The position numbers and the translations under genes were made by a program. A stretch of 51,029 nt of DNA from positions 1 through 51,029 of the forward strand of contig JAOTYM010000015.1 in NCBI GenBank assembly GCA_029861845.1. The letters are read 5' to 3'. Shown here piece after piece: positions 1-51,029 of the stretch (position 1 is the first letter of the stretch; each line of letters starts with the position of its first letter). Origin of the DNA: Gammaproteobacteria bacterium (GTDB taxonomy: Bacteria > Pseudomonadota > Gammaproteobacteria > Acidiferrobacterales > SPGG2). The notes beneath the pieces are model-generated. The model was not told the origin of the DNA and made no database searches. It saw only the letters and a program-made list of their open reading frames with translations.

Positions 1-1
1 C

Positions 2-676
2 AGCTCTCCACGATCATCTACGATCGGGCTCACCCCCGAGAGCCACGTGGTGGCTTACGACGAAGAGGGCGGTGGATGGGCGAGCCGTCTGCTGTGGACG
101 CTCGATGTCATCAACCATCCACATTTTTCGCTGCTCAACGGTGGCATTTGTTCCTGGCTTACGGAGGGTCATCCAGTCACGGATGAACTCGAGGACAAAG
201 CCCCGAGTACTTGCAAGGTCTCGTGCGGCGCCCGTAGATGGGTGGACAAAAATTACATCATGGAACGCCTGGACGATCCTTCGGTGGCGATTGTCGATGC
301 CAGAAGTCGTGCTGAGTTCATCGGTGAAGATATACGTGCCAAGCGCGGCGGACATATACCCGGCGCAGTCAATCTCAATTGGGTAACTACCATGGATCGG
401 GGGCGGAAACTTCGCCTAAAACCGGATGAAGTACTTCGCGAAACTTTATCCGAACTGGGAGTTACGCCCGACAAGGAGGTAATCGTCTACTGTCAGACAC
501 ACCACCGCTCCTCGCATACCTACATCATGCTCAAAGCCCTTGGATTCACCAATGTAAAGGCGTACCCCGGTTCCTGGGCAGAATGGGGCAACAGCCCTGA
601 TACCCCAATCGAGCGAGACGGTGGCCCGACCTCCGTATCCGGCGATGCTTATACAGCCAAGACCATTGGGAAATGA
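2..676 (+). CDS. Thiosulfate/3-mercaptopyruvate sulfurtransferase, two rhodanese domains, 5' end cut by window
   Basis: The reading frame is open from base 2, so the gene starts before the window. The first visible part is the end of an N-terminal rhodanese domain (VVAYDEEGGGWASRLLW followed by LNGG.CSW), whose active-site Cys position is not a Cys, as expected for the inactive first domain of tandem rhodaneses. The second domain carries the catalytic loop CQTHHRSS; the Cys codon is at 491-493. The protein ends PGSWAEWGNSPDTPIE..., typical of this family. Such enzymes move sulfane sulfur from thiosulfate or 3-mercaptopyruvate to a thiophilic acceptor. The choice between these two donors cannot be made from what is visible. 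Next to it lies a probable organosulfur enzyme (1273-2493), but on the other strand, so a shared role is only a guess. Confidence 0.9.
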   Translation, partial: SSPRSSTIGLTPESHVVAYDEEGGGWASRLLWTLDVINHPHFSLLNGGICSWLTEGHPVTDELEDKAPSTCKVSCGARRWVDKNYIMERLDDPSVAIVDARSRAEFIGEDIRAKRGGHIPGAVNLNWVTTMDRGRKLRLKPDEVLRETLSELGVTPDKEVIVYCQTHHRSSHTYIMLKALGFTNVKAYPGSWAEWGNSPDTPIERDGGPTSVSGDAYTAKTIGK

Positions 677-716
677 AAAAGTAACCTTAAACCCACTTTC
701 AGCAACGAAAACCAGT

Positions 717-870
717 TTACTCCTTTTTCTTGCCGATCCCTGACAAGTTGGCCTCGGCGCAATTCGCCCCATTAGACGAGCTGCCGTCGGCTTCGAAACC
801 TTGAAACTTTACAGGCAGCCGCTCGCCACTGAACCAGCGTCGGCTGTTTTGCAGCGTGTAAGCAGATCTT
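717..870 (-). pseudogene. Broken 3' fragment of the M23 lipoprotein gene found at 3468-4205
   Basis: Read on the minus strand, this stretch gives LQNSRRWFSGERLPVKF and then FEADG, matching the C-terminal part of the intact M23 gene (LQNSPRWFDGEGLPAQF, FEADG). At DNA level the match also covers the sequence just after the stop codon (shared acccac...caacgaaa motif). Near base 785 the fragment has one base fewer than the intact copy (gagctgccgtcgg against aagctgcccgtcgg), which shifts the frame so that the end reads SSSNGANCAEANLSGIG. Similarity fades beyond about 870 and the catalytic domain is absent. It is a non-functional partial duplicate in the same orientation as the intact gene. Confidence 0.75.
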
Positions 871-981
871 GGTGTAGCGACCTCGGTGACGCTCGAACTG
901 AGCACTATGAGCGTTAATCAGCGACGCCGAGACACGTATGAGCGCCTCTATGCCTAACGGTGCGTGCTCAACAAGGCATGG

Positions 982-1152
982 TCAGAACGTACCATCGTAA
1001 CTTTTGCGGCTGATACGACAGGCGATCAGAGCGGATTGTTTTTGCGTTAGAGCACCAGCCAGCTCCTTTTCCAAAGACACGCGACTATCGGCCCAGGCGC
1101 CATGTATATGCGTTGCCCTGGCGATGGTGACGAAGTCAGCCGCGTTAAAAAT
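982..1152 (-). pseudogene. Probable C-terminal remnant of a thiamine-diphosphate-dependent (acetolactate-synthase-like) enzyme
   Basis: The minus frame reads SIFNAADFVTIARA, then GAWADSRVSLEKELAGAL, then SALIACRISRKSYDGTF and a stop. The pattern (aromatic-Asn-x-Asp-Phe-x-x-hydrophobic-Ala, a Glu/Leu-rich helix, Ala-Leu-Ile-x-x-x-Ile, final Tyr-Asp-Gly) is how many ThDP-binding C-terminal domains of the IlvB/decarboxylase superfamily end. No related sequence precedes it upstream and no full-length frame exists, so it looks like a decayed gene end. Recognition is from memory of the family pattern only. The frame could also be chance. Confidence 0.4.
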
Positions 1153-1233
1153 CGACGCCGACGTTCTCATGTCCGCTGTTGCGCTGCTTGAGGCGACAAG
1201 CACACCGGCGGCGCCACTGGTATTGGCGGCATC

Positions 1234-1250
1234 CCGACTCGTAGAGTCGG
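1234..1250 (-). terminator. Short hairpin just after the desulfinase-like gene
   Basis: A perfect 7-bp stem (ccgactc/gagtcgg) with a 3-base loop sits 23 bases downstream of the stop of the minus-strand gene at 1273. There is no T-run, so it is at best a weak or Rho-assisted 3' end. Confidence 0.3.
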
Positions 1251-1272
1251 TGGGACCGTAAGGTCTGCCGCG

Positions 1273-2493
1273 TTAGTCGTGCTCAGCAGCTTTGGAAGGA
1301 TTTGAGTTGGAACGCTCCCGGTAGCCGTCACGGGTTTGTGGCAGCTTACGGTCGAGTAACTTCGATGCCACCACCGTGCGGAGTATTTGTGCAGTGCCGC
1401 CACCGATGGTGAACATTCGAGCGTCCCGCGCCATACGCTCCAAGGGCAGGTTACGCGAATAACCGGAGGCACCAAACAGCTGCAGTGCATCGTTGGTGAC
1501 TCGAATCGCCGATTCAGACGCCAGTATCTTGGCCCGAGCCGCTTCGGAAACATCCGGAAACCCATCTCCAGCAGCGGCGGCCGCTTGGTAAATAAGCGCG
1601 CGTGCGGCCTCCAACTCTATATCCATGTCGACCAGCATCCATTGTAAACCTTGAAACTCGCAGATCGGTCGCCCGAACTGCTTACGTTGTTGAACATATT
1701 CGAGCGCCAAATCGAAGGCCCCCTGCGCGATGCCGAGGGCCACCGTCGCGGCCCCGACCCGCTGGGCGTTGTAGGCATTCATGAGGGCGGCGAATCCTTT
1801 GGCTAATCCCTGTGGTGGTTGAATTAATCTATCCTCCGGCAGCTCCAGATCTTCGAAGATCACCTCGGTTTCGGGTATGCCGCGCAGACCCATAGCAGGT
1901 TCCCGGCTACCGATATTCAGACCCTTGTCTTGTGCTCGGATGGCGACAAATCCCCCAATTCCCTGTGGGACACCGTTTTCGAACACTCGTGCAAAAATGA
2001 GATGTAGTTTCGAGACACCACCGCCAGTGATCCAATGTTTGCGGCCGTTAAGGACATAACGATCGCCCTTCTTGTCAGCGCGCGTCGTCATTTCCGTTGC
2101 GGCGCTGCCGGCCTCAGGTTCGGTGATGCAGATGGCAGGTTTGTCACCGGCTAACACCAATTTAGCGGCCACCCTCTTTTGTTCCTCACTACCGTACTTC
2201 ATGATGGCGCCAATGGCTCCCATGTTGCCTTCAACGACGATGCGCCCGGTCACGCCGCAGACTTTGGCCATCTCTTCGATCACCAATACGGCGTCCATAT
2301 AGGTCAATCCCAGCCCGCCGTACTTCTCAGGGATTGTCATGCCCATATACCCGGCGCTGGTCAAGGCCCTCACATTGTCCCAGGGATAAGCTTCGCTGCG
2401 GTCGACATCCGCAGCTCGGGGCGCGATCGCTTTCTGGGCGAGTGTCCGGGCGTGTTGTTGCAGGTCGCGCTGGGCATCAGCAAGTTGGATCAT
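1273..2493 (-). CDS. Acyl-CoA dehydrogenase family protein, probable 3-sulfinopropionyl-CoA desulfinase
   Basis: The 406-residue protein has the full acyl-CoA dehydrogenase fold: N-terminal helical part (1-115), beta domain with ITEPEAGSAATEM and WITGG (about 122-158), and C-terminal helices with the Arg-Lys-Gln-Phe-Gly-Arg-Pro FAD signature. Both places where dehydrogenases keep the catalytic Glu are changed: the Tyr-Glu-Gly-Thr motif reads IGGGTAQILR, and the alternative site used by isovaleryl-CoA dehydrogenase reads NAQR, with Gln244. Residue 84 is Arg (VTGR). As I recall the family, loss of the base together with Arg84 and a Gln near 246 marks Acd, the desulfinase that cleaves sulfinate from 3-sulfinopropionyl-CoA to give propionyl-CoA and sulfite without net oxidation. 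Start ATG at 2493 has an AAGGGA ribosome site. No CoA transferase or ligase for the substrate is seen in this window. Alternative: another base-less acyl-CoA dehydrogenase homologue. Confidence 0.7.
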   Translation of the reverse strand: MIQLADAQRDLQQHARTLAQKAIAPRAADVDRSEAYPWDNVRALTSAGYMGMTIPEKYGGLGLTYMDAVLVIEEMAKVCGVTGRIVVEGNMGAIGAIMKYGSEEQKRVAAKLVLAGDKPAICITEPEAGSAATEMTTRADKKGDRYVLNGRKHWITGGGVSKLHLIFARVFENGVPQGIGGFVAIRAQDKGLNIGSREPAMGLRGIPETEVIFEDLELPEDRLIQPPQGLAKGFAALMNAYNAQRVGAATVALGIAQGAFDLALEYVQQRKQFGRPICEFQGLQWMLVDMDIELEAARALIYQAAAAAGDGFPDVSEAARAKILASESAIRVTNDALQLFGASGYSRNLPLERMARDARMFTIGGGTAQILRTVVASKLLDRKLPQTRDGYRERSNSNPSKAAEHD

Positions 2494-2518
2494 GTCTCGT
2501 TTCCCTTGTCGCGATAGC

Positions 2519-2695
2519 TTAGATCAGTTCGTCCTTGCGCAACTGTTCCGGTTCCGCCGCGCTTATGGCGGGAACGCGGGTTTTCTTTGCTCCAGAGGCA
2601 GGCAGGGCTAAGCCTGCCGAAAGGACTAGGGCAAGCGCATAGTGTGCTGATCGTCGTCTTAGAAGTGTGTTCGCCAGCACCTGTTTCCCGGCCAT
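2519..2695 (-). CDS. Small putative exported protein, doubtful
   Basis: A 58-residue frame starts at ATG 2695 and stops 25 bases before the desulfinase-like gene. It has a basic N-terminus (TLLRRRSAHY), a hydrophobic stretch (ALALVLSAGLALPASG) and a short charged tail ending LRKDELI, so it could be an exported peptide or an uncleaved signal-anchor protein. A weak GGAG lies 12 bases before the ATG. The coding stretch contains a 6-bp hairpin (ggcagg/cctgcc) near 2598-2616. I recognise no family. It may be a chance frame in the leader of the downstream gene. Confidence 0.25.
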   Translation of the reverse strand: MAGKQVLANTLLRRRSAHYALALVLSAGLALPASGAKKTRVPAISAAEPEQLRKDELI

Positions 2696-2856
2696 CGTTC
2701 GTTCGGTCTCCAACAGCTATAGGTTTGCCCGGAACGAAAGCACAATCCTAATGGATAATACCACGCGCACAAAATTAATTACGGCTCGCCACGATCAGCA
2801 CCGAGCTGGTTCTCATGTATCATATATTTCTGCGCTAATGTGGAGAGCAGGCGAGT

Positions 2857-3327
2857 ATGGCGACTAGCGAAAAGCATCCAGAAGGTCAGTGCCAATGCGG
2901 CAATATTCGATATCGACTCACCGGTGAACCGCTGACACTTTACATCTGTCACTGTATTCATTGCCAAAAACAGTCCTCTAGCGCCTTTGGGATGTCTCTG
3001 TGGGTAAATCGAGACGAGATCGAGTTTTTGTCCGGCGAACCAAAGTTCTGGACAACCAGAGGTGACAGTGGCGCGACGAAGATTTGCGCCTTTTGCGGTA
3101 ACTGCGGTTCACGCATTTACCACGCTTCCAACAACGATCAAGAACCATGTAGCCTTAAGGCAGGAACGCTCAACGATACCTCGTGGTTACGGCCCATAGC
3201 CCATATTTGGACTAAGCGCGCACAGCCTTGGGTGTCAATTAATCAAGAGTGGTATCGCTGTTTTGACGACGAGCCAGACGATGATGAACTATTACGACTG
3301 TGGCGGGACTCGCATCGGTCAACGTAA
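2857..3327 (+). CDS. GFA/CENP-V family zinc-binding protein
   Basis: The 156-residue protein has the cysteine pattern of the GFA fold: GQCQCGNIRY near the N-terminus, then YICHCIHCQKQS, then ICAFCGNCGSRIY. In the founding enzyme these cysteines bind two zinc ions and the fold binds glutathione to trap formaldehyde. Most members, however, are uncharacterised and glutathione-formaldehyde activity should not be assumed. The Gly-Ser-Arg-Ile-Tyr after the last Cys pair and the later aromatic SWLRPIAHIWTKRAQPW segment are typical. Start ATG at 2857 follows a GAGAG/AGGCGA purine run. It stands alone on the plus strand between minus-strand genes. Confidence 0.85.
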   Translation: MATSEKHPEGQCQCGNIRYRLTGEPLTLYICHCIHCQKQSSSAFGMSLWVNRDEIEFLSGEPKFWTTRGDSGATKICAFCGNCGSRIYHASNNDQEPCSLKAGTLNDTSWLRPIAHIWTKRAQPWVSINQEWYRCFDDEPDDDELLRLWRDSHRST

Positions 3328-3467
3328 GTCACCCGTTGTAGTCCCTCGACCGATTGATGTAAGCCTTCAACCTTTTTTCTTTTTTTAACGTCAATTATTG
3401 AACTTTTCGATCGCAGCACACTTCCGCGCGAGGGCGCGGCGTTTTCGGAGCAAACCCACCAACGAAA

Positions 3468-4205
3468 CTACTTTACCCCTTTTTCTTTACGCCGGCCTCT
3501 GACAAGTTGGCCCCGGCGCGGCTCGCCCCGTTGGACAAGCTGCCCGTCGGCTTCGAAAGCTTGAAACTGAGCGGGTAGCCCCTCGCCATCGAACCAGCGT
3601 GGGCTGTTTTGAAGATGGTAATGAAGATGCGGCTCACTGGAACGACCGCTGTTCCCACATGCGGCAACCTGCTGTCCGGCAACGACGCGCTCGCCGACAG
3701 ACACCTTTATTGATCCCGGCTTAAGGTGTGCCATCATGGAGAACTCGTTGCGCCCGTGATCGATTACGAGGTAGTTTCCCGGATGGTTGGCCTCGAACTT
3801 GCCAGGCTTATTCTCCGGTAGCCCATCCTTGACGTCGACTACCTGACCATCGCCCGGCGCGAGGATCGGCCTACCATAGCAGTAGTAGTGCTCGTTGCGA
3901 CTACCATCCGAACGGTGCGACTTGCCTGCGGACCACTCTGCGATTAGGCCGGGAGACGGTTGGAGGCTCGGACGCAGGACGAGCAGATCGACGGCGAAAC
4001 GCTGATCCTGAGAGATAGCGTGCTGGTTCTGTGCAAGCGTTCGCCCTCCCCAAGCTACAAACCAGGCACCCTCGAAGGGAAGGCGGAGATCTGCTTTGGT
4101 TTCGTAGTCGAGAAAACGGCTCGGGGCTTCGGTCGGAACTGGGGTGCTGCGATCGCACGCGAGCAGCATAGCCAGCATAAAAAGGCAAAGGGCCTGTCGC
4201 AGCAA
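3468..4205 (-). CDS. M23 family metallopeptidase lipoprotein (LytM-type)
   Basis: The 245-residue protein begins with a lipoprotein signal (MLRQALCLFMLAMLLAC, Cys17 as the lipidation site) and ends with an M23 endopeptidase domain. The zinc-binding His-x-His occurs as PHLHYHL. The upstream Asp ligand is in QRFAVDLL, and the region ILAPGDGQVVDV...NYLVIDHG is the usual core. The family cleaves peptide crosslinks in peptidoglycan, or when catalytically weak acts as an activator. The start is a TTG at 4205: an in-frame stop lies 8 codons upstream, a GCAGAGAG purine stretch precedes it, and it gives a complete signal peptide. The next ATG (codon 10) would lose the basic N-terminus. A broken copy of the 3' end is at 717-870. 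The tail is unusually basic (RRGQLVRGRRKEKGVK). Confidence 0.85.
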   Translation of the reverse strand: MLRQALCLFMLAMLLACDRSTPVPTEAPSRFLDYETKADLRLPFEGAWFVAWGGRTLAQNQHAISQDQRFAVDLLVLRPSLQPSPGLIAEWSAGKSHRSDGSRNEHYYCYGRPILAPGDGQVVDVKDGLPENKPGKFEANHPGNYLVIDHGRNEFSMMAHLKPGSIKVSVGERVVAGQQVAACGNSGRSSEPHLHYHLQNSPRWFDGEGLPAQFQAFEADGQLVQRGEPRRGQLVRGRRKEKGVK

Positions 4206-4625
4206 TGGGCTCTCTCTGCCACCACCTAACTGTCAAACTCAGCCACGCATTGGTGCGTGGCTGCGTGGTTAGGTAGCATTTGTCTTGAGCTTTACGAACA
4301 TCATCAAGATAGAAAAGATAATCACCGAACACCAGTAGCCTGCAACCAATGCTCGAAATAAGCAAAAACGACCGCGCCAATCCCTCGCTTGAACGCCGAC
4401 CAAGACGCCCGTGAGGAGGCGCGCTAGGGACCCCGGCGTCCGTCCATCGGCACACGGATGTGCCGTCGGCGGACCCACCGGGTCTACGAAGGCAGTGAGG
4501 GGACCCGCCGCGTTGCGGGCGCAGGCGTGAATGGCTTTGGTAACTCTCGCTGAAACGAAAGTAACCTGCGTATGGGGGGTCGGCACCCCGCTAATACCAC
4601 CCGCGGCGCGGGCACCTTCGAGGGG
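4206..4625. other. Intergenic stretch without a convincing gene
   Basis: The stretch holds GC-rich sequence with several small inverted repeats, for example cacgcattggtgcgtg at 4243-4258. A 105-residue minus frame (4269-4586) is proline/alanine-rich, has no ribosome site and no known fold, and ends in a hydrophobic run. It resembles the spurious frames that repetitive intergenic DNA produces in GC-rich gammaproteobacteria. Promoter elements for the minus-strand M23 gene would be expected near 4210-4300 but none is clear. Confidence 0.4.
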
Positions 4626-7079
4626 TTACCCCTTACCCTTCTGCGACGTCGACGCCGGCAGCGCCAAAGTTTCAGGCGCTTCTTTCTTCAGCGGAAATTC
4701 ATAACTTCCGCCCGGCTGAAGTTCCAAAATCTCCCCTCCCACCTTAACCGTCACCGGCTCCGGTCCGTCCCCCTCGACAGACAAGGTAAACTTGTCATCA
4801 TCGATATCCAACTCATACCACTGTTTATGATGTCGTAGCCTCAGATGCAGGCCATGCAGGTGTTCTGGCAACCGTGGGTTAAAGGCAATAATATCGCCAG
4901 TGGTATCGATTTCGGCATAGTGCCGCAACACGATATCGACCGTCCCCGCCATAGCCCCGAGGTGGATGCCCTCTGCCGTGGTCCCGCCCTGGGCATCGGA
5001 GACATCGCTCTCTAGCGCCTCGAGGAACATGGCCCAGGCGGCACTGCGATCGATTCGATCCAACACCGAGGCATGCACGACTTTGCTTAACGTAGAACCA
5101 TGCGACGTGCGCTGCATGTAGTAATCGATATTGCGACGAATCATGTCGTCGTCGAATTCATAACCGAGCTGATTGAAGATACGTCGCAACTCCGCCTCCG
5201 GCAGCAGATAAAACAACATGCAGACATCGGCCTGCTTAGATACCTTGTAGCGATCGGGCGAGTCGCCTTCCGCTTTCAGTACACGATCCAGGCGTTCGAT
5301 ATTGCCGTACTTCTTGCGATAACCATCCCAATCAAATTCTTCCAGGTCTTCATAACCTTCGAACTGATTAATGATGCCGCCGTCTTGAAACGAGATCATC
5401 ATCTTGTAGGTGATATCGATCCAACGCTTGGTCTCTTCACTACGTAGTTTAAGTTTTTCCTTGAGCTCACGGCGCGCCTGCGGCATCAACATATCCAGCA
5501 CCTGTAGGGCGCGCTCCAATACCCACACCACCATGACATTGGTGTAGGCATTGTTGTTCAGCCCCGGTTTATCGGCACCGGGATACTTCTCGTGATACTC
5601 ATCCGGCCCCATGACCCCGTGGATCTCGAAGCGTTTGCGCTTCTTGTTGTAGGTGGCGATGCTGGCCCAGAAGCGCGCAATTTCGACAATCATCTCGGCC
5701 CCGTGGGTGGCCATGAATTCCCTGTCGTCGGTGAGCATGTAGTACTGCCAGGTGTTATAGGCGATGGCGATATTGACGTGGCGTTGAAAGCGCGAGCTAT
5801 CCGGCCCCCAGGTGCCCGAGCGCGGATTCAAATGCATGACCTGGGTCTCTTCGCGACCGTTGCTGCCGCTCTGCCACGGATACATGGCGCCTTCGAAGCC
5901 CTCTTCGCGGGCCAGCCGGCGCGCCATGCTCAGCCGACGATAGCGATAGAGCAGGAGATTGCGTGTCACATCGGGCACGCGGTAGGTGTAGAACGGAAAG
6001 ATATACAACTCGTCCCAAAAGATGTGGCCGCGATAGGCCTCGCCGTGCCAGCCGCGCGCCGGCACCCCGAAGTCCAGGCCAATACTATTGGGCGACACGC
6101 TTTGCAGCAGGTGAAAGATGTGCAAGCGCAACATCATCTGCTCGGAATTGTGCGACCTGATACGCACATCGCATTTGCGCCACAGCGACTTCCAAGCGCG
6201 GGTGTGGGGCGGCAGTAGTTCACTAAAGCGTCCACAACGCTTGACCGCTTGTTGTGCCTCGTACGAGGATTCAGTGATAGCCTTATCGCGCGAGTTATAG
6301 AGCGCCACGATCTTCTCGATGGTGAGCGTTTGCCCTTCATCGATGTCGTACGCAAGCTCCTGGCCAATCATGGATCCGTCATGAAAGGTCTTTCGCCTGG
6401 CGTCTATCTCTTCGCCATTGTCATAGATACGGGTGCGCGCCGCCTGCCCCATCTCGATACGCGATTGGTTGGTTTGCACCAGCAAGAATACGGTGTCGCT
6501 AGCGGACTCACCCAGATCCAGCGTTTCCAAGTGCGTTGAATTGAGCGCGCGATAACGCGCCACCCCGGCGTTGATCACCGAGCCATCCAGGGCCGAGCGC
6601 ACCTGCATGCGTCCGGACCAGTTCTCGGCCGTGATCGCATACTCGATGCCGGCCAAGTGCCGGTCGGCCATGTGTACGATGCGCCTAGAGGTCACGGTGG
6701 ACTCGCGCCCCTGGTGATCGCGAAAGCGCACGCGGCGATTGAGGATGCCGCCCTTCATATCGAGCTCTTGGTGATAGTTCAGGATCTCGACCGCCATCAA
6801 GTTGAACCAGTCGCCATCCTCGGGGCGGAATTTGAGTAACAACCAGTTGGGGAAATTGACCAGGTCTTCGTTGGTGATGGTGCGCCCGGCCACCTGGCTA
6901 TCCAGCCGGTTGTAACCGCCGGCGAGATAGGTGCCGGGATAGTGGATGGCCTCATCGGCCTGGCATTCCTCCGCCGCCCCGCGGGTGGCAAAGCCGCCAT
7001 TGCCGAGCGTGCACAGCGCCTCGCGCAGCGGTTCGTGCTTGGGATCGAAGCCTTCGTACACCAGCGACCATTGCTTCAT
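4626..7079 (-). CDS. Glycoside hydrolase family 65 phosphorylase, probably trehalose phosphorylase
   Basis: The 817-residue protein is a full-length GH65 enzyme: N-terminal beta-sandwich domain, then an (alpha/alpha)6 barrel. The catalytic acid motif GVMGPDEYHE is present, as is the phosphate-loop segment HGSTLSKVVHAS. Family members split alpha-glucosides (trehalose, maltose, kojibiose, nigerose) with inorganic phosphate to give beta-glucose 1-phosphate. No signal peptide, so cytosolic. ATG 7079 overlaps the stop of otsB (TGATG), implying translational coupling. A TTG one codon earlier is less likely. Placed with otsA, otsB and a beta-phosphoglucomutase-like HAD, trehalose (or trehalose 6-phosphate) is the most likely substrate, but sequence alone does not fix it. 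Confidence 0.85.
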   Translation of the reverse strand: MKQWSLVYEGFDPKHEPLREALCTLGNGGFATRGAAEECQADEAIHYPGTYLAGGYNRLDSQVAGRTITNEDLVNFPNWLLLKFRPEDGDWFNLMAVEILNYHQELDMKGGILNRRVRFRDHQGRESTVTSRRIVHMADRHLAGIEYAITAENWSGRMQVRSALDGSVINAGVARYRALNSTHLETLDLGESASDTVFLLVQTNQSRIEMGQAARTRIYDNGEEIDARRKTFHDGSMIGQELAYDIDEGQTLTIEKIVALYNSRDKAITESSYEAQQAVKRCGRFSELLPPHTRAWKSLWRKCDVRIRSHNSEQMMLRLHIFHLLQSVSPNSIGLDFGVPARGWHGEAYRGHIFWDELYIFPFYTYRVPDVTRNLLLYRYRRLSMARRLAREEGFEGAMYPWQSGSNGREETQVMHLNPRSGTWGPDSSRFQRHVNIAIAYNTWQYYMLTDDREFMATHGAEMIVEIARFWASIATYNKKRKRFEIHGVMGPDEYHEKYPGADKPGLNNNAYTNVMVVWVLERALQVLDMLMPQARRELKEKLKLRSEETKRWIDITYKMMISFQDGGIINQFEGYEDLEEFDWDGYRKKYGNIERLDRVLKAEGDSPDRYKVSKQADVCMLFYLLPEAELRRIFNQLGYEFDDDMIRRNIDYYMQRTSHGSTLSKVVHASVLDRIDRSAAWAMFLEALESDVSDAQGGTTAEGIHLGAMAGTVDIVLRHYAEIDTTGDIIAFNPRLPEHLHGLHLRLRHHKQWYELDIDDDKFTLSVEGDGPEPVTVKVGGEILELQPGGSYEFPLKKEAPETLALPASTSQKGKG

Positions 7080-7888
7080 CAATTGGATCCCCGCGCCAGA
7101 TCAGTCAGCACGTGTAAGAACCGTTGGGTCTCGTCGGTATCATGCAGGATATAGTCGGCCACCGATTCGCGTTCTTCGGTGCCGACGAGCACGCCGATGC
7201 CGCGTCCCTTCAGGGCCCGGAACGCATCCTCATCGGTGATGTCATCGCCGATATAGATGGGCACCACCTCGGGTCCGTCGAGGGCCAAGGTTTGTAATAA
7301 CAGCAACACCGCCTTGCCCTTGTCCCAATCGATCTTCGGTCTGATCTCGAACACCTTCTTACCGTGACGCTTATGTAGATTAGGATAGTCCGTCAGGGCC
7401 GCATCGACGACCCCTTCGATCTCGGCGACCCGCTGCGGCGCCACCAAACGGTAGTGCACCGATAGTGAGTAGGTCTTGTTCTCGACAAACGCCCCGTCGA
7501 TGTCGGCGATCTCTTGTGCGATGTGTTCGCTGATGGCGGCTACTGCTTCCGTAAACGGCTTGCCCTTGTCGCTATGCACGGTCGACGTGCCCGGGGTGCT
7601 GATCTCAAAGCCGTGGTTGCCGGAGTAAATCAGTTCTTCGAGCTTGACCAAGGCGGCGACATCGGCCAGTCCGCGGCCACTGACAATGGCGGTCGGACAC
7701 ACGGTGGCCAAGACCCGTATTGTTGCGCGCATCTCCGACGTCATGATCGCCAGTTCCGGTCGATCGACGATGGGAGTGAGGGTACCGTCATAGTCGAGGA
7801 ACACAGCCGGGCGTTTACCAGCGAGCCGCTTGCGGATATCGCCACTGTGTGCCAGGGCCGAGGGCAGATCAGCGATTAAACCAGTCAT
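7079..7888 (-). CDS. otsB: Trehalose-6-phosphate phosphatase
   Basis: The 269-residue HAD-IIB protein carries all trehalose-phosphatase motifs: DYDGTLTPI with the nucleophile and acid Asp, SGRGLADV, the Lys of KKVFEIRPKIDWDKGKA, and YIGDDITDEDAF. It removes phosphate from trehalose 6-phosphate in the cytosol, completing OtsA-dependent synthesis. The ATG at 7888 (MTGLIADL) is chosen because the frame upstream lies entirely inside the HAD gene and is low-complexity. This start overlaps the HAD stop by 20 bases, so the two are probably coupled. The gene lies between the HAD mutase and the GH65 phosphorylase, which matches the domain order of the mycobacterial fusion protein known as OtsB1. Confidence 0.92.
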   Translation of the reverse strand: MTGLIADLPSALAHSGDIRKRLAGKRPAVFLDYDGTLTPIVDRPELAIMTSEMRATIRVLATVCPTAIVSGRGLADVAALVKLEELIYSGNHGFEISTPGTSTVHSDKGKPFTEAVAAISEHIAQEIADIDGAFVENKTYSLSVHYRLVAPQRVAEIEGVVDAALTDYPNLHKRHGKKVFEIRPKIDWDKGKAVLLLLQTLALDGPEVVPIYIGDDITDEDAFRALKGRGIGVLVGTEERESVADYILHDTDETQRFLHVLTDLARGSN

Positions 7889-8645
7889 CGATGTCTTGCA
7901 CACTGATCTCGGCGAGGTCGTTGACCACGATATCGGCACCATTGGCCATGAGCGCCTCACGGTTGTTGCCGCGGTCGATCCCGAGCACCAAACCAAAGCC
8001 ACCGGCGCGACCGGCCTGTACCCCGGAGACGGCGTCTTCGACCACCACACTGCGTTCGACAGGCACGCCCAGCATTTCCGCGCTCTTGGTGAAGATGTCG
8101 GGATCGGGCTTGCCGTGTAGGCCGAGCTCTTCCGATGTCACGCCGTCGATGCGGGTGACGAATAGATCTTCGACCCCGGCCATCTCCAAGATCTCTTGGC
8201 AGTGTTTGCTCGACGAGATGATCGAGGTCCTCACCCCGGCCGCCTTGAGGGCATGGATGAGGGCGATGGTGGAGTCGAACAACTTGGGACCGTCCCGATG
8301 CAACATGCGCTCGAAGATCGCGTCCTTGGCGTTGCCAAGCCCGCACACGGTCTCTTGGCCGTCGCCGTCGCTCTTATCGCCGTAGGGGAGATCGATGCCA
8401 CGCGATTCGAGAAAACTCTGCACCCCCTTGTAACGCGGCTTGCCATCGACATAGGCGAGATAATCTCCCTCGGCGTCGAACGCCCGAAACGGTTCACCAT
8501 TGCGCTCGGCCCGTTGTTTGAGATAGGCGTCGAACAATTCCTTCCAGGCAACGGAGTGCAATAACGCGGTGTGGGTGACCACACCATCCATATCGAAGAT
8601 CACGGCATCGAAGCCGAGCTCGGCAGGATTGGAACTATTGCTCAC
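7869..8645 (-). CDS. HAD-superfamily beta-phosphoglucomutase-like protein
   Basis: The 258-residue protein has HAD motif I as FDMDGVVTHTA, motif II as SIISSSKHC, motif III/IV region as GKPDPDIF and VVVEDAVSGVQAGRAGGF, and a helical cap of the beta-PGM type. The second Asp of DMDG is the acid/base in mutases. The family interconverts beta-glucose 1-phosphate and glucose 6-phosphate. Being in one operon with a GH65 phosphorylase, which releases exactly beta-glucose 1-phosphate, supports that role over a simple phosphatase. The stop overlaps the start of otsB; about 100 bases separate it from otsA upstream. Confidence 0.85.
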   Translation of the reverse strand: MSNSSNPAELGFDAVIFDMDGVVTHTALLHSVAWKELFDAYLKQRAERNGEPFRAFDAEGDYLAYVDGKPRYKGVQSFLESRGIDLPYGDKSDGDGQETVCGLGNAKDAIFERMLHRDGPKLFDSTIALIHALKAAGVRTSIISSSKHCQEILEMAGVEDLFVTRIDGVTSEELGLHGKPDPDIFTKSAEMLGVPVERSVVVEDAVSGVQAGRAGGFGLVLGIDRGNNREALMANGADIVVNDLAEISVQDIDDWFNR

Positions 8646-8748
8646 TGATGACTATCGCGTTCGCCTGTATTGGTGCTACGCAAGGCACGACACGAACCAT
8701 CAGCGGGTCGAGCTCGGCCCATAGTGGGCGTCAATGATAACGAATCTT

Positions 8749-10323
8749 TCAGTCGACCAAAACCCGTTCGGTGTGGGGAATGTACTCTTCCAGGATAGGG
8801 AAGTCGCTGAGCTCCTTCTCGATCGCCGCGCCCAGATAGGAGTCTACCCACCAGAAGATGTCGCTGTCCCTGATGGCGCGACGCAGTCGCTTCATACGCC
8901 GGCGGCGTTCATCCGGCCCCATGGTGAAGGCCTCATGGATGCGATCGGCCACGCCCTCGATGTCATGCGGATTCACCAGCAATGCGCCTTTTTGTAACTG
9001 GCCGGCGGCACCGGCGAACTCGCTTAAGATCAATACACCATCTTTCTTGACCTTGGCCGCACAGTACTCCTTGGCCACCAGGTTCATGCCGTCCTTCAAC
9101 GGCGTGACCAGGGCGATATCCGCCGCCCGATAGTAGGCCAGCAATTCGGGCAGCTCATGGTTACGAAAGATATAGTGAATCGGCACCCAACCCGACTCGG
9201 TAAACTCACCATTGATCTCGCTCACCAGATGTTCGATCTCGAGCCGCAAGTTGTGATACTCGAGGATGTCGGTGCGACTGGGCACCACTAGTTGAATAAG
9301 CGTGACCTTGTGGTGCATGTCGGGATAACGCCTGAGCGCATGCCGGAATGCCGCCAAGCGATTGGGGATGCCCTTGGTGTAATCCAACCTATCGACACCG
9401 AGTATGAGTTGGCGTCCGCGCAAGTTGTCGTAAAAATATTGTGCGCGTTGTTGGACCTCATCCGATGCCGCCCGCTCGGCATAGGTCTTGTAATCGATAC
9501 CGATGGGGAATACGCCGATGCGAATCTCTCGATCCTTCACGGCAACGCTCTGATCGGCGGCCACCGTCGGCACCTCGAAACGCATGGTCAACACCTGACC
9601 CTTGCCTTGTACCCATATGCCCTTCAGTAACGTGCGCACGCACTGTACGAAGTTGCGCCGGTCGTGCAAGGTCTGAAAGCCGAGCAGGTCAAACTCGAGC
9701 AGGCTGCGCAGGACCTCGAACCGCCACGGCAGCTTAAGAAAGATATCGAGCGACGGGAACGGGATGTGCAAAAAGAATCCCAGGCGCGAGCATACACCGA
9801 GCCGACGCAGTTCGCGCGCCACCTCCATCAAGTGATAGTCGTGCACCCAGATGAAATCATCGGGCTCACTACACTTTTGTAACACGCGTGCGAACTTGAG
9901 GTTGACTTGTTGATACACCTGCCAGAAGGCGGGATCGAAATTGCAGTTGGTCTGCAGATCGTGAAACAGCGGCCAGATGATCTCGTTGGAAAAACCGTTA
10001 TAGAACTTGTCACGTTCATCGGTCGTGAGCATAACCGGCCCGAGGCTGTAACCGGCGTCGCGTGTCAACTCGGCGAGCGTGGTCTCGAGCTCACTGATGT
10101 CCTCGTCGACAGTGCCTGGCCAGCCCACCCAAATGCCGCCACGGTTGCGCAACACCGGGAGCAGGGCGTTGACCAACCCGCCGGAGCCGGGTTCCACATT
10201 CCACTGGCGGTGGTCCAGCCGTTTGAGTATGAACGGCAGGCGGTTGGAGACGACAACGAGTCTGCCGCCACCGCTGGTCGTCGAAGAAGTATCCGCTGAC
10301 ATAAACCCGTTTCCTGGCGACAT
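8749..10323 (-). CDS. otsA: Alpha,alpha-trehalose-phosphate synthase (GT20)
   Basis: The 524-residue protein is a GT20 enzyme transferring glucose from a nucleotide sugar to glucose 6-phosphate. Visible family motifs: VVVSNRLPF near the N-terminus, WVHDYHLM, FFLHIPFPS, LGVDRLDYTKGI and the C-terminal DGMNLVAKEY donor loop. ATG 10323 is preferred: a strong GGGGGA lies 6-11 bases upstream and the protein then starts about 25 residues before the Rossmann fold. The frame extends back to 10560 but that part is not conserved-looking and would overlap the divergent kinase start. It is first in the order otsA, HAD, otsB, GH65, so synthesis and phosphorolysis genes share one transcription unit. Confidence 0.92.
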   Translation of the reverse strand: MSPGNGFMSADTSSTTSGGGRLVVVSNRLPFILKRLDHRQWNVEPGSGGLVNALLPVLRNRGGIWVGWPGTVDEDISELETTLAELTRDAGYSLGPVMLTTDERDKFYNGFSNEIIWPLFHDLQTNCNFDPAFWQVYQQVNLKFARVLQKCSEPDDFIWVHDYHLMEVARELRRLGVCSRLGFFLHIPFPSLDIFLKLPWRFEVLRSLLEFDLLGFQTLHDRRNFVQCVRTLLKGIWVQGKGQVLTMRFEVPTVAADQSVAVKDREIRIGVFPIGIDYKTYAERAASDEVQQRAQYFYDNLRGRQLILGVDRLDYTKGIPNRLAAFRHALRRYPDMHHKVTLIQLVVPSRTDILEYHNLRLEIEHLVSEINGEFTESGWVPIHYIFRNHELPELLAYYRAADIALVTPLKDGMNLVAKEYCAAKVKKDGVLILSEFAGAAGQLQKGALLVNPHDIEGVADRIHEAFTMGPDERRRRMKRLRRAIRDSDIFWWVDSYLGAAIEKELSDFPILEEYIPHTERVLVD

Positions 10324-10559
10324 GAGACGTCCCCCTATCCATTCCTTGTGACGGAGCGGGCCTGCGAGAGGCGACCAAATTTTTGGGCTCGCGAGATCGA
10401 TCGCCGTAATTGCGTCTACGATTCTGGCACAAATCGATGGCAGGCAGCCAGCCGCGACACGGAAAGCGGCTTTTCCCCGTGTTTTAGGCGATTCTTGACA
10501 CGGGACCAGGCTCAGGACAGCATCGCCGACATTAAACCCAAACCAAAAACGGAATAACA
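10324..10559. promoter_or_regulatory. Divergent promoter region between otsA and the PfkB kinase
   Basis: The 236-base gap must hold both promoters. On the plus strand a perfect TTGACA lies at 10495-10500, but the best -10 partner (cagcat at 10518) matches only 3 of 6 positions. A hairpin (acacgg...ccgtgt, 10457-10482, with an inner aaag/cttt extension) followed by four Ts lies just before it and looks like a terminator or attenuator on the plus strand. The ribosome site for otsA (GGGGGA) is at 10329-10334. Confidence 0.35.
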
Positions 10560-11492
10560 ATGTCAGCCCTAATCTGCGGTTCGCTTGCCTACGACACCAT
10601 TATGGTGTTCGACGATCATTTCAAGAATCACATCCTGCCGGACAAGGTACACATCCTGAATGTGTCCTTTCTGGTACCGGAGATGCGTCGCGAATTCGGC
10701 GGGTGCGCCGGCAATATCGCCTACAACCTGAAACTCCTGGGTGAGGACCCATTGCCGATGGGCACGGTCGGGCGCGACTTCGCCCCCTACGCGGAGTGGC
10801 TGGACCGATGCGACATTAGCCAAAAACACATCAGGGTCATAAACAGCGCCTATACCGGCCAGGCCTTTATTACCACCGACCAGGACGACAATCAGATCAC
10901 GGCGTTCCATCCCGGGGCCATGAACCTGTCACATGAAAATGATGTCGCTGATGCCAGTGGGGTGACTATCGGCATTGTCTCGCCCGACGGCCGTGACGGC
11001 ATGATCCAGCATGCGGCCCAATTCACCAAGGCTAAGATCCCGTTCATCTTTGATCCCGGCCAAGGCATACCCATGTTCGACGGTAACGATCTCATGAGCT
11101 TCGTCGAGCAGGCGACCTGGGTCACGTTGAACGACTACGAGGCCCAACTCATGACCGACCGCACCGGCAGATCCCTAGAGGGATTGGCCGGCTACGTGCA
11201 GGGGCTGATCGTGACCTTGGGGGCTGAGGGCTCGCGCATCTACACCGACGGCGAGTGCCTTAATATCCCGGCGGCACCGGTGTCGGCGGTCAAGGACCCC
11301 ACCGGCTGCGGCGACGCCTACCGCGCCGGTTTACTATATGGACTCATGCACGACCTGCCGTGGAAGACCACCGGCCGCATCGCGGCGCTGATGGGGGCCA
11401 TCAAGATCGAACACCCCGGTACCCAGCAGCATTACTTTAGGCGAGACGAATTCGACGTCCGGCTGCAGTTGGCCTTCGGGCTCACCATATAG
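10560..11492 (+). CDS. PfkB-family carbohydrate/nucleoside kinase
   Basis: The 310-residue ribokinase-fold protein has both PfkB signatures: FGGCAGNIAYNLKLLG near residue 45 and the C-terminal DPTGCGDAYRAGLLYG with the catalytic Asp and anion hole. The start SALICGSLAYDTIMVF is the usual first strand. Close relatives are often annotated as adenosine kinase or sugar kinase; substrate cannot be assigned here. It is divergent from otsA, which could suggest a link to sugar metabolism. ATG 10560 follows a weak purine run (CGGAATAACA). Confidence 0.85.
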   Translation: MSALICGSLAYDTIMVFDDHFKNHILPDKVHILNVSFLVPEMRREFGGCAGNIAYNLKLLGEDPLPMGTVGRDFAPYAEWLDRCDISQKHIRVINSAYTGQAFITTDQDDNQITAFHPGAMNLSHENDVADASGVTIGIVSPDGRDGMIQHAAQFTKAKIPFIFDPGQGIPMFDGNDLMSFVEQATWVTLNDYEAQLMTDRTGRSLEGLAGYVQGLIVTLGAEGSRIYTDGECLNIPAAPVSAVKDPTGCGDAYRAGLLYGLMHDLPWKTTGRIAALMGAIKIEHPGTQQHYFRRDEFDVRLQLAFGLTI

Positions 11493-11507
11493 ATACGAGT
11501 ACGCGAG

Positions 11508-11532
11508 GGCGCCGGCTGGGTTTGCCGGCGCC
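11508..11532 (+). terminator. Hairpin after the PfkB kinase
   Basis: A perfect 9-bp GC stem (ggcgccggc/gccggcgcc) with a 7-base loop lies 16 bases after the kinase stop. No T-run follows, so it may act as an RNA-protecting stem or a weak terminator. Confidence 0.45.
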
Positions 11533-11611
11533 GCACCTGGGGGACGTTTCTTTGGCTACTTGGAGCCGCGCCACCGGGGCGAGACGGGTTCATTCACCGT
11601 CGCGTTAGCGA

Positions 11612-11625
11612 CCCAATATATTGGG
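11612..11625. promoter_or_regulatory. Perfect palindrome resembling an NrdR box (distal)
   Basis: cccaatatattggg is a perfect 14-bp palindrome whose core CAATATATTG fits the NrdR core pattern C-A/T-A-T-A-T-A-T-A/T-G exactly. It lies 140 bases upstream of the proximal box, too far for the usual paired arrangement, and sits in a GC-rich stretch of unknown nature. Confidence 0.35.
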
Positions 11626-11681
11626 GTACGGCGCCCATGCCTCAGGGTCGGGCCAAGCCGGCCGGCCGAGACCACTAGCTC

Positions 11682-11695
11682 ACTATATATATAGT
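11682..11695. promoter_or_regulatory. Perfect palindrome ACTATATATATAGT of unknown function
   Basis: A 14-bp palindrome, two bases longer in its core than a canonical NrdR box. Its centre is 70 bases from both the distal palindrome and the first proximal NrdR-like box. Whether NrdR can use it is unknown; it may simply be an AT-rich melting site. Confidence 0.3.
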
Positions 11696-11744
11696 CACCC
11701 CGCCCGCCGCTAATCGGTACTGCCAAACCTTCCGTCTTTCTCGC

Positions 11745-11773
11745 TTGACACCCCAATACGATGGGTCTAGTCT
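11745..11773 (+). promoter_or_regulatory. Sigma-70-type promoter for the class II RNR genes
   Basis: TTGACA at 11745-11750 is a perfect -35; 17 bases later tagtct (11768-11773) is a poor -10. The element is placed where the two NrdR-like boxes would block it: the first box fills the -35/-10 spacer and the second starts 10 bases after the -10. Confidence 0.45.
11751..11766. promoter_or_regulatory. NrdR box 1
   Basis: ccccaatacgatgggt matches 7 of 10 core positions of the NrdR consensus, with palindromic accc/gggt flanks. Its centre (11758.5) is 32 bases from that of box 2, the three-turn spacing typical of paired NrdR boxes. Confidence 0.6.
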
Positions 11774-11782
11774 AGTTGAAAA

Positions 11783-11798
11783 CTACTATATCTTGTGT
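11783..11798. promoter_or_regulatory. NrdR box 2
   Basis: ctactatatcttgtgt matches 9 of 10 core positions (CTATATCTTG) plus the GTGT flank. NrdR is the ATP/dATP-sensing repressor of bacterial ribonucleotide reductase genes; the pair would shut off the promoter at 11745-11773 when dATP is high. Confidence 0.65.
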
Positions 11799-11849
11799 TT
11801 TGGGGTTTTTCCCAACAACAAGCCTAAGCAAGGGGAGGCGTTCACACCC

Positions 11850-13976
11850 ATGAAGGCGGTTTCGCTCAAAAAAACAGAACTATCGCTTGACGACATCTTG
11901 TTGCAGGCGGCCTCGCTCGATATTTGGGACAAGAAGTACCGCCTGCAGATGAAATCTGGCGAACCCTTAGATCAAGACATCGACGACACTTATCGTCGGG
12001 TGGCACTGGCGCTGGCCGAGGTGGAACCCACCCCGGAGAAGCGCGGACACTGGGACGAGCGATTCCTATGGGCGTTGCAGCATGGGGCGATCCCGGCTGG
12101 CCGTGTCATTTCCAACGCCGGCGCCCAGGATCACAAGCCGGCCACCAGCACCATCAACTGCACCGTCTCGACCGCCATTCCGGATTCTATGGACGGTATC
12201 TTGGGCGCAGTACACGAGGCCGGGCTCACGCTTAAGGCCGGCTGCGGCATCGGCTACGAGTTCTCTACCCTCCGGCCCAAAGGGGCCTTTGTTAGCGGGG
12301 CCGGGGCTTATACCTCCGGCCCCCTTTCTTTTATGGATATCTTCGACGCCATGTGTTTTACGGTGTCGTCGGCCGGCGGCCGCCGGGGGGCACAAATGGG
12401 GACGTTCGATATCTCGCATCCGGATATCCTCAGCTTTATACGTGCCAAGCGCGAGGACGGACGGCTACGCCAATTCAACCTGTCGTGCCTGATCACCGAT
12501 GAGTTCATGCAAGCGGTGGAAGCCGATGCCGCCTGGGACCTGGTGTTTCCGACCAACAAAGAGGCCTACGATGATCCCGACACCCGCATGGTCTGGCGCC
12601 GCTGGCCAACCAGCGATGGTTACATGCAAAACAGCCTCGGCGAGGTAGCGTGCAAAGTCTATAAGACCCTACCGGCGCGCCGGCTATGGGACATGATCAT
12701 GACGTCCACCTATGATTATGCCGAACCAGGGTTCATCTTGATCGACCGCATCAATGAAATGAACAACAACTGGTTCTGCGAAAACATCCGCGCCACTAAT
12801 CCTTGTGGTGAGCAGCCGCTACCGCCTTATGGGTCGTGTCTGCTTGGCTCCGTCAATCTCACCAAATTCGTCGAGCACCCGTTTACCGAACAGGCGAGCT
12901 TCAACTGGGAGCGCTACCGCGAGGTGGTGTCCGTATTCACGCGTATGCTGGACAACGTGGTCGAGATTAACGGCCTGCCGCTAGCTGCCCAACGACACGA
13001 GATTACCTACAAGCGCCGCCACGGCATGGGCTTCCTTGGCCTTGGTTCCGCCCTCACCATGCTGAGAATGAAATATGGCGAGCCCGAATCACTGGCATTC
13101 ACAGAACGCGTGTCGCAGGAGATGGCCGAAGTCGGTTGGCAGACCGGCATCGAGCTCGCGGAGGAAAAGGGCCCAGCCCCGATTATGATGGATACGTTTA
13201 CCGTCACCGAGGAGATGCTGGCGCGGCGACCAGAAATGGCCAAGGACGGTTATAAGGTCGGCGATGAAGTATCTGGCAAGGTGCTGCTTGCGCGTTACAG
13301 CCGTTACATGCAACAACTAGATCCGGCGTTGACCGACCGTATCGCCGAAGCGGGCGCACGGTTTACGCACCACACGTCTATTGCGCCCACCGGCACCATC
13401 AGCCTATCGCTCGGCAACAACGCCAGCAATGGAATCGAGCCTTCGTTTGCGCACCACTACAGCCGCAACGTCATTCGTGAGGGGCGCAAGACCAAGGAGA
13501 AGGTGGAAGTGTTTTCGTTTGAGCTGCTGGCGTATCGGGCACTGGTCAATCCCAAGGCCATGCCGAATGCTGATATACCGGAAACGCGGTTGCCGGATTA
13601 TTTTGTCTCCGCCGACGATGTCAGCCCGCGCCAGCATGTCGACGTTCAGGCGGCGGCCCAAAAATGGATAGACTCATCGATCTCCAAGACCGCCAATGTA
13701 CCCACCGATTTCCCATTTGAGGATTTCAAGGACACCTATCTGTACGCCCACAAACAAGGGCTAAAGGGTTGCACCACATTTCGCTTTAATCCACAGGCGT
13801 TCCAAGGCGTACTGGTCAAGGACAAAGACCTCGAAAAAACCACGTACCGCTTCCAGTTGGAAGACGGCGAAGTCCTCGACCTTAAGGGTAACGAAGAGAT
13901 CGAATACGACGGCGAAACCCATACTGCCGCCAACCTATTTGATGCTTTAAAAGAAGGGTATTACGGCAAGTTTTGA
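11850..13976 (+). CDS. nrdJ: Adenosylcobalamin-dependent (class II) ribonucleotide reductase, catalytic part
   Basis: The 708-residue protein makes deoxyribonucleotides. It has the thiyl-radical barrel with NPCGEQPL (cysteine plus Asn/Glu of the active site), GAVHEAGLTLKAGCGIGYEF, and STINCTVSTAIPDS with the first redox cysteine, and ends at SIAPTGTISL and GCTTFRFNP segments of class II enzymes. The C-terminal redox cysteine tail is missing here and is found on the next gene. ATG 11850 is chosen: AGGGGAGG at 11831-11838 precedes it and the protein starts like other class II enzymes. The longer frame to 11745 runs through the promoter. Requires adenosylcobalamin; no cobalamin riboswitch was seen upstream. 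Confidence 0.93.
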   Translation: MKAVSLKKTELSLDDILLQAASLDIWDKKYRLQMKSGEPLDQDIDDTYRRVALALAEVEPTPEKRGHWDERFLWALQHGAIPAGRVISNAGAQDHKPATSTINCTVSTAIPDSMDGILGAVHEAGLTLKAGCGIGYEFSTLRPKGAFVSGAGAYTSGPLSFMDIFDAMCFTVSSAGGRRGAQMGTFDISHPDILSFIRAKREDGRLRQFNLSCLITDEFMQAVEADAAWDLVFPTNKEAYDDPDTRMVWRRWPTSDGYMQNSLGEVACKVYKTLPARRLWDMIMTSTYDYAEPGFILIDRINEMNNNWFCENIRATNPCGEQPLPPYGSCLLGSVNLTKFVEHPFTEQASFNWERYREVVSVFTRMLDNVVEINGLPLAAQRHEITYKRRHGMGFLGLGSALTMLRMKYGEPESLAFTERVSQEMAEVGWQTGIELAEEKGPAPIMMDTFTVTEEMLARRPEMAKDGYKVGDEVSGKVLLARYSRYMQQLDPALTDRIAEAGARFTHHTSIAPTGTISLSLGNNASNGIEPSFAHHYSRNVIREGRKTKEKVEVFSFELLAYRALVNPKAMPNADIPETRLPDYFVSADDVSPRQHVDVQAAAQKWIDSSISKTANVPTDFPFEDFKDTYLYAHKQGLKGCTTFRFNPQAFQGVLVKDKDLEKTTYRFQLEDGEVLDLKGNEEIEYDGETHTAANLFDALKEGYYGKF

Positions 13977-14004
13977 CAATAAGGGCAGAGAACAGGAACA
14001 CATC

Positions 14005-14676
14005 ATGACCATTAGAATCGACAAGAAAATCACCGGATTCGACGTCAGCAAGGAAGAAGTCAGCGATCTGGTTGAAAGCAACGTCATCCAAATGCACGAA
14101 AAGCTCGAGCGGCCAGAGATGCTGCTCGGTAGCACTTACAAGATTAAGACGCCGCTTACCGAACATGCGCTCTACGTCACCATCAATGACATCGTGCTCA
14201 ATGCCGGCACCGAGCATGAGAAACGACGTCCATTTGAAGTGTTCATCAACTCCAAGAGCATGGACCATTTCCAGTGGATCGTCGCCCTCACGCGCATCAT
14301 TTCTGCCGTTTTCCGTAAGGGTGGTGACGTGACATTTCTGGTCGAAGAATTACACAGCGTGTTCGACCCACGCGGTGGTTACTTCAGACGTGGCAAGTAC
14401 ACACCGTCGTTGGTGGCTGAAATCGGAGACGTCATTGAACGTCATTTGAAGATGATTGGCCTGATTTCGACCGAAGAAAACGATGATCGCAAGCAATACG
14501 CATCGGAAAAACTAGCTGAAATACAGGCACAAAACGACCATACAGAACCTATGCTGGATGACGCAGGCGGGTATCCGCCGGAGGCGCAACTGTGCAATAA
14601 ATGTTTGACCAAGGCGGTGATCAAAATGGATGGTTGCAAGACGTGTCTAAACTGCGGTGACTCGAAATGTGGATGA
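14005..14676 (+). CDS. C-terminal subunit of split class II ribonucleotide reductase (NrdJb-like)
   Basis: The 223-residue protein follows the catalytic gene by 28 bases with an AGGAAC ribosome site. Its middle (LYVTINDIVLNAG...RRPFEVFINS...VFRKGGDVTFLVEEL...GGYFRRGKYTPSLVAEIG) is the TSCPD-type domain that is fused to the C-terminus of one-chain class II reductases. It ends with CNKCLTKAVIKMDGCKTC and LNCGDSKCG, the zinc-like cluster and mobile redox Cys pair that re-reduce the active site. The pair therefore forms one split enzyme, as in the NrdJa/NrdJb pair of Pseudomonas. Confidence 0.88.
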   Translation: MTIRIDKKITGFDVSKEEVSDLVESNVIQMHEKLERPEMLLGSTYKIKTPLTEHALYVTINDIVLNAGTEHEKRRPFEVFINSKSMDHFQWIVALTRIISAVFRKGGDVTFLVEELHSVFDPRGGYFRRGKYTPSLVAEIGDVIERHLKMIGLISTEENDDRKQYASEKLAEIQAQNDHTEPMLDDAGGYPPEAQLCNKCLTKAVIKMDGCKTCLNCGDSKCG

Positions 14677-14724
14677 TAAATGTTGATGACTCATTGGATT
14701 CGAATTTGGGTTTACATCGACATG

Positions 14725-14807
14725 AAAAAAGTTGTCAAAAAAGTTTGCTTTTTCTGTAAATGGTATTTACATTTATACCTTGACACGTTATGTGAGTGTG
14801 CTAGACA
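14725..14807 (+). promoter_or_regulatory. Strong-looking promoter with UP-like A-tracts and a palindromic operator
   Basis: Two A6 tracts (14725-14730, 14737-14742) and a T5 tract (14749-14753) lie upstream of a perfect palindrome gtaaat-ggt-atttac (14756-14770). TTGACA follows at 14780-14785, and after 16 bases an extended -10 (TGC TAGACA, 14799-14807). No convincing ribosome site or gene follows for 350 bases, so it probably drives an RNA. Confidence 0.45.
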
Positions 14808-14811
14808 AGGT

Positions 14812-15092
14812 TTTAAGGTTGTTTAACACGGTTGTGAAGTCGAGTAAGCAGTGGAAGAGTTGTCGCGGACCGTCAGGAAGAGATAACGCAAAGCGACCAT
14901 CAACAACCGGTTTGACGACGCTAGTCAAAGGTATACGATAATTTTGATTCGATTACGGATCTCAACAAGAACAAGAATAAATAGGAAGCATCGCCACGAA
15001 ACGGCCGTCGGTAAAGCGTCTAGCCAGCCCGTCGATATGTTCTATTCCACTTCAGATCAGCAAAAGACAGCCTATGGCTGTCTTTTGCTTTT
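14812..15092 (+). ncRNA. Candidate structured small RNA or long leader ending in an intrinsic terminator
   Basis: The segment lies between the promoter at 14725-14807 and the terminator at 15059-15089. It has no long plausible reading frame. Possible pairings include tttgac/gtcaaa (14911-14916 with 14924-14929) and the longer-range ggttgtt (near 14817) with aacaacc (near 14902). I do not recognise it as 6S, SRP, tmRNA, RNase P or a known riboswitch. Because a second hairpin and then a small gene follow, it could also be an attenuated leader of that gene. Start is estimated from the promoter. Confidence 0.35.
15059..15092 (+). terminator. Strong intrinsic terminator
   Basis: A perfect 14-bp stem (agcaaaagacagcc / ggctgtcttttgct) with a 3-base loop, followed by ttt. 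The A-rich left arm and T-rich right arm are typical of bidirectional Rho-independent terminators. Confidence 0.8.
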
Positions 15093-15108
15093 GCAAAGAG
15101 CAGTACCC

Positions 15109-15130
15109 AAGGGGCAAATTCGCCCCTTTT
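15109..15130 (+). terminator. Second terminator-like hairpin ahead of the lysine-rich gene
   Basis: aaggggc / gcccctt stem of 7 bp, 6-base loop, ending in tttt. It lies only 27 bases before the ribosome site of the gene at 15171, so transcripts that pass the first terminator meet a second one. Confidence 0.55.
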
Positions 15131-15170
15131 CCCAAGTAAGCCTCTAACCACAACCCAAAAGGAGTACGTT

Positions 15171-15263
15171 ATGGCTAAGAAGAGAAAAGCCGCCAAGAAG
15201 ACCGCCAAGAAGGCGAAAAAGCGCAAGAAGGCGACTAAGAAAGCAGCTAAGAGGAAGAAGTAA
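15171..15263 (+). CDS. Tiny lysine-rich histone-H1-like protein (30 residues)
   Basis: ATG at 15171 follows a near-perfect ribosome site AAAAGGAG with 6-base spacing and opens a 30-codon frame. It begins MAKKRKAAKKTAKKAKKRKK and continues with Ala/Thr/Lys/Arg only. Of 30 residues about 20 are Lys or Arg and there is no acidic or aromatic residue. The AKK repeat resembles the C-terminal tails of bacterial histone-H1-like and AlgP-type nucleoid proteins, here without any other domain. DNA or RNA compaction is the likely role, by composition only. It is not bTHX or another small ribosomal protein that I know. The strong ribosome site and dedicated upstream and downstream hairpins argue that it is real. 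Confidence 0.6.
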   Translation: MAKKRKAAKKTAKKAKKRKKATKKAAKRKK

Positions 15264-15371
15264 CGCGGCTAGCGGGTGGTTCCAGATCATCGCGTGGTCG
15301 GCCGAAATAAGTAGGCCGACCGCGGTAACGACGGTGAGGAGCCTGGTGCCCCGCAACCGTGTAGATAACAA

Positions 15372-15426
15372 GCCGGCGGTTTATGCGCGAGAAATACTTA
15401 GGGCATTTGCCGCCGGCCTTTCTTTT
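15372..15426 (+). terminator. Terminator between the lysine-rich gene and murU
   Basis: gccggcgg/ccgccggc, 8-bp stem with a 30-base loop, followed by ctttctttt. Another 8-bp hairpin, ggtcggcc/ggccgacc, lies at 15296-15321 without T-run. These two fill the 190-base gap between convergent genes; nothing else is seen there. Confidence 0.6.
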
Positions 15427-15452
15427 GCCTACCGGTTTAATTACCGCCGACG

Positions 15453-17122
<1,670 letters not shown>

Positions 17123-17166
17123 TTCGCCTACTTAGCACCATCGACGCTTGATGGCGTGCCGATTCT

Positions 17167-19407
17167 ATGCAATTTTACGGCTTACGCAATGAACAAAGCA
17201 CACTCATGCCCCAGCCCCGCTGTTGGGTCTATCTTACCGTTGTAGCTGTCGTCAGCTCTCAACCGAGCGTCGCTGCCCCGGTTGCGGGTTGCCCCGCCCC
17301 ACCGCCGAAACCATTTTTCGAGGCCACGTCTGAAGAAACGGAGGCTCACGCAGATCGTATGGAAACCCACGACGATGAGACAATTTTATTATATGGGAAT
17401 GTGAAGCTGCGGCGAGAAGATCAGCGTATTTTGGCCGACGAAATCGTCTACCACAAGCCAAAATCGGAAATACAGGCGCGCGGAAATGTGACCCTCGAAA
17501 GTTTGGACGGAGATCAATTTAAGACCCCCGAACTCTATATGCGGCTCGACTCTCAAACCGGATACGCCGAGTCCACAACCTATCGATTGGGCAGCAACGA
17601 TGCCCGCGGCAGTGCCGGGCGCATACGCTTAGAGGGCGAGGGACGCATTCAACTCGAGGACGTGCGCTACACCACGTGCCCCAAGAGCCATGAAGATTGG
17701 TATTTGCGCCTAGGTGATTTAAGGGTGGACAAGAACCGCAAGGTCGGTAGTGCCCACCATGCCACGATCAAATTCAAGCGGGTACCGATCTTCTACTGGC
17801 CCTATCTTCGCTTCCCTGTGTCCGATGAACGTGAGTCAGGGTTTCTCATGCCCGAATTCGGTCGCTCCGATAAGCTCGGCACCGAGCTTGCGGTGCCGTA
17901 TTATTGGAATATTGCTCCTAACTTCGACACCACGGTTACGCCGCGAATACTGAGCAAACGGGGCCTACAGATCCGCGACGAGTTTCGCTACCTCGGGCGA
18001 TCGTTGAATGGTCAGCTCGATTTCGAGTTTCTCGAAGACGACGATGAAACCGGCGAGGATCGCTGGGCCGGTCGTTACGTACACAGCCAAGCCCTCGGCC
18101 GCGGTTGGCGCGCTGGCATCGATTTCGAGCGGGTATCCGATAACGACTACCTGGATGACTTCGGTAACAAGCTGTCGATCACCAGCCTCACCCACTTAAA
18201 GCAGGATGCCGACGTTGGCTACGATGGCAGTGTCTGGCGCTTCGGCGCACGGGCCGTCGGCTTCCAGACCATAGACGACACGATCGCCATCGCTGATCGC
18301 CCGTACGATCGACTGCCGCAACTATCGCTATCGGCGCGCCCTGCTATTACCGCCGGCAGACTGTACCCCGAACTAGACAGCGAGCTCGTGGACTTCGAGC
18401 GTGACAATAGCCTGACCGGTGCCCGCCTAAACTTGCGTCCGGCCGTGAGCCTACCGTTCCGCAACAGCTACAGCTTTATAACGCCGAAATTGAGTGTCAC
18501 CCATATCGCCTACGACCTAGACGTCTCGGGCAGCACCGAAGACAAACCGGATGTCACCGTCCCCGCCTTCAGCCTTGACAGTGGCTTGTTCTTTGAGCGC
18601 CCGATGCGCATGCGCAACGGCGCTTTCCTACAAACCCTGGAGCCGCGGGTATTCTATTTGAAGATACCTGAGAAAGACCAAGACACGCTGCCGGATTTCG
18701 ACACCAGCGTGCCCGACTTGAGCTTCGCCAATCTATTCCGCGAGAACCGCTTTATTGGCGGTGACCGAGTCGGTGATGCCGATCAAGTCACGCTGGCGTT
18801 GACCACACGGGTCATCGGCGCTAGCGATGGCATCGAGCGCCTACAGGTGAGTCTTGGCCGGATCTTTTTCTTCGAAGACCGCGAGGTCAACCTGCCGGCT
18901 GGCGTAGATACCAGCGACAAATCCGATATCATCTTGGATTTCACGGCGCGGCTGGCCGAGCGCTGGTATACACGCGGTACCCTGCAGTGGAACGATGAAC
19001 GTGACGAGAGGCAAAAGAGCGATTTGTTTTTCCAGTACCAACCGGCCGACGATCGCATTGTAAATTTGGGCCAGCGATTCGTCCGGGACGAATTCGAACA
19101 ACTAGACCTGTCTGTACGCTGGCCGCTTAAGCCCCGGTGGACGATACAGGCGGGTACGAGTTATTCACTCGAAGATGACCGCAATCTCGATACGCACGCG
19201 GGCCTGGAATACCGTTCGTGTTGCTGGGGAATTCGTTTCTTCGCCAGGCGGCGGATCAGTAGTGATGACGAGCAAGTGAACAGTATACAATTACAGCTGA
19301 CGCTGAATGGACTTGGCGAGTGGGGCAGCGCACCCGATAACCCGTTCGAGCAAAGCGTATTTTCGCCGACAGCGGAGTTTGGTCGCGATCGCCCGGGTTA
19401 TCGATGA
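17167..19407 (+). CDS. lptD: LPS-assembly protein LptD
   Basis: The 746-residue outer-membrane protein inserts lipopolysaccharide into the outer leaflet with LptE. An N-terminal signal region ends near PSVAAPVAG. The OstA-like jellyroll (DRMETHDDETILLYGNV through GNVTLE) spans roughly residues 60-130, and the rest is a beta-barrel with many alternating aromatic strands. The four cysteines of the disulfide switch are present: one in AGCPAPPP, one in TTCPKSHEDW and the adjacent pair in YRSCCWGIRF. First gene of lptD-surA-pdxA-rsmA. Start is ATG 17167; an internal ATG (LMPQPRCW) would give a shorter signal peptide and is possible. Confidence 0.95.
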   Translation: MQFYGLRNEQSTLMPQPRCWVYLTVVAVVSSQPSVAAPVAGCPAPPPKPFFEATSEETEAHADRMETHDDETILLYGNVKLRREDQRILADEIVYHKPKSEIQARGNVTLESLDGDQFKTPELYMRLDSQTGYAESTTYRLGSNDARGSAGRIRLEGEGRIQLEDVRYTTCPKSHEDWYLRLGDLRVDKNRKVGSAHHATIKFKRVPIFYWPYLRFPVSDERESGFLMPEFGRSDKLGTELAVPYYWNIAPNFDTTVTPRILSKRGLQIRDEFRYLGRSLNGQLDFEFLEDDDETGEDRWAGRYVHSQALGRGWRAGIDFERVSDNDYLDDFGNKLSITSLTHLKQDADVGYDGSVWRFGARAVGFQTIDDTIAIADRPYDRLPQLSLSARPAITAGRLYPELDSELVDFERDNSLTGARLNLRPAVSLPFRNSYSFITPKLSVTHIAYDLDVSGSTEDKPDVTVPAFSLDSGLFFERPMRMRNGAFLQTLEPRVFYLKIPEKDQDTLPDFDTSVPDLSFANLFRENRFIGGDRVGDADQVTLALTTRVIGASDGIERLQVSLGRIFFFEDREVNLPAGVDTSDKSDIILDFTARLAERWYTRGTLQWNDERDERQKSDLFFQYQPADDRIVNLGQRFVRDEFEQLDLSVRWPLKPRWTIQAGTSYSLEDDRNLDTHAGLEYRSCCWGIRFFARRRISSDDEQVNSIQLQLTLNGLGEWGSAPDNPFEQSVFSPTAEFGRDRPGYR

Positions 19408-19461
19408 TTCGTGTTATGCTGTGGCGTTCAACGTGCCATAGGCATCGGGGGCGCGGGTGAT

Positions 19462-20775
19462 ATGCAGATGAAACCTTCCATTGTGCAGACCTCTTTGTTG
19501 GCGATTGCCTTGTCGGTGTGCGGGCCGCTGGCACCGGCCGTGGCGGCCATCGTAGATATTGATCGTATTGTCGTGGTGGTGAATGAAGACGTCATTACCA
19601 ACACCGAATTGGAAGCCCGTATCGAAGAGATTAAGCAAGAACTGGCGACGCGAAATATTGACCCGCCTGCAGAATCAGTCCTCCGAAAACAAATGGTCGA
19701 ACGCATGGTCTTGGAGCGAATTCAGCTGCAACTGGCCGACGAGCTCGGGGTACGAGTTAATGACAAAGATGTGGAACAGGCGATTGCGGTCGTGGCCGAG
19801 CGCAATAACAGTACGGTCGAGGAGCTCTATCGGGTACTTCGCCGTGACGGCATTGAAATCGAGCGTTATCGCAGTCAGATCCGTAACGATATAAAAATCC
19901 AACGCTTGCTACAGAGGCAAATAAATAATCGCATAACCGTATCGGAGGCCGAGTTAGAAAGTTTCTTGTCCAACCGTAACGACCAAGCACGGGTGGACGA
20001 TGCCTATCGTATCTCACAAATCATAATTGCAGTGCCTAACGCGGCCACCCCTGAACAGGTGGAGGCAGCGAAAACCAAGGCCGAAAAAATCCATGAATCC
20101 CTGATCGCAGGGGCTAGTTTCGAGCAGGTGGCGATTACCCACTCCGATGGTCAGAATGCTTTACAAGGTGGGTCGCTTGGGTGGAAAGAACCCGGCCAGT
20201 TGCCGGGCATGTTCCTCGAATCGCTGTTGACCCTGGAGCCGGGCGGCGTCAGCGATGTGTTACGAAGCCCGGTTGGGTTTCATATCTTGAAATTGGATGA
20301 ACGCAAGCGTGGCGCACAAGCGCGGCCTGTACCTCAGGTTCACGTGCGTCACATCTTGTTGCGACCAAGCGAGGTCCGATCGATCTCGGAGGTCAGAGCC
20401 AAACTGGAGCAACTCAGGGAGCGGGTGTTAAATGGCGAGGACTTTGCCGAGCTCGCACGCGCCCATTCCGAAGATAAGAGCTCAGCCGCCAAGGGCGGCG
20501 ACCTCGGTTGGGTGAATCCAGGGCAGACGGTGCCTGAGTTTGAAAAAACAATGAACCAGCTCGAACCAAACGAATTGAGCGAGCCGGTAGGCACGCCTTT
20601 CGGTTTACATTTGATACAGGTACTCGCTAAGCGCACCCATGATGTCAGTGAAGAACGTAGTCGTGCCGCCGCTCGCCGGCAAATCCATAGCCGCAAGGCC
20701 GACGCCCGCTACGACCAATGGTTGCGCCGATTGCGGGACGAGGCCTACGTGAACTATCGGCTTGAGGACCAGTAG
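19462..20775 (+). CDS. surA: Periplasmic chaperone/peptidyl-prolyl isomerase SurA
   Basis: The 437-residue protein has a signal peptide (MQMKPSIVQTSLLAIALSV..., cleavage after AVAA), an N-terminal chaperone domain starting IVDIDRIVVVVNEDVIT, two parvulin domains (around RISQIIIAV and VHVRHILLRPSE, each with GGSLGW or GGDLGW) and a C-terminal helix that completes the chaperone core. It escorts beta-barrel proteins such as LptD to the Bam complex. ATG 19462 is preferred since GGTGA precedes it. The frame runs back to GTG 19411, but that adds a Cys-rich non-signal stretch. Confidence 0.95.
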   Translation: MQMKPSIVQTSLLAIALSVCGPLAPAVAAIVDIDRIVVVVNEDVITNTELEARIEEIKQELATRNIDPPAESVLRKQMVERMVLERIQLQLADELGVRVNDKDVEQAIAVVAERNNSTVEELYRVLRRDGIEIERYRSQIRNDIKIQRLLQRQINNRITVSEAELESFLSNRNDQARVDDAYRISQIIIAVPNAATPEQVEAAKTKAEKIHESLIAGASFEQVAITHSDGQNALQGGSLGWKEPGQLPGMFLESLLTLEPGGVSDVLRSPVGFHILKLDERKRGAQARPVPQVHVRHILLRPSEVRSISEVRAKLEQLRERVLNGEDFAELARAHSEDKSSAAKGGDLGWVNPGQTVPEFEKTMNQLEPNELSEPVGTPFGLHLIQVLAKRTHDVSEERSRAAARRQIHSRKADARYDQWLRRLRDEAYVNYRLEDQ

Positions 20776-20861
20776 GCGCACAGCTAGCGGAAACTGATTT
20801 TGGCCCCGCGCGCCAGACATCAGGGATGCAAGGTGCTGATGCGCCCAACTCGCGACTGGCC

Positions 20862-21836
20862 ATGACCAATAACATCCCGGTTCTCGCGTTGACCACCGGC
20901 GAACCTGCCGGTATCGGGCCCGACCTTTGTGTGATGCTTGGACAACAACCTCCTCATTGTTGTCTCGTACTCATCGCCGACCCCGAACTCCTCGAGCAGC
21001 GCGCCGCCATGATGGGATTACCGTTCACAGCGCGACCATGGCAGGGGCGCGCCTCCGCCACCCCCGGCATCACCGTACTGCCAATCAATACTGCTAGACC
21101 GGTGCATGCCGGCCGTCTCGACGAGGCCAATGTGCCTTACGTCATCGATATGCTCGAGACCGCGATCGACGGTTGCCTAGATAAGGAGTTCGACGCCTTA
21201 GTAACGGCCCCGTTACATAAAGGTGTAATCAACGACGCTGGGGTTTTCTTCAGTGGTCATACCGAGTTTCTTGCCGCGCACACCGGCAGCGCCCAGGTGG
21301 TTATGATGTTGATGAACGACGACTTGCGAGTGGCGCTGGCGACCACCCATCTGCCACTGGCCGAAGTCAGCCGACACATCACCCGAGGTCGGATCATGGG
21401 CATGTTGCGGGTGCTACATCAGGAGTTGAAAGACAAATTCTCTATCGACCACCCACGTATTCTCGTGTGCGGCCTTAATCCGCACGCCGGCGAGTCGGGA
21501 CACCTCGGCCGCGAGGAGATAGAGGTGATAGCACCCGCGATCGAACAACTCAGGCACGAGGGCCTAGCGCTGCGTGGACCGGTGCCGGCCGATACGGCGT
21601 TCATACCGACCCAGCTCGAGAATGCGGATGCAGTACTGGCCATGTATCACGACCAAGGGTTGCCGGTCCTCAAACATCGCGGCCTCGGTCGCGCCGTTAA
21701 CGTCACCTTAGGGTTACCGTTTGTGCGTACGTCTGTCGACCACGGTACCGCTCTCGATCTCGCCGGCACTGGTCGGGCCGATCCCGGCAGCCTGCGGGCG
21801 GCGATCGATGCGGCGCTCTCGCTCGTGGCGACATGA
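20862..21836 (+). CDS. pdxA: 4-hydroxythreonine-4-phosphate dehydrogenase
   Basis: The 324-residue enzyme oxidises 4-phosphohydroxy-L-threonine in the DXP-dependent vitamin B6 pathway. Family landmarks: LALTTGEPAGIGPD at the N-terminus, TAPLHKGVI, the metal-binding His in GHTEFLAAHTG, GLNPHAGE, and YHDQGLPVLK. ATG 20862 makes the protein start just before TTGEPAGIGP as in other PdxA; an in-frame ATG at 20826 would add 12 residues. Neither has a clear ribosome site. The stop overlaps the rsmA start. Confidence 0.93.
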   Translation: MTNNIPVLALTTGEPAGIGPDLCVMLGQQPPHCCLVLIADPELLEQRAAMMGLPFTARPWQGRASATPGITVLPINTARPVHAGRLDEANVPYVIDMLETAIDGCLDKEFDALVTAPLHKGVINDAGVFFSGHTEFLAAHTGSAQVVMMLMNDDLRVALATTHLPLAEVSRHITRGRIMGMLRVLHQELKDKFSIDHPRILVCGLNPHAGESGHLGREEIEVIAPAIEQLRHEGLALRGPVPADTAFIPTQLENADAVLAMYHDQGLPVLKHRGLGRAVNVTLGLPFVRTSVDHGTALDLAGTGRADPGSLRAAIDAALSLVAT

Positions 21837-22618
21837 CCACCACCCCTGCCCGTAAGCGCTTTGGCCAGCACTTCTTACACGACACCGGTGTGTTGGACCG
21901 CATCGTCCAAGCATTCGCGCCACAACCAAGCGACCATGTGGTCGAGATCGGCCCCGGCCACGGTGTTCTAACACGCGTCCTGGCACCACAGGTAACGCGT
22001 CTGCATGCGCTCGAGATCGATCGTGACTTAGCTGCCGAACTCGATGCCGACCCCCTACTCGCTAAAAATGTCACGGTGTACAACGCCGACGCGCTATCGT
22101 TTGACTATTGCGCCTTGGTAGATCGAGATCGCAAGCTTCGGGTAATTGGCAACCTGCCCTACAATATTTCCACCCCGCTGTTGTTCCGTCTGCTTGACCA
22201 AGTAAACTGTCTCGAGGACATGTGCTTCATGTTGCAAAATGAGGTGGTCGACCGGCTATGTGCGCAGCCGAACAGTAAAGCCTATGGCCGCTTAGGGGTT
22301 ATGGTGCAATGGCGCTGTGGGGTAGAGAAGCTCCTTAGTGTGAAACCGGCTGCGTTCAGACCACCACCAAAGGTGGACTCTGCCGTCGTACATTTGCGCC
22401 CGCACGCCAAACCACCGGTGACCGTTAACACTGAAACCGTGTTTGCCGGCATCGTACAGGCGGCCTTTGTGCAACGGCGCAAGATCCTGCGTAACGCCTT
22501 GAAGGACTTCCTTAATGATCAGCAAATACGGGCGCTCGATATTGACCCAATGCGCCGCGGGGAAACGCTTACCTTAGAAGAGTTTGCAGCACTCAGTAAC
22601 GCAGTAGAACGGCAATGA
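21833..22618 (+). CDS. rsmA: 16S rRNA dimethyladenosine transferase (A1518/A1519)
   Basis: The 261-residue SAM methyltransferase starts RKRFGQHFLHD, has motif I as VVEIGPGHGVLT, the acidic ALEIDRDL, and motif IV as GNLPYNIS. PPPKVDSAVVHL and the C-terminal helical domain (QRRKILRNAL) complete the KsgA family picture. It dimethylates two adjacent adenines near the 3' end of 16S rRNA during 30S maturation. ATG overlaps the pdxA stop (ATGA), showing coupling. The usual downstream partner apaG is absent; an acyl synthetase follows. Confidence 0.95.
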   Translation: MTTTPARKRFGQHFLHDTGVLDRIVQAFAPQPSDHVVEIGPGHGVLTRVLAPQVTRLHALEIDRDLAAELDADPLLAKNVTVYNADALSFDYCALVDRDRKLRVIGNLPYNISTPLLFRLLDQVNCLEDMCFMLQNEVVDRLCAQPNSKAYGRLGVMVQWRCGVEKLLSVKPAAFRPPPKVDSAVVHLRPHAKPPVTVNTETVFAGIVQAAFVQRRKILRNALKDFLNDQQIRALDIDPMRRGETLTLEEFAALSNAVERQ

Positions 22619-22640
22619 CGAACAAAGGTCTATCACCAGT

Positions 22641-24179
22641 ATGCTGCTCCATAGGGAGTTTGTCACTGTAGCCAAAGCCAAGGGCGGTAAGCTCGCCTTT
22701 CTCGATCGCTCGACGGGCCAGCGAGTGAGTTACGCGCGGGCGCTACTCGGCTCACTGCTGCTGGCGCGCAGATTCAGTCGATACGAAGACGGCTATATCG
22801 GGATTATGATTCCCAACTCTGCCGGCTGTGCCCTATCCGTCCTGGCCACACTGATGGCGGGCCGGGTGCCGGTGATGATCAACTATTCGACCGGCGCCGA
22901 ACACAATGCGCGTTTCGCACAGCGCAAATGTGACTTTAAGACCATCATCACGTCACGCACGCTGCTGAAAAAAATCGGTTGCAACCTGGTCGATGGCATG
23001 GTGTGTATCGAAGACATCATGCACCAGGTTACTGCGTTAGAAAAATTGCGGGCATGGTTAAAATCCAAACTGCCGACGCGATCCATCCTCAAGCAGATTC
23101 ATCACGGCGACCCCGATGACAGCGTCGTCATCCTCTTCACCAGCGGCAGTGAGCGCGAGCCCAAGGTGGTAGAACTGAGCCATCGCAACATTGGCTCAAA
23201 CGTCATTGCGGCCAGAGAAGTGTTCGCGTTTCATGACACCGACATCTTGCTAGCGATCCTGCCTCTGTTTCATGTGTTCGGACAAACGACCAACCTTTGG
23301 CTTCCACTCAGTCTGGGTCTAACGATCGTCACCTACGCCAACCCACTGGAGTTCAAGACCGTCAGCCGCATTATCCGTGACGATAAGGCGACGGTTCTGA
23401 TTGCGACGCCCTATTTCTTGATGGGCTACCTACGACAATCGTCCGCCGGTGATTTTGAGTCGTTACGCATTGTCGTGGCCGGGGCAGACAAGGCGCCCGA
23501 ATGGCTACGACGTGCCTACGAAGAACAGCACGGGTTGAGCGTATACGAGGGCTACGGCACGACTGAAACCAGTCCCGTGATCTCGGTCAATCTCCCGGGC
23601 GCGGCCAAACCAGGAAGCGTCGGCCGACCCCTGCCGGGGGTGTCCGTAAAAATCGCCGACATCAATAATGGTAGGCCGCTGGGTCCCGGACAAGAAGGTA
23701 AGGTGCTGGTGAAGGGTGACTTAGTCATGAAGGGATATCTCGGGGACATCGAGGAGACGGCGTTACGGATCGAAGACGGTTGGTATGAGACCGGCGACAT
23801 GGGGATGCTAGATGAGGACGGCTATCTATGGCACCGCGGTCGGTTAAAGCGGTTCGTCAAGATCGGTGGTGAAATGGTTTCACTGGTGATAGTGGAAGAC
23901 GCGCTGCAACAGATCGTGTCGGACGACACCGAGGTCTGTGTGGTCGAGATCCCAGACGCGAAGAAGGGAGCAAGCATCGTCGTGGTATTGGATCACGACG
24001 TTGATCGAAAAGATGTGCTGGCCAAACTGTCCCAGCGCCTGCCGCCGTTAGCGTTACCGCGCCACTTCGTAGTATTCGACGAGCTCCCCAAGATGGGCAG
24101 CGGCAAGGTCGACTTTCGGAAGACCGCAGATATGGTAATGGCGCGGTTGAAGGGCCATAGCTCGTCTAAACTTGTTTGA
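22641..24179 (+). CDS. AMP-forming acyl-CoA/acyl-ACP synthetase
   Basis: The 512-residue adenylate-forming enzyme carries the P-loop LFTSGSEREPKVV, the YEGYGTTETSPVIS motif, the hinge region ETGDMGMLDEDGYLWHRGRL and the C-terminal catalytic Lys in MGSGKVDFRK. Over its length it is closest, in my judgement, to the synthetase half of the Aas acyl-ACP synthetase/acyltransferase, but it has no acyltransferase domain and no transmembrane domain. It would activate a fatty acid to acyl-AMP and load CoA or ACP. Only 22 bases separate it from rsmA. A separate plsC-type acyltransferase is at 26606-27331, on the other strand. Confidence 0.82.
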   Translation: MLLHREFVTVAKAKGGKLAFLDRSTGQRVSYARALLGSLLLARRFSRYEDGYIGIMIPNSAGCALSVLATLMAGRVPVMINYSTGAEHNARFAQRKCDFKTIITSRTLLKKIGCNLVDGMVCIEDIMHQVTALEKLRAWLKSKLPTRSILKQIHHGDPDDSVVILFTSGSEREPKVVELSHRNIGSNVIAAREVFAFHDTDILLAILPLFHVFGQTTNLWLPLSLGLTIVTYANPLEFKTVSRIIRDDKATVLIATPYFLMGYLRQSSAGDFESLRIVVAGADKAPEWLRRAYEEQHGLSVYEGYGTTETSPVISVNLPGAAKPGSVGRPLPGVSVKIADINNGRPLGPGQEGKVLVKGDLVMKGYLGDIEETALRIEDGWYETGDMGMLDEDGYLWHRGRLKRFVKIGGEMVSLVIVEDALQQIVSDDTEVCVVEIPDAKKGASIVVVLDHDVDRKDVLAKLSQRLPPLALPRHFVVFDELPKMGSGKVDFRKTADMVMARLKGHSSSKLV

Positions 24180-24284
24180 GACATCAGATTGTTCAACGAC
24201 CGGCCTGATGATCGTGCCCATTGATATCATGCTCACTTTGTGCCGGCGCATGGCAGGCAACAAAACTTAGGCGATCGCATAACA

Positions 24285-24650
24285 ATGGTGTCTAAAACCG
24301 AATACCAGCAAATACAGAGCTACGTGACCTTAGATGGCTCGCAAATAAGGGAGCTGATGCATCCACGTGTGAACAAAAACCAAGCGCAGAGTCTAGCCGA
24401 GGCCATTGTGCCCCCTGGCGGCAAGACTCGACTACATCGGCACCTGCAAACCGAAGAACTCTATCATTTCACGTCTGGGTACGGGCTCATGAGGCTTGGC
24501 GACGAAACTTTTGATGTTAGAGTTGGTGATACTGTGTGTATTCCGCCGGGCACACCACACCAGCTAAACAACACCGGTGACGTTGTGCTAAAGCTCTTAT
24601 GCTGTTGCTCGCCCGCTTATTCCGATGACGACACGGAATTGTTGGAATAG
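24285..24650 (+). CDS. Small cupin-fold protein
   Basis: The 121-residue single-domain cupin has motif 1 (PPGGKTRLHRHLQTEELYHF, with the two His and Glu metal ligands) and motif 2 (RVGDTVCIPPGTPHQLNN, with the third His). The tail carries three adjacent cysteines (LLCCCSPAYSDDD). No function can be assigned; relatives include mannose-6-phosphate-isomerase-like and uncharacterised cupins. ATG 24285 is chosen since it gives a normal cupin N-terminus. A clear ribosome site is missing. Confidence 0.8.
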   Translation: MVSKTEYQQIQSYVTLDGSQIRELMHPRVNKNQAQSLAEAIVPPGGKTRLHRHLQTEELYHFTSGYGLMRLGDETFDVRVGDTVCIPPGTPHQLNNTGDVVLKLLCCCSPAYSDDDTELLE

Positions 24651-24683
24651 ACCGACCTCGATCGCGCGATACGCCCAAGATCT

Positions 24684-26609
24684 ATGACTAGACGTACCGC
24701 ACCGTTTGGCACGTGGGTGTCACCGATCACGTCGGATCTCATTGTTTCTGAGACCGTCGCTATTGGTTCGATAACAGTAGAAGGTGATGACATCTACTGG
24801 ATAGAGTCGCGCCCCACCGAGGGTGGGCGCAATGTTGTTGTTCGTTGTACCGCCGACGGACAACTGACCGATGTCACGCCGTCATCCTTCAATGTCAGGA
24901 CACGCGTCCATGAGTATGGTGGTGGCGCCTTCGCGATAGCAGACCGGGTCGTGTTTTTTTCCAACGACAAGGATCAACGGATCTACCGTCAAGACCCTGA
25001 CCGCACCCCAGCCCCGATCACGCCAATCGGCCCCCTGCGTTATGCCGATGGCGTGACCGATCACCGCCGTGGGCGATTGATTTGTGTGTGTGAGGACCAT
25101 GGTACCGACGGTGAACCGCGCAATACCATTGTGGCGGTACCGATGGCGGGCGGCAATCCCGGGCAAGTATTGGTAGCAGGTAATGACTTTTATTCGTCAC
25201 CACGTTTACATCCGGATGGTCACAGCCTCGCGTGGCTCAGTTGGAATCATCCCAACATGCCGTGGGATGGCACCGAGCTATGGGTGGCGCCACTCGATGG
25301 GCAAGGCGGATTCGGTGAACCCACTCGCGTCGCCGGCGGTGTCGACGAATCCATCTTTCAACCCGAATGGTCGCCGGATGGCGCCCTGTACTTTGTCTCC
25401 GACCGCAGTGGCTGGTGGAACCTCTATCGCTGGTGCGATCGACAAATAAAGCCTTTGCTCTCAAAGCAAGCGGAGTTTGGGTTACCGCAATGGGGGTTCG
25501 GCATGTCGACCTACGGATTCGCCGCCGACCACCAAATCGTCTGCACATATAGCAACGACGGCGACTCTAGGCTCGCTACCATCGACACCATTAGCGACGA
25601 ATCGGCCGAGATCGAAACGCCCTATACCAGTATCAGTGATATACGAGTCTCACCCAAGCACGCTGTATTTGTGGCTGCTTCGCCCACGGAGACTGCTGCA
25701 GTTGTCGCGCTCGATCTCACCACCCACCGTACTAGAGTGCTGCGTCGCACGAGCACGGTAGCAATTGACGAGCGCTTTGTCGCGCTTCCGCAGGCAATTA
25801 CTTTTCCGACCGCACAGGACGCAGTTGCGCATGCCTTGTTCTATCCGCCGTGCAACCCTGACTACACAGCACCCGCTGGTGAGCGACCACCGCTGATCGT
25901 CAACTGCCACGGTGGCCCCACCGGTGCCACATCGAGTGAATTGAGGTTAAGGACGCAGTTTTGGACCGGCCGCGGTTTTGCGCTCGTAAACGTCAACTAC
26001 CGGGGTAGCAGCGGTTACGGTCGCGCCTACCGGGAGAGCCTCAATAATCAATGGGGAATCGCCGATGTGGCCGACTGTGTTAATGCCGCGCGCCACCTTA
26101 TTGGGCAAGGTCGCGTGGATCGCGCCAGGGTGGCCATTTCCGGTAGCAGTGCAGGCGGATATACCGTTTTGTGCGCGTTGACGTTTCACGATATTTTTAA
26201 GGCGGGCGCCAGTCATTACGGTATTAGCGATCTGGAAGCCTTGGCCAAAGACACTCACAAGTTTGAGTCACGTTATCTCGATCGGCTCGTTGGGCCCTAT
26301 CCGCAACGACGCGACACATACCGGGAGCGCTCACCAATTCATTTTTCGGATCGTCTCTCATGCCCGGTTATATTCTTACAAGGTCTCGAAGACGCAGTGG
26401 TGCCGCCCAACCAGGCAGAACGAATGGTACAGGCACTCGCAAGCAAGGGGTTACCGGTGGCCTACGTGCCGTTTGCGGGGGAACAGCACGGTTTTCGGCG
26501 AGCAGAGAATATTAAGCGCGCAATGGATGCTGAGCTTTATTTTTACGGACGTGTCTTTGGTTTCAAACCGGCGGATTCGGTGGAACCAGTTGCGATTCAA
26601 AACCTTTAA
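24684..26609 (+). CDS. S9-family serine peptidase (prolyl-oligopeptidase/acylaminoacyl-peptidase type)
   Basis: The 641-residue protein has an N-terminal beta-propeller with TolB/DPP-like repeats (for example EPTRVAGGVDESIFQPEWSP) and a C-terminal alpha/beta-hydrolase domain from about residue 385. The catalytic Ser is in ISGSSAGGYTVL, the Asp in LQGLEDAVVPP and the His in GEQHGFRRAE. Members cleave short peptides, often after hydrophobic residues or acylated N-termini. No signal peptide, so cytosolic. It starts 34 bases after the cupin. Its stop TAA and that of plsC on the other strand share the palindrome TTAA. Confidence 0.9.
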   Translation: MTRRTAPFGTWVSPITSDLIVSETVAIGSITVEGDDIYWIESRPTEGGRNVVVRCTADGQLTDVTPSSFNVRTRVHEYGGGAFAIADRVVFFSNDKDQRIYRQDPDRTPAPITPIGPLRYADGVTDHRRGRLICVCEDHGTDGEPRNTIVAVPMAGGNPGQVLVAGNDFYSSPRLHPDGHSLAWLSWNHPNMPWDGTELWVAPLDGQGGFGEPTRVAGGVDESIFQPEWSPDGALYFVSDRSGWWNLYRWCDRQIKPLLSKQAEFGLPQWGFGMSTYGFAADHQIVCTYSNDGDSRLATIDTISDESAEIETPYTSISDIRVSPKHAVFVAASPTETAAVVALDLTTHRTRVLRRTSTVAIDERFVALPQAITFPTAQDAVAHALFYPPCNPDYTAPAGERPPLIVNCHGGPTGATSSELRLRTQFWTGRGFALVNVNYRGSSGYGRAYRESLNNQWGIADVADCVNAARHLIGQGRVDRARVAISGSSAGGYTVLCALTFHDIFKAGASHYGISDLEALAKDTHKFESRYLDRLVGPYPQRRDTYRERSPIHFSDRLSCPVIFLQGLEDAVVPPNQAERMVQALASKGLPVAYVPFAGEQHGFRRAENIKRAMDAELYFYGRVFGFKPADSVEPVAIQNL

Positions 26610-27331
26610 CCGGTCTGTTGGCTGGTGCCTTCCAATTTCGCCATGGTGCCTTCGATCCAGTCCTCGGATAACTTCGTAATCTCGGCCGCACTGCGTCCAC
26701 GGCTTTCAATAACTGGGCCGATGGCGACACTAACCACGCCCGGGCGTTTAACAAAGCTGCGGCGCGGCCAAAAGCTACCCGCATTATGCGCGATAGGAAC
26801 GACTGGATAACCGGTTTCGGCCGCTAGTATCGCCCCACCCTGCTTGTATTTTCGACGAGTCCGTGGCGGCAGGCGCGTCCCTTCTGGGAAGATCAATACC
26901 CACAACCCGGCTGCCAGTCGATCGGCGCCCTGCTTGACCACCTCGTCAACCGCCCGGTGCCCGACCCCACGTTTAATTGCGATCGGTCGTAACATCGCCA
27001 GACCCCAACCAAACAGCGGGATCCATAGGAGCTCGCGCTTTAGCACCCATGTGAACGGTGGAAGAATAACCTGATACGCCAGCGTCTCCCACGCCGATTG
27101 ATGCTTGGAAAAGACTATCGCCGGTCCCGGCGGTAGATTTCCGCGGCCCTGTATTTGGTAATCCAGCCGGCACAGGTGACGTAGCAACCACAGCTGGAAG
27201 CGTGCCCATTGTGCAATAAAACGATTGCGAGCAAGTGCGGGAAGCGGAAAAGACAACACCGCTAGCGGCGCATAGACGAGCACCGACAGCCAAAGTACGG
27301 CGTTATACAACATCGAGCGCAGATAAATCAC
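26606..27331 (-). CDS. plsC: 1-acyl-sn-glycerol-3-phosphate acyltransferase
   Basis: The 241-residue membrane protein starts with a hydrophobic anchor (YNAVLWLSVLVYAPLAVLSF). It has the acyltransferase motifs in order: SKHQSAWET (the HX4D box with Glu in place of Asp, which is common in this subfamily), FGWGLAMLRPIAI, LWVLIFPEGTRLPP and VVPIAHNAG. It transfers an acyl group to lysophosphatidic acid. The GTG at 27331 starts one base after the gmhB stop and yields the conserved MIYLRSMLYN start; an ATG six codons later is the alternative. plsC directly after gmhB is a common gammaproteobacterial order. Confidence 0.92.
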   Translation of the reverse strand: MIYLRSMLYNAVLWLSVLVYAPLAVLSFPLPALARNRFIAQWARFQLWLLRHLCRLDYQIQGRGNLPPGPAIVFSKHQSAWETLAYQVILPPFTWVLKRELLWIPLFGWGLAMLRPIAIKRGVGHRAVDEVVKQGADRLAAGLWVLIFPEGTRLPPRTRRKYKQGGAILAAETGYPVVPIAHNAGSFWPRRSFVKRPGVVSVAIGPVIESRGRSAAEITKLSEDWIEGTMAKLEGTSQQTG

Positions 27332-27332
27332 A

Positions 27333-27884
27333 TCAACGCGTCTTCAATTCGCCGGACAGCAACGCGCTCACGAATGCCTGTAGATCATCGAATACCGGTA
27401 CGCCGTTAAGCTCGCTGCTCTCTTTCAAAGTCTTTCTACCATTGCCAGTGCGTACCAATGCTGGTAACGCCATTGCACGGCGTGCGGCCACAATATCCCG
27501 TTCAGAATCGCCGACGACGTACACACCATTGAGATTCATCTTGAGGCGATCGGCAATCTCATTGAGCAGACCTGGCTCCGGTTTGCGACACGCGCAGGCG
27601 TCTTCCGGTTTATGCGGGCAGAAGAAGACTCCATCGATGTCACCACCTCGCTTTCGTACCGAATCGAACATGCGCGCGTGGACACGACCGAGCGTATCCA
27701 TATCCAGCAACCCGCGGCCGATGCCGGATTGATTGGTAGCAACGACGACCTTGTAGCCAGCTCGGTATAACCGCGCTATGGCCTCCACGCTACCGGGAAT
27801 AGGCTTCCACTCCTCCGGTGAAGTTATGAAATCTTCGGAGTCCTTGTTGATGACACCGTCGCGATCGAGAATGACTAAGCGCAT
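27333..27884 (-). CDS. gmhB: D-glycero-beta-D-manno-heptose 1,7-bisphosphate 7-phosphatase
   Basis: The 183-residue HAD phosphatase starts MRLVILDRDGVIN with the nucleophile Asp and has ATNQSGIGRG, the zinc-binding CPHKPEDACACRKP loop (Cys-x-His...Cys-x-Cys) and VVGDSERDI. It acts in LPS core heptose synthesis. It follows glyS and the MazG-like gene and precedes plsC on the minus strand, a widespread arrangement. Confidence 0.94.
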   Translation of the reverse strand: MRLVILDRDGVINKDSEDFITSPEEWKPIPGSVEAIARLYRAGYKVVVATNQSGIGRGLLDMDTLGRVHARMFDSVRKRGGDIDGVFFCPHKPEDACACRKPEPGLLNEIADRLKMNLNGVYVVGDSERDIVAARRAMALPALVRTGNGRKTLKESSELNGVPVFDDLQAFVSALLSGELKTR

Positions 27885-27916
27885 TTATTGATCAAGTCGA
27901 TGGAACACTAACCGTG

Positions 27917-28249
27917 TTACATTTCGCTGAACTCGGAAACGCGGATGCGGCCGTTTATCACCTTGGAATCCCGGGTCTTTAGTCGCGCCATTTTTTGCCA
28001 GAACGCCTGCTCCAGATCGAAGTCCGCGGCGATAGCGGTACCGATAAGCAGAATTAATAAATCGGCGCACTCCTCCGCCAATGCCGTCTTGGCTTTGCCC
28101 TTAGTGATACACGAGGCAATTTCTCCCAACTCCTCCGCCATTAAAGCAACGCGATGATTTAATTCCTCACCACCAGTTTCCCGTAGTGCATGTTTATCGT
28201 GAAATGCTTGAACAGCAGCCAGCATGTCTTGATAAGAGCCAGCACTCAT
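27917..28249 (-). CDS. MazG-like nucleotide pyrophosphohydrolase
   Basis: The 110-residue all-alpha protein shows the MazG/dUTPase-like metal-binding pattern: MAEELGEIASC followed 20 residues later by EECADLLILLIGTA (Glu-Glu...Asp). Such proteins hydrolyse NTPs to NMP and pyrophosphate, or are unassigned house-cleaning enzymes. ATG 28249 has a GAGG ribosome site; 14 bases after the glyS stop and 32 before gmhB, so part of the same unit. Confidence 0.78.
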   Translation of the reverse strand: MSAGSYQDMLAAVQAFHDKHALRETGGEELNHRVALMAEELGEIASCITKGKAKTALAEECADLLILLIGTAIAADFDLEQAFWQKMARLKTRDSKVINGRIRVSEFSEM

Positions 28250-28263
28250 GCTAGGTCCTCCTG

Positions 28264-30387
28264 TTAGTCTTGCAGCTTCGATAAATCGGCGACGCGCAGG
28301 AAAAGTGCACTCAGGCCGCTTAACAGTGCTAAGCGATTATCCCTTACCGCTTCTTCGTCCACCATGACCATCACTTTGTCAAAGAACCCATCAACCTGCG
28401 GGCGTAGCGCCGCTAGCCGTTTCATTGCTTGCGTATAGTCTCCTTGGTCGAACAAGGGCGTGAGCGTCTGCTCAAGCGATTGCACCTGCTGTGCCAGCTG
28501 CCTTTCGGCCGGCTCTGTGAGTAGCACCGTCGACACGTGGTCCCAGTCGGCGTTACCACCCTGTCTAAGAATATTGCGAATACGCTTATTGGCACTGGTT
28601 AGACTCTCCGACTCGGGCAATTTACGGAACGCCATGACCGCACGTACGCGTCGATCGAAATCCAGCGGGCGCGCGGGCTGACACGTAACCACCGCCTCGT
28701 ATACATCGGGTCGCACGCCAACTTCCGCGTAGTAAACGCGAAGCCTATCCATCATGAAACCGTACACCGAATCGACGGTATCATCTTGCCGCAAGCTTTC
28801 GGGATAGTTGCGCCAAGCCGACGCAAGCAACGTCTGCAGATCGAGCTCAAGTTTGCCTTCAATGATTATGCGCAACACACCGAGGGCGGTGCGACGCAAT
28901 GCAAACGGATCCTTATCTCCAGTCGGGCCTTCGCCGACGGAAAAAATGCCGATCAAGGTATCGAGTCGATCGGCGATCGCCAACGCCTGGCCGGTTTGTG
29001 TCCGCGGGAGTTTGTCGCCCGCGTGTCGCGGTAGATAGTGCTCTTGGATCGCGGTGGCGACCTCGGGATCTTCGATGTCATGTTGCGCATAGTAACGCCC
29101 CATGGTGCCCTGCAACTCGGGAAACTCTCCCACCATGCCCGTCATCAAGTCAGCCTTTGCCAGTAGGGCAGCGCGGTCCGCCAGTTGCGTCGAGCCGCCC
29201 AACTCCTTGGCGATAGCCGACGCAAGCCCGCGCACACGCGAAACCTTGTCAGCCACGCTCCCTAACTTGACGTGGAAGACGACACCGGCAAGATCTTTTA
29301 CCTTGTGCTCAAGACGCGTACTACAATCGCTCTGCCAAAAGAACTGGGCATCGGCAAAGCGTGCGCGTATCACACGCATATTGCCCTCACGTATTTTCGC
29401 TACGTCTTTACTCTTGATATTGGCGACGGTAATGAAATAGGGCATTAGCGCGCCGCTATTGTCAACGACATGAAAATATCTTTGATGGTCGCGCATCGCC
29501 GCGATCAGAGGCTCGGGCGGTATCTTCAGAAAGCTCTTATCGAAGGATCCAAGTATAGGCACTGGCCACTCGACAAGCCCGGTGACTTCCTCCAACAACT
29601 CGTCGCCAATAATGGCGATACCTTTTTTGCGCTTGGCGAGCGCCTCTACTTTAGTTCGGATTAAGGCCTTGCGCGCGCTAAAGTCGGCGAGCACATAACC
29701 GCGCTGCTCCAGTGGACCTGGATAGATTTTCGCCGAGCGCAATGCAATCGGCTTAGGGTAATGGAAGCGATGGCCAGTTGTCTCTCGACCCGCCTTGACA
29801 GAAAGGAGTTCGCACTTGATGGCATCGTTACCATGTAACAGTACCAACCAGTGGACTGGCCGCACAAATTCCTCGTCCGAAGCGCCCCAGCGCATGCGCT
29901 TCGGAATCGGCAAGGCCTTCAGCGCATCTGCGACGACGGTAGGAATAAGCTTGTGCGCTAATACCCCCTTTTGTTTCTGCCGAAATACCAACCACGCACC
30001 TTTGTCGTTTTCGAGTCGATCGAGTTGCTTCGGGGCGACACCACAGGAGCGGGCAAAGCCTACTGCCGCCTGCGTCGGCTGACCATTTGCATCGAAGGCC
30101 GCTTGCCATGCCGGGCCTCGGCGCTCGCTAATCTGATCGGGCTGCCGCCGCCGGACTTCAGGTACCTGCACCGCTAGTCGTCTGGGGGTAGCGAAAACCT
30201 TGTAATGCTCGCTGTTGCTGGTCGCCAAACCGGTCGTGCGCAGCCCGCGGTACAATTGTTTACCCAAGGCTTCACTGAGCGCCTTGATAGATCTCGGGGG
30301 TAGTTCTTCCGTACCGACCTCCAGCAACATATCCGCCGCCACGGTGGCCGACCGATTCTTTACAGCGCGTTTCGCTCTAGCCTGCAT
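28264..30387 (-). CDS. glyS: Glycyl-tRNA synthetase beta subunit
   Basis: The 707-residue protein begins, after a 19-residue extension, with MLLEVGTEELPPRSIKAL, the hallmark start of GlyS. WPVPILGSFDKSFLKIPPEPLIAAMRDHQRYF and the HD-like and anticodon-binding C-terminal regions follow. It forms the alpha2beta2 enzyme with GlyQ. The ATG at 30387 has GGTGAG five bases upstream and is kept; the internal ATG at 30330 would match the usual length more closely. Unusually, 204 bases separate it from glyQ. Confidence 0.95.
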   Translation of the reverse strand: MQARAKRAVKNRSATVAADMLLEVGTEELPPRSIKALSEALGKQLYRGLRTTGLATSNSEHYKVFATPRRLAVQVPEVRRRQPDQISERRGPAWQAAFDANGQPTQAAVGFARSCGVAPKQLDRLENDKGAWLVFRQKQKGVLAHKLIPTVVADALKALPIPKRMRWGASDEEFVRPVHWLVLLHGNDAIKCELLSVKAGRETTGHRFHYPKPIALRSAKIYPGPLEQRGYVLADFSARKALIRTKVEALAKRKKGIAIIGDELLEEVTGLVEWPVPILGSFDKSFLKIPPEPLIAAMRDHQRYFHVVDNSGALMPYFITVANIKSKDVAKIREGNMRVIRARFADAQFFWQSDCSTRLEHKVKDLAGVVFHVKLGSVADKVSRVRGLASAIAKELGGSTQLADRAALLAKADLMTGMVGEFPELQGTMGRYYAQHDIEDPEVATAIQEHYLPRHAGDKLPRTQTGQALAIADRLDTLIGIFSVGEGPTGDKDPFALRRTALGVLRIIIEGKLELDLQTLLASAWRNYPESLRQDDTVDSVYGFMMDRLRVYYAEVGVRPDVYEAVVTCQPARPLDFDRRVRAVMAFRKLPESESLTSANKRIRNILRQGGNADWDHVSTVLLTEPAERQLAQQVQSLEQTLTPLFDQGDYTQAMKRLAALRPQVDGFFDKVMVMVDEEAVRDNRLALLSGLSALFLRVADLSKLQD

Positions 30388-30591
30388 TTCTCACCGAGTG
30401 TCGTAGCGAGGGCGTGTAGCTGCCCGTAGATACAGGGCGCACGAAGGAAAATGTGCGCAGGCGTACTTTACAGTACGTTGAGCTCATTTTTCGAGGGCGA
30501 CGCCGCAGACGCGGGTACGACGCCAGGGCTGGAGCAGATAGGATCGCGTCGAGAACAGCGATCGAGTAGAGAGCTGGTGGGAAATGTAGGC
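30388..30591. repeat. Insert-like spacer between glyQ and glyS
   Basis: The two synthetase genes are normally a few bases apart. Here 204 bases intervene, rich in small inverted repeats (cgtact/agtacg around 30462-30477; cgacgcc copies). One minus frame crosses the whole spacer without a stop but has no family and would start at a GTG overlapping the glyQ stop. The composition suggests a dispersed intergenic repeat, but no second copy was found in this window. Confidence 0.4.
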
Positions 30592-31482
30592 TCACAAGGC
30601 ATTTAGCTGGCGGCCAGCCTTACCACGTGGAAACCCGAGCGCCTCCCTGCTGTCGTAATATTTCTGCGCTACCTCGCGTACAAGCGCCCGCACCCTGCCG
30701 ATATAGCGGGCACGCTCGGTCACGCTAATCGCACGACGTGCATCTAACAGGTTGAATAAGTGTGATGCCTTCAGGGCCATGTCATAGGCTGGTAGCGGTA
30801 GTACGAGCTCAAGCAATCGCTTGCTTTCGCGCTCACAGTCATCGAAGTGGCGAAACAAGGTATCTACATCAGCGTATTCGAAATTGTACCGTGAGAACTC
30901 GACCTCGTTCTGCCGGTAGACATCGCCGTATCGAAACCCAGGCGCCCACTGCAAATCGAAAACATTATCGACGCCCTGAATATACATAGCGAGGCGCTCT
31001 AAGCCATAGGTAATCTCACCGGTCACTGGTTTACAGTCGAGTCCACCGACTTGCTGGAAGTAGGTGAACTGCGTGACCTCCGAGCCGTTCAAGCGTACCT
31101 CCCAACCAAGCCCCCAGGCGCCAAGGGTAGGTGACTCCCAGTCGTCTTCAACGAAACGGATATCGTGTACCAACGGGTCAAAGCCGAGTTCTAGCAGAGA
31201 ATCGAGATAGAGCGCCTGCATGTTTAGCGGCGATGGTTTTAGAATGACCTGAAACTGATAATAACGCTGGAGTCGCTCCGGGTTCTCAGCGTAACGTCCG
31301 TCGGTAGGCCGACGCGATGGCTGAACGTACGCCGCACGCAGGGGTTCAGGGCCAATCGCCCCGAGCGTGGTCGCAGGATGAAACGTACCGGCCCCCACCT
31401 CCATGTCGTAGGGTTGCATGAGAATGCAGCCCTGCTGGGACCAGTAGTGCTGCAAGCTGAGTATCAGTTGTTGGAATGTCAA
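30592..31482 (-). CDS. glyQ: Glycyl-tRNA synthetase alpha subunit
   Basis: The 296-residue catalytic subunit has the near-invariant stretches [34 protein letters not shown] and [19 protein letters not shown]. It charges tRNA-Gly together with GlyS. The only available start is a TTG at 31482 in a frame that is open for just eight more codons upstream; no good ribosome site is seen. Homologues begin a few residues earlier, so the start is uncertain or the N-terminus is shortened. It lies 51 bases after mtgA in the same direction. Confidence 0.94.
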
Positions 31483-31533
31483 AGGCGTATTTGGAAGGTA
31501 CAGGGCTCAGGTGCCACCGAAACGGCCGACAAA

Positions 31534-32328
31534 TTATAACCTGTCGGCGCGTCTAGACGCACGCTCGTGCCACTCGTGATCGAATCGCCGCATGAAACCC
31601 ATTATTTTTACTACACGTTTATTGAAACGTTCACTGCGTGTATTCGGATTGTGTTTTTTTGGACTCGGTAGCGATGCCGCCAGGGCCACCGCCTGATCCA
31701 GGGTTAAGGCCGAAACCGACACGCCCCAATAGGCATACGATGCGGCTTGAACACCATAGATCCCAGGACCGAACTCGGCGATGTTCAGATAGAGCTCGAG
31801 GATGCGTCGCTTTTTGAGTCGTCGCTCCATGCCCCAGGTAAGGATTAGCTCATGCCACTTGCGCAGCGGATTGCGGGCCGAGCTCAAAAAAAGGTTTTTA
31901 GTGGTCTGCTGTGAGATTGTGCTGGCACCCAACACGAAGCGGCCTTCGGCGAGGTTGTGATTCATGGCCTCTCTAAAGGCGATGAAGTCGAAGCCATCAT
32001 GCTGATAAAAACGGCTGTCCTCGGCGACAACAACCGCACGCACGACGTCACTCGGAATATTGGCCAGGGTCACCGGCTGCCAACGCAGTGCCGGCAGCTT
32101 TCGGTCGCGCCGCTGTTTATGCTGGTAATCACTAATGAATCTGGACTTGGGCGCGAGGCCGACGGCAAGCCTGTCCCAATCTGGCCATATCAGGGCTATG
32201 TAAAACGCGTCTACGATCAGCGCGAGTAACAGTAGATGAAATGACCAGCGCACTAGGCGCACAAGCCACTTAAGCAGAGACGATGTGTCGGCATACTTAC
32301 GCCGGTGATGGCGCGTTATCCAGATCAT
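31534..32328 (-). CDS. mtgA: Monofunctional biosynthetic peptidoglycan transglycosylase
   Basis: The 264-residue protein has one N-terminal transmembrane helix (VRWSFHLLLLALIVDAFYIAL) and a GT51 domain with VVAEDSRFYQHDGFD (catalytic Glu), GASTISQQTTKNLFL, KKRRILELYLNIAEFGPGIYGV and a final LPSPKKHNPNT. It polymerises lipid II into glycan strands at the periplasmic face and lacks a transpeptidase domain. It stands upstream of glyQ on the same strand. Confidence 0.93.
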   Translation of the reverse strand: MIWITRHHRRKYADTSSLLKWLVRLVRWSFHLLLLALIVDAFYIALIWPDWDRLAVGLAPKSRFISDYQHKQRRDRKLPALRWQPVTLANIPSDVVRAVVVAEDSRFYQHDGFDFIAFREAMNHNLAEGRFVLGASTISQQTTKNLFLSSARNPLRKWHELILTWGMERRLKKRRILELYLNIAEFGPGIYGVQAASYAYWGVSVSALTLDQAVALAASLPSPKKHNPNTRSERFNKRVVKIMGFMRRFDHEWHERASRRADRL

Positions 32329-32414
32329 CTTGTGCTATAACAGAGAACAGACATTCATGGAACTTCATTTACAAAGAATAAAGAACCGAGATCGGTAATC
32401 GTTGCCGCTCAAAC

Positions 32415-33737
32415 ATGGTCGATCCCTATCCGCCCGAAAGGCCGCTGTTTGCAATCTCGATGGTGCTTTCAGCACTTTTTTGGATCGGCCTTGCCTTCCT
32501 CTTCAAGCTGGCGCCGGAAAATGAGCTGTTGGTGATCGGCGTAGATCAGCTTGCCGTCGGCGCGGCAATTCTGATTATTTTAGCTTACCTCGTCGCCCAC
32601 CTTCGCAAGGCCAGACGGGTGGCCTATTTGCGTGGGGAGGCGGTTGAAATCGGTACCAAGCAACACCCGGACCTATTCTCACGCCTCAAGTCCACATGCC
32701 GACGACTGGGGATCGAAGCTCGTCCGGCTGCCTATCTGTTTCAAAACCCGGAGATTACGGATTGTTTCAGTTTGCGGTTTCAGGGTGCCAGTTTTCTCGC
32801 CTTAAACGGCGAGGTCATCGGTGCACTGACCGATCGCCAGGGGGCCATCGACTTTGTAATGGGCCAGGAACTGGGACGCATCGACGACCGCCGGGCGCCA
32901 TGGGCCGCCTTTTTGTTGCCGGCTTCGGTGTTGCCATTGATCGGCGCCGCCTACGCGCGTGCCAAGATATACAGCTATGACCGCTACGGTATCGCCGCTT
33001 GCAAAACAAAGGTAGATGCCGCCTTTGCGCTTGCCGTCGGCGCTAGTGGGAGCCGCCGCTGGAAATCGTTCAACATCCCCCAGTTCGCGAGTCAAAGCAA
33101 TGATAACAGTGCTTTTTGGATGTCGCTTGACGAGCTGATCTCACCAACCCCTTGGCTTAGCAAGCGCATGGCCCATCTTAGGGCGATCGCCACCAATAGT
33201 GAGAGTTTTGTGCCACGTCGACACCCGCTTGCCTACCCGATTGCCGGCTTAGTACCCAACATCGGCACCCGCGCATGGGTGGGGCTCTTGCGCGTATTGG
33301 TACTGGCCTTATGGGTGGCGATGATCGTACACGCTGGCACCGCCGCTAACGATTGGCTGCTGCGACACGAAATCATCGACCGGATTGCGACTCGATTTCA
33401 GCCAACCCCAGGCCGGGTGACCAGCTCCAGTGCGGTAAGCGAAGTGGTAGAAACGCCAAAGCCGGAAGATGCCTACACGAGTTTGGACGCCGACCTAAAA
33501 CAACTTGGCGAGCTTGCGCTTGCACGCCAGGTTGCACAGGGAGATATCCCGTGTGAGATCGGCAACCCAGAGGCCATCAAGTTGCGTTATCGCTGGACGC
33601 GCTACGCCTTTAGTTGTGATGAGCCCGTGGTCTACACCATGATCGAACATGGTGAATTCGAACCTGGAAGGCTTGCATACATCCGCCAATACGATTGGAA
33701 GAGAAAACGGATCTTAGCGGGGCAATCCAAGCCTTGA
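32415..33737 (+). CDS. M48-like membrane protein with lost zinc site (pseudopeptidase)
   Basis: The 440-residue protein has two N-terminal membrane helices (residues 11-31 and 45-62), a cytoplasmic M48-type domain and another helix near 295-315. In active relatives the metal site reads HELGH plus an E in the RxxExxxDR helix. Here the same place reads FVMGQELGRIDD (His to Gln151 and His to Arg155) and RAKIYSYDRYG (Glu to Ile185), so all three zinc ligands appear lost while the surrounding fold (LLPASVLPLIGAAYARAK) is kept. A C-terminal 120-residue region with CEIGNPEAIKLRYRWTRYAFSC is unassigned. It is probably a non-catalytic membrane protein. It stands alone, divergent from mtgA. Confidence 0.75.
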   Translation: MVDPYPPERPLFAISMVLSALFWIGLAFLFKLAPENELLVIGVDQLAVGAAILIILAYLVAHLRKARRVAYLRGEAVEIGTKQHPDLFSRLKSTCRRLGIEARPAAYLFQNPEITDCFSLRFQGASFLALNGEVIGALTDRQGAIDFVMGQELGRIDDRRAPWAAFLLPASVLPLIGAAYARAKIYSYDRYGIAACKTKVDAAFALAVGASGSRRWKSFNIPQFASQSNDNSAFWMSLDELISPTPWLSKRMAHLRAIATNSESFVPRRHPLAYPIAGLVPNIGTRAWVGLLRVLVLALWVAMIVHAGTAANDWLLRHEIIDRIATRFQPTPGRVTSSSAVSEVVETPKPEDAYTSLDADLKQLGELALARQVAQGDIPCEIGNPEAIKLRYRWTRYAFSCDEPVVYTMIEHGEFEPGRLAYIRQYDWKRKRILAGQSKP

Positions 33738-33859
33738 GACACACAGAGGTTGATTTCAAGCATTCGGCCGGGCCGCGAACACTCACGCCTAACCGGCACT
33801 CCGGGCAGCGCCGATTCGGCGTTGTGCGCTGCGAAACCATCAGGCCACCGGGCACCTGC

Positions 33860-34010
33860 CTGACCATGGACAAGGCGCTTGCTTTAGGATAAGGTCTCAC
33901 CCCCCAATGAGTTGGGCAACTGCCCGGATCGCCACGGAGGAGTGCACCACGGAAGGGCGAAACAAACCAAAAAACAAGAACTGACGGGCCCGTAAGCGCC
34001 CGTTTTTATT
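33860..34010 (+). ncRNA. Candidate small RNA with intrinsic terminator
   Basis: A 387-base gap separates the M48-like gene from the PP-loop gene. Within it, ctgacc (33860) and taggat (33885-33890) form a weak promoter with 19-base spacing. About 115 bases then lead to the terminator at 33984-34007. The transcript would contain a gggcaactgccc hairpin near 33913 and two direct copies of ccacgga (near 33933 and 33947). No reading frame with a ribosome site is visible. Alternatively this is the long 3' untranslated region of the upstream gene. Start is only estimated. Confidence 0.3.
33984..34010 (+). terminator. Intrinsic terminator
   Basis: acgggc/gcccgt stem with an 8-base loop, followed by ttttt, and by a further T7 run at 34014-34020. 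Confidence 0.75.
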
Positions 34011-34123
34011 TGCTTTTTTTTACTGGTCAGGCGCGCGCGTCTGCGGTCGCCGCCAAACGACATCTATGCACGCGGGTCCTGGGTGCCGGCCCAACCACTT
34101 TAGGCTAGTATTTCGGCTGCGAT

Positions 34124-35185
34124 ATGGATGCAAGTGACGGTTTGAATGAACCGCGAAAAGCGATCGCTCTGATTTCGGGAGGCCTGGATTCGATGCTGGC
34201 GGCCCGATTAATTGCTGATCAGGGCATACACGTCGAGGGTATTAACTTCTATACCGGCTTTTGCGTCGAGGGGCACACCCACGCAATTCGTAATCAGCAC
34301 CGAGCAAAACCCAAACGCAACAACGCCCTTTGGGTGGCCGAGCGGCTCAACATAAAGCTCCACATTATCGACGTCATCGAGCAGTACAAGGACGTCGTCA
34401 TAAACCCCAAGCACGGGTATGGCGCGAACATGAACCCATGTCTCGGCTGTAAATCATTTATGGTCGGCAAGGCGCGGCAGTGGATGGAGCAGAACGGATT
34501 CGACTTCATTATCACTGGTGAAGTTATAGGTCAGCGGCCGAAGTCGCAGCGGCGCGATACTATGCCAGTGGTGGCACGCGAATCGGGCGCCTTCGATCGT
34601 TTATTGCGTCCATTATGCGCGAGGTTACTGCCGCCGACATTACCCGAACGAGAAGGTTGGGTAAACCGCGAAAAACTGTTGCGTATGAACGGTCGCTCGC
34701 GCAAGCCACAAATGGCACTGGCCAAGCAGTTCGGTTTTAGGGATTATGCACAACCGGCAGGCGGTTGCTGCTTTCTTACCGATAAACGCTACTCACACAA
34801 ACTTGCCGACCTATGGCAATCACGCGGCGAGAAACGCTACGACCTTGACGACATTATGCTGTTAAAGGTAGGCCGCCACTTACGCCCGCGAGCTAATTTC
34901 AAACTTATTGTCGGTCGCGACGATGGCGAGAATAACTTTCTCCACGGTTACCGACGACAGTATGTTCACATGTTCCCCACCAGTCACAAGGGCCCTTTAG
35001 TTTTGGTGAATGGCACGGCTGACGCTAGTGATCTGCAACTAGCAGCGCGGCTTACCGCGCGCTTCAGCCAAGGGAAAGAGGACGAAGAAGTGACCGTGGC
35101 CGTATGCAATACAGAAGGTGGCCAGCAACTAGTCGCGGTTAGACCGATGTCGCCGGCGGAGATCCCCGGCGATTGGTATCTATGA
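34124..35185 (+). CDS. PP-loop tRNA thiolase-like protein with NFACT-R-like C-terminal domain
   Basis: The 353-residue protein has the ATP-pyrophosphatase loop SGGLDS (residues 18-23). NPCLGCKSFM (Cys106, Cys109) and AGGCCFLTD (Cys215, Cys216) are candidate sulfur-carrying cysteines. IITGEVIGQRPKSQ and LLPPTLPEREGWV are signatures of a MnmA/ThiI-related family known mostly from anaerobes. The last third (FKLIVGRDDGENNFL) resembles the NFACT-R RNA-binding domain. Together they suggest ATP-dependent activation and sulfur insertion into a tRNA base. A TusA-type sulfur carrier overlaps its stop by four bases, which supports this. Which base is modified is unknown, and the canonical mnmA is not in this window. 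Confidence 0.75.
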   Translation: MDASDGLNEPRKAIALISGGLDSMLAARLIADQGIHVEGINFYTGFCVEGHTHAIRNQHRAKPKRNNALWVAERLNIKLHIIDVIEQYKDVVINPKHGYGANMNPCLGCKSFMVGKARQWMEQNGFDFIITGEVIGQRPKSQRRDTMPVVARESGAFDRLLRPLCARLLPPTLPEREGWVNREKLLRMNGRSRKPQMALAKQFGFRDYAQPAGGCCFLTDKRYSHKLADLWQSRGEKRYDLDDIMLLKVGRHLRPRANFKLIVGRDDGENNFLHGYRRQYVHMFPTSHKGPLVLVNGTADASDLQLAARLTARFSQGKEDEEVTVAVCNTEGGQQLVAVRPMSPAEIPGDWYL

Positions 35186-35406
35186 GCCGACACGAGCTCG
35201 ACGCCCGCAGGCTGCTATGCCCGCTGCCGGTAATACGGGTTCAAGAAAAGGTGAAGACGCTCGAGCGCGGCGACACGCTGGACGTGCTATGTAGTGATCC
35301 CGGGGCGCTGAACGATATTCCGGCCTGGTGCCGCATCAATGGGCACAAGCTCATCGATACCCGCAGCGAGGGGCACCATATCACCATTACCATTGAGGTC
35401 GGCTAG
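35182..35406 (+). CDS. TusA/SirA-like sulfur-carrier protein
   Basis: The 74-residue protein has the family signature LDARRLLCPLPVIRVQEKV, with Cys13 as persulfide carrier, and the two-layer alpha/beta fold ends with HHITITIEVG. These proteins accept sulfur from a desulfurase or rhodanese and hand it on. The ATG overlaps the stop of the PP-loop gene (ATGA), so sulfur relay to that protein is the likely role. Equally it could act in general sulfur trafficking. Confidence 0.88.
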   Translation: MSRHELDARRLLCPLPVIRVQEKVKTLERGDTLDVLCSDPGALNDIPAWCRINGHKLIDTRSEGHHITITIEVG

Positions 35407-35407
35407 C

Positions 35408-36595
35408 GTGGCCACTAATGCCGGCCGCGGGGACGCGCCCAGGCTATCACTGACATCGCCTCAGCCCGGAGAACGTGTGCGCGAGATTTATCGCGTGACG
35501 CTTGTCGGCGGCGCCATCGATCTCGCGCTCGGCGTTGCCAAGATTGTGTTCGGCGTAACCGCGCATTCTCAGGCGCTAATTGCCGACGGCGTGCACTCGC
35601 TGTCGGATCTCGCCACGGATGTGCTGGTCCTCTACGCGGCCAAACATGGCAGCCGCGAGGCCGACGAGGAGCATCCCTACGGCCACGGGCGCTTTGAGAC
35701 ACTAGCTACCGTCGGCCTTGGCGTTGCCTTGATCGCCACGGCGATCGGCATTTCCGTTGATGCGACGCGGCGCTTGTTTAACCCCGAATTACTGCTAACG
35801 CCAGGCGTATGGGCACTGGTGATTGCCGCTCTCTCGATCGTGCTGAAGGAGGCTATCTACCACTACACGATGCGGGCCGCCAGGCGCTATCGCTCCAACA
35901 TGCTGCGTGCCAATGCCTGGCATAGCCGCACCGACGCCTTGTCCTCGGTGATCGTGGTCGTCGGTATCACCGGCACTATGGCCGGTCTTTCCTACCTCGA
36001 CGCGATCGCGGCGATCGGCGTTGCCTTGATGATCGCCAAAATCGGTTGGGAATTTGGTTGGCAGAGCGTGCGCGAACTTGTCGACACCGCGCTTGACCCC
36101 GACCGCGTGGATGCAATCCGACAAACAATTGAGGCGGTTGATGGCGTTGAGGCCCTGCACTCGTTGCGTAGTCGACGCATGGGCGGTGATGCGCTGGTGG
36201 ATGTGCATATTCAGGTGGACCCGACGTTGAGCCTGTCGGAAGGACACCAAATCAGTGAGACGGTGCGCGCACAGTTGATCGATGACATCGAAGAGGTCAG
36301 CGACGTTATGGTGCACATCGACCCCGAGGATGATGAAATGGCAACCTCGACCGGCGCGCTGCCACTGCGTGAAGTCGTGCAGAAACGTCTGGACCACTAT
36401 TTTCGCGATATCGAAGCGGCGCAGCACATTGAAAAGGTGACGCTACATTACCTAGACGGCCATATACGCGTCGAGTTGTTACTGCCATTGGCGGTGCTGC
36501 CGAATAAAGCCGCGGTGATGGCGTTACGGCGGCGCTTCAACGAGGCGGTGGCATCGGATAGCCAAATAAGTACGGTCGAATTACGCTTTTACTAA
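35408..36595 (+). CDS. Cation diffusion facilitator family transporter
   Basis: The 395-residue protein has six membrane helices with the CDF metal sites ADGVHSLSDLATD and NAWHSRTDALSS (His-x-x-x-Asp in helices 2 and 5). A cytoplasmic ferredoxin-like domain (VDGVEALHSLRSRRMGG...VDVHIQVDP) follows, plus a second C-terminal stretch of about 90 residues that looks like another such domain and is longer than in simple FieF types. It exports divalent metal such as Zn, Fe or Mn in exchange for protons. GTG 35408 begins one base after the TusA stop, with GAGG about 10 bases upstream. Coupling of a metal exporter to a thiolation pair is unusual. Confidence 0.88.
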   Translation: MATNAGRGDAPRLSLTSPQPGERVREIYRVTLVGGAIDLALGVAKIVFGVTAHSQALIADGVHSLSDLATDVLVLYAAKHGSREADEEHPYGHGRFETLATVGLGVALIATAIGISVDATRRLFNPELLLTPGVWALVIAALSIVLKEAIYHYTMRAARRYRSNMLRANAWHSRTDALSSVIVVVGITGTMAGLSYLDAIAAIGVALMIAKIGWEFGWQSVRELVDTALDPDRVDAIRQTIEAVDGVEALHSLRSRRMGGDALVDVHIQVDPTLSLSEGHQISETVRAQLIDDIEEVSDVMVHIDPEDDEMATSTGALPLREVVQKRLDHYFRDIEAAQHIEKVTLHYLDGHIRVELLLPLAVLPNKAAVMALRRRFNEAVASDSQISTVELRFY

Positions 36596-36612
36596 CGCAC
36601 CACTTTTGTGCA
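36596..36612. promoter_or_regulatory. NtrC enhancer site 1 of glnA
   Basis: GCAC-N7-GTGC (gcaccacttttgtgc), the core of the NtrC consensus, begins one base after the CDF stop. Its centre is 32 bases from site 2, three helical turns. Confidence 0.85.
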
Positions 36613-36627
36613 TAATAGCATGCTTAT

Positions 36628-36644
36628 TGCACCACTCTCGTGCG
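36628..36644. promoter_or_regulatory. NtrC enhancer site 2 of glnA
   Basis: GCAC-N7-GTGC (gcaccactctcgtgc). Centre about 98 bases before the predicted sigma-54 start; site 1 is at about -130. In E. coli the two strong sites are at about -108 and -140, the same spacing. Confidence 0.85.
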
Positions 36645-36707
36645 TTCCGACGCCGAGCGAGCGCCTAACAAGTATTTTAAATCAATAAGTTACGTTGAAA
36701 TCGAGAC

Positions 36708-36723
36708 TGGCACAGTTCGTGCG
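36708..36723 (+). promoter_or_regulatory. Sigma-54 promoter of glnA
   Basis: tggcacagttcgtgcg carries the -24 TGGCAC and a -12 GTGC, with GG and GC twelve bases apart as required for RpoN. Predicted start near 36734, about 50 bases before the glnA ATG. Confidence 0.8.
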
Positions 36724-36785
36724 ATAGCTATGCATCTTGGCGCTGCATGAGCAGCGTCCCCAACCAACTCCCGGAGGATTTACAG

Positions 36786-38195
36786 ATGGCTGCGGCTGAT
36801 GTTTTTAAGATGATGAAGGACAACAACGTAAAGTTCGTCGACCTACGTTTTACCGATACCAAAGGTAAGGAACAGCATGTATCGGTACCGGCCCATGTAG
36901 TCGATGACAGCATGATGGAAAACGGCAAAATGTTTGACGGCTCCAGCATCGCCGGTTGGAAGGGAATTAACGAATCCGACATGGTTCTCATGCCCGAACC
37001 CGAAAGCGCGGTGATGGACCCGTTCATGGAAGAACCGACCCTATTACTTCGCTGCGACATTCTCGAACCGACGACCATGCAGGGTTACGGGCGTGATCCG
37101 CGAACCATCGCCAAACGGGCCGAGGCCTACCTAAAGAGCACCGGCGTCGCGGATACGGCGTACTTTGGGCCCGAGCCAGAGTTCTTTGTGTTTGATGATG
37201 TGCGCTGGGGCGCCGACATGAGCGGTAGTTTCTTCAAGATCGATTCAGAGGAAGCGGAATGGAATTCGGAAAAGGCCTACGAAGGCGGCAATCTGGGTCA
37301 CCGCCCATCCGTCAAGGGCGGCTATTTCCCGGTACCACCGGTGGACTCGCTGCAAGATATCCGTTCCGCCATGGCGCTCGCAATGACCGAGATGGGACTA
37401 ACCATCGAAGCCCATCATCACGAGGTGGCGACCGCAGGCCAGAACGAGATCGGCACCCGATTTGCGAGCCTCGTACGTAAAGCAGATGAATTGCAAATTC
37501 TGAAGTATTGTGTGCACAACGTAGCCCACGCCTATGGTAAGACCGCGACCTTCATGCCGAAACCGCTGGTCGGCGATAACGGCAATGGCATGCATGTGCA
37601 CCAATCCTTATCGAAGGGTGGCGAGAATGTGTTTGCTGGCGATGAATATGGCGGCTTGAGCCAGATTGCGCTCTATTATATCGGTGGTATCTTCAAACAC
37701 GCGCGCGCCCTAAACGCGCTTACCAACGCAACCACCAATAGCTACAAGCGGTTAGTCCCAGGCTTCGAAGCACCGGTGTTGTTGGCGTACTCGGCCCGTA
37801 ATCGGTCAGCCGCGGTGCGAGTGCCCCATGTGCCGAACCCAAAAGGCACGCGCGTGGAGATCCGTTTTCCTGATTCGGCCGGCAATCCCTATTTCTCCTT
37901 TGCCGCTATGATGATGGCTGGTCTAGATGGAATCGAGAACAAAATCCTGCCCGGCGGTCCGCTCGACAAGGACCTGTACGACCTGCCGCCAGAAGAAGAG
38001 GCGAAGGTCGCGACCGTGTGCCATTCGCTCGACGGCGCCGTGGACGCACTCGATGCCGATCGCGACTTCCTCAAGGCCGGCGGCGTATTTAGTGACGACG
38101 CCATCGATGCCTATATCAGCTTGAAGATAGAGGAGATCACGCGGGTGCGCATGACGACCCATCCGGTCGAATTCGATATGTACTACAGCCTTTAG
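36786..38195 (+). CDS. glnA: Glutamine synthetase, type I
   Basis: The 469-residue enzyme makes glutamine from glutamate, ammonia and ATP as a dodecamer. Signatures: [47 protein letters not shown] and the adenylylation loop [11 protein letters not shown] with Tyr near 397, so it is probably of the GlnE-regulated type. ATG 36786 is preferred: GGAGGA lies 8 bases upstream and the length equals that of other GlnA; an in-frame start 13 codons earlier would include the ribosome site in coding sequence. Transcription is under NtrC and sigma-54, and ntrBC follows. Confidence 0.97.
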
Positions 38196-38223
38196 GAGGT
38201 CGTCATCACTCGACGCTGTACGA

Positions 38224-38253
38224 CGCCCTCAGGCAATCTGAGGGCGTTTTTTT
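38224..38253 (+). terminator. Terminator of glnA
   Basis: cgccctcag/ctgagggcg, 9-bp stem, 5-base loop and seven Ts, 28 bases after the glnA stop. It separates glnA from ntrBC, with partial readthrough possible. Confidence 0.92.
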
Positions 38254-38269
38254 GACCACCTCGCTTTTT

Positions 38270-38286
38270 TGCACTATTTCGGTGCA
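38270..38286. promoter_or_regulatory. NtrC site ahead of ntrB
   Basis: tgcactatttcggtgca fits the full NtrC consensus (TGCAC-N7-GTGCA). It lies between the glnA terminator and ntrB, about 75 bases before the ntrB ATG, where NtrC represses its own operon in enterobacteria. Confidence 0.8.
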
Positions 38287-38356
38287 GAAGCGATAGTCCC
38301 AAGGGGAGGTTGCTTAACTTTGTATTTTTAAACGGAACACAGCTGGACCAAGGCCT

Positions 38357-39418
38357 ATGTCGACCGAAATCGAGGACCAAATTCTCGACAATCTCACCAC
38401 GGCGGTGCTGGCACTGGACCGCGGATTGCGGCCTATGGCCATCAATCCCGCCGCCGAGGCCTTGCTCCAATTAAGCGCCAAGCAGGTGCTTGGCCAGCCA
38501 CTTTCCGAGTGCCTGCCCAATAACCGGCCGTTGATGCAGGTCCTGGAGCAAGTGCACAACGACGGTAGCGCCCTTACCGCGCGCGGTATTCAGCTGGTAC
38601 TTGCCAATGCTCAAGGACTAACCGTCGATTGCACCGTAACGCGGTTGGCCGATGACGATGACAACAGTCCATTGCTAGTGGAACTGTCGCAGGTAGACCG
38701 GCTGTTGCGGTTAGCCAAAGACGAAAACATGTTTCGACGCCAGAACGCCAATCGTGCCGTATTAAAGGGACTCGCACATGAAATCAAAAACCCGCTCGGC
38801 GGGCTACGCGGTGCGGCGCAGCTGCTGGAGCGAGAGCTCCACGATGAATCTCTGAAAGAATACACGAACATCATCATTCACGAGGCCGATCGCTTACGCA
38901 ACTTGGTTGACCGCATGGTCGGGCCGAATCGACCCATCGAGCGGCGCCCGACTAATCTTCACGCCATCCTTGAACACGTGCGCAACCTGGTGCTCGCGGA
39001 AATACCAGAGGGCATCACTATCGAACGCGACTACGACCCAAGTCTGCCGAGCCTCATCGGTGACCCGGCCCAACTTATTCAGGCTATTTTGAATATTACT
39101 CGCAATGCGGCAGAGGCATTGGACGGTCGCGGTCTTATCAAGTTGCGCACCAGCATCGAACGGCACCTCACGATCGGACAGAAATGCCATCGCCTGGTAC
39201 TGCGGGCGGATGTCGAAGATAACGGCCCCGGCATCCCCGATGATTTGATCGATAGCATTTTCTACCCGATGGTAACGGCAAGACCGGAAGGCAGCGGTCT
39301 CGGATTGTCCATCGCCCAAGACATTATCAATAAACACGGCGGCTTAATTGAGTACACGAGCCAACCAAAGCAAACCATTTTCAGTATCTACCTACCGTTG
39401 GAGAACAAAGATGGATAG
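38357..39418 (+). CDS. glnL: Nitrogen regulation sensor histidine kinase NtrB (NR(II))
   Basis: The 353-residue cytosolic protein has an N-terminal PAS domain (about 5-115) and the kinase core with H-box GLAHEIKNPLGG (His141), the N-box ITRNAAEAL, and G-boxes VEDNGPGIPDDL and GSGLGLSIA. It phosphorylates or dephosphorylates NtrC depending on PII and nitrogen status. No membrane segment. Eight bases overlap with ntrC. Confidence 0.95.
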   Translation: MSTEIEDQILDNLTTAVLALDRGLRPMAINPAAEALLQLSAKQVLGQPLSECLPNNRPLMQVLEQVHNDGSALTARGIQLVLANAQGLTVDCTVTRLADDDDNSPLLVELSQVDRLLRLAKDENMFRRQNANRAVLKGLAHEIKNPLGGLRGAAQLLERELHDESLKEYTNIIIHEADRLRNLVDRMVGPNRPIERRPTNLHAILEHVRNLVLAEIPEGITIERDYDPSLPSLIGDPAQLIQAILNITRNAAEALDGRGLIKLRTSIERHLTIGQKCHRLVLRADVEDNGPGIPDDLIDSIFYPMVTARPEGSGLGLSIAQDIINKHGGLIEYTSQPKQTIFSIYLPLENKDG

Positions 39419-40817
39419 GCCAGATCTCGTTTGGGTTATCGATGATGACCGTTCTATTCGTTGGGTGCTTGAGAAGGCGCTACAGGGCGCGGGTATGTCG
39501 GTACGCTGTCTGCCCTCGGCCGAGAACGTATCGCATCTGCTCGAACGCGAACGCCCTAATGTCATTATCACGGATATCCGGATGCCAGGTATGAGTGGAC
39601 TCGATCTGCTGGACATCATCAAAGCCAGGGTCCCCGATATACCCATCATCGTAATTACGGCGCATACGGATCTGGATAGTGCCGTCGCTTCGTACGGCGG
39701 TGGCGCATTCGAGTACCTACCCAAACCGTTCGACATCGACGAGGCGGTCAGCCTTACCCGCCGGGCACTGGAGTGGCAACAACCATCGCCATCCACTGAT
39801 CGCCATCCGCGGCCTACGGCAACCGAAATCATCGGCAAAGCACCGGCCATGCAGGACGTATTTCGGGCCATTGGCCGACTTGCCCAGGCGCACTTTAATG
39901 TGCTGATCAGCGGCGAGTCGGGGACTGGCAAGGAATTAGTGGCGCGGGCGTTACACAACCATAGTCCGCGTGCTAGTCGCCCGTTTGTGGTGATTAACAC
40001 GGCGGCCATTCCAAGGGAGCTACTGGAGTCAGAATTATTTGGCCATGAGCGCGGTGCGTTCACTGGCGCCCATAGCCAGCGACAGGGTCGGTTTGAGCAA
40101 GCCCATGGCGGCACACTTTTCCTGGATGAAATCGGCGACATGCCATTGGAATTGCAGACTCGGCTATTGCGCGTGCTCGCAGATGGACAGTTCTATCGTG
40201 TTGGTGGCCACGAACAAATCGAGACCGACGTGCGCATCATAGCCGCCACTAATCAGGACTTAGGAAAAAAGGTATCGTCGGGGCAGTATCGAGAGGATCT
40301 GTTTCACCGGCTCAACGTAATCCACATTCATTTGCCGGCACTACGAGAACGACGGGAAGACATCCCAGTCCTGCTCAAATACTTCCTCAAGAAATCGGCT
40401 GAAGAACTTGGCGTTGCGCCCAAGCAGCTTACCTCCGAAGCTGAGGCCCATGCATGTGAGCTAACCTGGCCCGGTAATGTGCGTCAGCTCGAAAACACCT
40501 GCCGCTGGCTAACCGTGATGTCACCCGCACAGACCATCCGCCTCGATGACCTGCCGGTCGAACTGTATCAGCGACAAGGCAGTGGCCGCGAGGATAGCGA
40601 CTGGGAAAAGAGCCTACGCGATGTCGCCAGACAATCACTGGCGCGAGGTGAGTCAAGAATTTTCAAAGATTTGAGCAGTCGGTTCGAGCGCATACTTATC
40701 GAGGCTGCACTCAAACATACAAGCGGCAGAAAACAAGACGCAGCACAAAGACTGGGGCTTGGGAGAAACACCTTGACTCGCAAACTCAAAGAGCTTGGCA
40801 TGTCGGATGCACGCTAG
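39411..40817 (+). CDS. glnG: Nitrogen regulation response regulator NtrC (NR(I))
   Basis: The 468-residue sigma-54 activator has a receiver domain with phospho-acceptor Asp55 (VIITDIRMPG), an AAA+ domain with GESGTGKE (Walker A), the GAFTGA loop, and LFLDEIGDM (Walker B), and a C-terminal Fis-type helix-turn-helix (KQDAAQRLGLGRNTLTRKL). ATG 39411 (MDRPDLVWVIDDD) with GGAG 11 bases upstream is the right start; the frame runs back inside ntrB. It binds the GCAC-N7-GTGC sites noted at 36596, 36628 and 38270. Confidence 0.96.
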   Translation: MDRPDLVWVIDDDRSIRWVLEKALQGAGMSVRCLPSAENVSHLLERERPNVIITDIRMPGMSGLDLLDIIKARVPDIPIIVITAHTDLDSAVASYGGGAFEYLPKPFDIDEAVSLTRRALEWQQPSPSTDRHPRPTATEIIGKAPAMQDVFRAIGRLAQAHFNVLISGESGTGKELVARALHNHSPRASRPFVVINTAAIPRELLESELFGHERGAFTGAHSQRQGRFEQAHGGTLFLDEIGDMPLELQTRLLRVLADGQFYRVGGHEQIETDVRIIAATNQDLGKKVSSGQYREDLFHRLNVIHIHLPALRERREDIPVLLKYFLKKSAEELGVAPKQLTSEAEAHACELTWPGNVRQLENTCRWLTVMSPAQTIRLDDLPVELYQRQGSGREDSDWEKSLRDVARQSLARGESRIFKDLSSRFERILIEAALKHTSGRKQDAAQRLGLGRNTLTRKLKELGMSDAR

Positions 40818-40969
40818 CTATTTCATAGATTGGCTACTCCATTCCTGCATACGCATGTCGTTGCATCTCTGCGTCACCCATTCGATGTGCGCGAGACGGC
40901 GCTGAACGTCAACTATACTAAGGCTATCGTCTTTACCTATATCAGCAGACGTGCACTATCCGTAGTCAC

Positions 40970-41518
40970 ATGTCCGAAATCGTTGTTGCCTTACTCATGG
41001 CCATCACCGTATGGGGTATCCTGATCTACAACCGCCTAGTGCGCGACAAGAATCGGGTATTGGCTGCCTGGAGTGATATCGACGTTCAGCTCAAACGCCG
41101 TTATGACTTGATCCCGAAATTGGTCGATGCTGTCAAACAATACGCAAATTGTGAACGCACGACCGTCGAGGCGATCACTAGACTGCGGGTAGAAAGCGAA
41201 CGGTCTGCGAGTATAGGCGAGCGTGGACGGCTCGAGACCGACCTAAGTGATGGATTGCACCGGCTGATCGCGGTAACTGAAGACTACCCTGTCCTCAAAG
41301 CAAATGACAATTTCCTGGCGTTACAACGCGATCTGACGGACGTCGAGAAGCATATTCAATATGCGCGCCGCTACTACAATGGCGCCGTAAGGAATTTGAA
41401 TACACGTATCGATTCGTTCCCCGACCTGTTGGTGGCGAACACATGTAGGTTTCAGCCACGCGATTATTTCGAACTGGGCTCGCCGAAAGCATCCCAGCCG
41501 CCGGAGTTAGGTGCATGA
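40970..41518 (+). CDS. LemA family protein
   Basis: The 182-residue protein has one N-terminal membrane helix ([18 protein letters not shown]) and the LemA helical bundle: [32 protein letters not shown], later [27 protein letters not shown]. Function of the family is not settled; it is often coupled to membrane proteins and stress. It overlaps the next gene by ATGA, giving the common LemA/DUF2207 pair; the TPM-domain partner seen elsewhere is absent here. Confidence 0.9.
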
Positions 41519-43416
41519 ATTTCGTGCGCACTGCCCTGTTATTGCTGTTGTTTTTGGCCGGTACGGCGCCGGCTGACGAGCGCATTCTTGCCTATGACAG
41601 CGACATTAGGGTGCACGCCGATGCCAGCATGACGGTCATCGAGACGATACGCGTGCGGGCGGAGGGTAAGCAGATCAAACGTGGCATTTATAGAGATTTC
41701 CCTACTGACTACAAAGATCGTTTCGGGAATTCGTACCGAGTCGACTTCGAAATCATTTCTGTGCGCAAAGATGGGCAGCTGGAGTCGTTCCATACAGAAC
41801 GACTCAAGAATGGCATCCGTATATATATAGGCGTCAACAACGTGTTTCTACAGCCCGGTGAGTACACCTACTCGCTGGCGTACAGAACGACTCACCAGCT
41901 AGGGTTCTTCGATGACCATGACGAACTCTACTGGAACGTCACCGGTAATGGCTGGGCATTCCCCATCGACTATGCGAGTGCAGGCGTAACTCTTCCAGCA
42001 TCTATACCGAGTTCCGAAATGGCGCTTGAAGGCTACACCGGGGGATACGGTGCGAAAGGCCAGGACTACGATGCCTGGATCAATGAGACCGGGGTGGCTG
42101 CGTTCGAGACCACCCGCAGGTTGGCGAAAAACGAAGGTCTGACTATTGTCGTTACTTGGCCCAAGGGCTACTTCACCGCCCCTTCCCTAGCGGATAGGGT
42201 TAGCCACCTGCTAAGTGCCAATAGCCACATCGTCGCCCTACTAGCCGGTCTGGCGCTATTGGGTCTTTATTACATCCTGATATGGGTCAAAATGGGGAAA
42301 GATCCGCCGGCCGGTGTCATCGTGCCACACTATATACCACCCAAAGGGTATTCGCCGGCCTCTATGCGTTTTATTCGGCGCATGGGCTATGACCACAAGG
42401 CGTTTGCCGCCGCGCTTGTCAATCTCGCCATAAAGGGTTATCTCACGATCGACGAAGACGATGACAGCTTCACGCTCACAAAAACCGACAAGGAACATAT
42501 CAAGATGGCCCCCGGCGAAAAAGCGCTGGTGCGCCGTCTCCTTCGCCATGCGGGCGTAATCCAACTTACCCAAGACAATCACGAAACGATCAGCGCCGCC
42601 ATTGATAGCCATAAGAAATCATTGAAGCGGAACTATGAGAAGATCTATTTTCTTACCAACTCTATCTACCTCGTCCCTGGCGTACTTATTTCGATCGTCA
42701 CATTGGTGGCGATCTCGTTGACGCTACCCGATACTACACGGTCGTCCGAGGCCGTGCTTATGACAGCGTGGCTCACCGCTTGGACAATTGGTGTGGTTGT
42801 GTTGGTGAAGGCAGCTATAAGCGCTTGGCGGGCGGTGGGCACGAGCGGAATCACGGCACCGATTGTTACGACCGTGTTCGCGCTACCTTTTGTGGCATTC
42901 GAAGTCTTTGGTTTCTGGGCCCTGTCGAATACTGCTTCTTACGTCATACCGCTTGTGCTTGTCGTGCTCGTCATAATTAACGTATTTTTTTACTACGCCC
43001 TCAAAACACCAACACGCGCCGGACGTAAACTGTTGGACAAGGTAGAAGGATTTCGCAACTACCTGCAAGTCGCCGAGGGCCAAGAGCTCAAGGGGAGACG
43101 CCTCCCCCGTCGGACGATCGATCAATTCGAGATCTATCTACCATACGCGCTGGCGCTTGACGTTGAGCAACAATGGTCCGAGCAGTTCGCCGATGTATTC
43201 GCCGAGATCAGGAACACACAGGGCAATCATTATCGCCCCTCATGGTATCACCACGGCCATGGACACCTGGATGTTTCTCGCCTGACATCTTCTTTGGGCA
43301 GTTCACTCGGCAATGCCATCTCATCCTCATCGCACGCCCCCGGTTCATCCTCGGGGAGTGGCGGTGGTGGCTTCTCGGGTGGTGGTGGCGGTGGTGGTGG
43401 CGGCGGTGGCTGGTAA
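41515..43416 (+). CDS. DUF2207 (YciQ-like) membrane protein with glycine-rich tail
   Basis: The 633-residue protein has a cleavable signal ([20 protein letters not shown]), an extracytoplasmic beta domain (residues 22-235; [18 protein letters not shown]...), a membrane helix at about 242-262, a cytosolic winged-helix-like part ([20 protein letters not shown]) and two or more further helices at about 385-490. It ends in a glycine/serine repeat whose last 15 residues are almost all Gly plus a final Trp. Function is unknown for the family. Translationally coupled to lemA. Confidence 0.88.
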
Positions 43417-43429
43417 AGCGACTCGCCTG

Positions 43430-43870
43430 ATGACGCTTACAGAAAACGAAACGCGTGATCATTTTCCGCACTTTCTGACCATCCCTACGCGTTGGATGGA
43501 CAATGATGTCTACGGTCACGTCAATAACGTCATCTATTACTCTTACTTCGACACGGTGATTAATCAGTATTTGATAAGCCAGGGTGGTCTTGATATCAAC
43601 CAAGGGGAGATGATCGCGATTGCGGCCGAAAGTCTATGTCGCTTCCATCGCGCATTCGCCTTTCCCGAGGTGGTGGAAGCCGGTCTGCGCGTTGCCCATC
43701 TCGGTAATTCGAGCGTGCGCTATGAAATTGGTCTATTTCATGAGGGCGAACGAGACGCAGCGGCAGTAGGCTATTTCGTGCATGTGTTTGTGGACCGCAG
43801 ATCGCGCACACCGGTGGCCATACCGGCTACGATTCGCGCCGCCCTGACGCCCTTATCCATCGCGGATTAA
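43430..43870 (+). CDS. Acyl-CoA thioesterase, 4HBT hotdog fold
   Basis: The 146-residue protein has the YbgC/FadM-type signature [21 protein letters not shown] with the catalytic Asp, and a second strand [24 protein letters not shown]. It hydrolyses acyl-CoA thioesters; the chain-length preference is unknown. ATG 43430 gives the normal N-terminus. The frame extends upstream only through the repeats encoding the glycine tail of the preceding gene. Confidence 0.88.
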
Positions 43871-44070
43871 ACCGCTAGATGTCGGGCCGGGCCACACGCC
43901 CAATTTGGCACTTTCATGAACCTCTTGCTTGCAATATCTTAGAGTCTATCCCAATGCCAGGCCGTCTACTTTGGCCCCTGATCGGGCATCTTAATTCACT
44001 GACGTCCCTCTGCCCGGGCGCCGACACAATAAACGAGGGTCAACCTTAACTCTCGGAATACACTAGCGCC

Positions 44071-44463
44071 ATGAACGCCGAAACATTGATCTTGATTGGC
44101 GGCCTGTACAACCTGGCGCTCGCGGTGTTTCACCTGCTGTTCTGGAAACTGTTTAACTGGAAGCAGGATCTAGCTAGTCTCACCCCCTTGAATCGGGCAG
44201 TGGTACAGATCCTAAATCTTTGCCTAACATTCGTTTTCTTAGTGTTCGCCTACATCTCGTTTTTCCATGCCAACGAGCTACTACATTCTAAGCTCGGTCG
44301 ATCACTGTTGGCACTAATGGCGATATTTTGGTTTTTGCGCGCCATCGAGCAGATCATATTCTTCGGGCTTAGACGCAAGGCTTCGATTGCGTTTTTGATC
44401 CTATTTCTGATAGGCACGGGACTGTACTCGATTCCCTTGATCGATCAGGCCCTGCGGCGCTGA
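44071..44463 (+). CDS. Small integral membrane protein, four helices
   Basis: A 130-residue protein with four hydrophobic helices (about 5-25, 45-67, 80-98, 105-123) and a short basic C-terminus (DQALRR). I recall no name for it; similar four-helix proteins are annotated as conserved hypothetical. There is an unassigned 200-base gap before it with no clear signal. The Arg/Glu pair in LRAIEQIIFFGLRRK lies between the last two helices. Confidence 0.65.
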   Translation: MNAETLILIGGLYNLALAVFHLLFWKLFNWKQDLASLTPLNRAVVQILNLCLTFVFLVFAYISFFHANELLHSKLGRSLLALMAIFWFLRAIEQIIFFGLRRKASIAFLILFLIGTGLYSIPLIDQALRR

Positions 44464-44530
44464 CGTCGTTGTTTCTATGGTGTATGCTGGATTACTAAGC
44501 GCCACCTTAGACGATCACATTGATTTGTGA

Positions 44531-45140
44531 ATGACCCGAATAGAAGAAATACTCTCATTTTGGTTCGGTGAGATCGATGCCGGCGGTTTAGCGACAACGG
44601 CGCAGGCCAAGCGTTGGTTCCGAGCAAGCGCTGAAACCGATAACTTAATTCTCGAACGCTTCGAAACAGACTTGCAAAAGGCAATCCAAGGACAACTCAC
44701 GTCGTGGGAACAGTATCCGCGAGGTCGACTGGCATTGATCGTGCTGCTCGATCAATTCTCACGCAATATCTACCGCGGCACAGCGCGGGCTTTCGCCCAG
44801 GATGAGTTGGCGTTGTCGCTGTGCTTACAGGGCATTGACATCGGCCACGACCTTGCACTGCGACCGATCGAACGAACCTTCTATTACCTGCCGATGGAGC
44901 ACGCGGAGAGCTTGGAGATGCAAGATAGATGTGTCCAACACTACGAGCAGCTGGTGGCATCACTACCCCCCGGCAGTGGTGGAGAAGCTTCAGCCTTCGC
45001 TCAACTATGCGCTCAACCATCGAGATGTCATCGCCCGGTTCGGCCGCTTCCCCCATCGCAACAAACTGTTGCGACGGGCATCGACGGCAGCAGAACGCGA
45101 GTATCTGTCCCAGGGCGGGGCTACCTTCGGACAACAGTAA
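44531..45140 (+). pseudogene. DUF924 family protein gene with one-base frameshift
   Basis: The first 146 codons give a normal DUF924 (TPR-like) start: ILSFWFGEIDAGG, KRWFRASAETDN, GRLALIVLLDQFSRNIYRGT and YLPMEHAESLEMQ. After ASLPP the frame turns into an unrelated sequence. Shifting by one base at the C6 run 44966-44971 restores the family ending: VVEKLQPSLNYALNHRDVI, ARFGRFPHRNKLLRR, GGATFGQQ and stop at 45140. With five Cs the join reads ASLPPAVVEKLQ. Either a sequencing error in a homopolymer or a recent frameshift; the rest of the gene is undamaged. Confidence 0.85.
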
Positions 45141-45180
45141 TCATTTAGCATAACCTTGTACGCGCGCCGATCCGCAGCCC

Positions 45181-45807
45181 GTGAATACACTTGCAGCGCT
45201 TGAACGATTCGATATCGACGAGATCTTTCGCCGATTAATCTCAGTCGGGGCGACGTCCGTCCCATTTCTAAACGCAAATCTTAGGGCCTCACTGCTGAGA
45301 GAGGCAGTCGGTTACAGCTACAAACGTGAGGCGGAAATTGTAGGCAGCGGCGAGCGAACCGTAAGGCAACAGGTAGGTTCGTTCGAAGACTTTACCGATA
45401 GCAGCGAGTTTATCCGGCTGAGGACTAGTTTTGAGGGCCTCGTATCTAGCGCCTTGGCAACTTTGGCCGGTTATCCGTTCGCTACACCTTTTCGGGTCGA
45501 CTCGATGATACTCAACAAATATGAAGCGGGGTCCTTGGGGATCACGCCCCATAGGGATCGGGCACGCTACATAAACTTGATTGGCATCGTCGTAATCGGC
45601 GGGAGTGGCCAATTCCAAATATGCCAGGACCGAAGCGGTAGCGATGCAACCGAGATTGCGGCCCCGCCCGGCCACGCCATCCTGATGCGGGCACCGGGGT
45701 TCCCCGGCGCTGGCGACAGACCGTTTCATTGCGTCAGCCATATTCGGGAATCGAGATACACGTTGGTGCTGCGACAGCGGCGCCCATCGAGCGTTACAGC
45801 CCCATAA
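45181..45807 (+). CDS. Putative 2-oxoglutarate/Fe(II)-dependent oxygenase
   Basis: The 208-residue protein has the metal pattern of the double-stranded beta-helix oxygenases: His-x-Asp in ITPHRDRARY, a distal His in RPFHCVSHIRES and the 2-oxoglutarate-binding Arg in SRYTLVLRQR. Between lie AAPPGHAILMRAPG turns. I do not know the substrate; relatives act on proteins, nucleic acids or small molecules. Start is GTG 45181; no ribosome site is clear. It may form a unit with the DUF924 gene 40 bases upstream. Confidence 0.55.
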   Translation: MNTLAALERFDIDEIFRRLISVGATSVPFLNANLRASLLREAVGYSYKREAEIVGSGERTVRQQVGSFEDFTDSSEFIRLRTSFEGLVSSALATLAGYPFATPFRVDSMILNKYEAGSLGITPHRDRARYINLIGIVVIGGSGQFQICQDRSGSDATEIAAPPGHAILMRAPGFPGAGDRPFHCVSHIRESRYTLVLRQRRPSSVTAP

Positions 45808-45820
45808 CCTGTAAGGTTAT
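45804..45820 (+). terminator. Hairpin spanning the stop of the oxygenase gene
   Basis: ataacct/aggttat, perfect 7-bp stem with a 3-base loop, containing the stop codon. No T-run follows. Confidence 0.35.
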
Positions 45821-46388
45821 TACCGAGTTAGCTACACACGACAGGCCCGCTGGCGGTAACACGCGCTGTCGGCGCCAAGCGGCCTTCTGTCCGAATTCGA
45901 CCGTCATCCGCCCGCGGCCGCTTGGACATAGGCCGCTTATGGTCTAGTTTTGAAAGGCCCAACCCAAAACGGCGGTTGGTCGCCTCCGGCGCGGGAGGAG
46001 CATTTGAAAAAACACCGCCCAAACACGGCACACGGAAGCGCCGACAAGATCGTCGGCAGCGATATAACGGCAGGGCCGGGTTTAGACACCAGGAAAGTGG
46101 TACCCCCTACCCGAATTTACGAGGATCAGGAGTGATCCGCTAAGCCCTGAATGGAAGCAGGATTGAGGGTGCGTTAGCACTCTCAAATAGCCGCTACAAG
46201 GAAAGAGCGGTGAAATCGGACGCACTTGCGTGCGCCCCATCCTGGATGCGCACACGGATTCGTGCGCATCCACTCATTTTCCCAGTCGCCGCTCAATATT
46301 TGACCCGGCGCCTGTAGCCACCGCGTTGATCGTACGCGATCTCGCGCCGGCGTTTTCGATTGCTGTTGAGAAGACCCGGAGTCCTGTA
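45821..46388. other. Long intergenic region with strong hairpins ahead of the PhnD-like gene
   Basis: 568 bases without a convincing gene. The last 150 bases are structured: gagggtgc/gcactctc near 46166-46185 (one wobble), cgcac/gtgcg at 46221-46234, and a perfect 10-bp stem ggatgcgcac/gtgcgcatcc at 46244-46271. A frame covering the last two continues into the downstream gene but has no conserved N-terminus. An untranslated, structured leader is a reasonable reading; no known riboswitch class was recognised. Confidence 0.35.
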
Positions 46389-47279
46389 ATGTCGCCCGCA
46401 AAGTCTGTGTCTAAACGTACCGCTAAATTGCGGGCCACTGCCTGTGTTTCAATTACCTTACTACTAGGTATCAGCGCTACATGCTCTATGAGCTCCGAGC
46501 AGAGTATCGTGCCCGCGATCGCCAAGCCGTTAGATGAATACGTGTTTATCGCCGCACCAGAGAGGTCTATGCCAAGCGCGCGCCAAACTTACGGGCCTAT
46601 CGTCGACTATCTGTCACAAGTTACGGGTAAACGTATGGTCTACCGGCACTCGCCGGACTGGCGTACCTATCAGCAAGCAATACAACAGGGTGAGTACGAT
46701 CTCGCATTTGACGCTTCACATTTTGTTAGCTGGCGCATATCGAGGTTAGAGCATGAGCCGTTGGTGAAGGCGGCGCAGGAGGAAATCTTTGTGGTGCTCG
46801 CATCGAGGCGCGGCCATGGACTCGATTTGTTGCAGGACCTGGCGGGACGATCCGTGTGCGGTCACGCTCCGCCGAACTACGCGACCCTGCGGGTATATCA
46901 CAATTTCGACAACCCGGCGCGCCAACCTGTATTAATACGCGAACAAAGCTGGCAGGCCGTTTACCAAGCCATGATCACTGGCAAATGCGATAGCGCCATA
47001 ATGTCACTGGAAGCGTATCATCAAGCTGATCCGGATAGCCGGCATGCCCGGATAATCTTTAAGAGCAAAGCAATACCCGGGCAGACATTAACAGCGGGGC
47101 CACGCCTGTCTGCAGAAGACAAAACGGCTATCACACGCGCGTTATTATCGCCAGAAGGACGCAAAGTCACAGAAAAACTGCGCCGACAACTTGGCACAAC
47201 AAAGATTACGCGGGCGACAAAATCCGAGTACGCGGGCCTAGACATGATTCTTCACGGCATATGGGGTTTCAGTAGCTAG
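46389..47279 (+). CDS. PhnD-like phosphate/phosphonate-type ABC substrate-binding protein
   Basis: The 296-residue protein has an export signal (RATACVSITLLLGISATC, possibly a poor lipobox) and a type-II periplasmic-binding fold: YVFIAAPERS, TYGPIVDYLSQVTGKRMVY, QQGEYDLAFDASHFVSWRI, VVLASRRGHGLDLLQDLAGRSVCG, and AVYQAMITGKCDSAIMS. Many such orphan proteins sense or bind small anions or signalling ligands. No transport permease or ATPase gene is near. ATG 46389 has CGGAG eight bases upstream; the longer frame upstream runs through hairpins and is not used. Confidence 0.8.
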   Translation: MSPAKSVSKRTAKLRATACVSITLLLGISATCSMSSEQSIVPAIAKPLDEYVFIAAPERSMPSARQTYGPIVDYLSQVTGKRMVYRHSPDWRTYQQAIQQGEYDLAFDASHFVSWRISRLEHEPLVKAAQEEIFVVLASRRGHGLDLLQDLAGRSVCGHAPPNYATLRVYHNFDNPARQPVLIREQSWQAVYQAMITGKCDSAIMSLEAYHQADPDSRHARIIFKSKAIPGQTLTAGPRLSAEDKTAITRALLSPEGRKVTEKLRRQLGTTKITRATKSEYAGLDMILHGIWGFSS

Positions 47280-47310
47280 AAGATCGACCGCTCGTGGCGT
47301 CTCGCTTCGC

Positions 47311-48549
47311 TTATCGCTCCCGGGCGTGGGTGCGCACCAACCTACCAATAGTCAAGCCCTGCACCAAAATCGAGAACACCACGACCGTGTAGGTCATAGC
47401 CACGATGACATCGCGCTCTGGTCCTGCCGGTAACGAGAGTGCGAGCGCGACTGAAATCCCTCCTCGCAAACCACCCCACGTTAGTATCTTGATGGCATTG
47501 GGTGTAAACGTTCGTCGCAACCGCATCAGCCCGATAGAGATACCTACGCTGGTGAACCGCGCGAACAAAACAATCGGGATCATTAATAATCCGGCCAGTA
47601 GATATCGCTGAGTAAACGCAAGAACAAGGATCTCCAGCCCGATTAGTACGAAAAGTACAGCATTAAGGATTTCGTCGACCAATTCCCAAAATGTATCGAG
47701 ATGTTGTCGCGTTTTCTTGGACATTGCCAACCGCCGGCCTTGATTACCGATGAACAGCCCCGCCACTACGATGGCGATGGGCCCAGAGAGATGCAGGGTA
47801 TTGGCGAGCGTGTAACCACCCATTACCAAGGCAATAGTAATCAGTACCTCTACTTGATAATTATCCACGCTGCTCAACATGCGATAGGCAATAAAGCCGA
47901 CGATAAGCCCGAACAACGCACCACCCAGTGCTTCAAGTAGGAACAACAACACCACGCTGGCGGCAGTAATCTGCTTGTCGCCGACGACAAGCTCGAACAA
48001 TACGACGAACAACACCACCGCGACGCCATCATTGAAAAGCGACTCACCGGCTATCTTGGTTTCCAGACTCTTGGGGACGTTGGCGGTCTTGACGATACCG
48101 AGCACGGCGATGGGATCGGTAGGCGAGATTAGCGCACCGAACAATAGACAAAACAAAAACGGCACTTCGAGGCTAATCGCCCACAATAACCACCAGGTAG
48201 CACCACCGACTATTACCGTCGATGTGATTATACCGGCCGATGCAAGCGTACCGATCACCCACCTTTGCTTCGCCAAGTCATTGAGGTTCACATGCAACGC
48301 GCCGGCAAACAGCAGAAAACTCAACATACCGTGCATCAGTGCCTTGTTGAAATCGACAGCGGCCAGGAGATCGCGCGCGTAGTGCTCAATCCTGATATCT
48401 ATGGCACCTAAGCCGATTAGAATCAGCGAGAGAACAAGTGCGATCAGCATGACCCCGATGGTTGTTGGCAGGCGCAAGTAGCGATGATTGACGTAGCTGA
48501 ATAGCGCGGAAAGCGTCAATAGTATCGCTATGAGGTTGAGTAATCGCAT
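47311..48549 (-). CDS. CPA1-family Na+(K+)/H+ antiporter
   Basis: The 412-residue protein has about 12 membrane helices. CPA1 motifs are visible: LLFGALISPTDPIAVLGI and GESLFNDGVAVVLFVVLFEL, with the Asn-Asp pair of the ion site, and WGGLRGGISVALALSLP. There is no long cytosolic C-terminal domain. It exchanges monovalent cations for protons for pH and salt balance. It is convergent with the PhnD-like gene (31 bases between stops). Confidence 0.92.
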   Translation of the reverse strand: MRLLNLIAILLTLSALFSYVNHRYLRLPTTIGVMLIALVLSLILIGLGAIDIRIEHYARDLLAAVDFNKALMHGMLSFLLFAGALHVNLNDLAKQRWVIGTLASAGIITSTVIVGGATWWLLWAISLEVPFLFCLLFGALISPTDPIAVLGIVKTANVPKSLETKIAGESLFNDGVAVVLFVVLFELVVGDKQITAASVVLLFLLEALGGALFGLIVGFIAYRMLSSVDNYQVEVLITIALVMGGYTLANTLHLSGPIAIVVAGLFIGNQGRRLAMSKKTRQHLDTFWELVDEILNAVLFVLIGLEILVLAFTQRYLLAGLLMIPIVLFARFTSVGISIGLMRLRRTFTPNAIKILTWGGLRGGISVALALSLPAGPERDVIVAMTYTVVVFSILVQGLTIGRLVRTHARER

Positions 48550-48613
48550 GACGTAATCCTAGACTATCGACACACCAATCCAAATCGGAACTCTTACAAA
48601 TCGGCCTAGGTTC

Positions 48614-49855
48614 TTAGCGCTCTGGTGAGACGACTGACAAACCTCGCGCTAACCGGGGTAGGTCCCCTTCCAAGCCCGCGGCTCGGCGCATGAACATATT
48701 CTTCACGGGCCGAACCGAATCGGTGACATCGAGGCCAAGATTGCGCACCCGCACCACCGCCTCCATAGAATTACCGAATAAGCGCTTCAAACCATCGGTG
48801 ACCGTGAGCATGGCTAGATTGTCGCCTTTACGCCAGCGTTCATAACGACGCAACACGGGAACCGAGCCAATGTCGCGCCCAGCGCCGTCGGCGTCGAGCA
48901 ACACCTCGGCTAGCACCGCGGCGTCCAATAGTCCGAGGTTAACGCCTTGTCCGGCCAACGGGTGCACCGTGTGGGCAGCATCGCCGATCAGCGCGATTCT
49001 TGAATCTACGTAACGCTTGGCGTGTGCGCGTTGCAATGGAAAGGCAATGCGCGTGCTTGTCGATACGACGGCGCCGAGTCTATCGCCGAAGGCAGTTGCC
49101 AAGGACTCAAGAAACTGCGCACCCTCGTGCGCGAGCAGGGCATCAGCTTGGTCCGAGTCTACTGACCAAACAATCGAGCATCGTCCATCGGCCAGCGGTA
49201 GAAATGCCAACGGGCCGGTCGATAGAAACCGTTGCCACGCAGTATTCGCATGTGGTTGCTCGGTGGTGACGGTCGCAACGATACCCTGTTGTGCATAGCC
49301 CCAAGCGCTGAGGTCGACGCCGGCCTGTTGCCGCACTCGTGACTGCGGGCCATCGGCACCAATTACAACGCGTGCGTTAATCTGTGTGCCATCGGTAAAT
49401 CGCAGCGTTACCCGCGAATTGGCGACATCGATGGTGTCGACAGCTCGCGGACAACACAACTGCACGTTGCTGCAACCCCCGATACGCTCTATCAACGCCG
49501 CTCGGATGGCGTTGTTCTCAATAATGTAGGCCAGATGCGGTACGCCGATATCGGCACTATCGAAGTGTATGGCACCGGTACCCCCCGCATCCCAAACATG
49601 CATCTGCTCCACCGGACACACGCGCGGTTGGGCGATACCGGCCCACGCCCCTACGCCATCGAGGATCACACGCGAACCGGGGGTAATTGCGCTCACCCGC
49701 AGATCATAATCCCCGGCTGGCGCCGGCGCCGGCCGATCGTGTTCAACGATGGCGACGCGCAACCTCGAGGCTGCCAACGCACAGGCCAGGGTTGCACCAA
49801 CGATTCCAGCGCCGACAATAACGACATCGTAATCAGTGTTTCTAGGTCGCGCCAT
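48614..49855 (-). CDS. UbiH/UbiF/UbiI-family FAD monooxygenase (UbiI-like)
   Basis: The 413-residue flavoprotein has the FAD-binding VVIVGAGIVGATLACAL, the DG motif VVIGADGPQSRVRQQAG and the GD motif RIALIGDAAHTVHPLAGQGVNLGLLD. It hydroxylates the ring of a ubiquinone precursor. Position right after ubiH and 12 bases from its stop matches the enterobacterial ubiH-ubiI (visC) pair, so C5 hydroxylation is likely, but UbiF/UbiL-type regioselectivity cannot be ruled out from sequence. Confidence 0.88.
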   Translation of the reverse strand: MARPRNTDYDVVIVGAGIVGATLACALAASRLRVAIVEHDRPAPAPAGDYDLRVSAITPGSRVILDGVGAWAGIAQPRVCPVEQMHVWDAGGTGAIHFDSADIGVPHLAYIIENNAIRAALIERIGGCSNVQLCCPRAVDTIDVANSRVTLRFTDGTQINARVVIGADGPQSRVRQQAGVDLSAWGYAQQGIVATVTTEQPHANTAWQRFLSTGPLAFLPLADGRCSIVWSVDSDQADALLAHEGAQFLESLATAFGDRLGAVVSTSTRIAFPLQRAHAKRYVDSRIALIGDAAHTVHPLAGQGVNLGLLDAAVLAEVLLDADGAGRDIGSVPVLRRYERWRKGDNLAMLTVTDGLKRLFGNSMEAVVRVRNLGLDVTDSVRPVKNMFMRRAAGLEGDLPRLARGLSVVSPER

Positions 49856-49867
49856 TGGAGCTAAACG

Positions 49868-51029
49868 TTAGATGCTTTCCATGGGCAGCCCACGTGCAAG
49901 CCTGGGCAGTGGCCCAGCGAGACCGCTGGTTCGACGAATCAAAAAACGCTTGAGGGGTGGGAGCAAGTCGGTAGCCACAAGCCCAAGGTTGCGCGCAACT
50001 GCGGCCGGCATAAAGGAATTTGAAAACAAACGAATCAGACCGTCGGTGAAAGTAGTAACCGCATGTGTGTCACGTTGGCGCCAGCTTAGGTACTTGCCCA
50101 CAACATGCACATCGCCGATATCTCGATCGTCACGGGCTGCTTCTACCAGTATTTGAGATAAGGTTGCCACATCACGCAGGCCAAGGTTGAAGCCTTGGCC
50201 GGCCACCGGGTGCACCGTGTGGGCGGCGTTTCCGACTAAGGTCAAACGCGCCCGCACAGCCTGATCGACACGCGTGAGCACGAGCGGATAGGCCGCACGC
50301 TTGCCCATGTTGAGAAACTGTCCTAAGCGATCGCCGAAGCGTTCTTGCAGTCGCTGCAAAAACAGGGTCTCGTCCCAGGCCATAATCGAATCGGCCTGCT
50401 GCCGATGGGCGCTCCAGACGACGGCGCAACGCTGATCTTGCATGGGCAATAGCGCCAATGGCCCGCTGTCGGTAAAACGTTCATAGGCCACATTGTGGTG
50501 TGGCGCCTCAGGCGTCACGATCGTAACAATGGCGGTCTGATTGTAGTCGACCTCGTGGGCACCGATACCGGCGAGCGCGCGTATGCGCGAACGACCACCA
50601 TCGGCGCCAACCAGGAGACGGGCACTAATCGTACGCTCACGGTTGGCGTGTTTGGCGGTAATCGAGACCGAATCAACGCTAAACACCAGGTCTTTCGCCG
50701 CGGCAGGGCTGATAAGATCGATCGACTCCAGGCCCTGAACTGCTTCCGCCAACACCGCGGCGAGTGTGGTGGTTTGCACGACATACCCCAACGCATCGAT
50801 GCCCGCATCTGCCGCATCGAGTCTGGTCATTCCGAATCGTCCACGATCAGAAATATGAATCCGTTTGATGGCTGTTACGCCGTGAGCCGCGATCTGCGGC
50901 CACAGACCCATACCTTCGAATATTCGCCTAGACCCGTAGGCTAACGCTAATGTGCGGCCTTCCTGGTTTGGCGCTACGGATGACCGCCATTCCTTGGCCT
51001 CTACCACCGCAATACGAAAGCCACTTTGC
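49868..51029 (-). CDS. ubiH: 2-octaprenyl-6-methoxyphenol hydroxylase, 5' end cut by window
   Basis: The frame is open to the window end (QSGFRIAVVEAKEW at its edge), so the start and the GxGxxG motif lie outside. Visible are the DG motif LLVGADGGRSRIRAL and the second FAD motif LTLVGNAAHTVHPVAGQGFNLGLRD. Asn in place of the usual Asp (GNAAH) is typical of UbiH itself, which supports this assignment over UbiI or UbiF. It adds a hydroxyl to C1 of the ring in ubiquinone synthesis. Confidence 0.9.
   Translation of the reverse strand, partial: QSGFRIAVVEAKEWRSSVAPNQEGRTLALAYGSRRIFEGMGLWPQIAAHGVTAIKRIHISDRGRFGMTRLDAADAGIDALGYVVQTTTLAAVLAEAVQGLESIDLISPAAAKDLVFSVDSVSITAKHANRERTISARLLVGADGGRSRIRALAGIGAHEVDYNQTAIVTIVTPEAPHHNVAYERFTDSGPLALLPMQDQRCAVVWSAHRQQADSIMAWDETLFLQRLQERFGDRLGQFLNMGKRAAYPLVLTRVDQAVRARLTLVGNAAHTVHPVAGQGFNLGLRDVATLSQILVEAARDDRDIGDVHVVGKYLSWRQRDTHAVTTFTDGLIRLFSNSFMPAAVARNLGLVATDLLPPLKRFLIRRTSGLAGPLPRLARGLPMESI

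Follow-up and report, generated by a model that had tools for sequence, protein, structure and literature searches.

A PP-loop/NFACT-R protein with its own TusA sulfur carrier as a predicted tRNA 4-thiouridine synthase of bacteria without ThiI

Few sulfur modifications of bacterial tRNA are as abundant as 4-thiouridine at position 8 (s4U8), which also acts as a near-UV sensor. In Escherichia coli, ThiI serves both thiamine synthesis and tRNA thiolation. A pathway for tRNA 4-thiouridylation built on NFACT-R and TusA was reportedly predicted by Burroughs and Aravind in 2014. A literature search, from which subscription papers were mostly absent, returned no paper on NFACT-R with thiolation and no test of the predicted pathway. 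The earlier note on the operon described here had called it uncharacterised; this held for experiment, within the literature searched, and not for the prediction, which reportedly dates from 2014. Removal of the modification is better described: in the accessible part of a report on RudS (TudS-DUF1722), that enzyme takes s4U off tRNA, ThiI is reported in 94% of species with DUF1722, and for the RudS-bearing groups without ThiI the source of s4U, if any, is left unexplained (PMC11417400).

The window (the whole stretch of DNA analysed, 51,029 nucleotides of contig JAOTYM010000015.1) contained a three-gene operon on one strand, in which a PP-loop/NFACT-R enzyme was followed by a TusA protein and a cation diffusion facilitator (CDF) exporter. 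The enzyme and TusA genes shared an ATGA overlap and the TusA and CDF genes were spaced by one base, both as the earlier note had described them and as confirmed by coordinates. The features were as follows.

34124-35185, + strand: fusion of PP-loop ATPase and NFACT-R_2, 353 aa, probable ThiI-independent tRNA 4-thiouridine synthase (from Pfam and NCBIfam matches, the structural model and exclusion with ThiI)
34175-34192, + strand: PP-loop motif SGGLDS, residues 18-23, conserved among homologues
34262-34264, + strand: Cys47, accessory conserved cysteine (242/245 sequences)
34439-34450, + strand: C106-x-x-C109, at the MnmA D99/C102 position (245/245; aligned to MnmA NPDxxC / NPCxxC)
34766-34771, + strand: Cys215-Cys216, with C216 aligned to the catalytic C199 of MnmA (C216 in 245/245, C215 in 242/245)
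34871-35179, + strand: NFACT-R_2 putative RNA-binding domain, residues 250-352 (PF18297, 3.6e-33)
35182-35406, + strand: TusA-family sulfur carrier with LCPxPVI motif, 74 aa from the ATG of the ATGA overlap (PF01206, 9.7e-22)
35408-36595, + strand: CDF cation exporter with two HxxxD sites, GTG start, 395 aa (TIGR01297, 3.2e-73)
36747-38195, + strand: glnA, given for context (open reading frame as listed; the true start may lie further in)

Upstream, at 32415-33737 (+), the window held a 440-aa open reading frame with no Pfam match and no relatives among the 136 neighbourhoods compared.

The enzyme was compared with profile models and with known folds. Its C-terminal end scored 114.3 bits with NFACT-R_2 (PF18297) against a gathering cut-off of 26.9. 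The N-terminal part matched the Pfam families tRNA_Me_trans (47.9 bits) and ThiI (37.0 bits), and the SGGxDS loop within the right fold places it among the PP-loop ATP pyrophosphatases. SGGLDS was kept at the five positions counted in 224-225 of 225 homologues and in 20/20 sequences of another class. The ThiI model TIGR00342 gave 37.3 bits, far below its cut-off of 264.5. No THUMP domain and no NFACT-N domain was matched by a Pfam scan of the 353-aa protein, so that the enzyme differs from ThiI in carrying NFACT-R rather than THUMP, together with its own TusA and the CxxC and CC cysteines, and from RqcH/NEMF, whose NFACT-R fold it shares, in the lack of an NFACT-N match. An AlphaFold2 model made from 53 homologues had a pLDDT of 91 and a pTM of 0.87. 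With VIA-align, the PP domain was superposed on ThiI (4kr6_A) at Z 14.9, rmsd 2.7, 169 aligned residues and 23% identity; YcfA tied with ThiI, and LarE and MnmA were close after. The C-terminus was superposed on the NFACT-R domain of RqcH (8s1u_H) at Z 14.6 and rmsd 2.1 over 101 aligned residues. When the whole chain was searched with Foldseek, MnmA, the s2U enzyme, came out on top, a match with a poor full-length rmsd that serves for ranking only. An MnmA/ThiI-type PP-loop active site, two candidate cysteine pairs (C106xxC109 and C215-C216, both conserved) and an NFACT-R-like RNA-binding end had all been proposed in the earlier note; the profile search for domain boundaries and the alignments agree with each.

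C106, C109 and C216 were present in 245/245 sequences, and the alignment places them at D99, C102 and C199 of MnmA (numbering from PMC11784392). In the accessible part of that paper these E. coli residues are put forward as ligands of a [4Fe-4S] cluster that is itself under dispute; Thermus MnmA, of the CxxC-C type, binds [4Fe-4S], according to the part of its report available (PMC8584467). The enzyme resembles the CxxC-C type of MnmA in its active-site cysteine positions and has all three cysteines at the ligand positions of such [4Fe-4S] sulfurtransferases, which makes it a candidate for cluster binding. C47 and C215 were each found in 242/245 sequences, the same three (L113, L115 and L116) having neither; these three also had no TusA neighbour. 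This is only a hint of a tie between the two cysteines and TusA, because other loci without a TusA neighbour retain both.

A second or alternative s2U34 enzyme of the MnmA type would have the closest NCBIfam model (TIGR00420, 48 bits) and the top of the Foldseek ranking in its favour. The 48 bits are far under the MnmA cut-off of 236.95, however, and a separate, true MnmA scored above that cut-off in 51/51 genomes tested, 31 of which carried the enzyme, including the window's own (G000:C159). Replacement of MnmA is ruled out by this coexistence, and we regard s2U34 synthesis by the enzyme as highly improbable.

The two partner proteins were assigned to families in the same way. TusA scored 77.0 bits with PF01206 against a cut-off of 28.6 and carried the CPxP active-site motif, and thus belongs to the TusA family; with the equivalog model PRK00299 it stayed below the cut-off (55.1 against 78 bits). 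The LCPxPVI motif was kept across 197 TusA neighbours. The exporter passed the CDF model TIGR01297 with 246.5 bits against 82.35. Like FieF and MamB/MamM it belongs to the CDF superfamily, with its best subfamily scores for MamB and MamM; unlike them it fell below every listed equivalog cut-off (MamB 199.4/350, MamM 186.7/350, FieF 144.4/420) and has a C-terminal extension with a conserved HYLxG. ADGxHSLSDL and ANAWHxRSDA were kept across 105 CDF neighbours. We take the HxxxD motifs within them (HSLSD and H-x-R-S-D) to be the metal sites of TM2 and TM5, and HxxxD/HxxxD sites presumably favour zinc.

Conservation of the operon was surveyed in the window's GTDB class, in one other order and in another class of the phylum. 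NFACT-R_2 was found in 119 of the 232 genomes of the class, about half, and 118 of the 119 class loci read held the full enzyme. The exception, L149 (genome G028), had no intact enzyme and was excluded from the 118, G028 itself still being counted within the 119. TusA followed the enzyme in 98/118 class loci, CDF then followed in 63/118, and glnA followed the operon in 76/118; some of the 20/118 loci without an adjacent TusA ended at contig ends. Among loci from public genomes, TusA was downstream in 72/80 and CDF in 45/80. Two cultured bacteria, Sedimenticola selenatireducens DSM 17993 (L177) and Methylobacter tundripaludum SV96 (L206), each carry the enzyme followed by TusA and CDF. In the other order, TusA lay downstream of the enzyme in 25/27 loci, four of them 2.2-4.5 kb off, and CDF was beside the enzyme in none of the 27 loci examined. 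In the other class, 20 of 30 loci were read, with TusA in 18/20, CDF in 6/20 and glnA in 0/20. Gene combinations were counted at loci with at least 3.5 kb of downstream sequence: the order PP-loop enzyme, TusA, CDF occurred without glnA in 8/61 named loci with enough flank and in 6/20 loci of the other class, and, where the flank was long enough, no class or named locus had CDF without TusA.

Because the same gene order on one strand recurs so widely, the operon is not a chance arrangement. A survey of how often TusA and CDF genes accompany the enzyme had been proposed in the earlier note, with their confinement to this one genome as the refuting case; that confinement is ruled out by recurrence in two classes. 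The idea that synteny with glnA alone keeps TusA and CDF in place is partly ruled out by the other class, in which both occur without glnA. From the neighbour counts across the class, the order and the other class, enzyme and TusA form the core and CDF is a companion.

Several further features of these neighbourhoods were recorded. In L149, at about 276000-286000 of contig 1 of a small genome, only a fragment of the enzyme, broken by a stop, is left and both TusA and CDF are kept, possibly an ongoing decay. Directly upstream of the enzyme, 30 class loci (e.g. L073:6064-6663, -) share a conserved gene for a protein about 200 aa long; it had no Pfam match, and none was found in the window. In many loci glnA is separated from ntrB by a gene for a DUF4124 protein (L128:8322-8915, +); none was seen in the window. 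One genome, G171, had two strong NFACT-R_2 matches, on contigs C93 and C182.

The CDF exporter is a common yet dispensable companion of the enzyme-TusA pair, with a probable role in metal homeostasis. It is not required for the core function, because it is absent from 27/27 loci of the order and from 55/118 class loci. That same absence speaks against the exporter being an integral part that guards a persulfide relay or a cluster centre from thiophilic metal, a reading that follows the earlier note and is compatible with s4U synthesis by the core; the recurrence of the three-gene order in two classes, with glnA or without it, the restriction of CDF to loci with TusA and the HxxxD/HxxxD sites lend it some colour, and on balance we consider it rather unlikely. 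Gene order is the sole tie here between CDF and thiolation chemistry.

Presence of the enzyme was then set against presence of ThiI. In three genome sets pooled, the enzyme was found in 176/525 genomes, full-length ThiI in 169/525, and both in none. In the class set the numbers were 119 and 17, with no overlap, of 232 (Fisher 2.5e-6), ThiI being called with TIGR00342 from 16 matches above the cut-off and one counted below it (G144, 246.5 bits), all others scoring at most 54.7 bits. In the order set, which was picked for its ThiI content, they were 28 and 129, again with no overlap, of 215 (3e-13). In the third set, 80 genomes from which later members of the phylum draw were left out and of which 2/80 belonged to the window's own class, ThiI was found in 0/30 genomes with the enzyme against 24/50 of the others (1.5e-6). 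With one genome per family, the enzyme occurred in 75, ThiI in 9 and both in 0 of 142 (8.6e-4); this figure is the fairest, since related genomes are not independent. Neither protein was found in 96/232 class genomes, which counts against s4U synthesis as the role of the enzyme in that s4U may be dispensable and the exclusion could partly reflect lineage.

Takeover of ThiI's thiamine role (thiazole sulfur) in place of tRNA thiolation would give an identical exclusion, and ThiI was first discovered through thiamine synthesis, as stated in the accessible part of PMC11417400. With an RNA-binding NFACT-R end, and with the link to the s4U-removing enzyme described below, this reading is very improbable.

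The enzyme also shares a chromosomal position with thiI in the order. Among the matches listed (150 glnA matches), thiI lay within 6 kb of glnA in 71/95 ThiI genomes, within 1 kb in 68, all divergent; among the same matches, the enzyme lay within 6 kb of glnA, on the same strand, in 19/20 enzyme genomes. The arrangement <typA, enzyme>, ..., glnA> was seen in 17/27 enzyme loci of the order, and <glnA, thiI>, typA> in the ThiI loci L155, L276, L277 and L278 (loci L274-L280 being 7 chosen from 129). The flank gene is putatively typA, judged by its sequence. The typA-glnA interval in the order thus carries either thiI or the enzyme-TusA pair. Within family f9 both kinds were found, in different genera (G006 and G406). 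In the class, 15/17 thiI loci were away from glnA, which counts against a shared slot outside the order.

DUF1722 was used as a marker of RudS, and most matches fell within reading frames at least about 300 aa long. In the class it was found in 57/119 enzyme genomes (50 after seven weak matches were dropped), in 8/17 ThiI genomes and in 0/96 genomes with neither; in the order the corresponding counts were 17/28, 122/129 and 3/58. With one genome per family the counts were 39/75 for the enzyme and 0/58 for neither. In genomes of at least 3 Mb they were 40/55 for the enzyme and 0/36 for neither; small genome size as the cause of DUF1722 absence where both enzymes are absent is thereby ruled out. 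Three observations count against the link. No DUF1722 match was found in 62/119 enzyme genomes, the sole match in the genome of the window itself is weak and partial at 38.3 bits, and DUF1722 occurred in the three order genomes with neither enzyme (G283, G333 and G384). A lenient search of these three found no enzyme, two weak matches resembling MnmA by length; since glnA was not among the matches listed for them, their glnA region may be unassembled. As a separate observation, the 96/232 class genomes without the enzyme, ThiI and DUF1722 may represent lineages with no s4U at all.

The same evidence bears on a further alternative, in which the target of thiolation is another position or base (e.g. 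s2C32, as for TtcA) or lies outside tRNA, and lineage accounts for the exclusion with ThiI. A PP-loop with a three-cysteine centre is common to s2U and s2C enzymes, and sequence cannot reveal the substrate position. The exclusion in three sets and in the one-per-family test, the typA-glnA interval and the DUF1722 link nevertheless point to s4U, and we hold the alternative to be improbable.

The gene pair very probably adds sulfur to tRNA. That the PP-loop/NFACT-R protein is a tRNA s4U8 synthase which replaces ThiI and is fed by its own TusA is a prediction we consider likely, because of the exclusion with ThiI, the shared typA-glnA slot, the DUF1722 link, the additional presence of MnmA and the ThiI and RqcH folds. 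The first three of these give good support to the earlier note's proposal, a module that thiolates RNA and brings its own sulfur carrier, and allow it to be narrowed to s4U synthesis. In the proposed mechanism, the NFACT-R domain would grip the tRNA in place of ThiI's THUMP, and the SGGLDS loop would use ATP to adenylate uridine C4. Sulfur from a cysteine desulfurase would be passed via the operon's own TusA, perhaps through C47/C215, and would reach the C106/C109/C216 centre either as a persulfide or, as in MnmA of the CxxC-C type, at a [4Fe-4S] cluster. In the last step the adenylate would be displaced by sulfur. The location of these three cysteines at the MnmA cluster-ligand positions favours adenylation of uridine C4, with TusA donating the sulfur and with a persulfide or cluster at the centre.

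More tentatively, the family may constitute a second class of s4U synthase, TusA-fed and [4Fe-4S]-dependent, that has traded places with ThiI, and has done so inside the typA-glnA interval in one order. This class would explain RudS bacteria without ThiI, with C47 and C215 as a relay from TusA and with the CDF exporter shielding the centre from wrong metals; as a whole the proposal is possible and somewhat doubtful.

What is new here is independent support for a predicted enzyme class, from displacement and exclusion of ThiI, a shared locus and the link with RudS. The enzyme shares with ThiI the PP-loop fold and the role in the genome, as well as the chromosomal interval in one order. The operon is a concrete, widespread and testable candidate for s4U synthesis in bacteria without ThiI.
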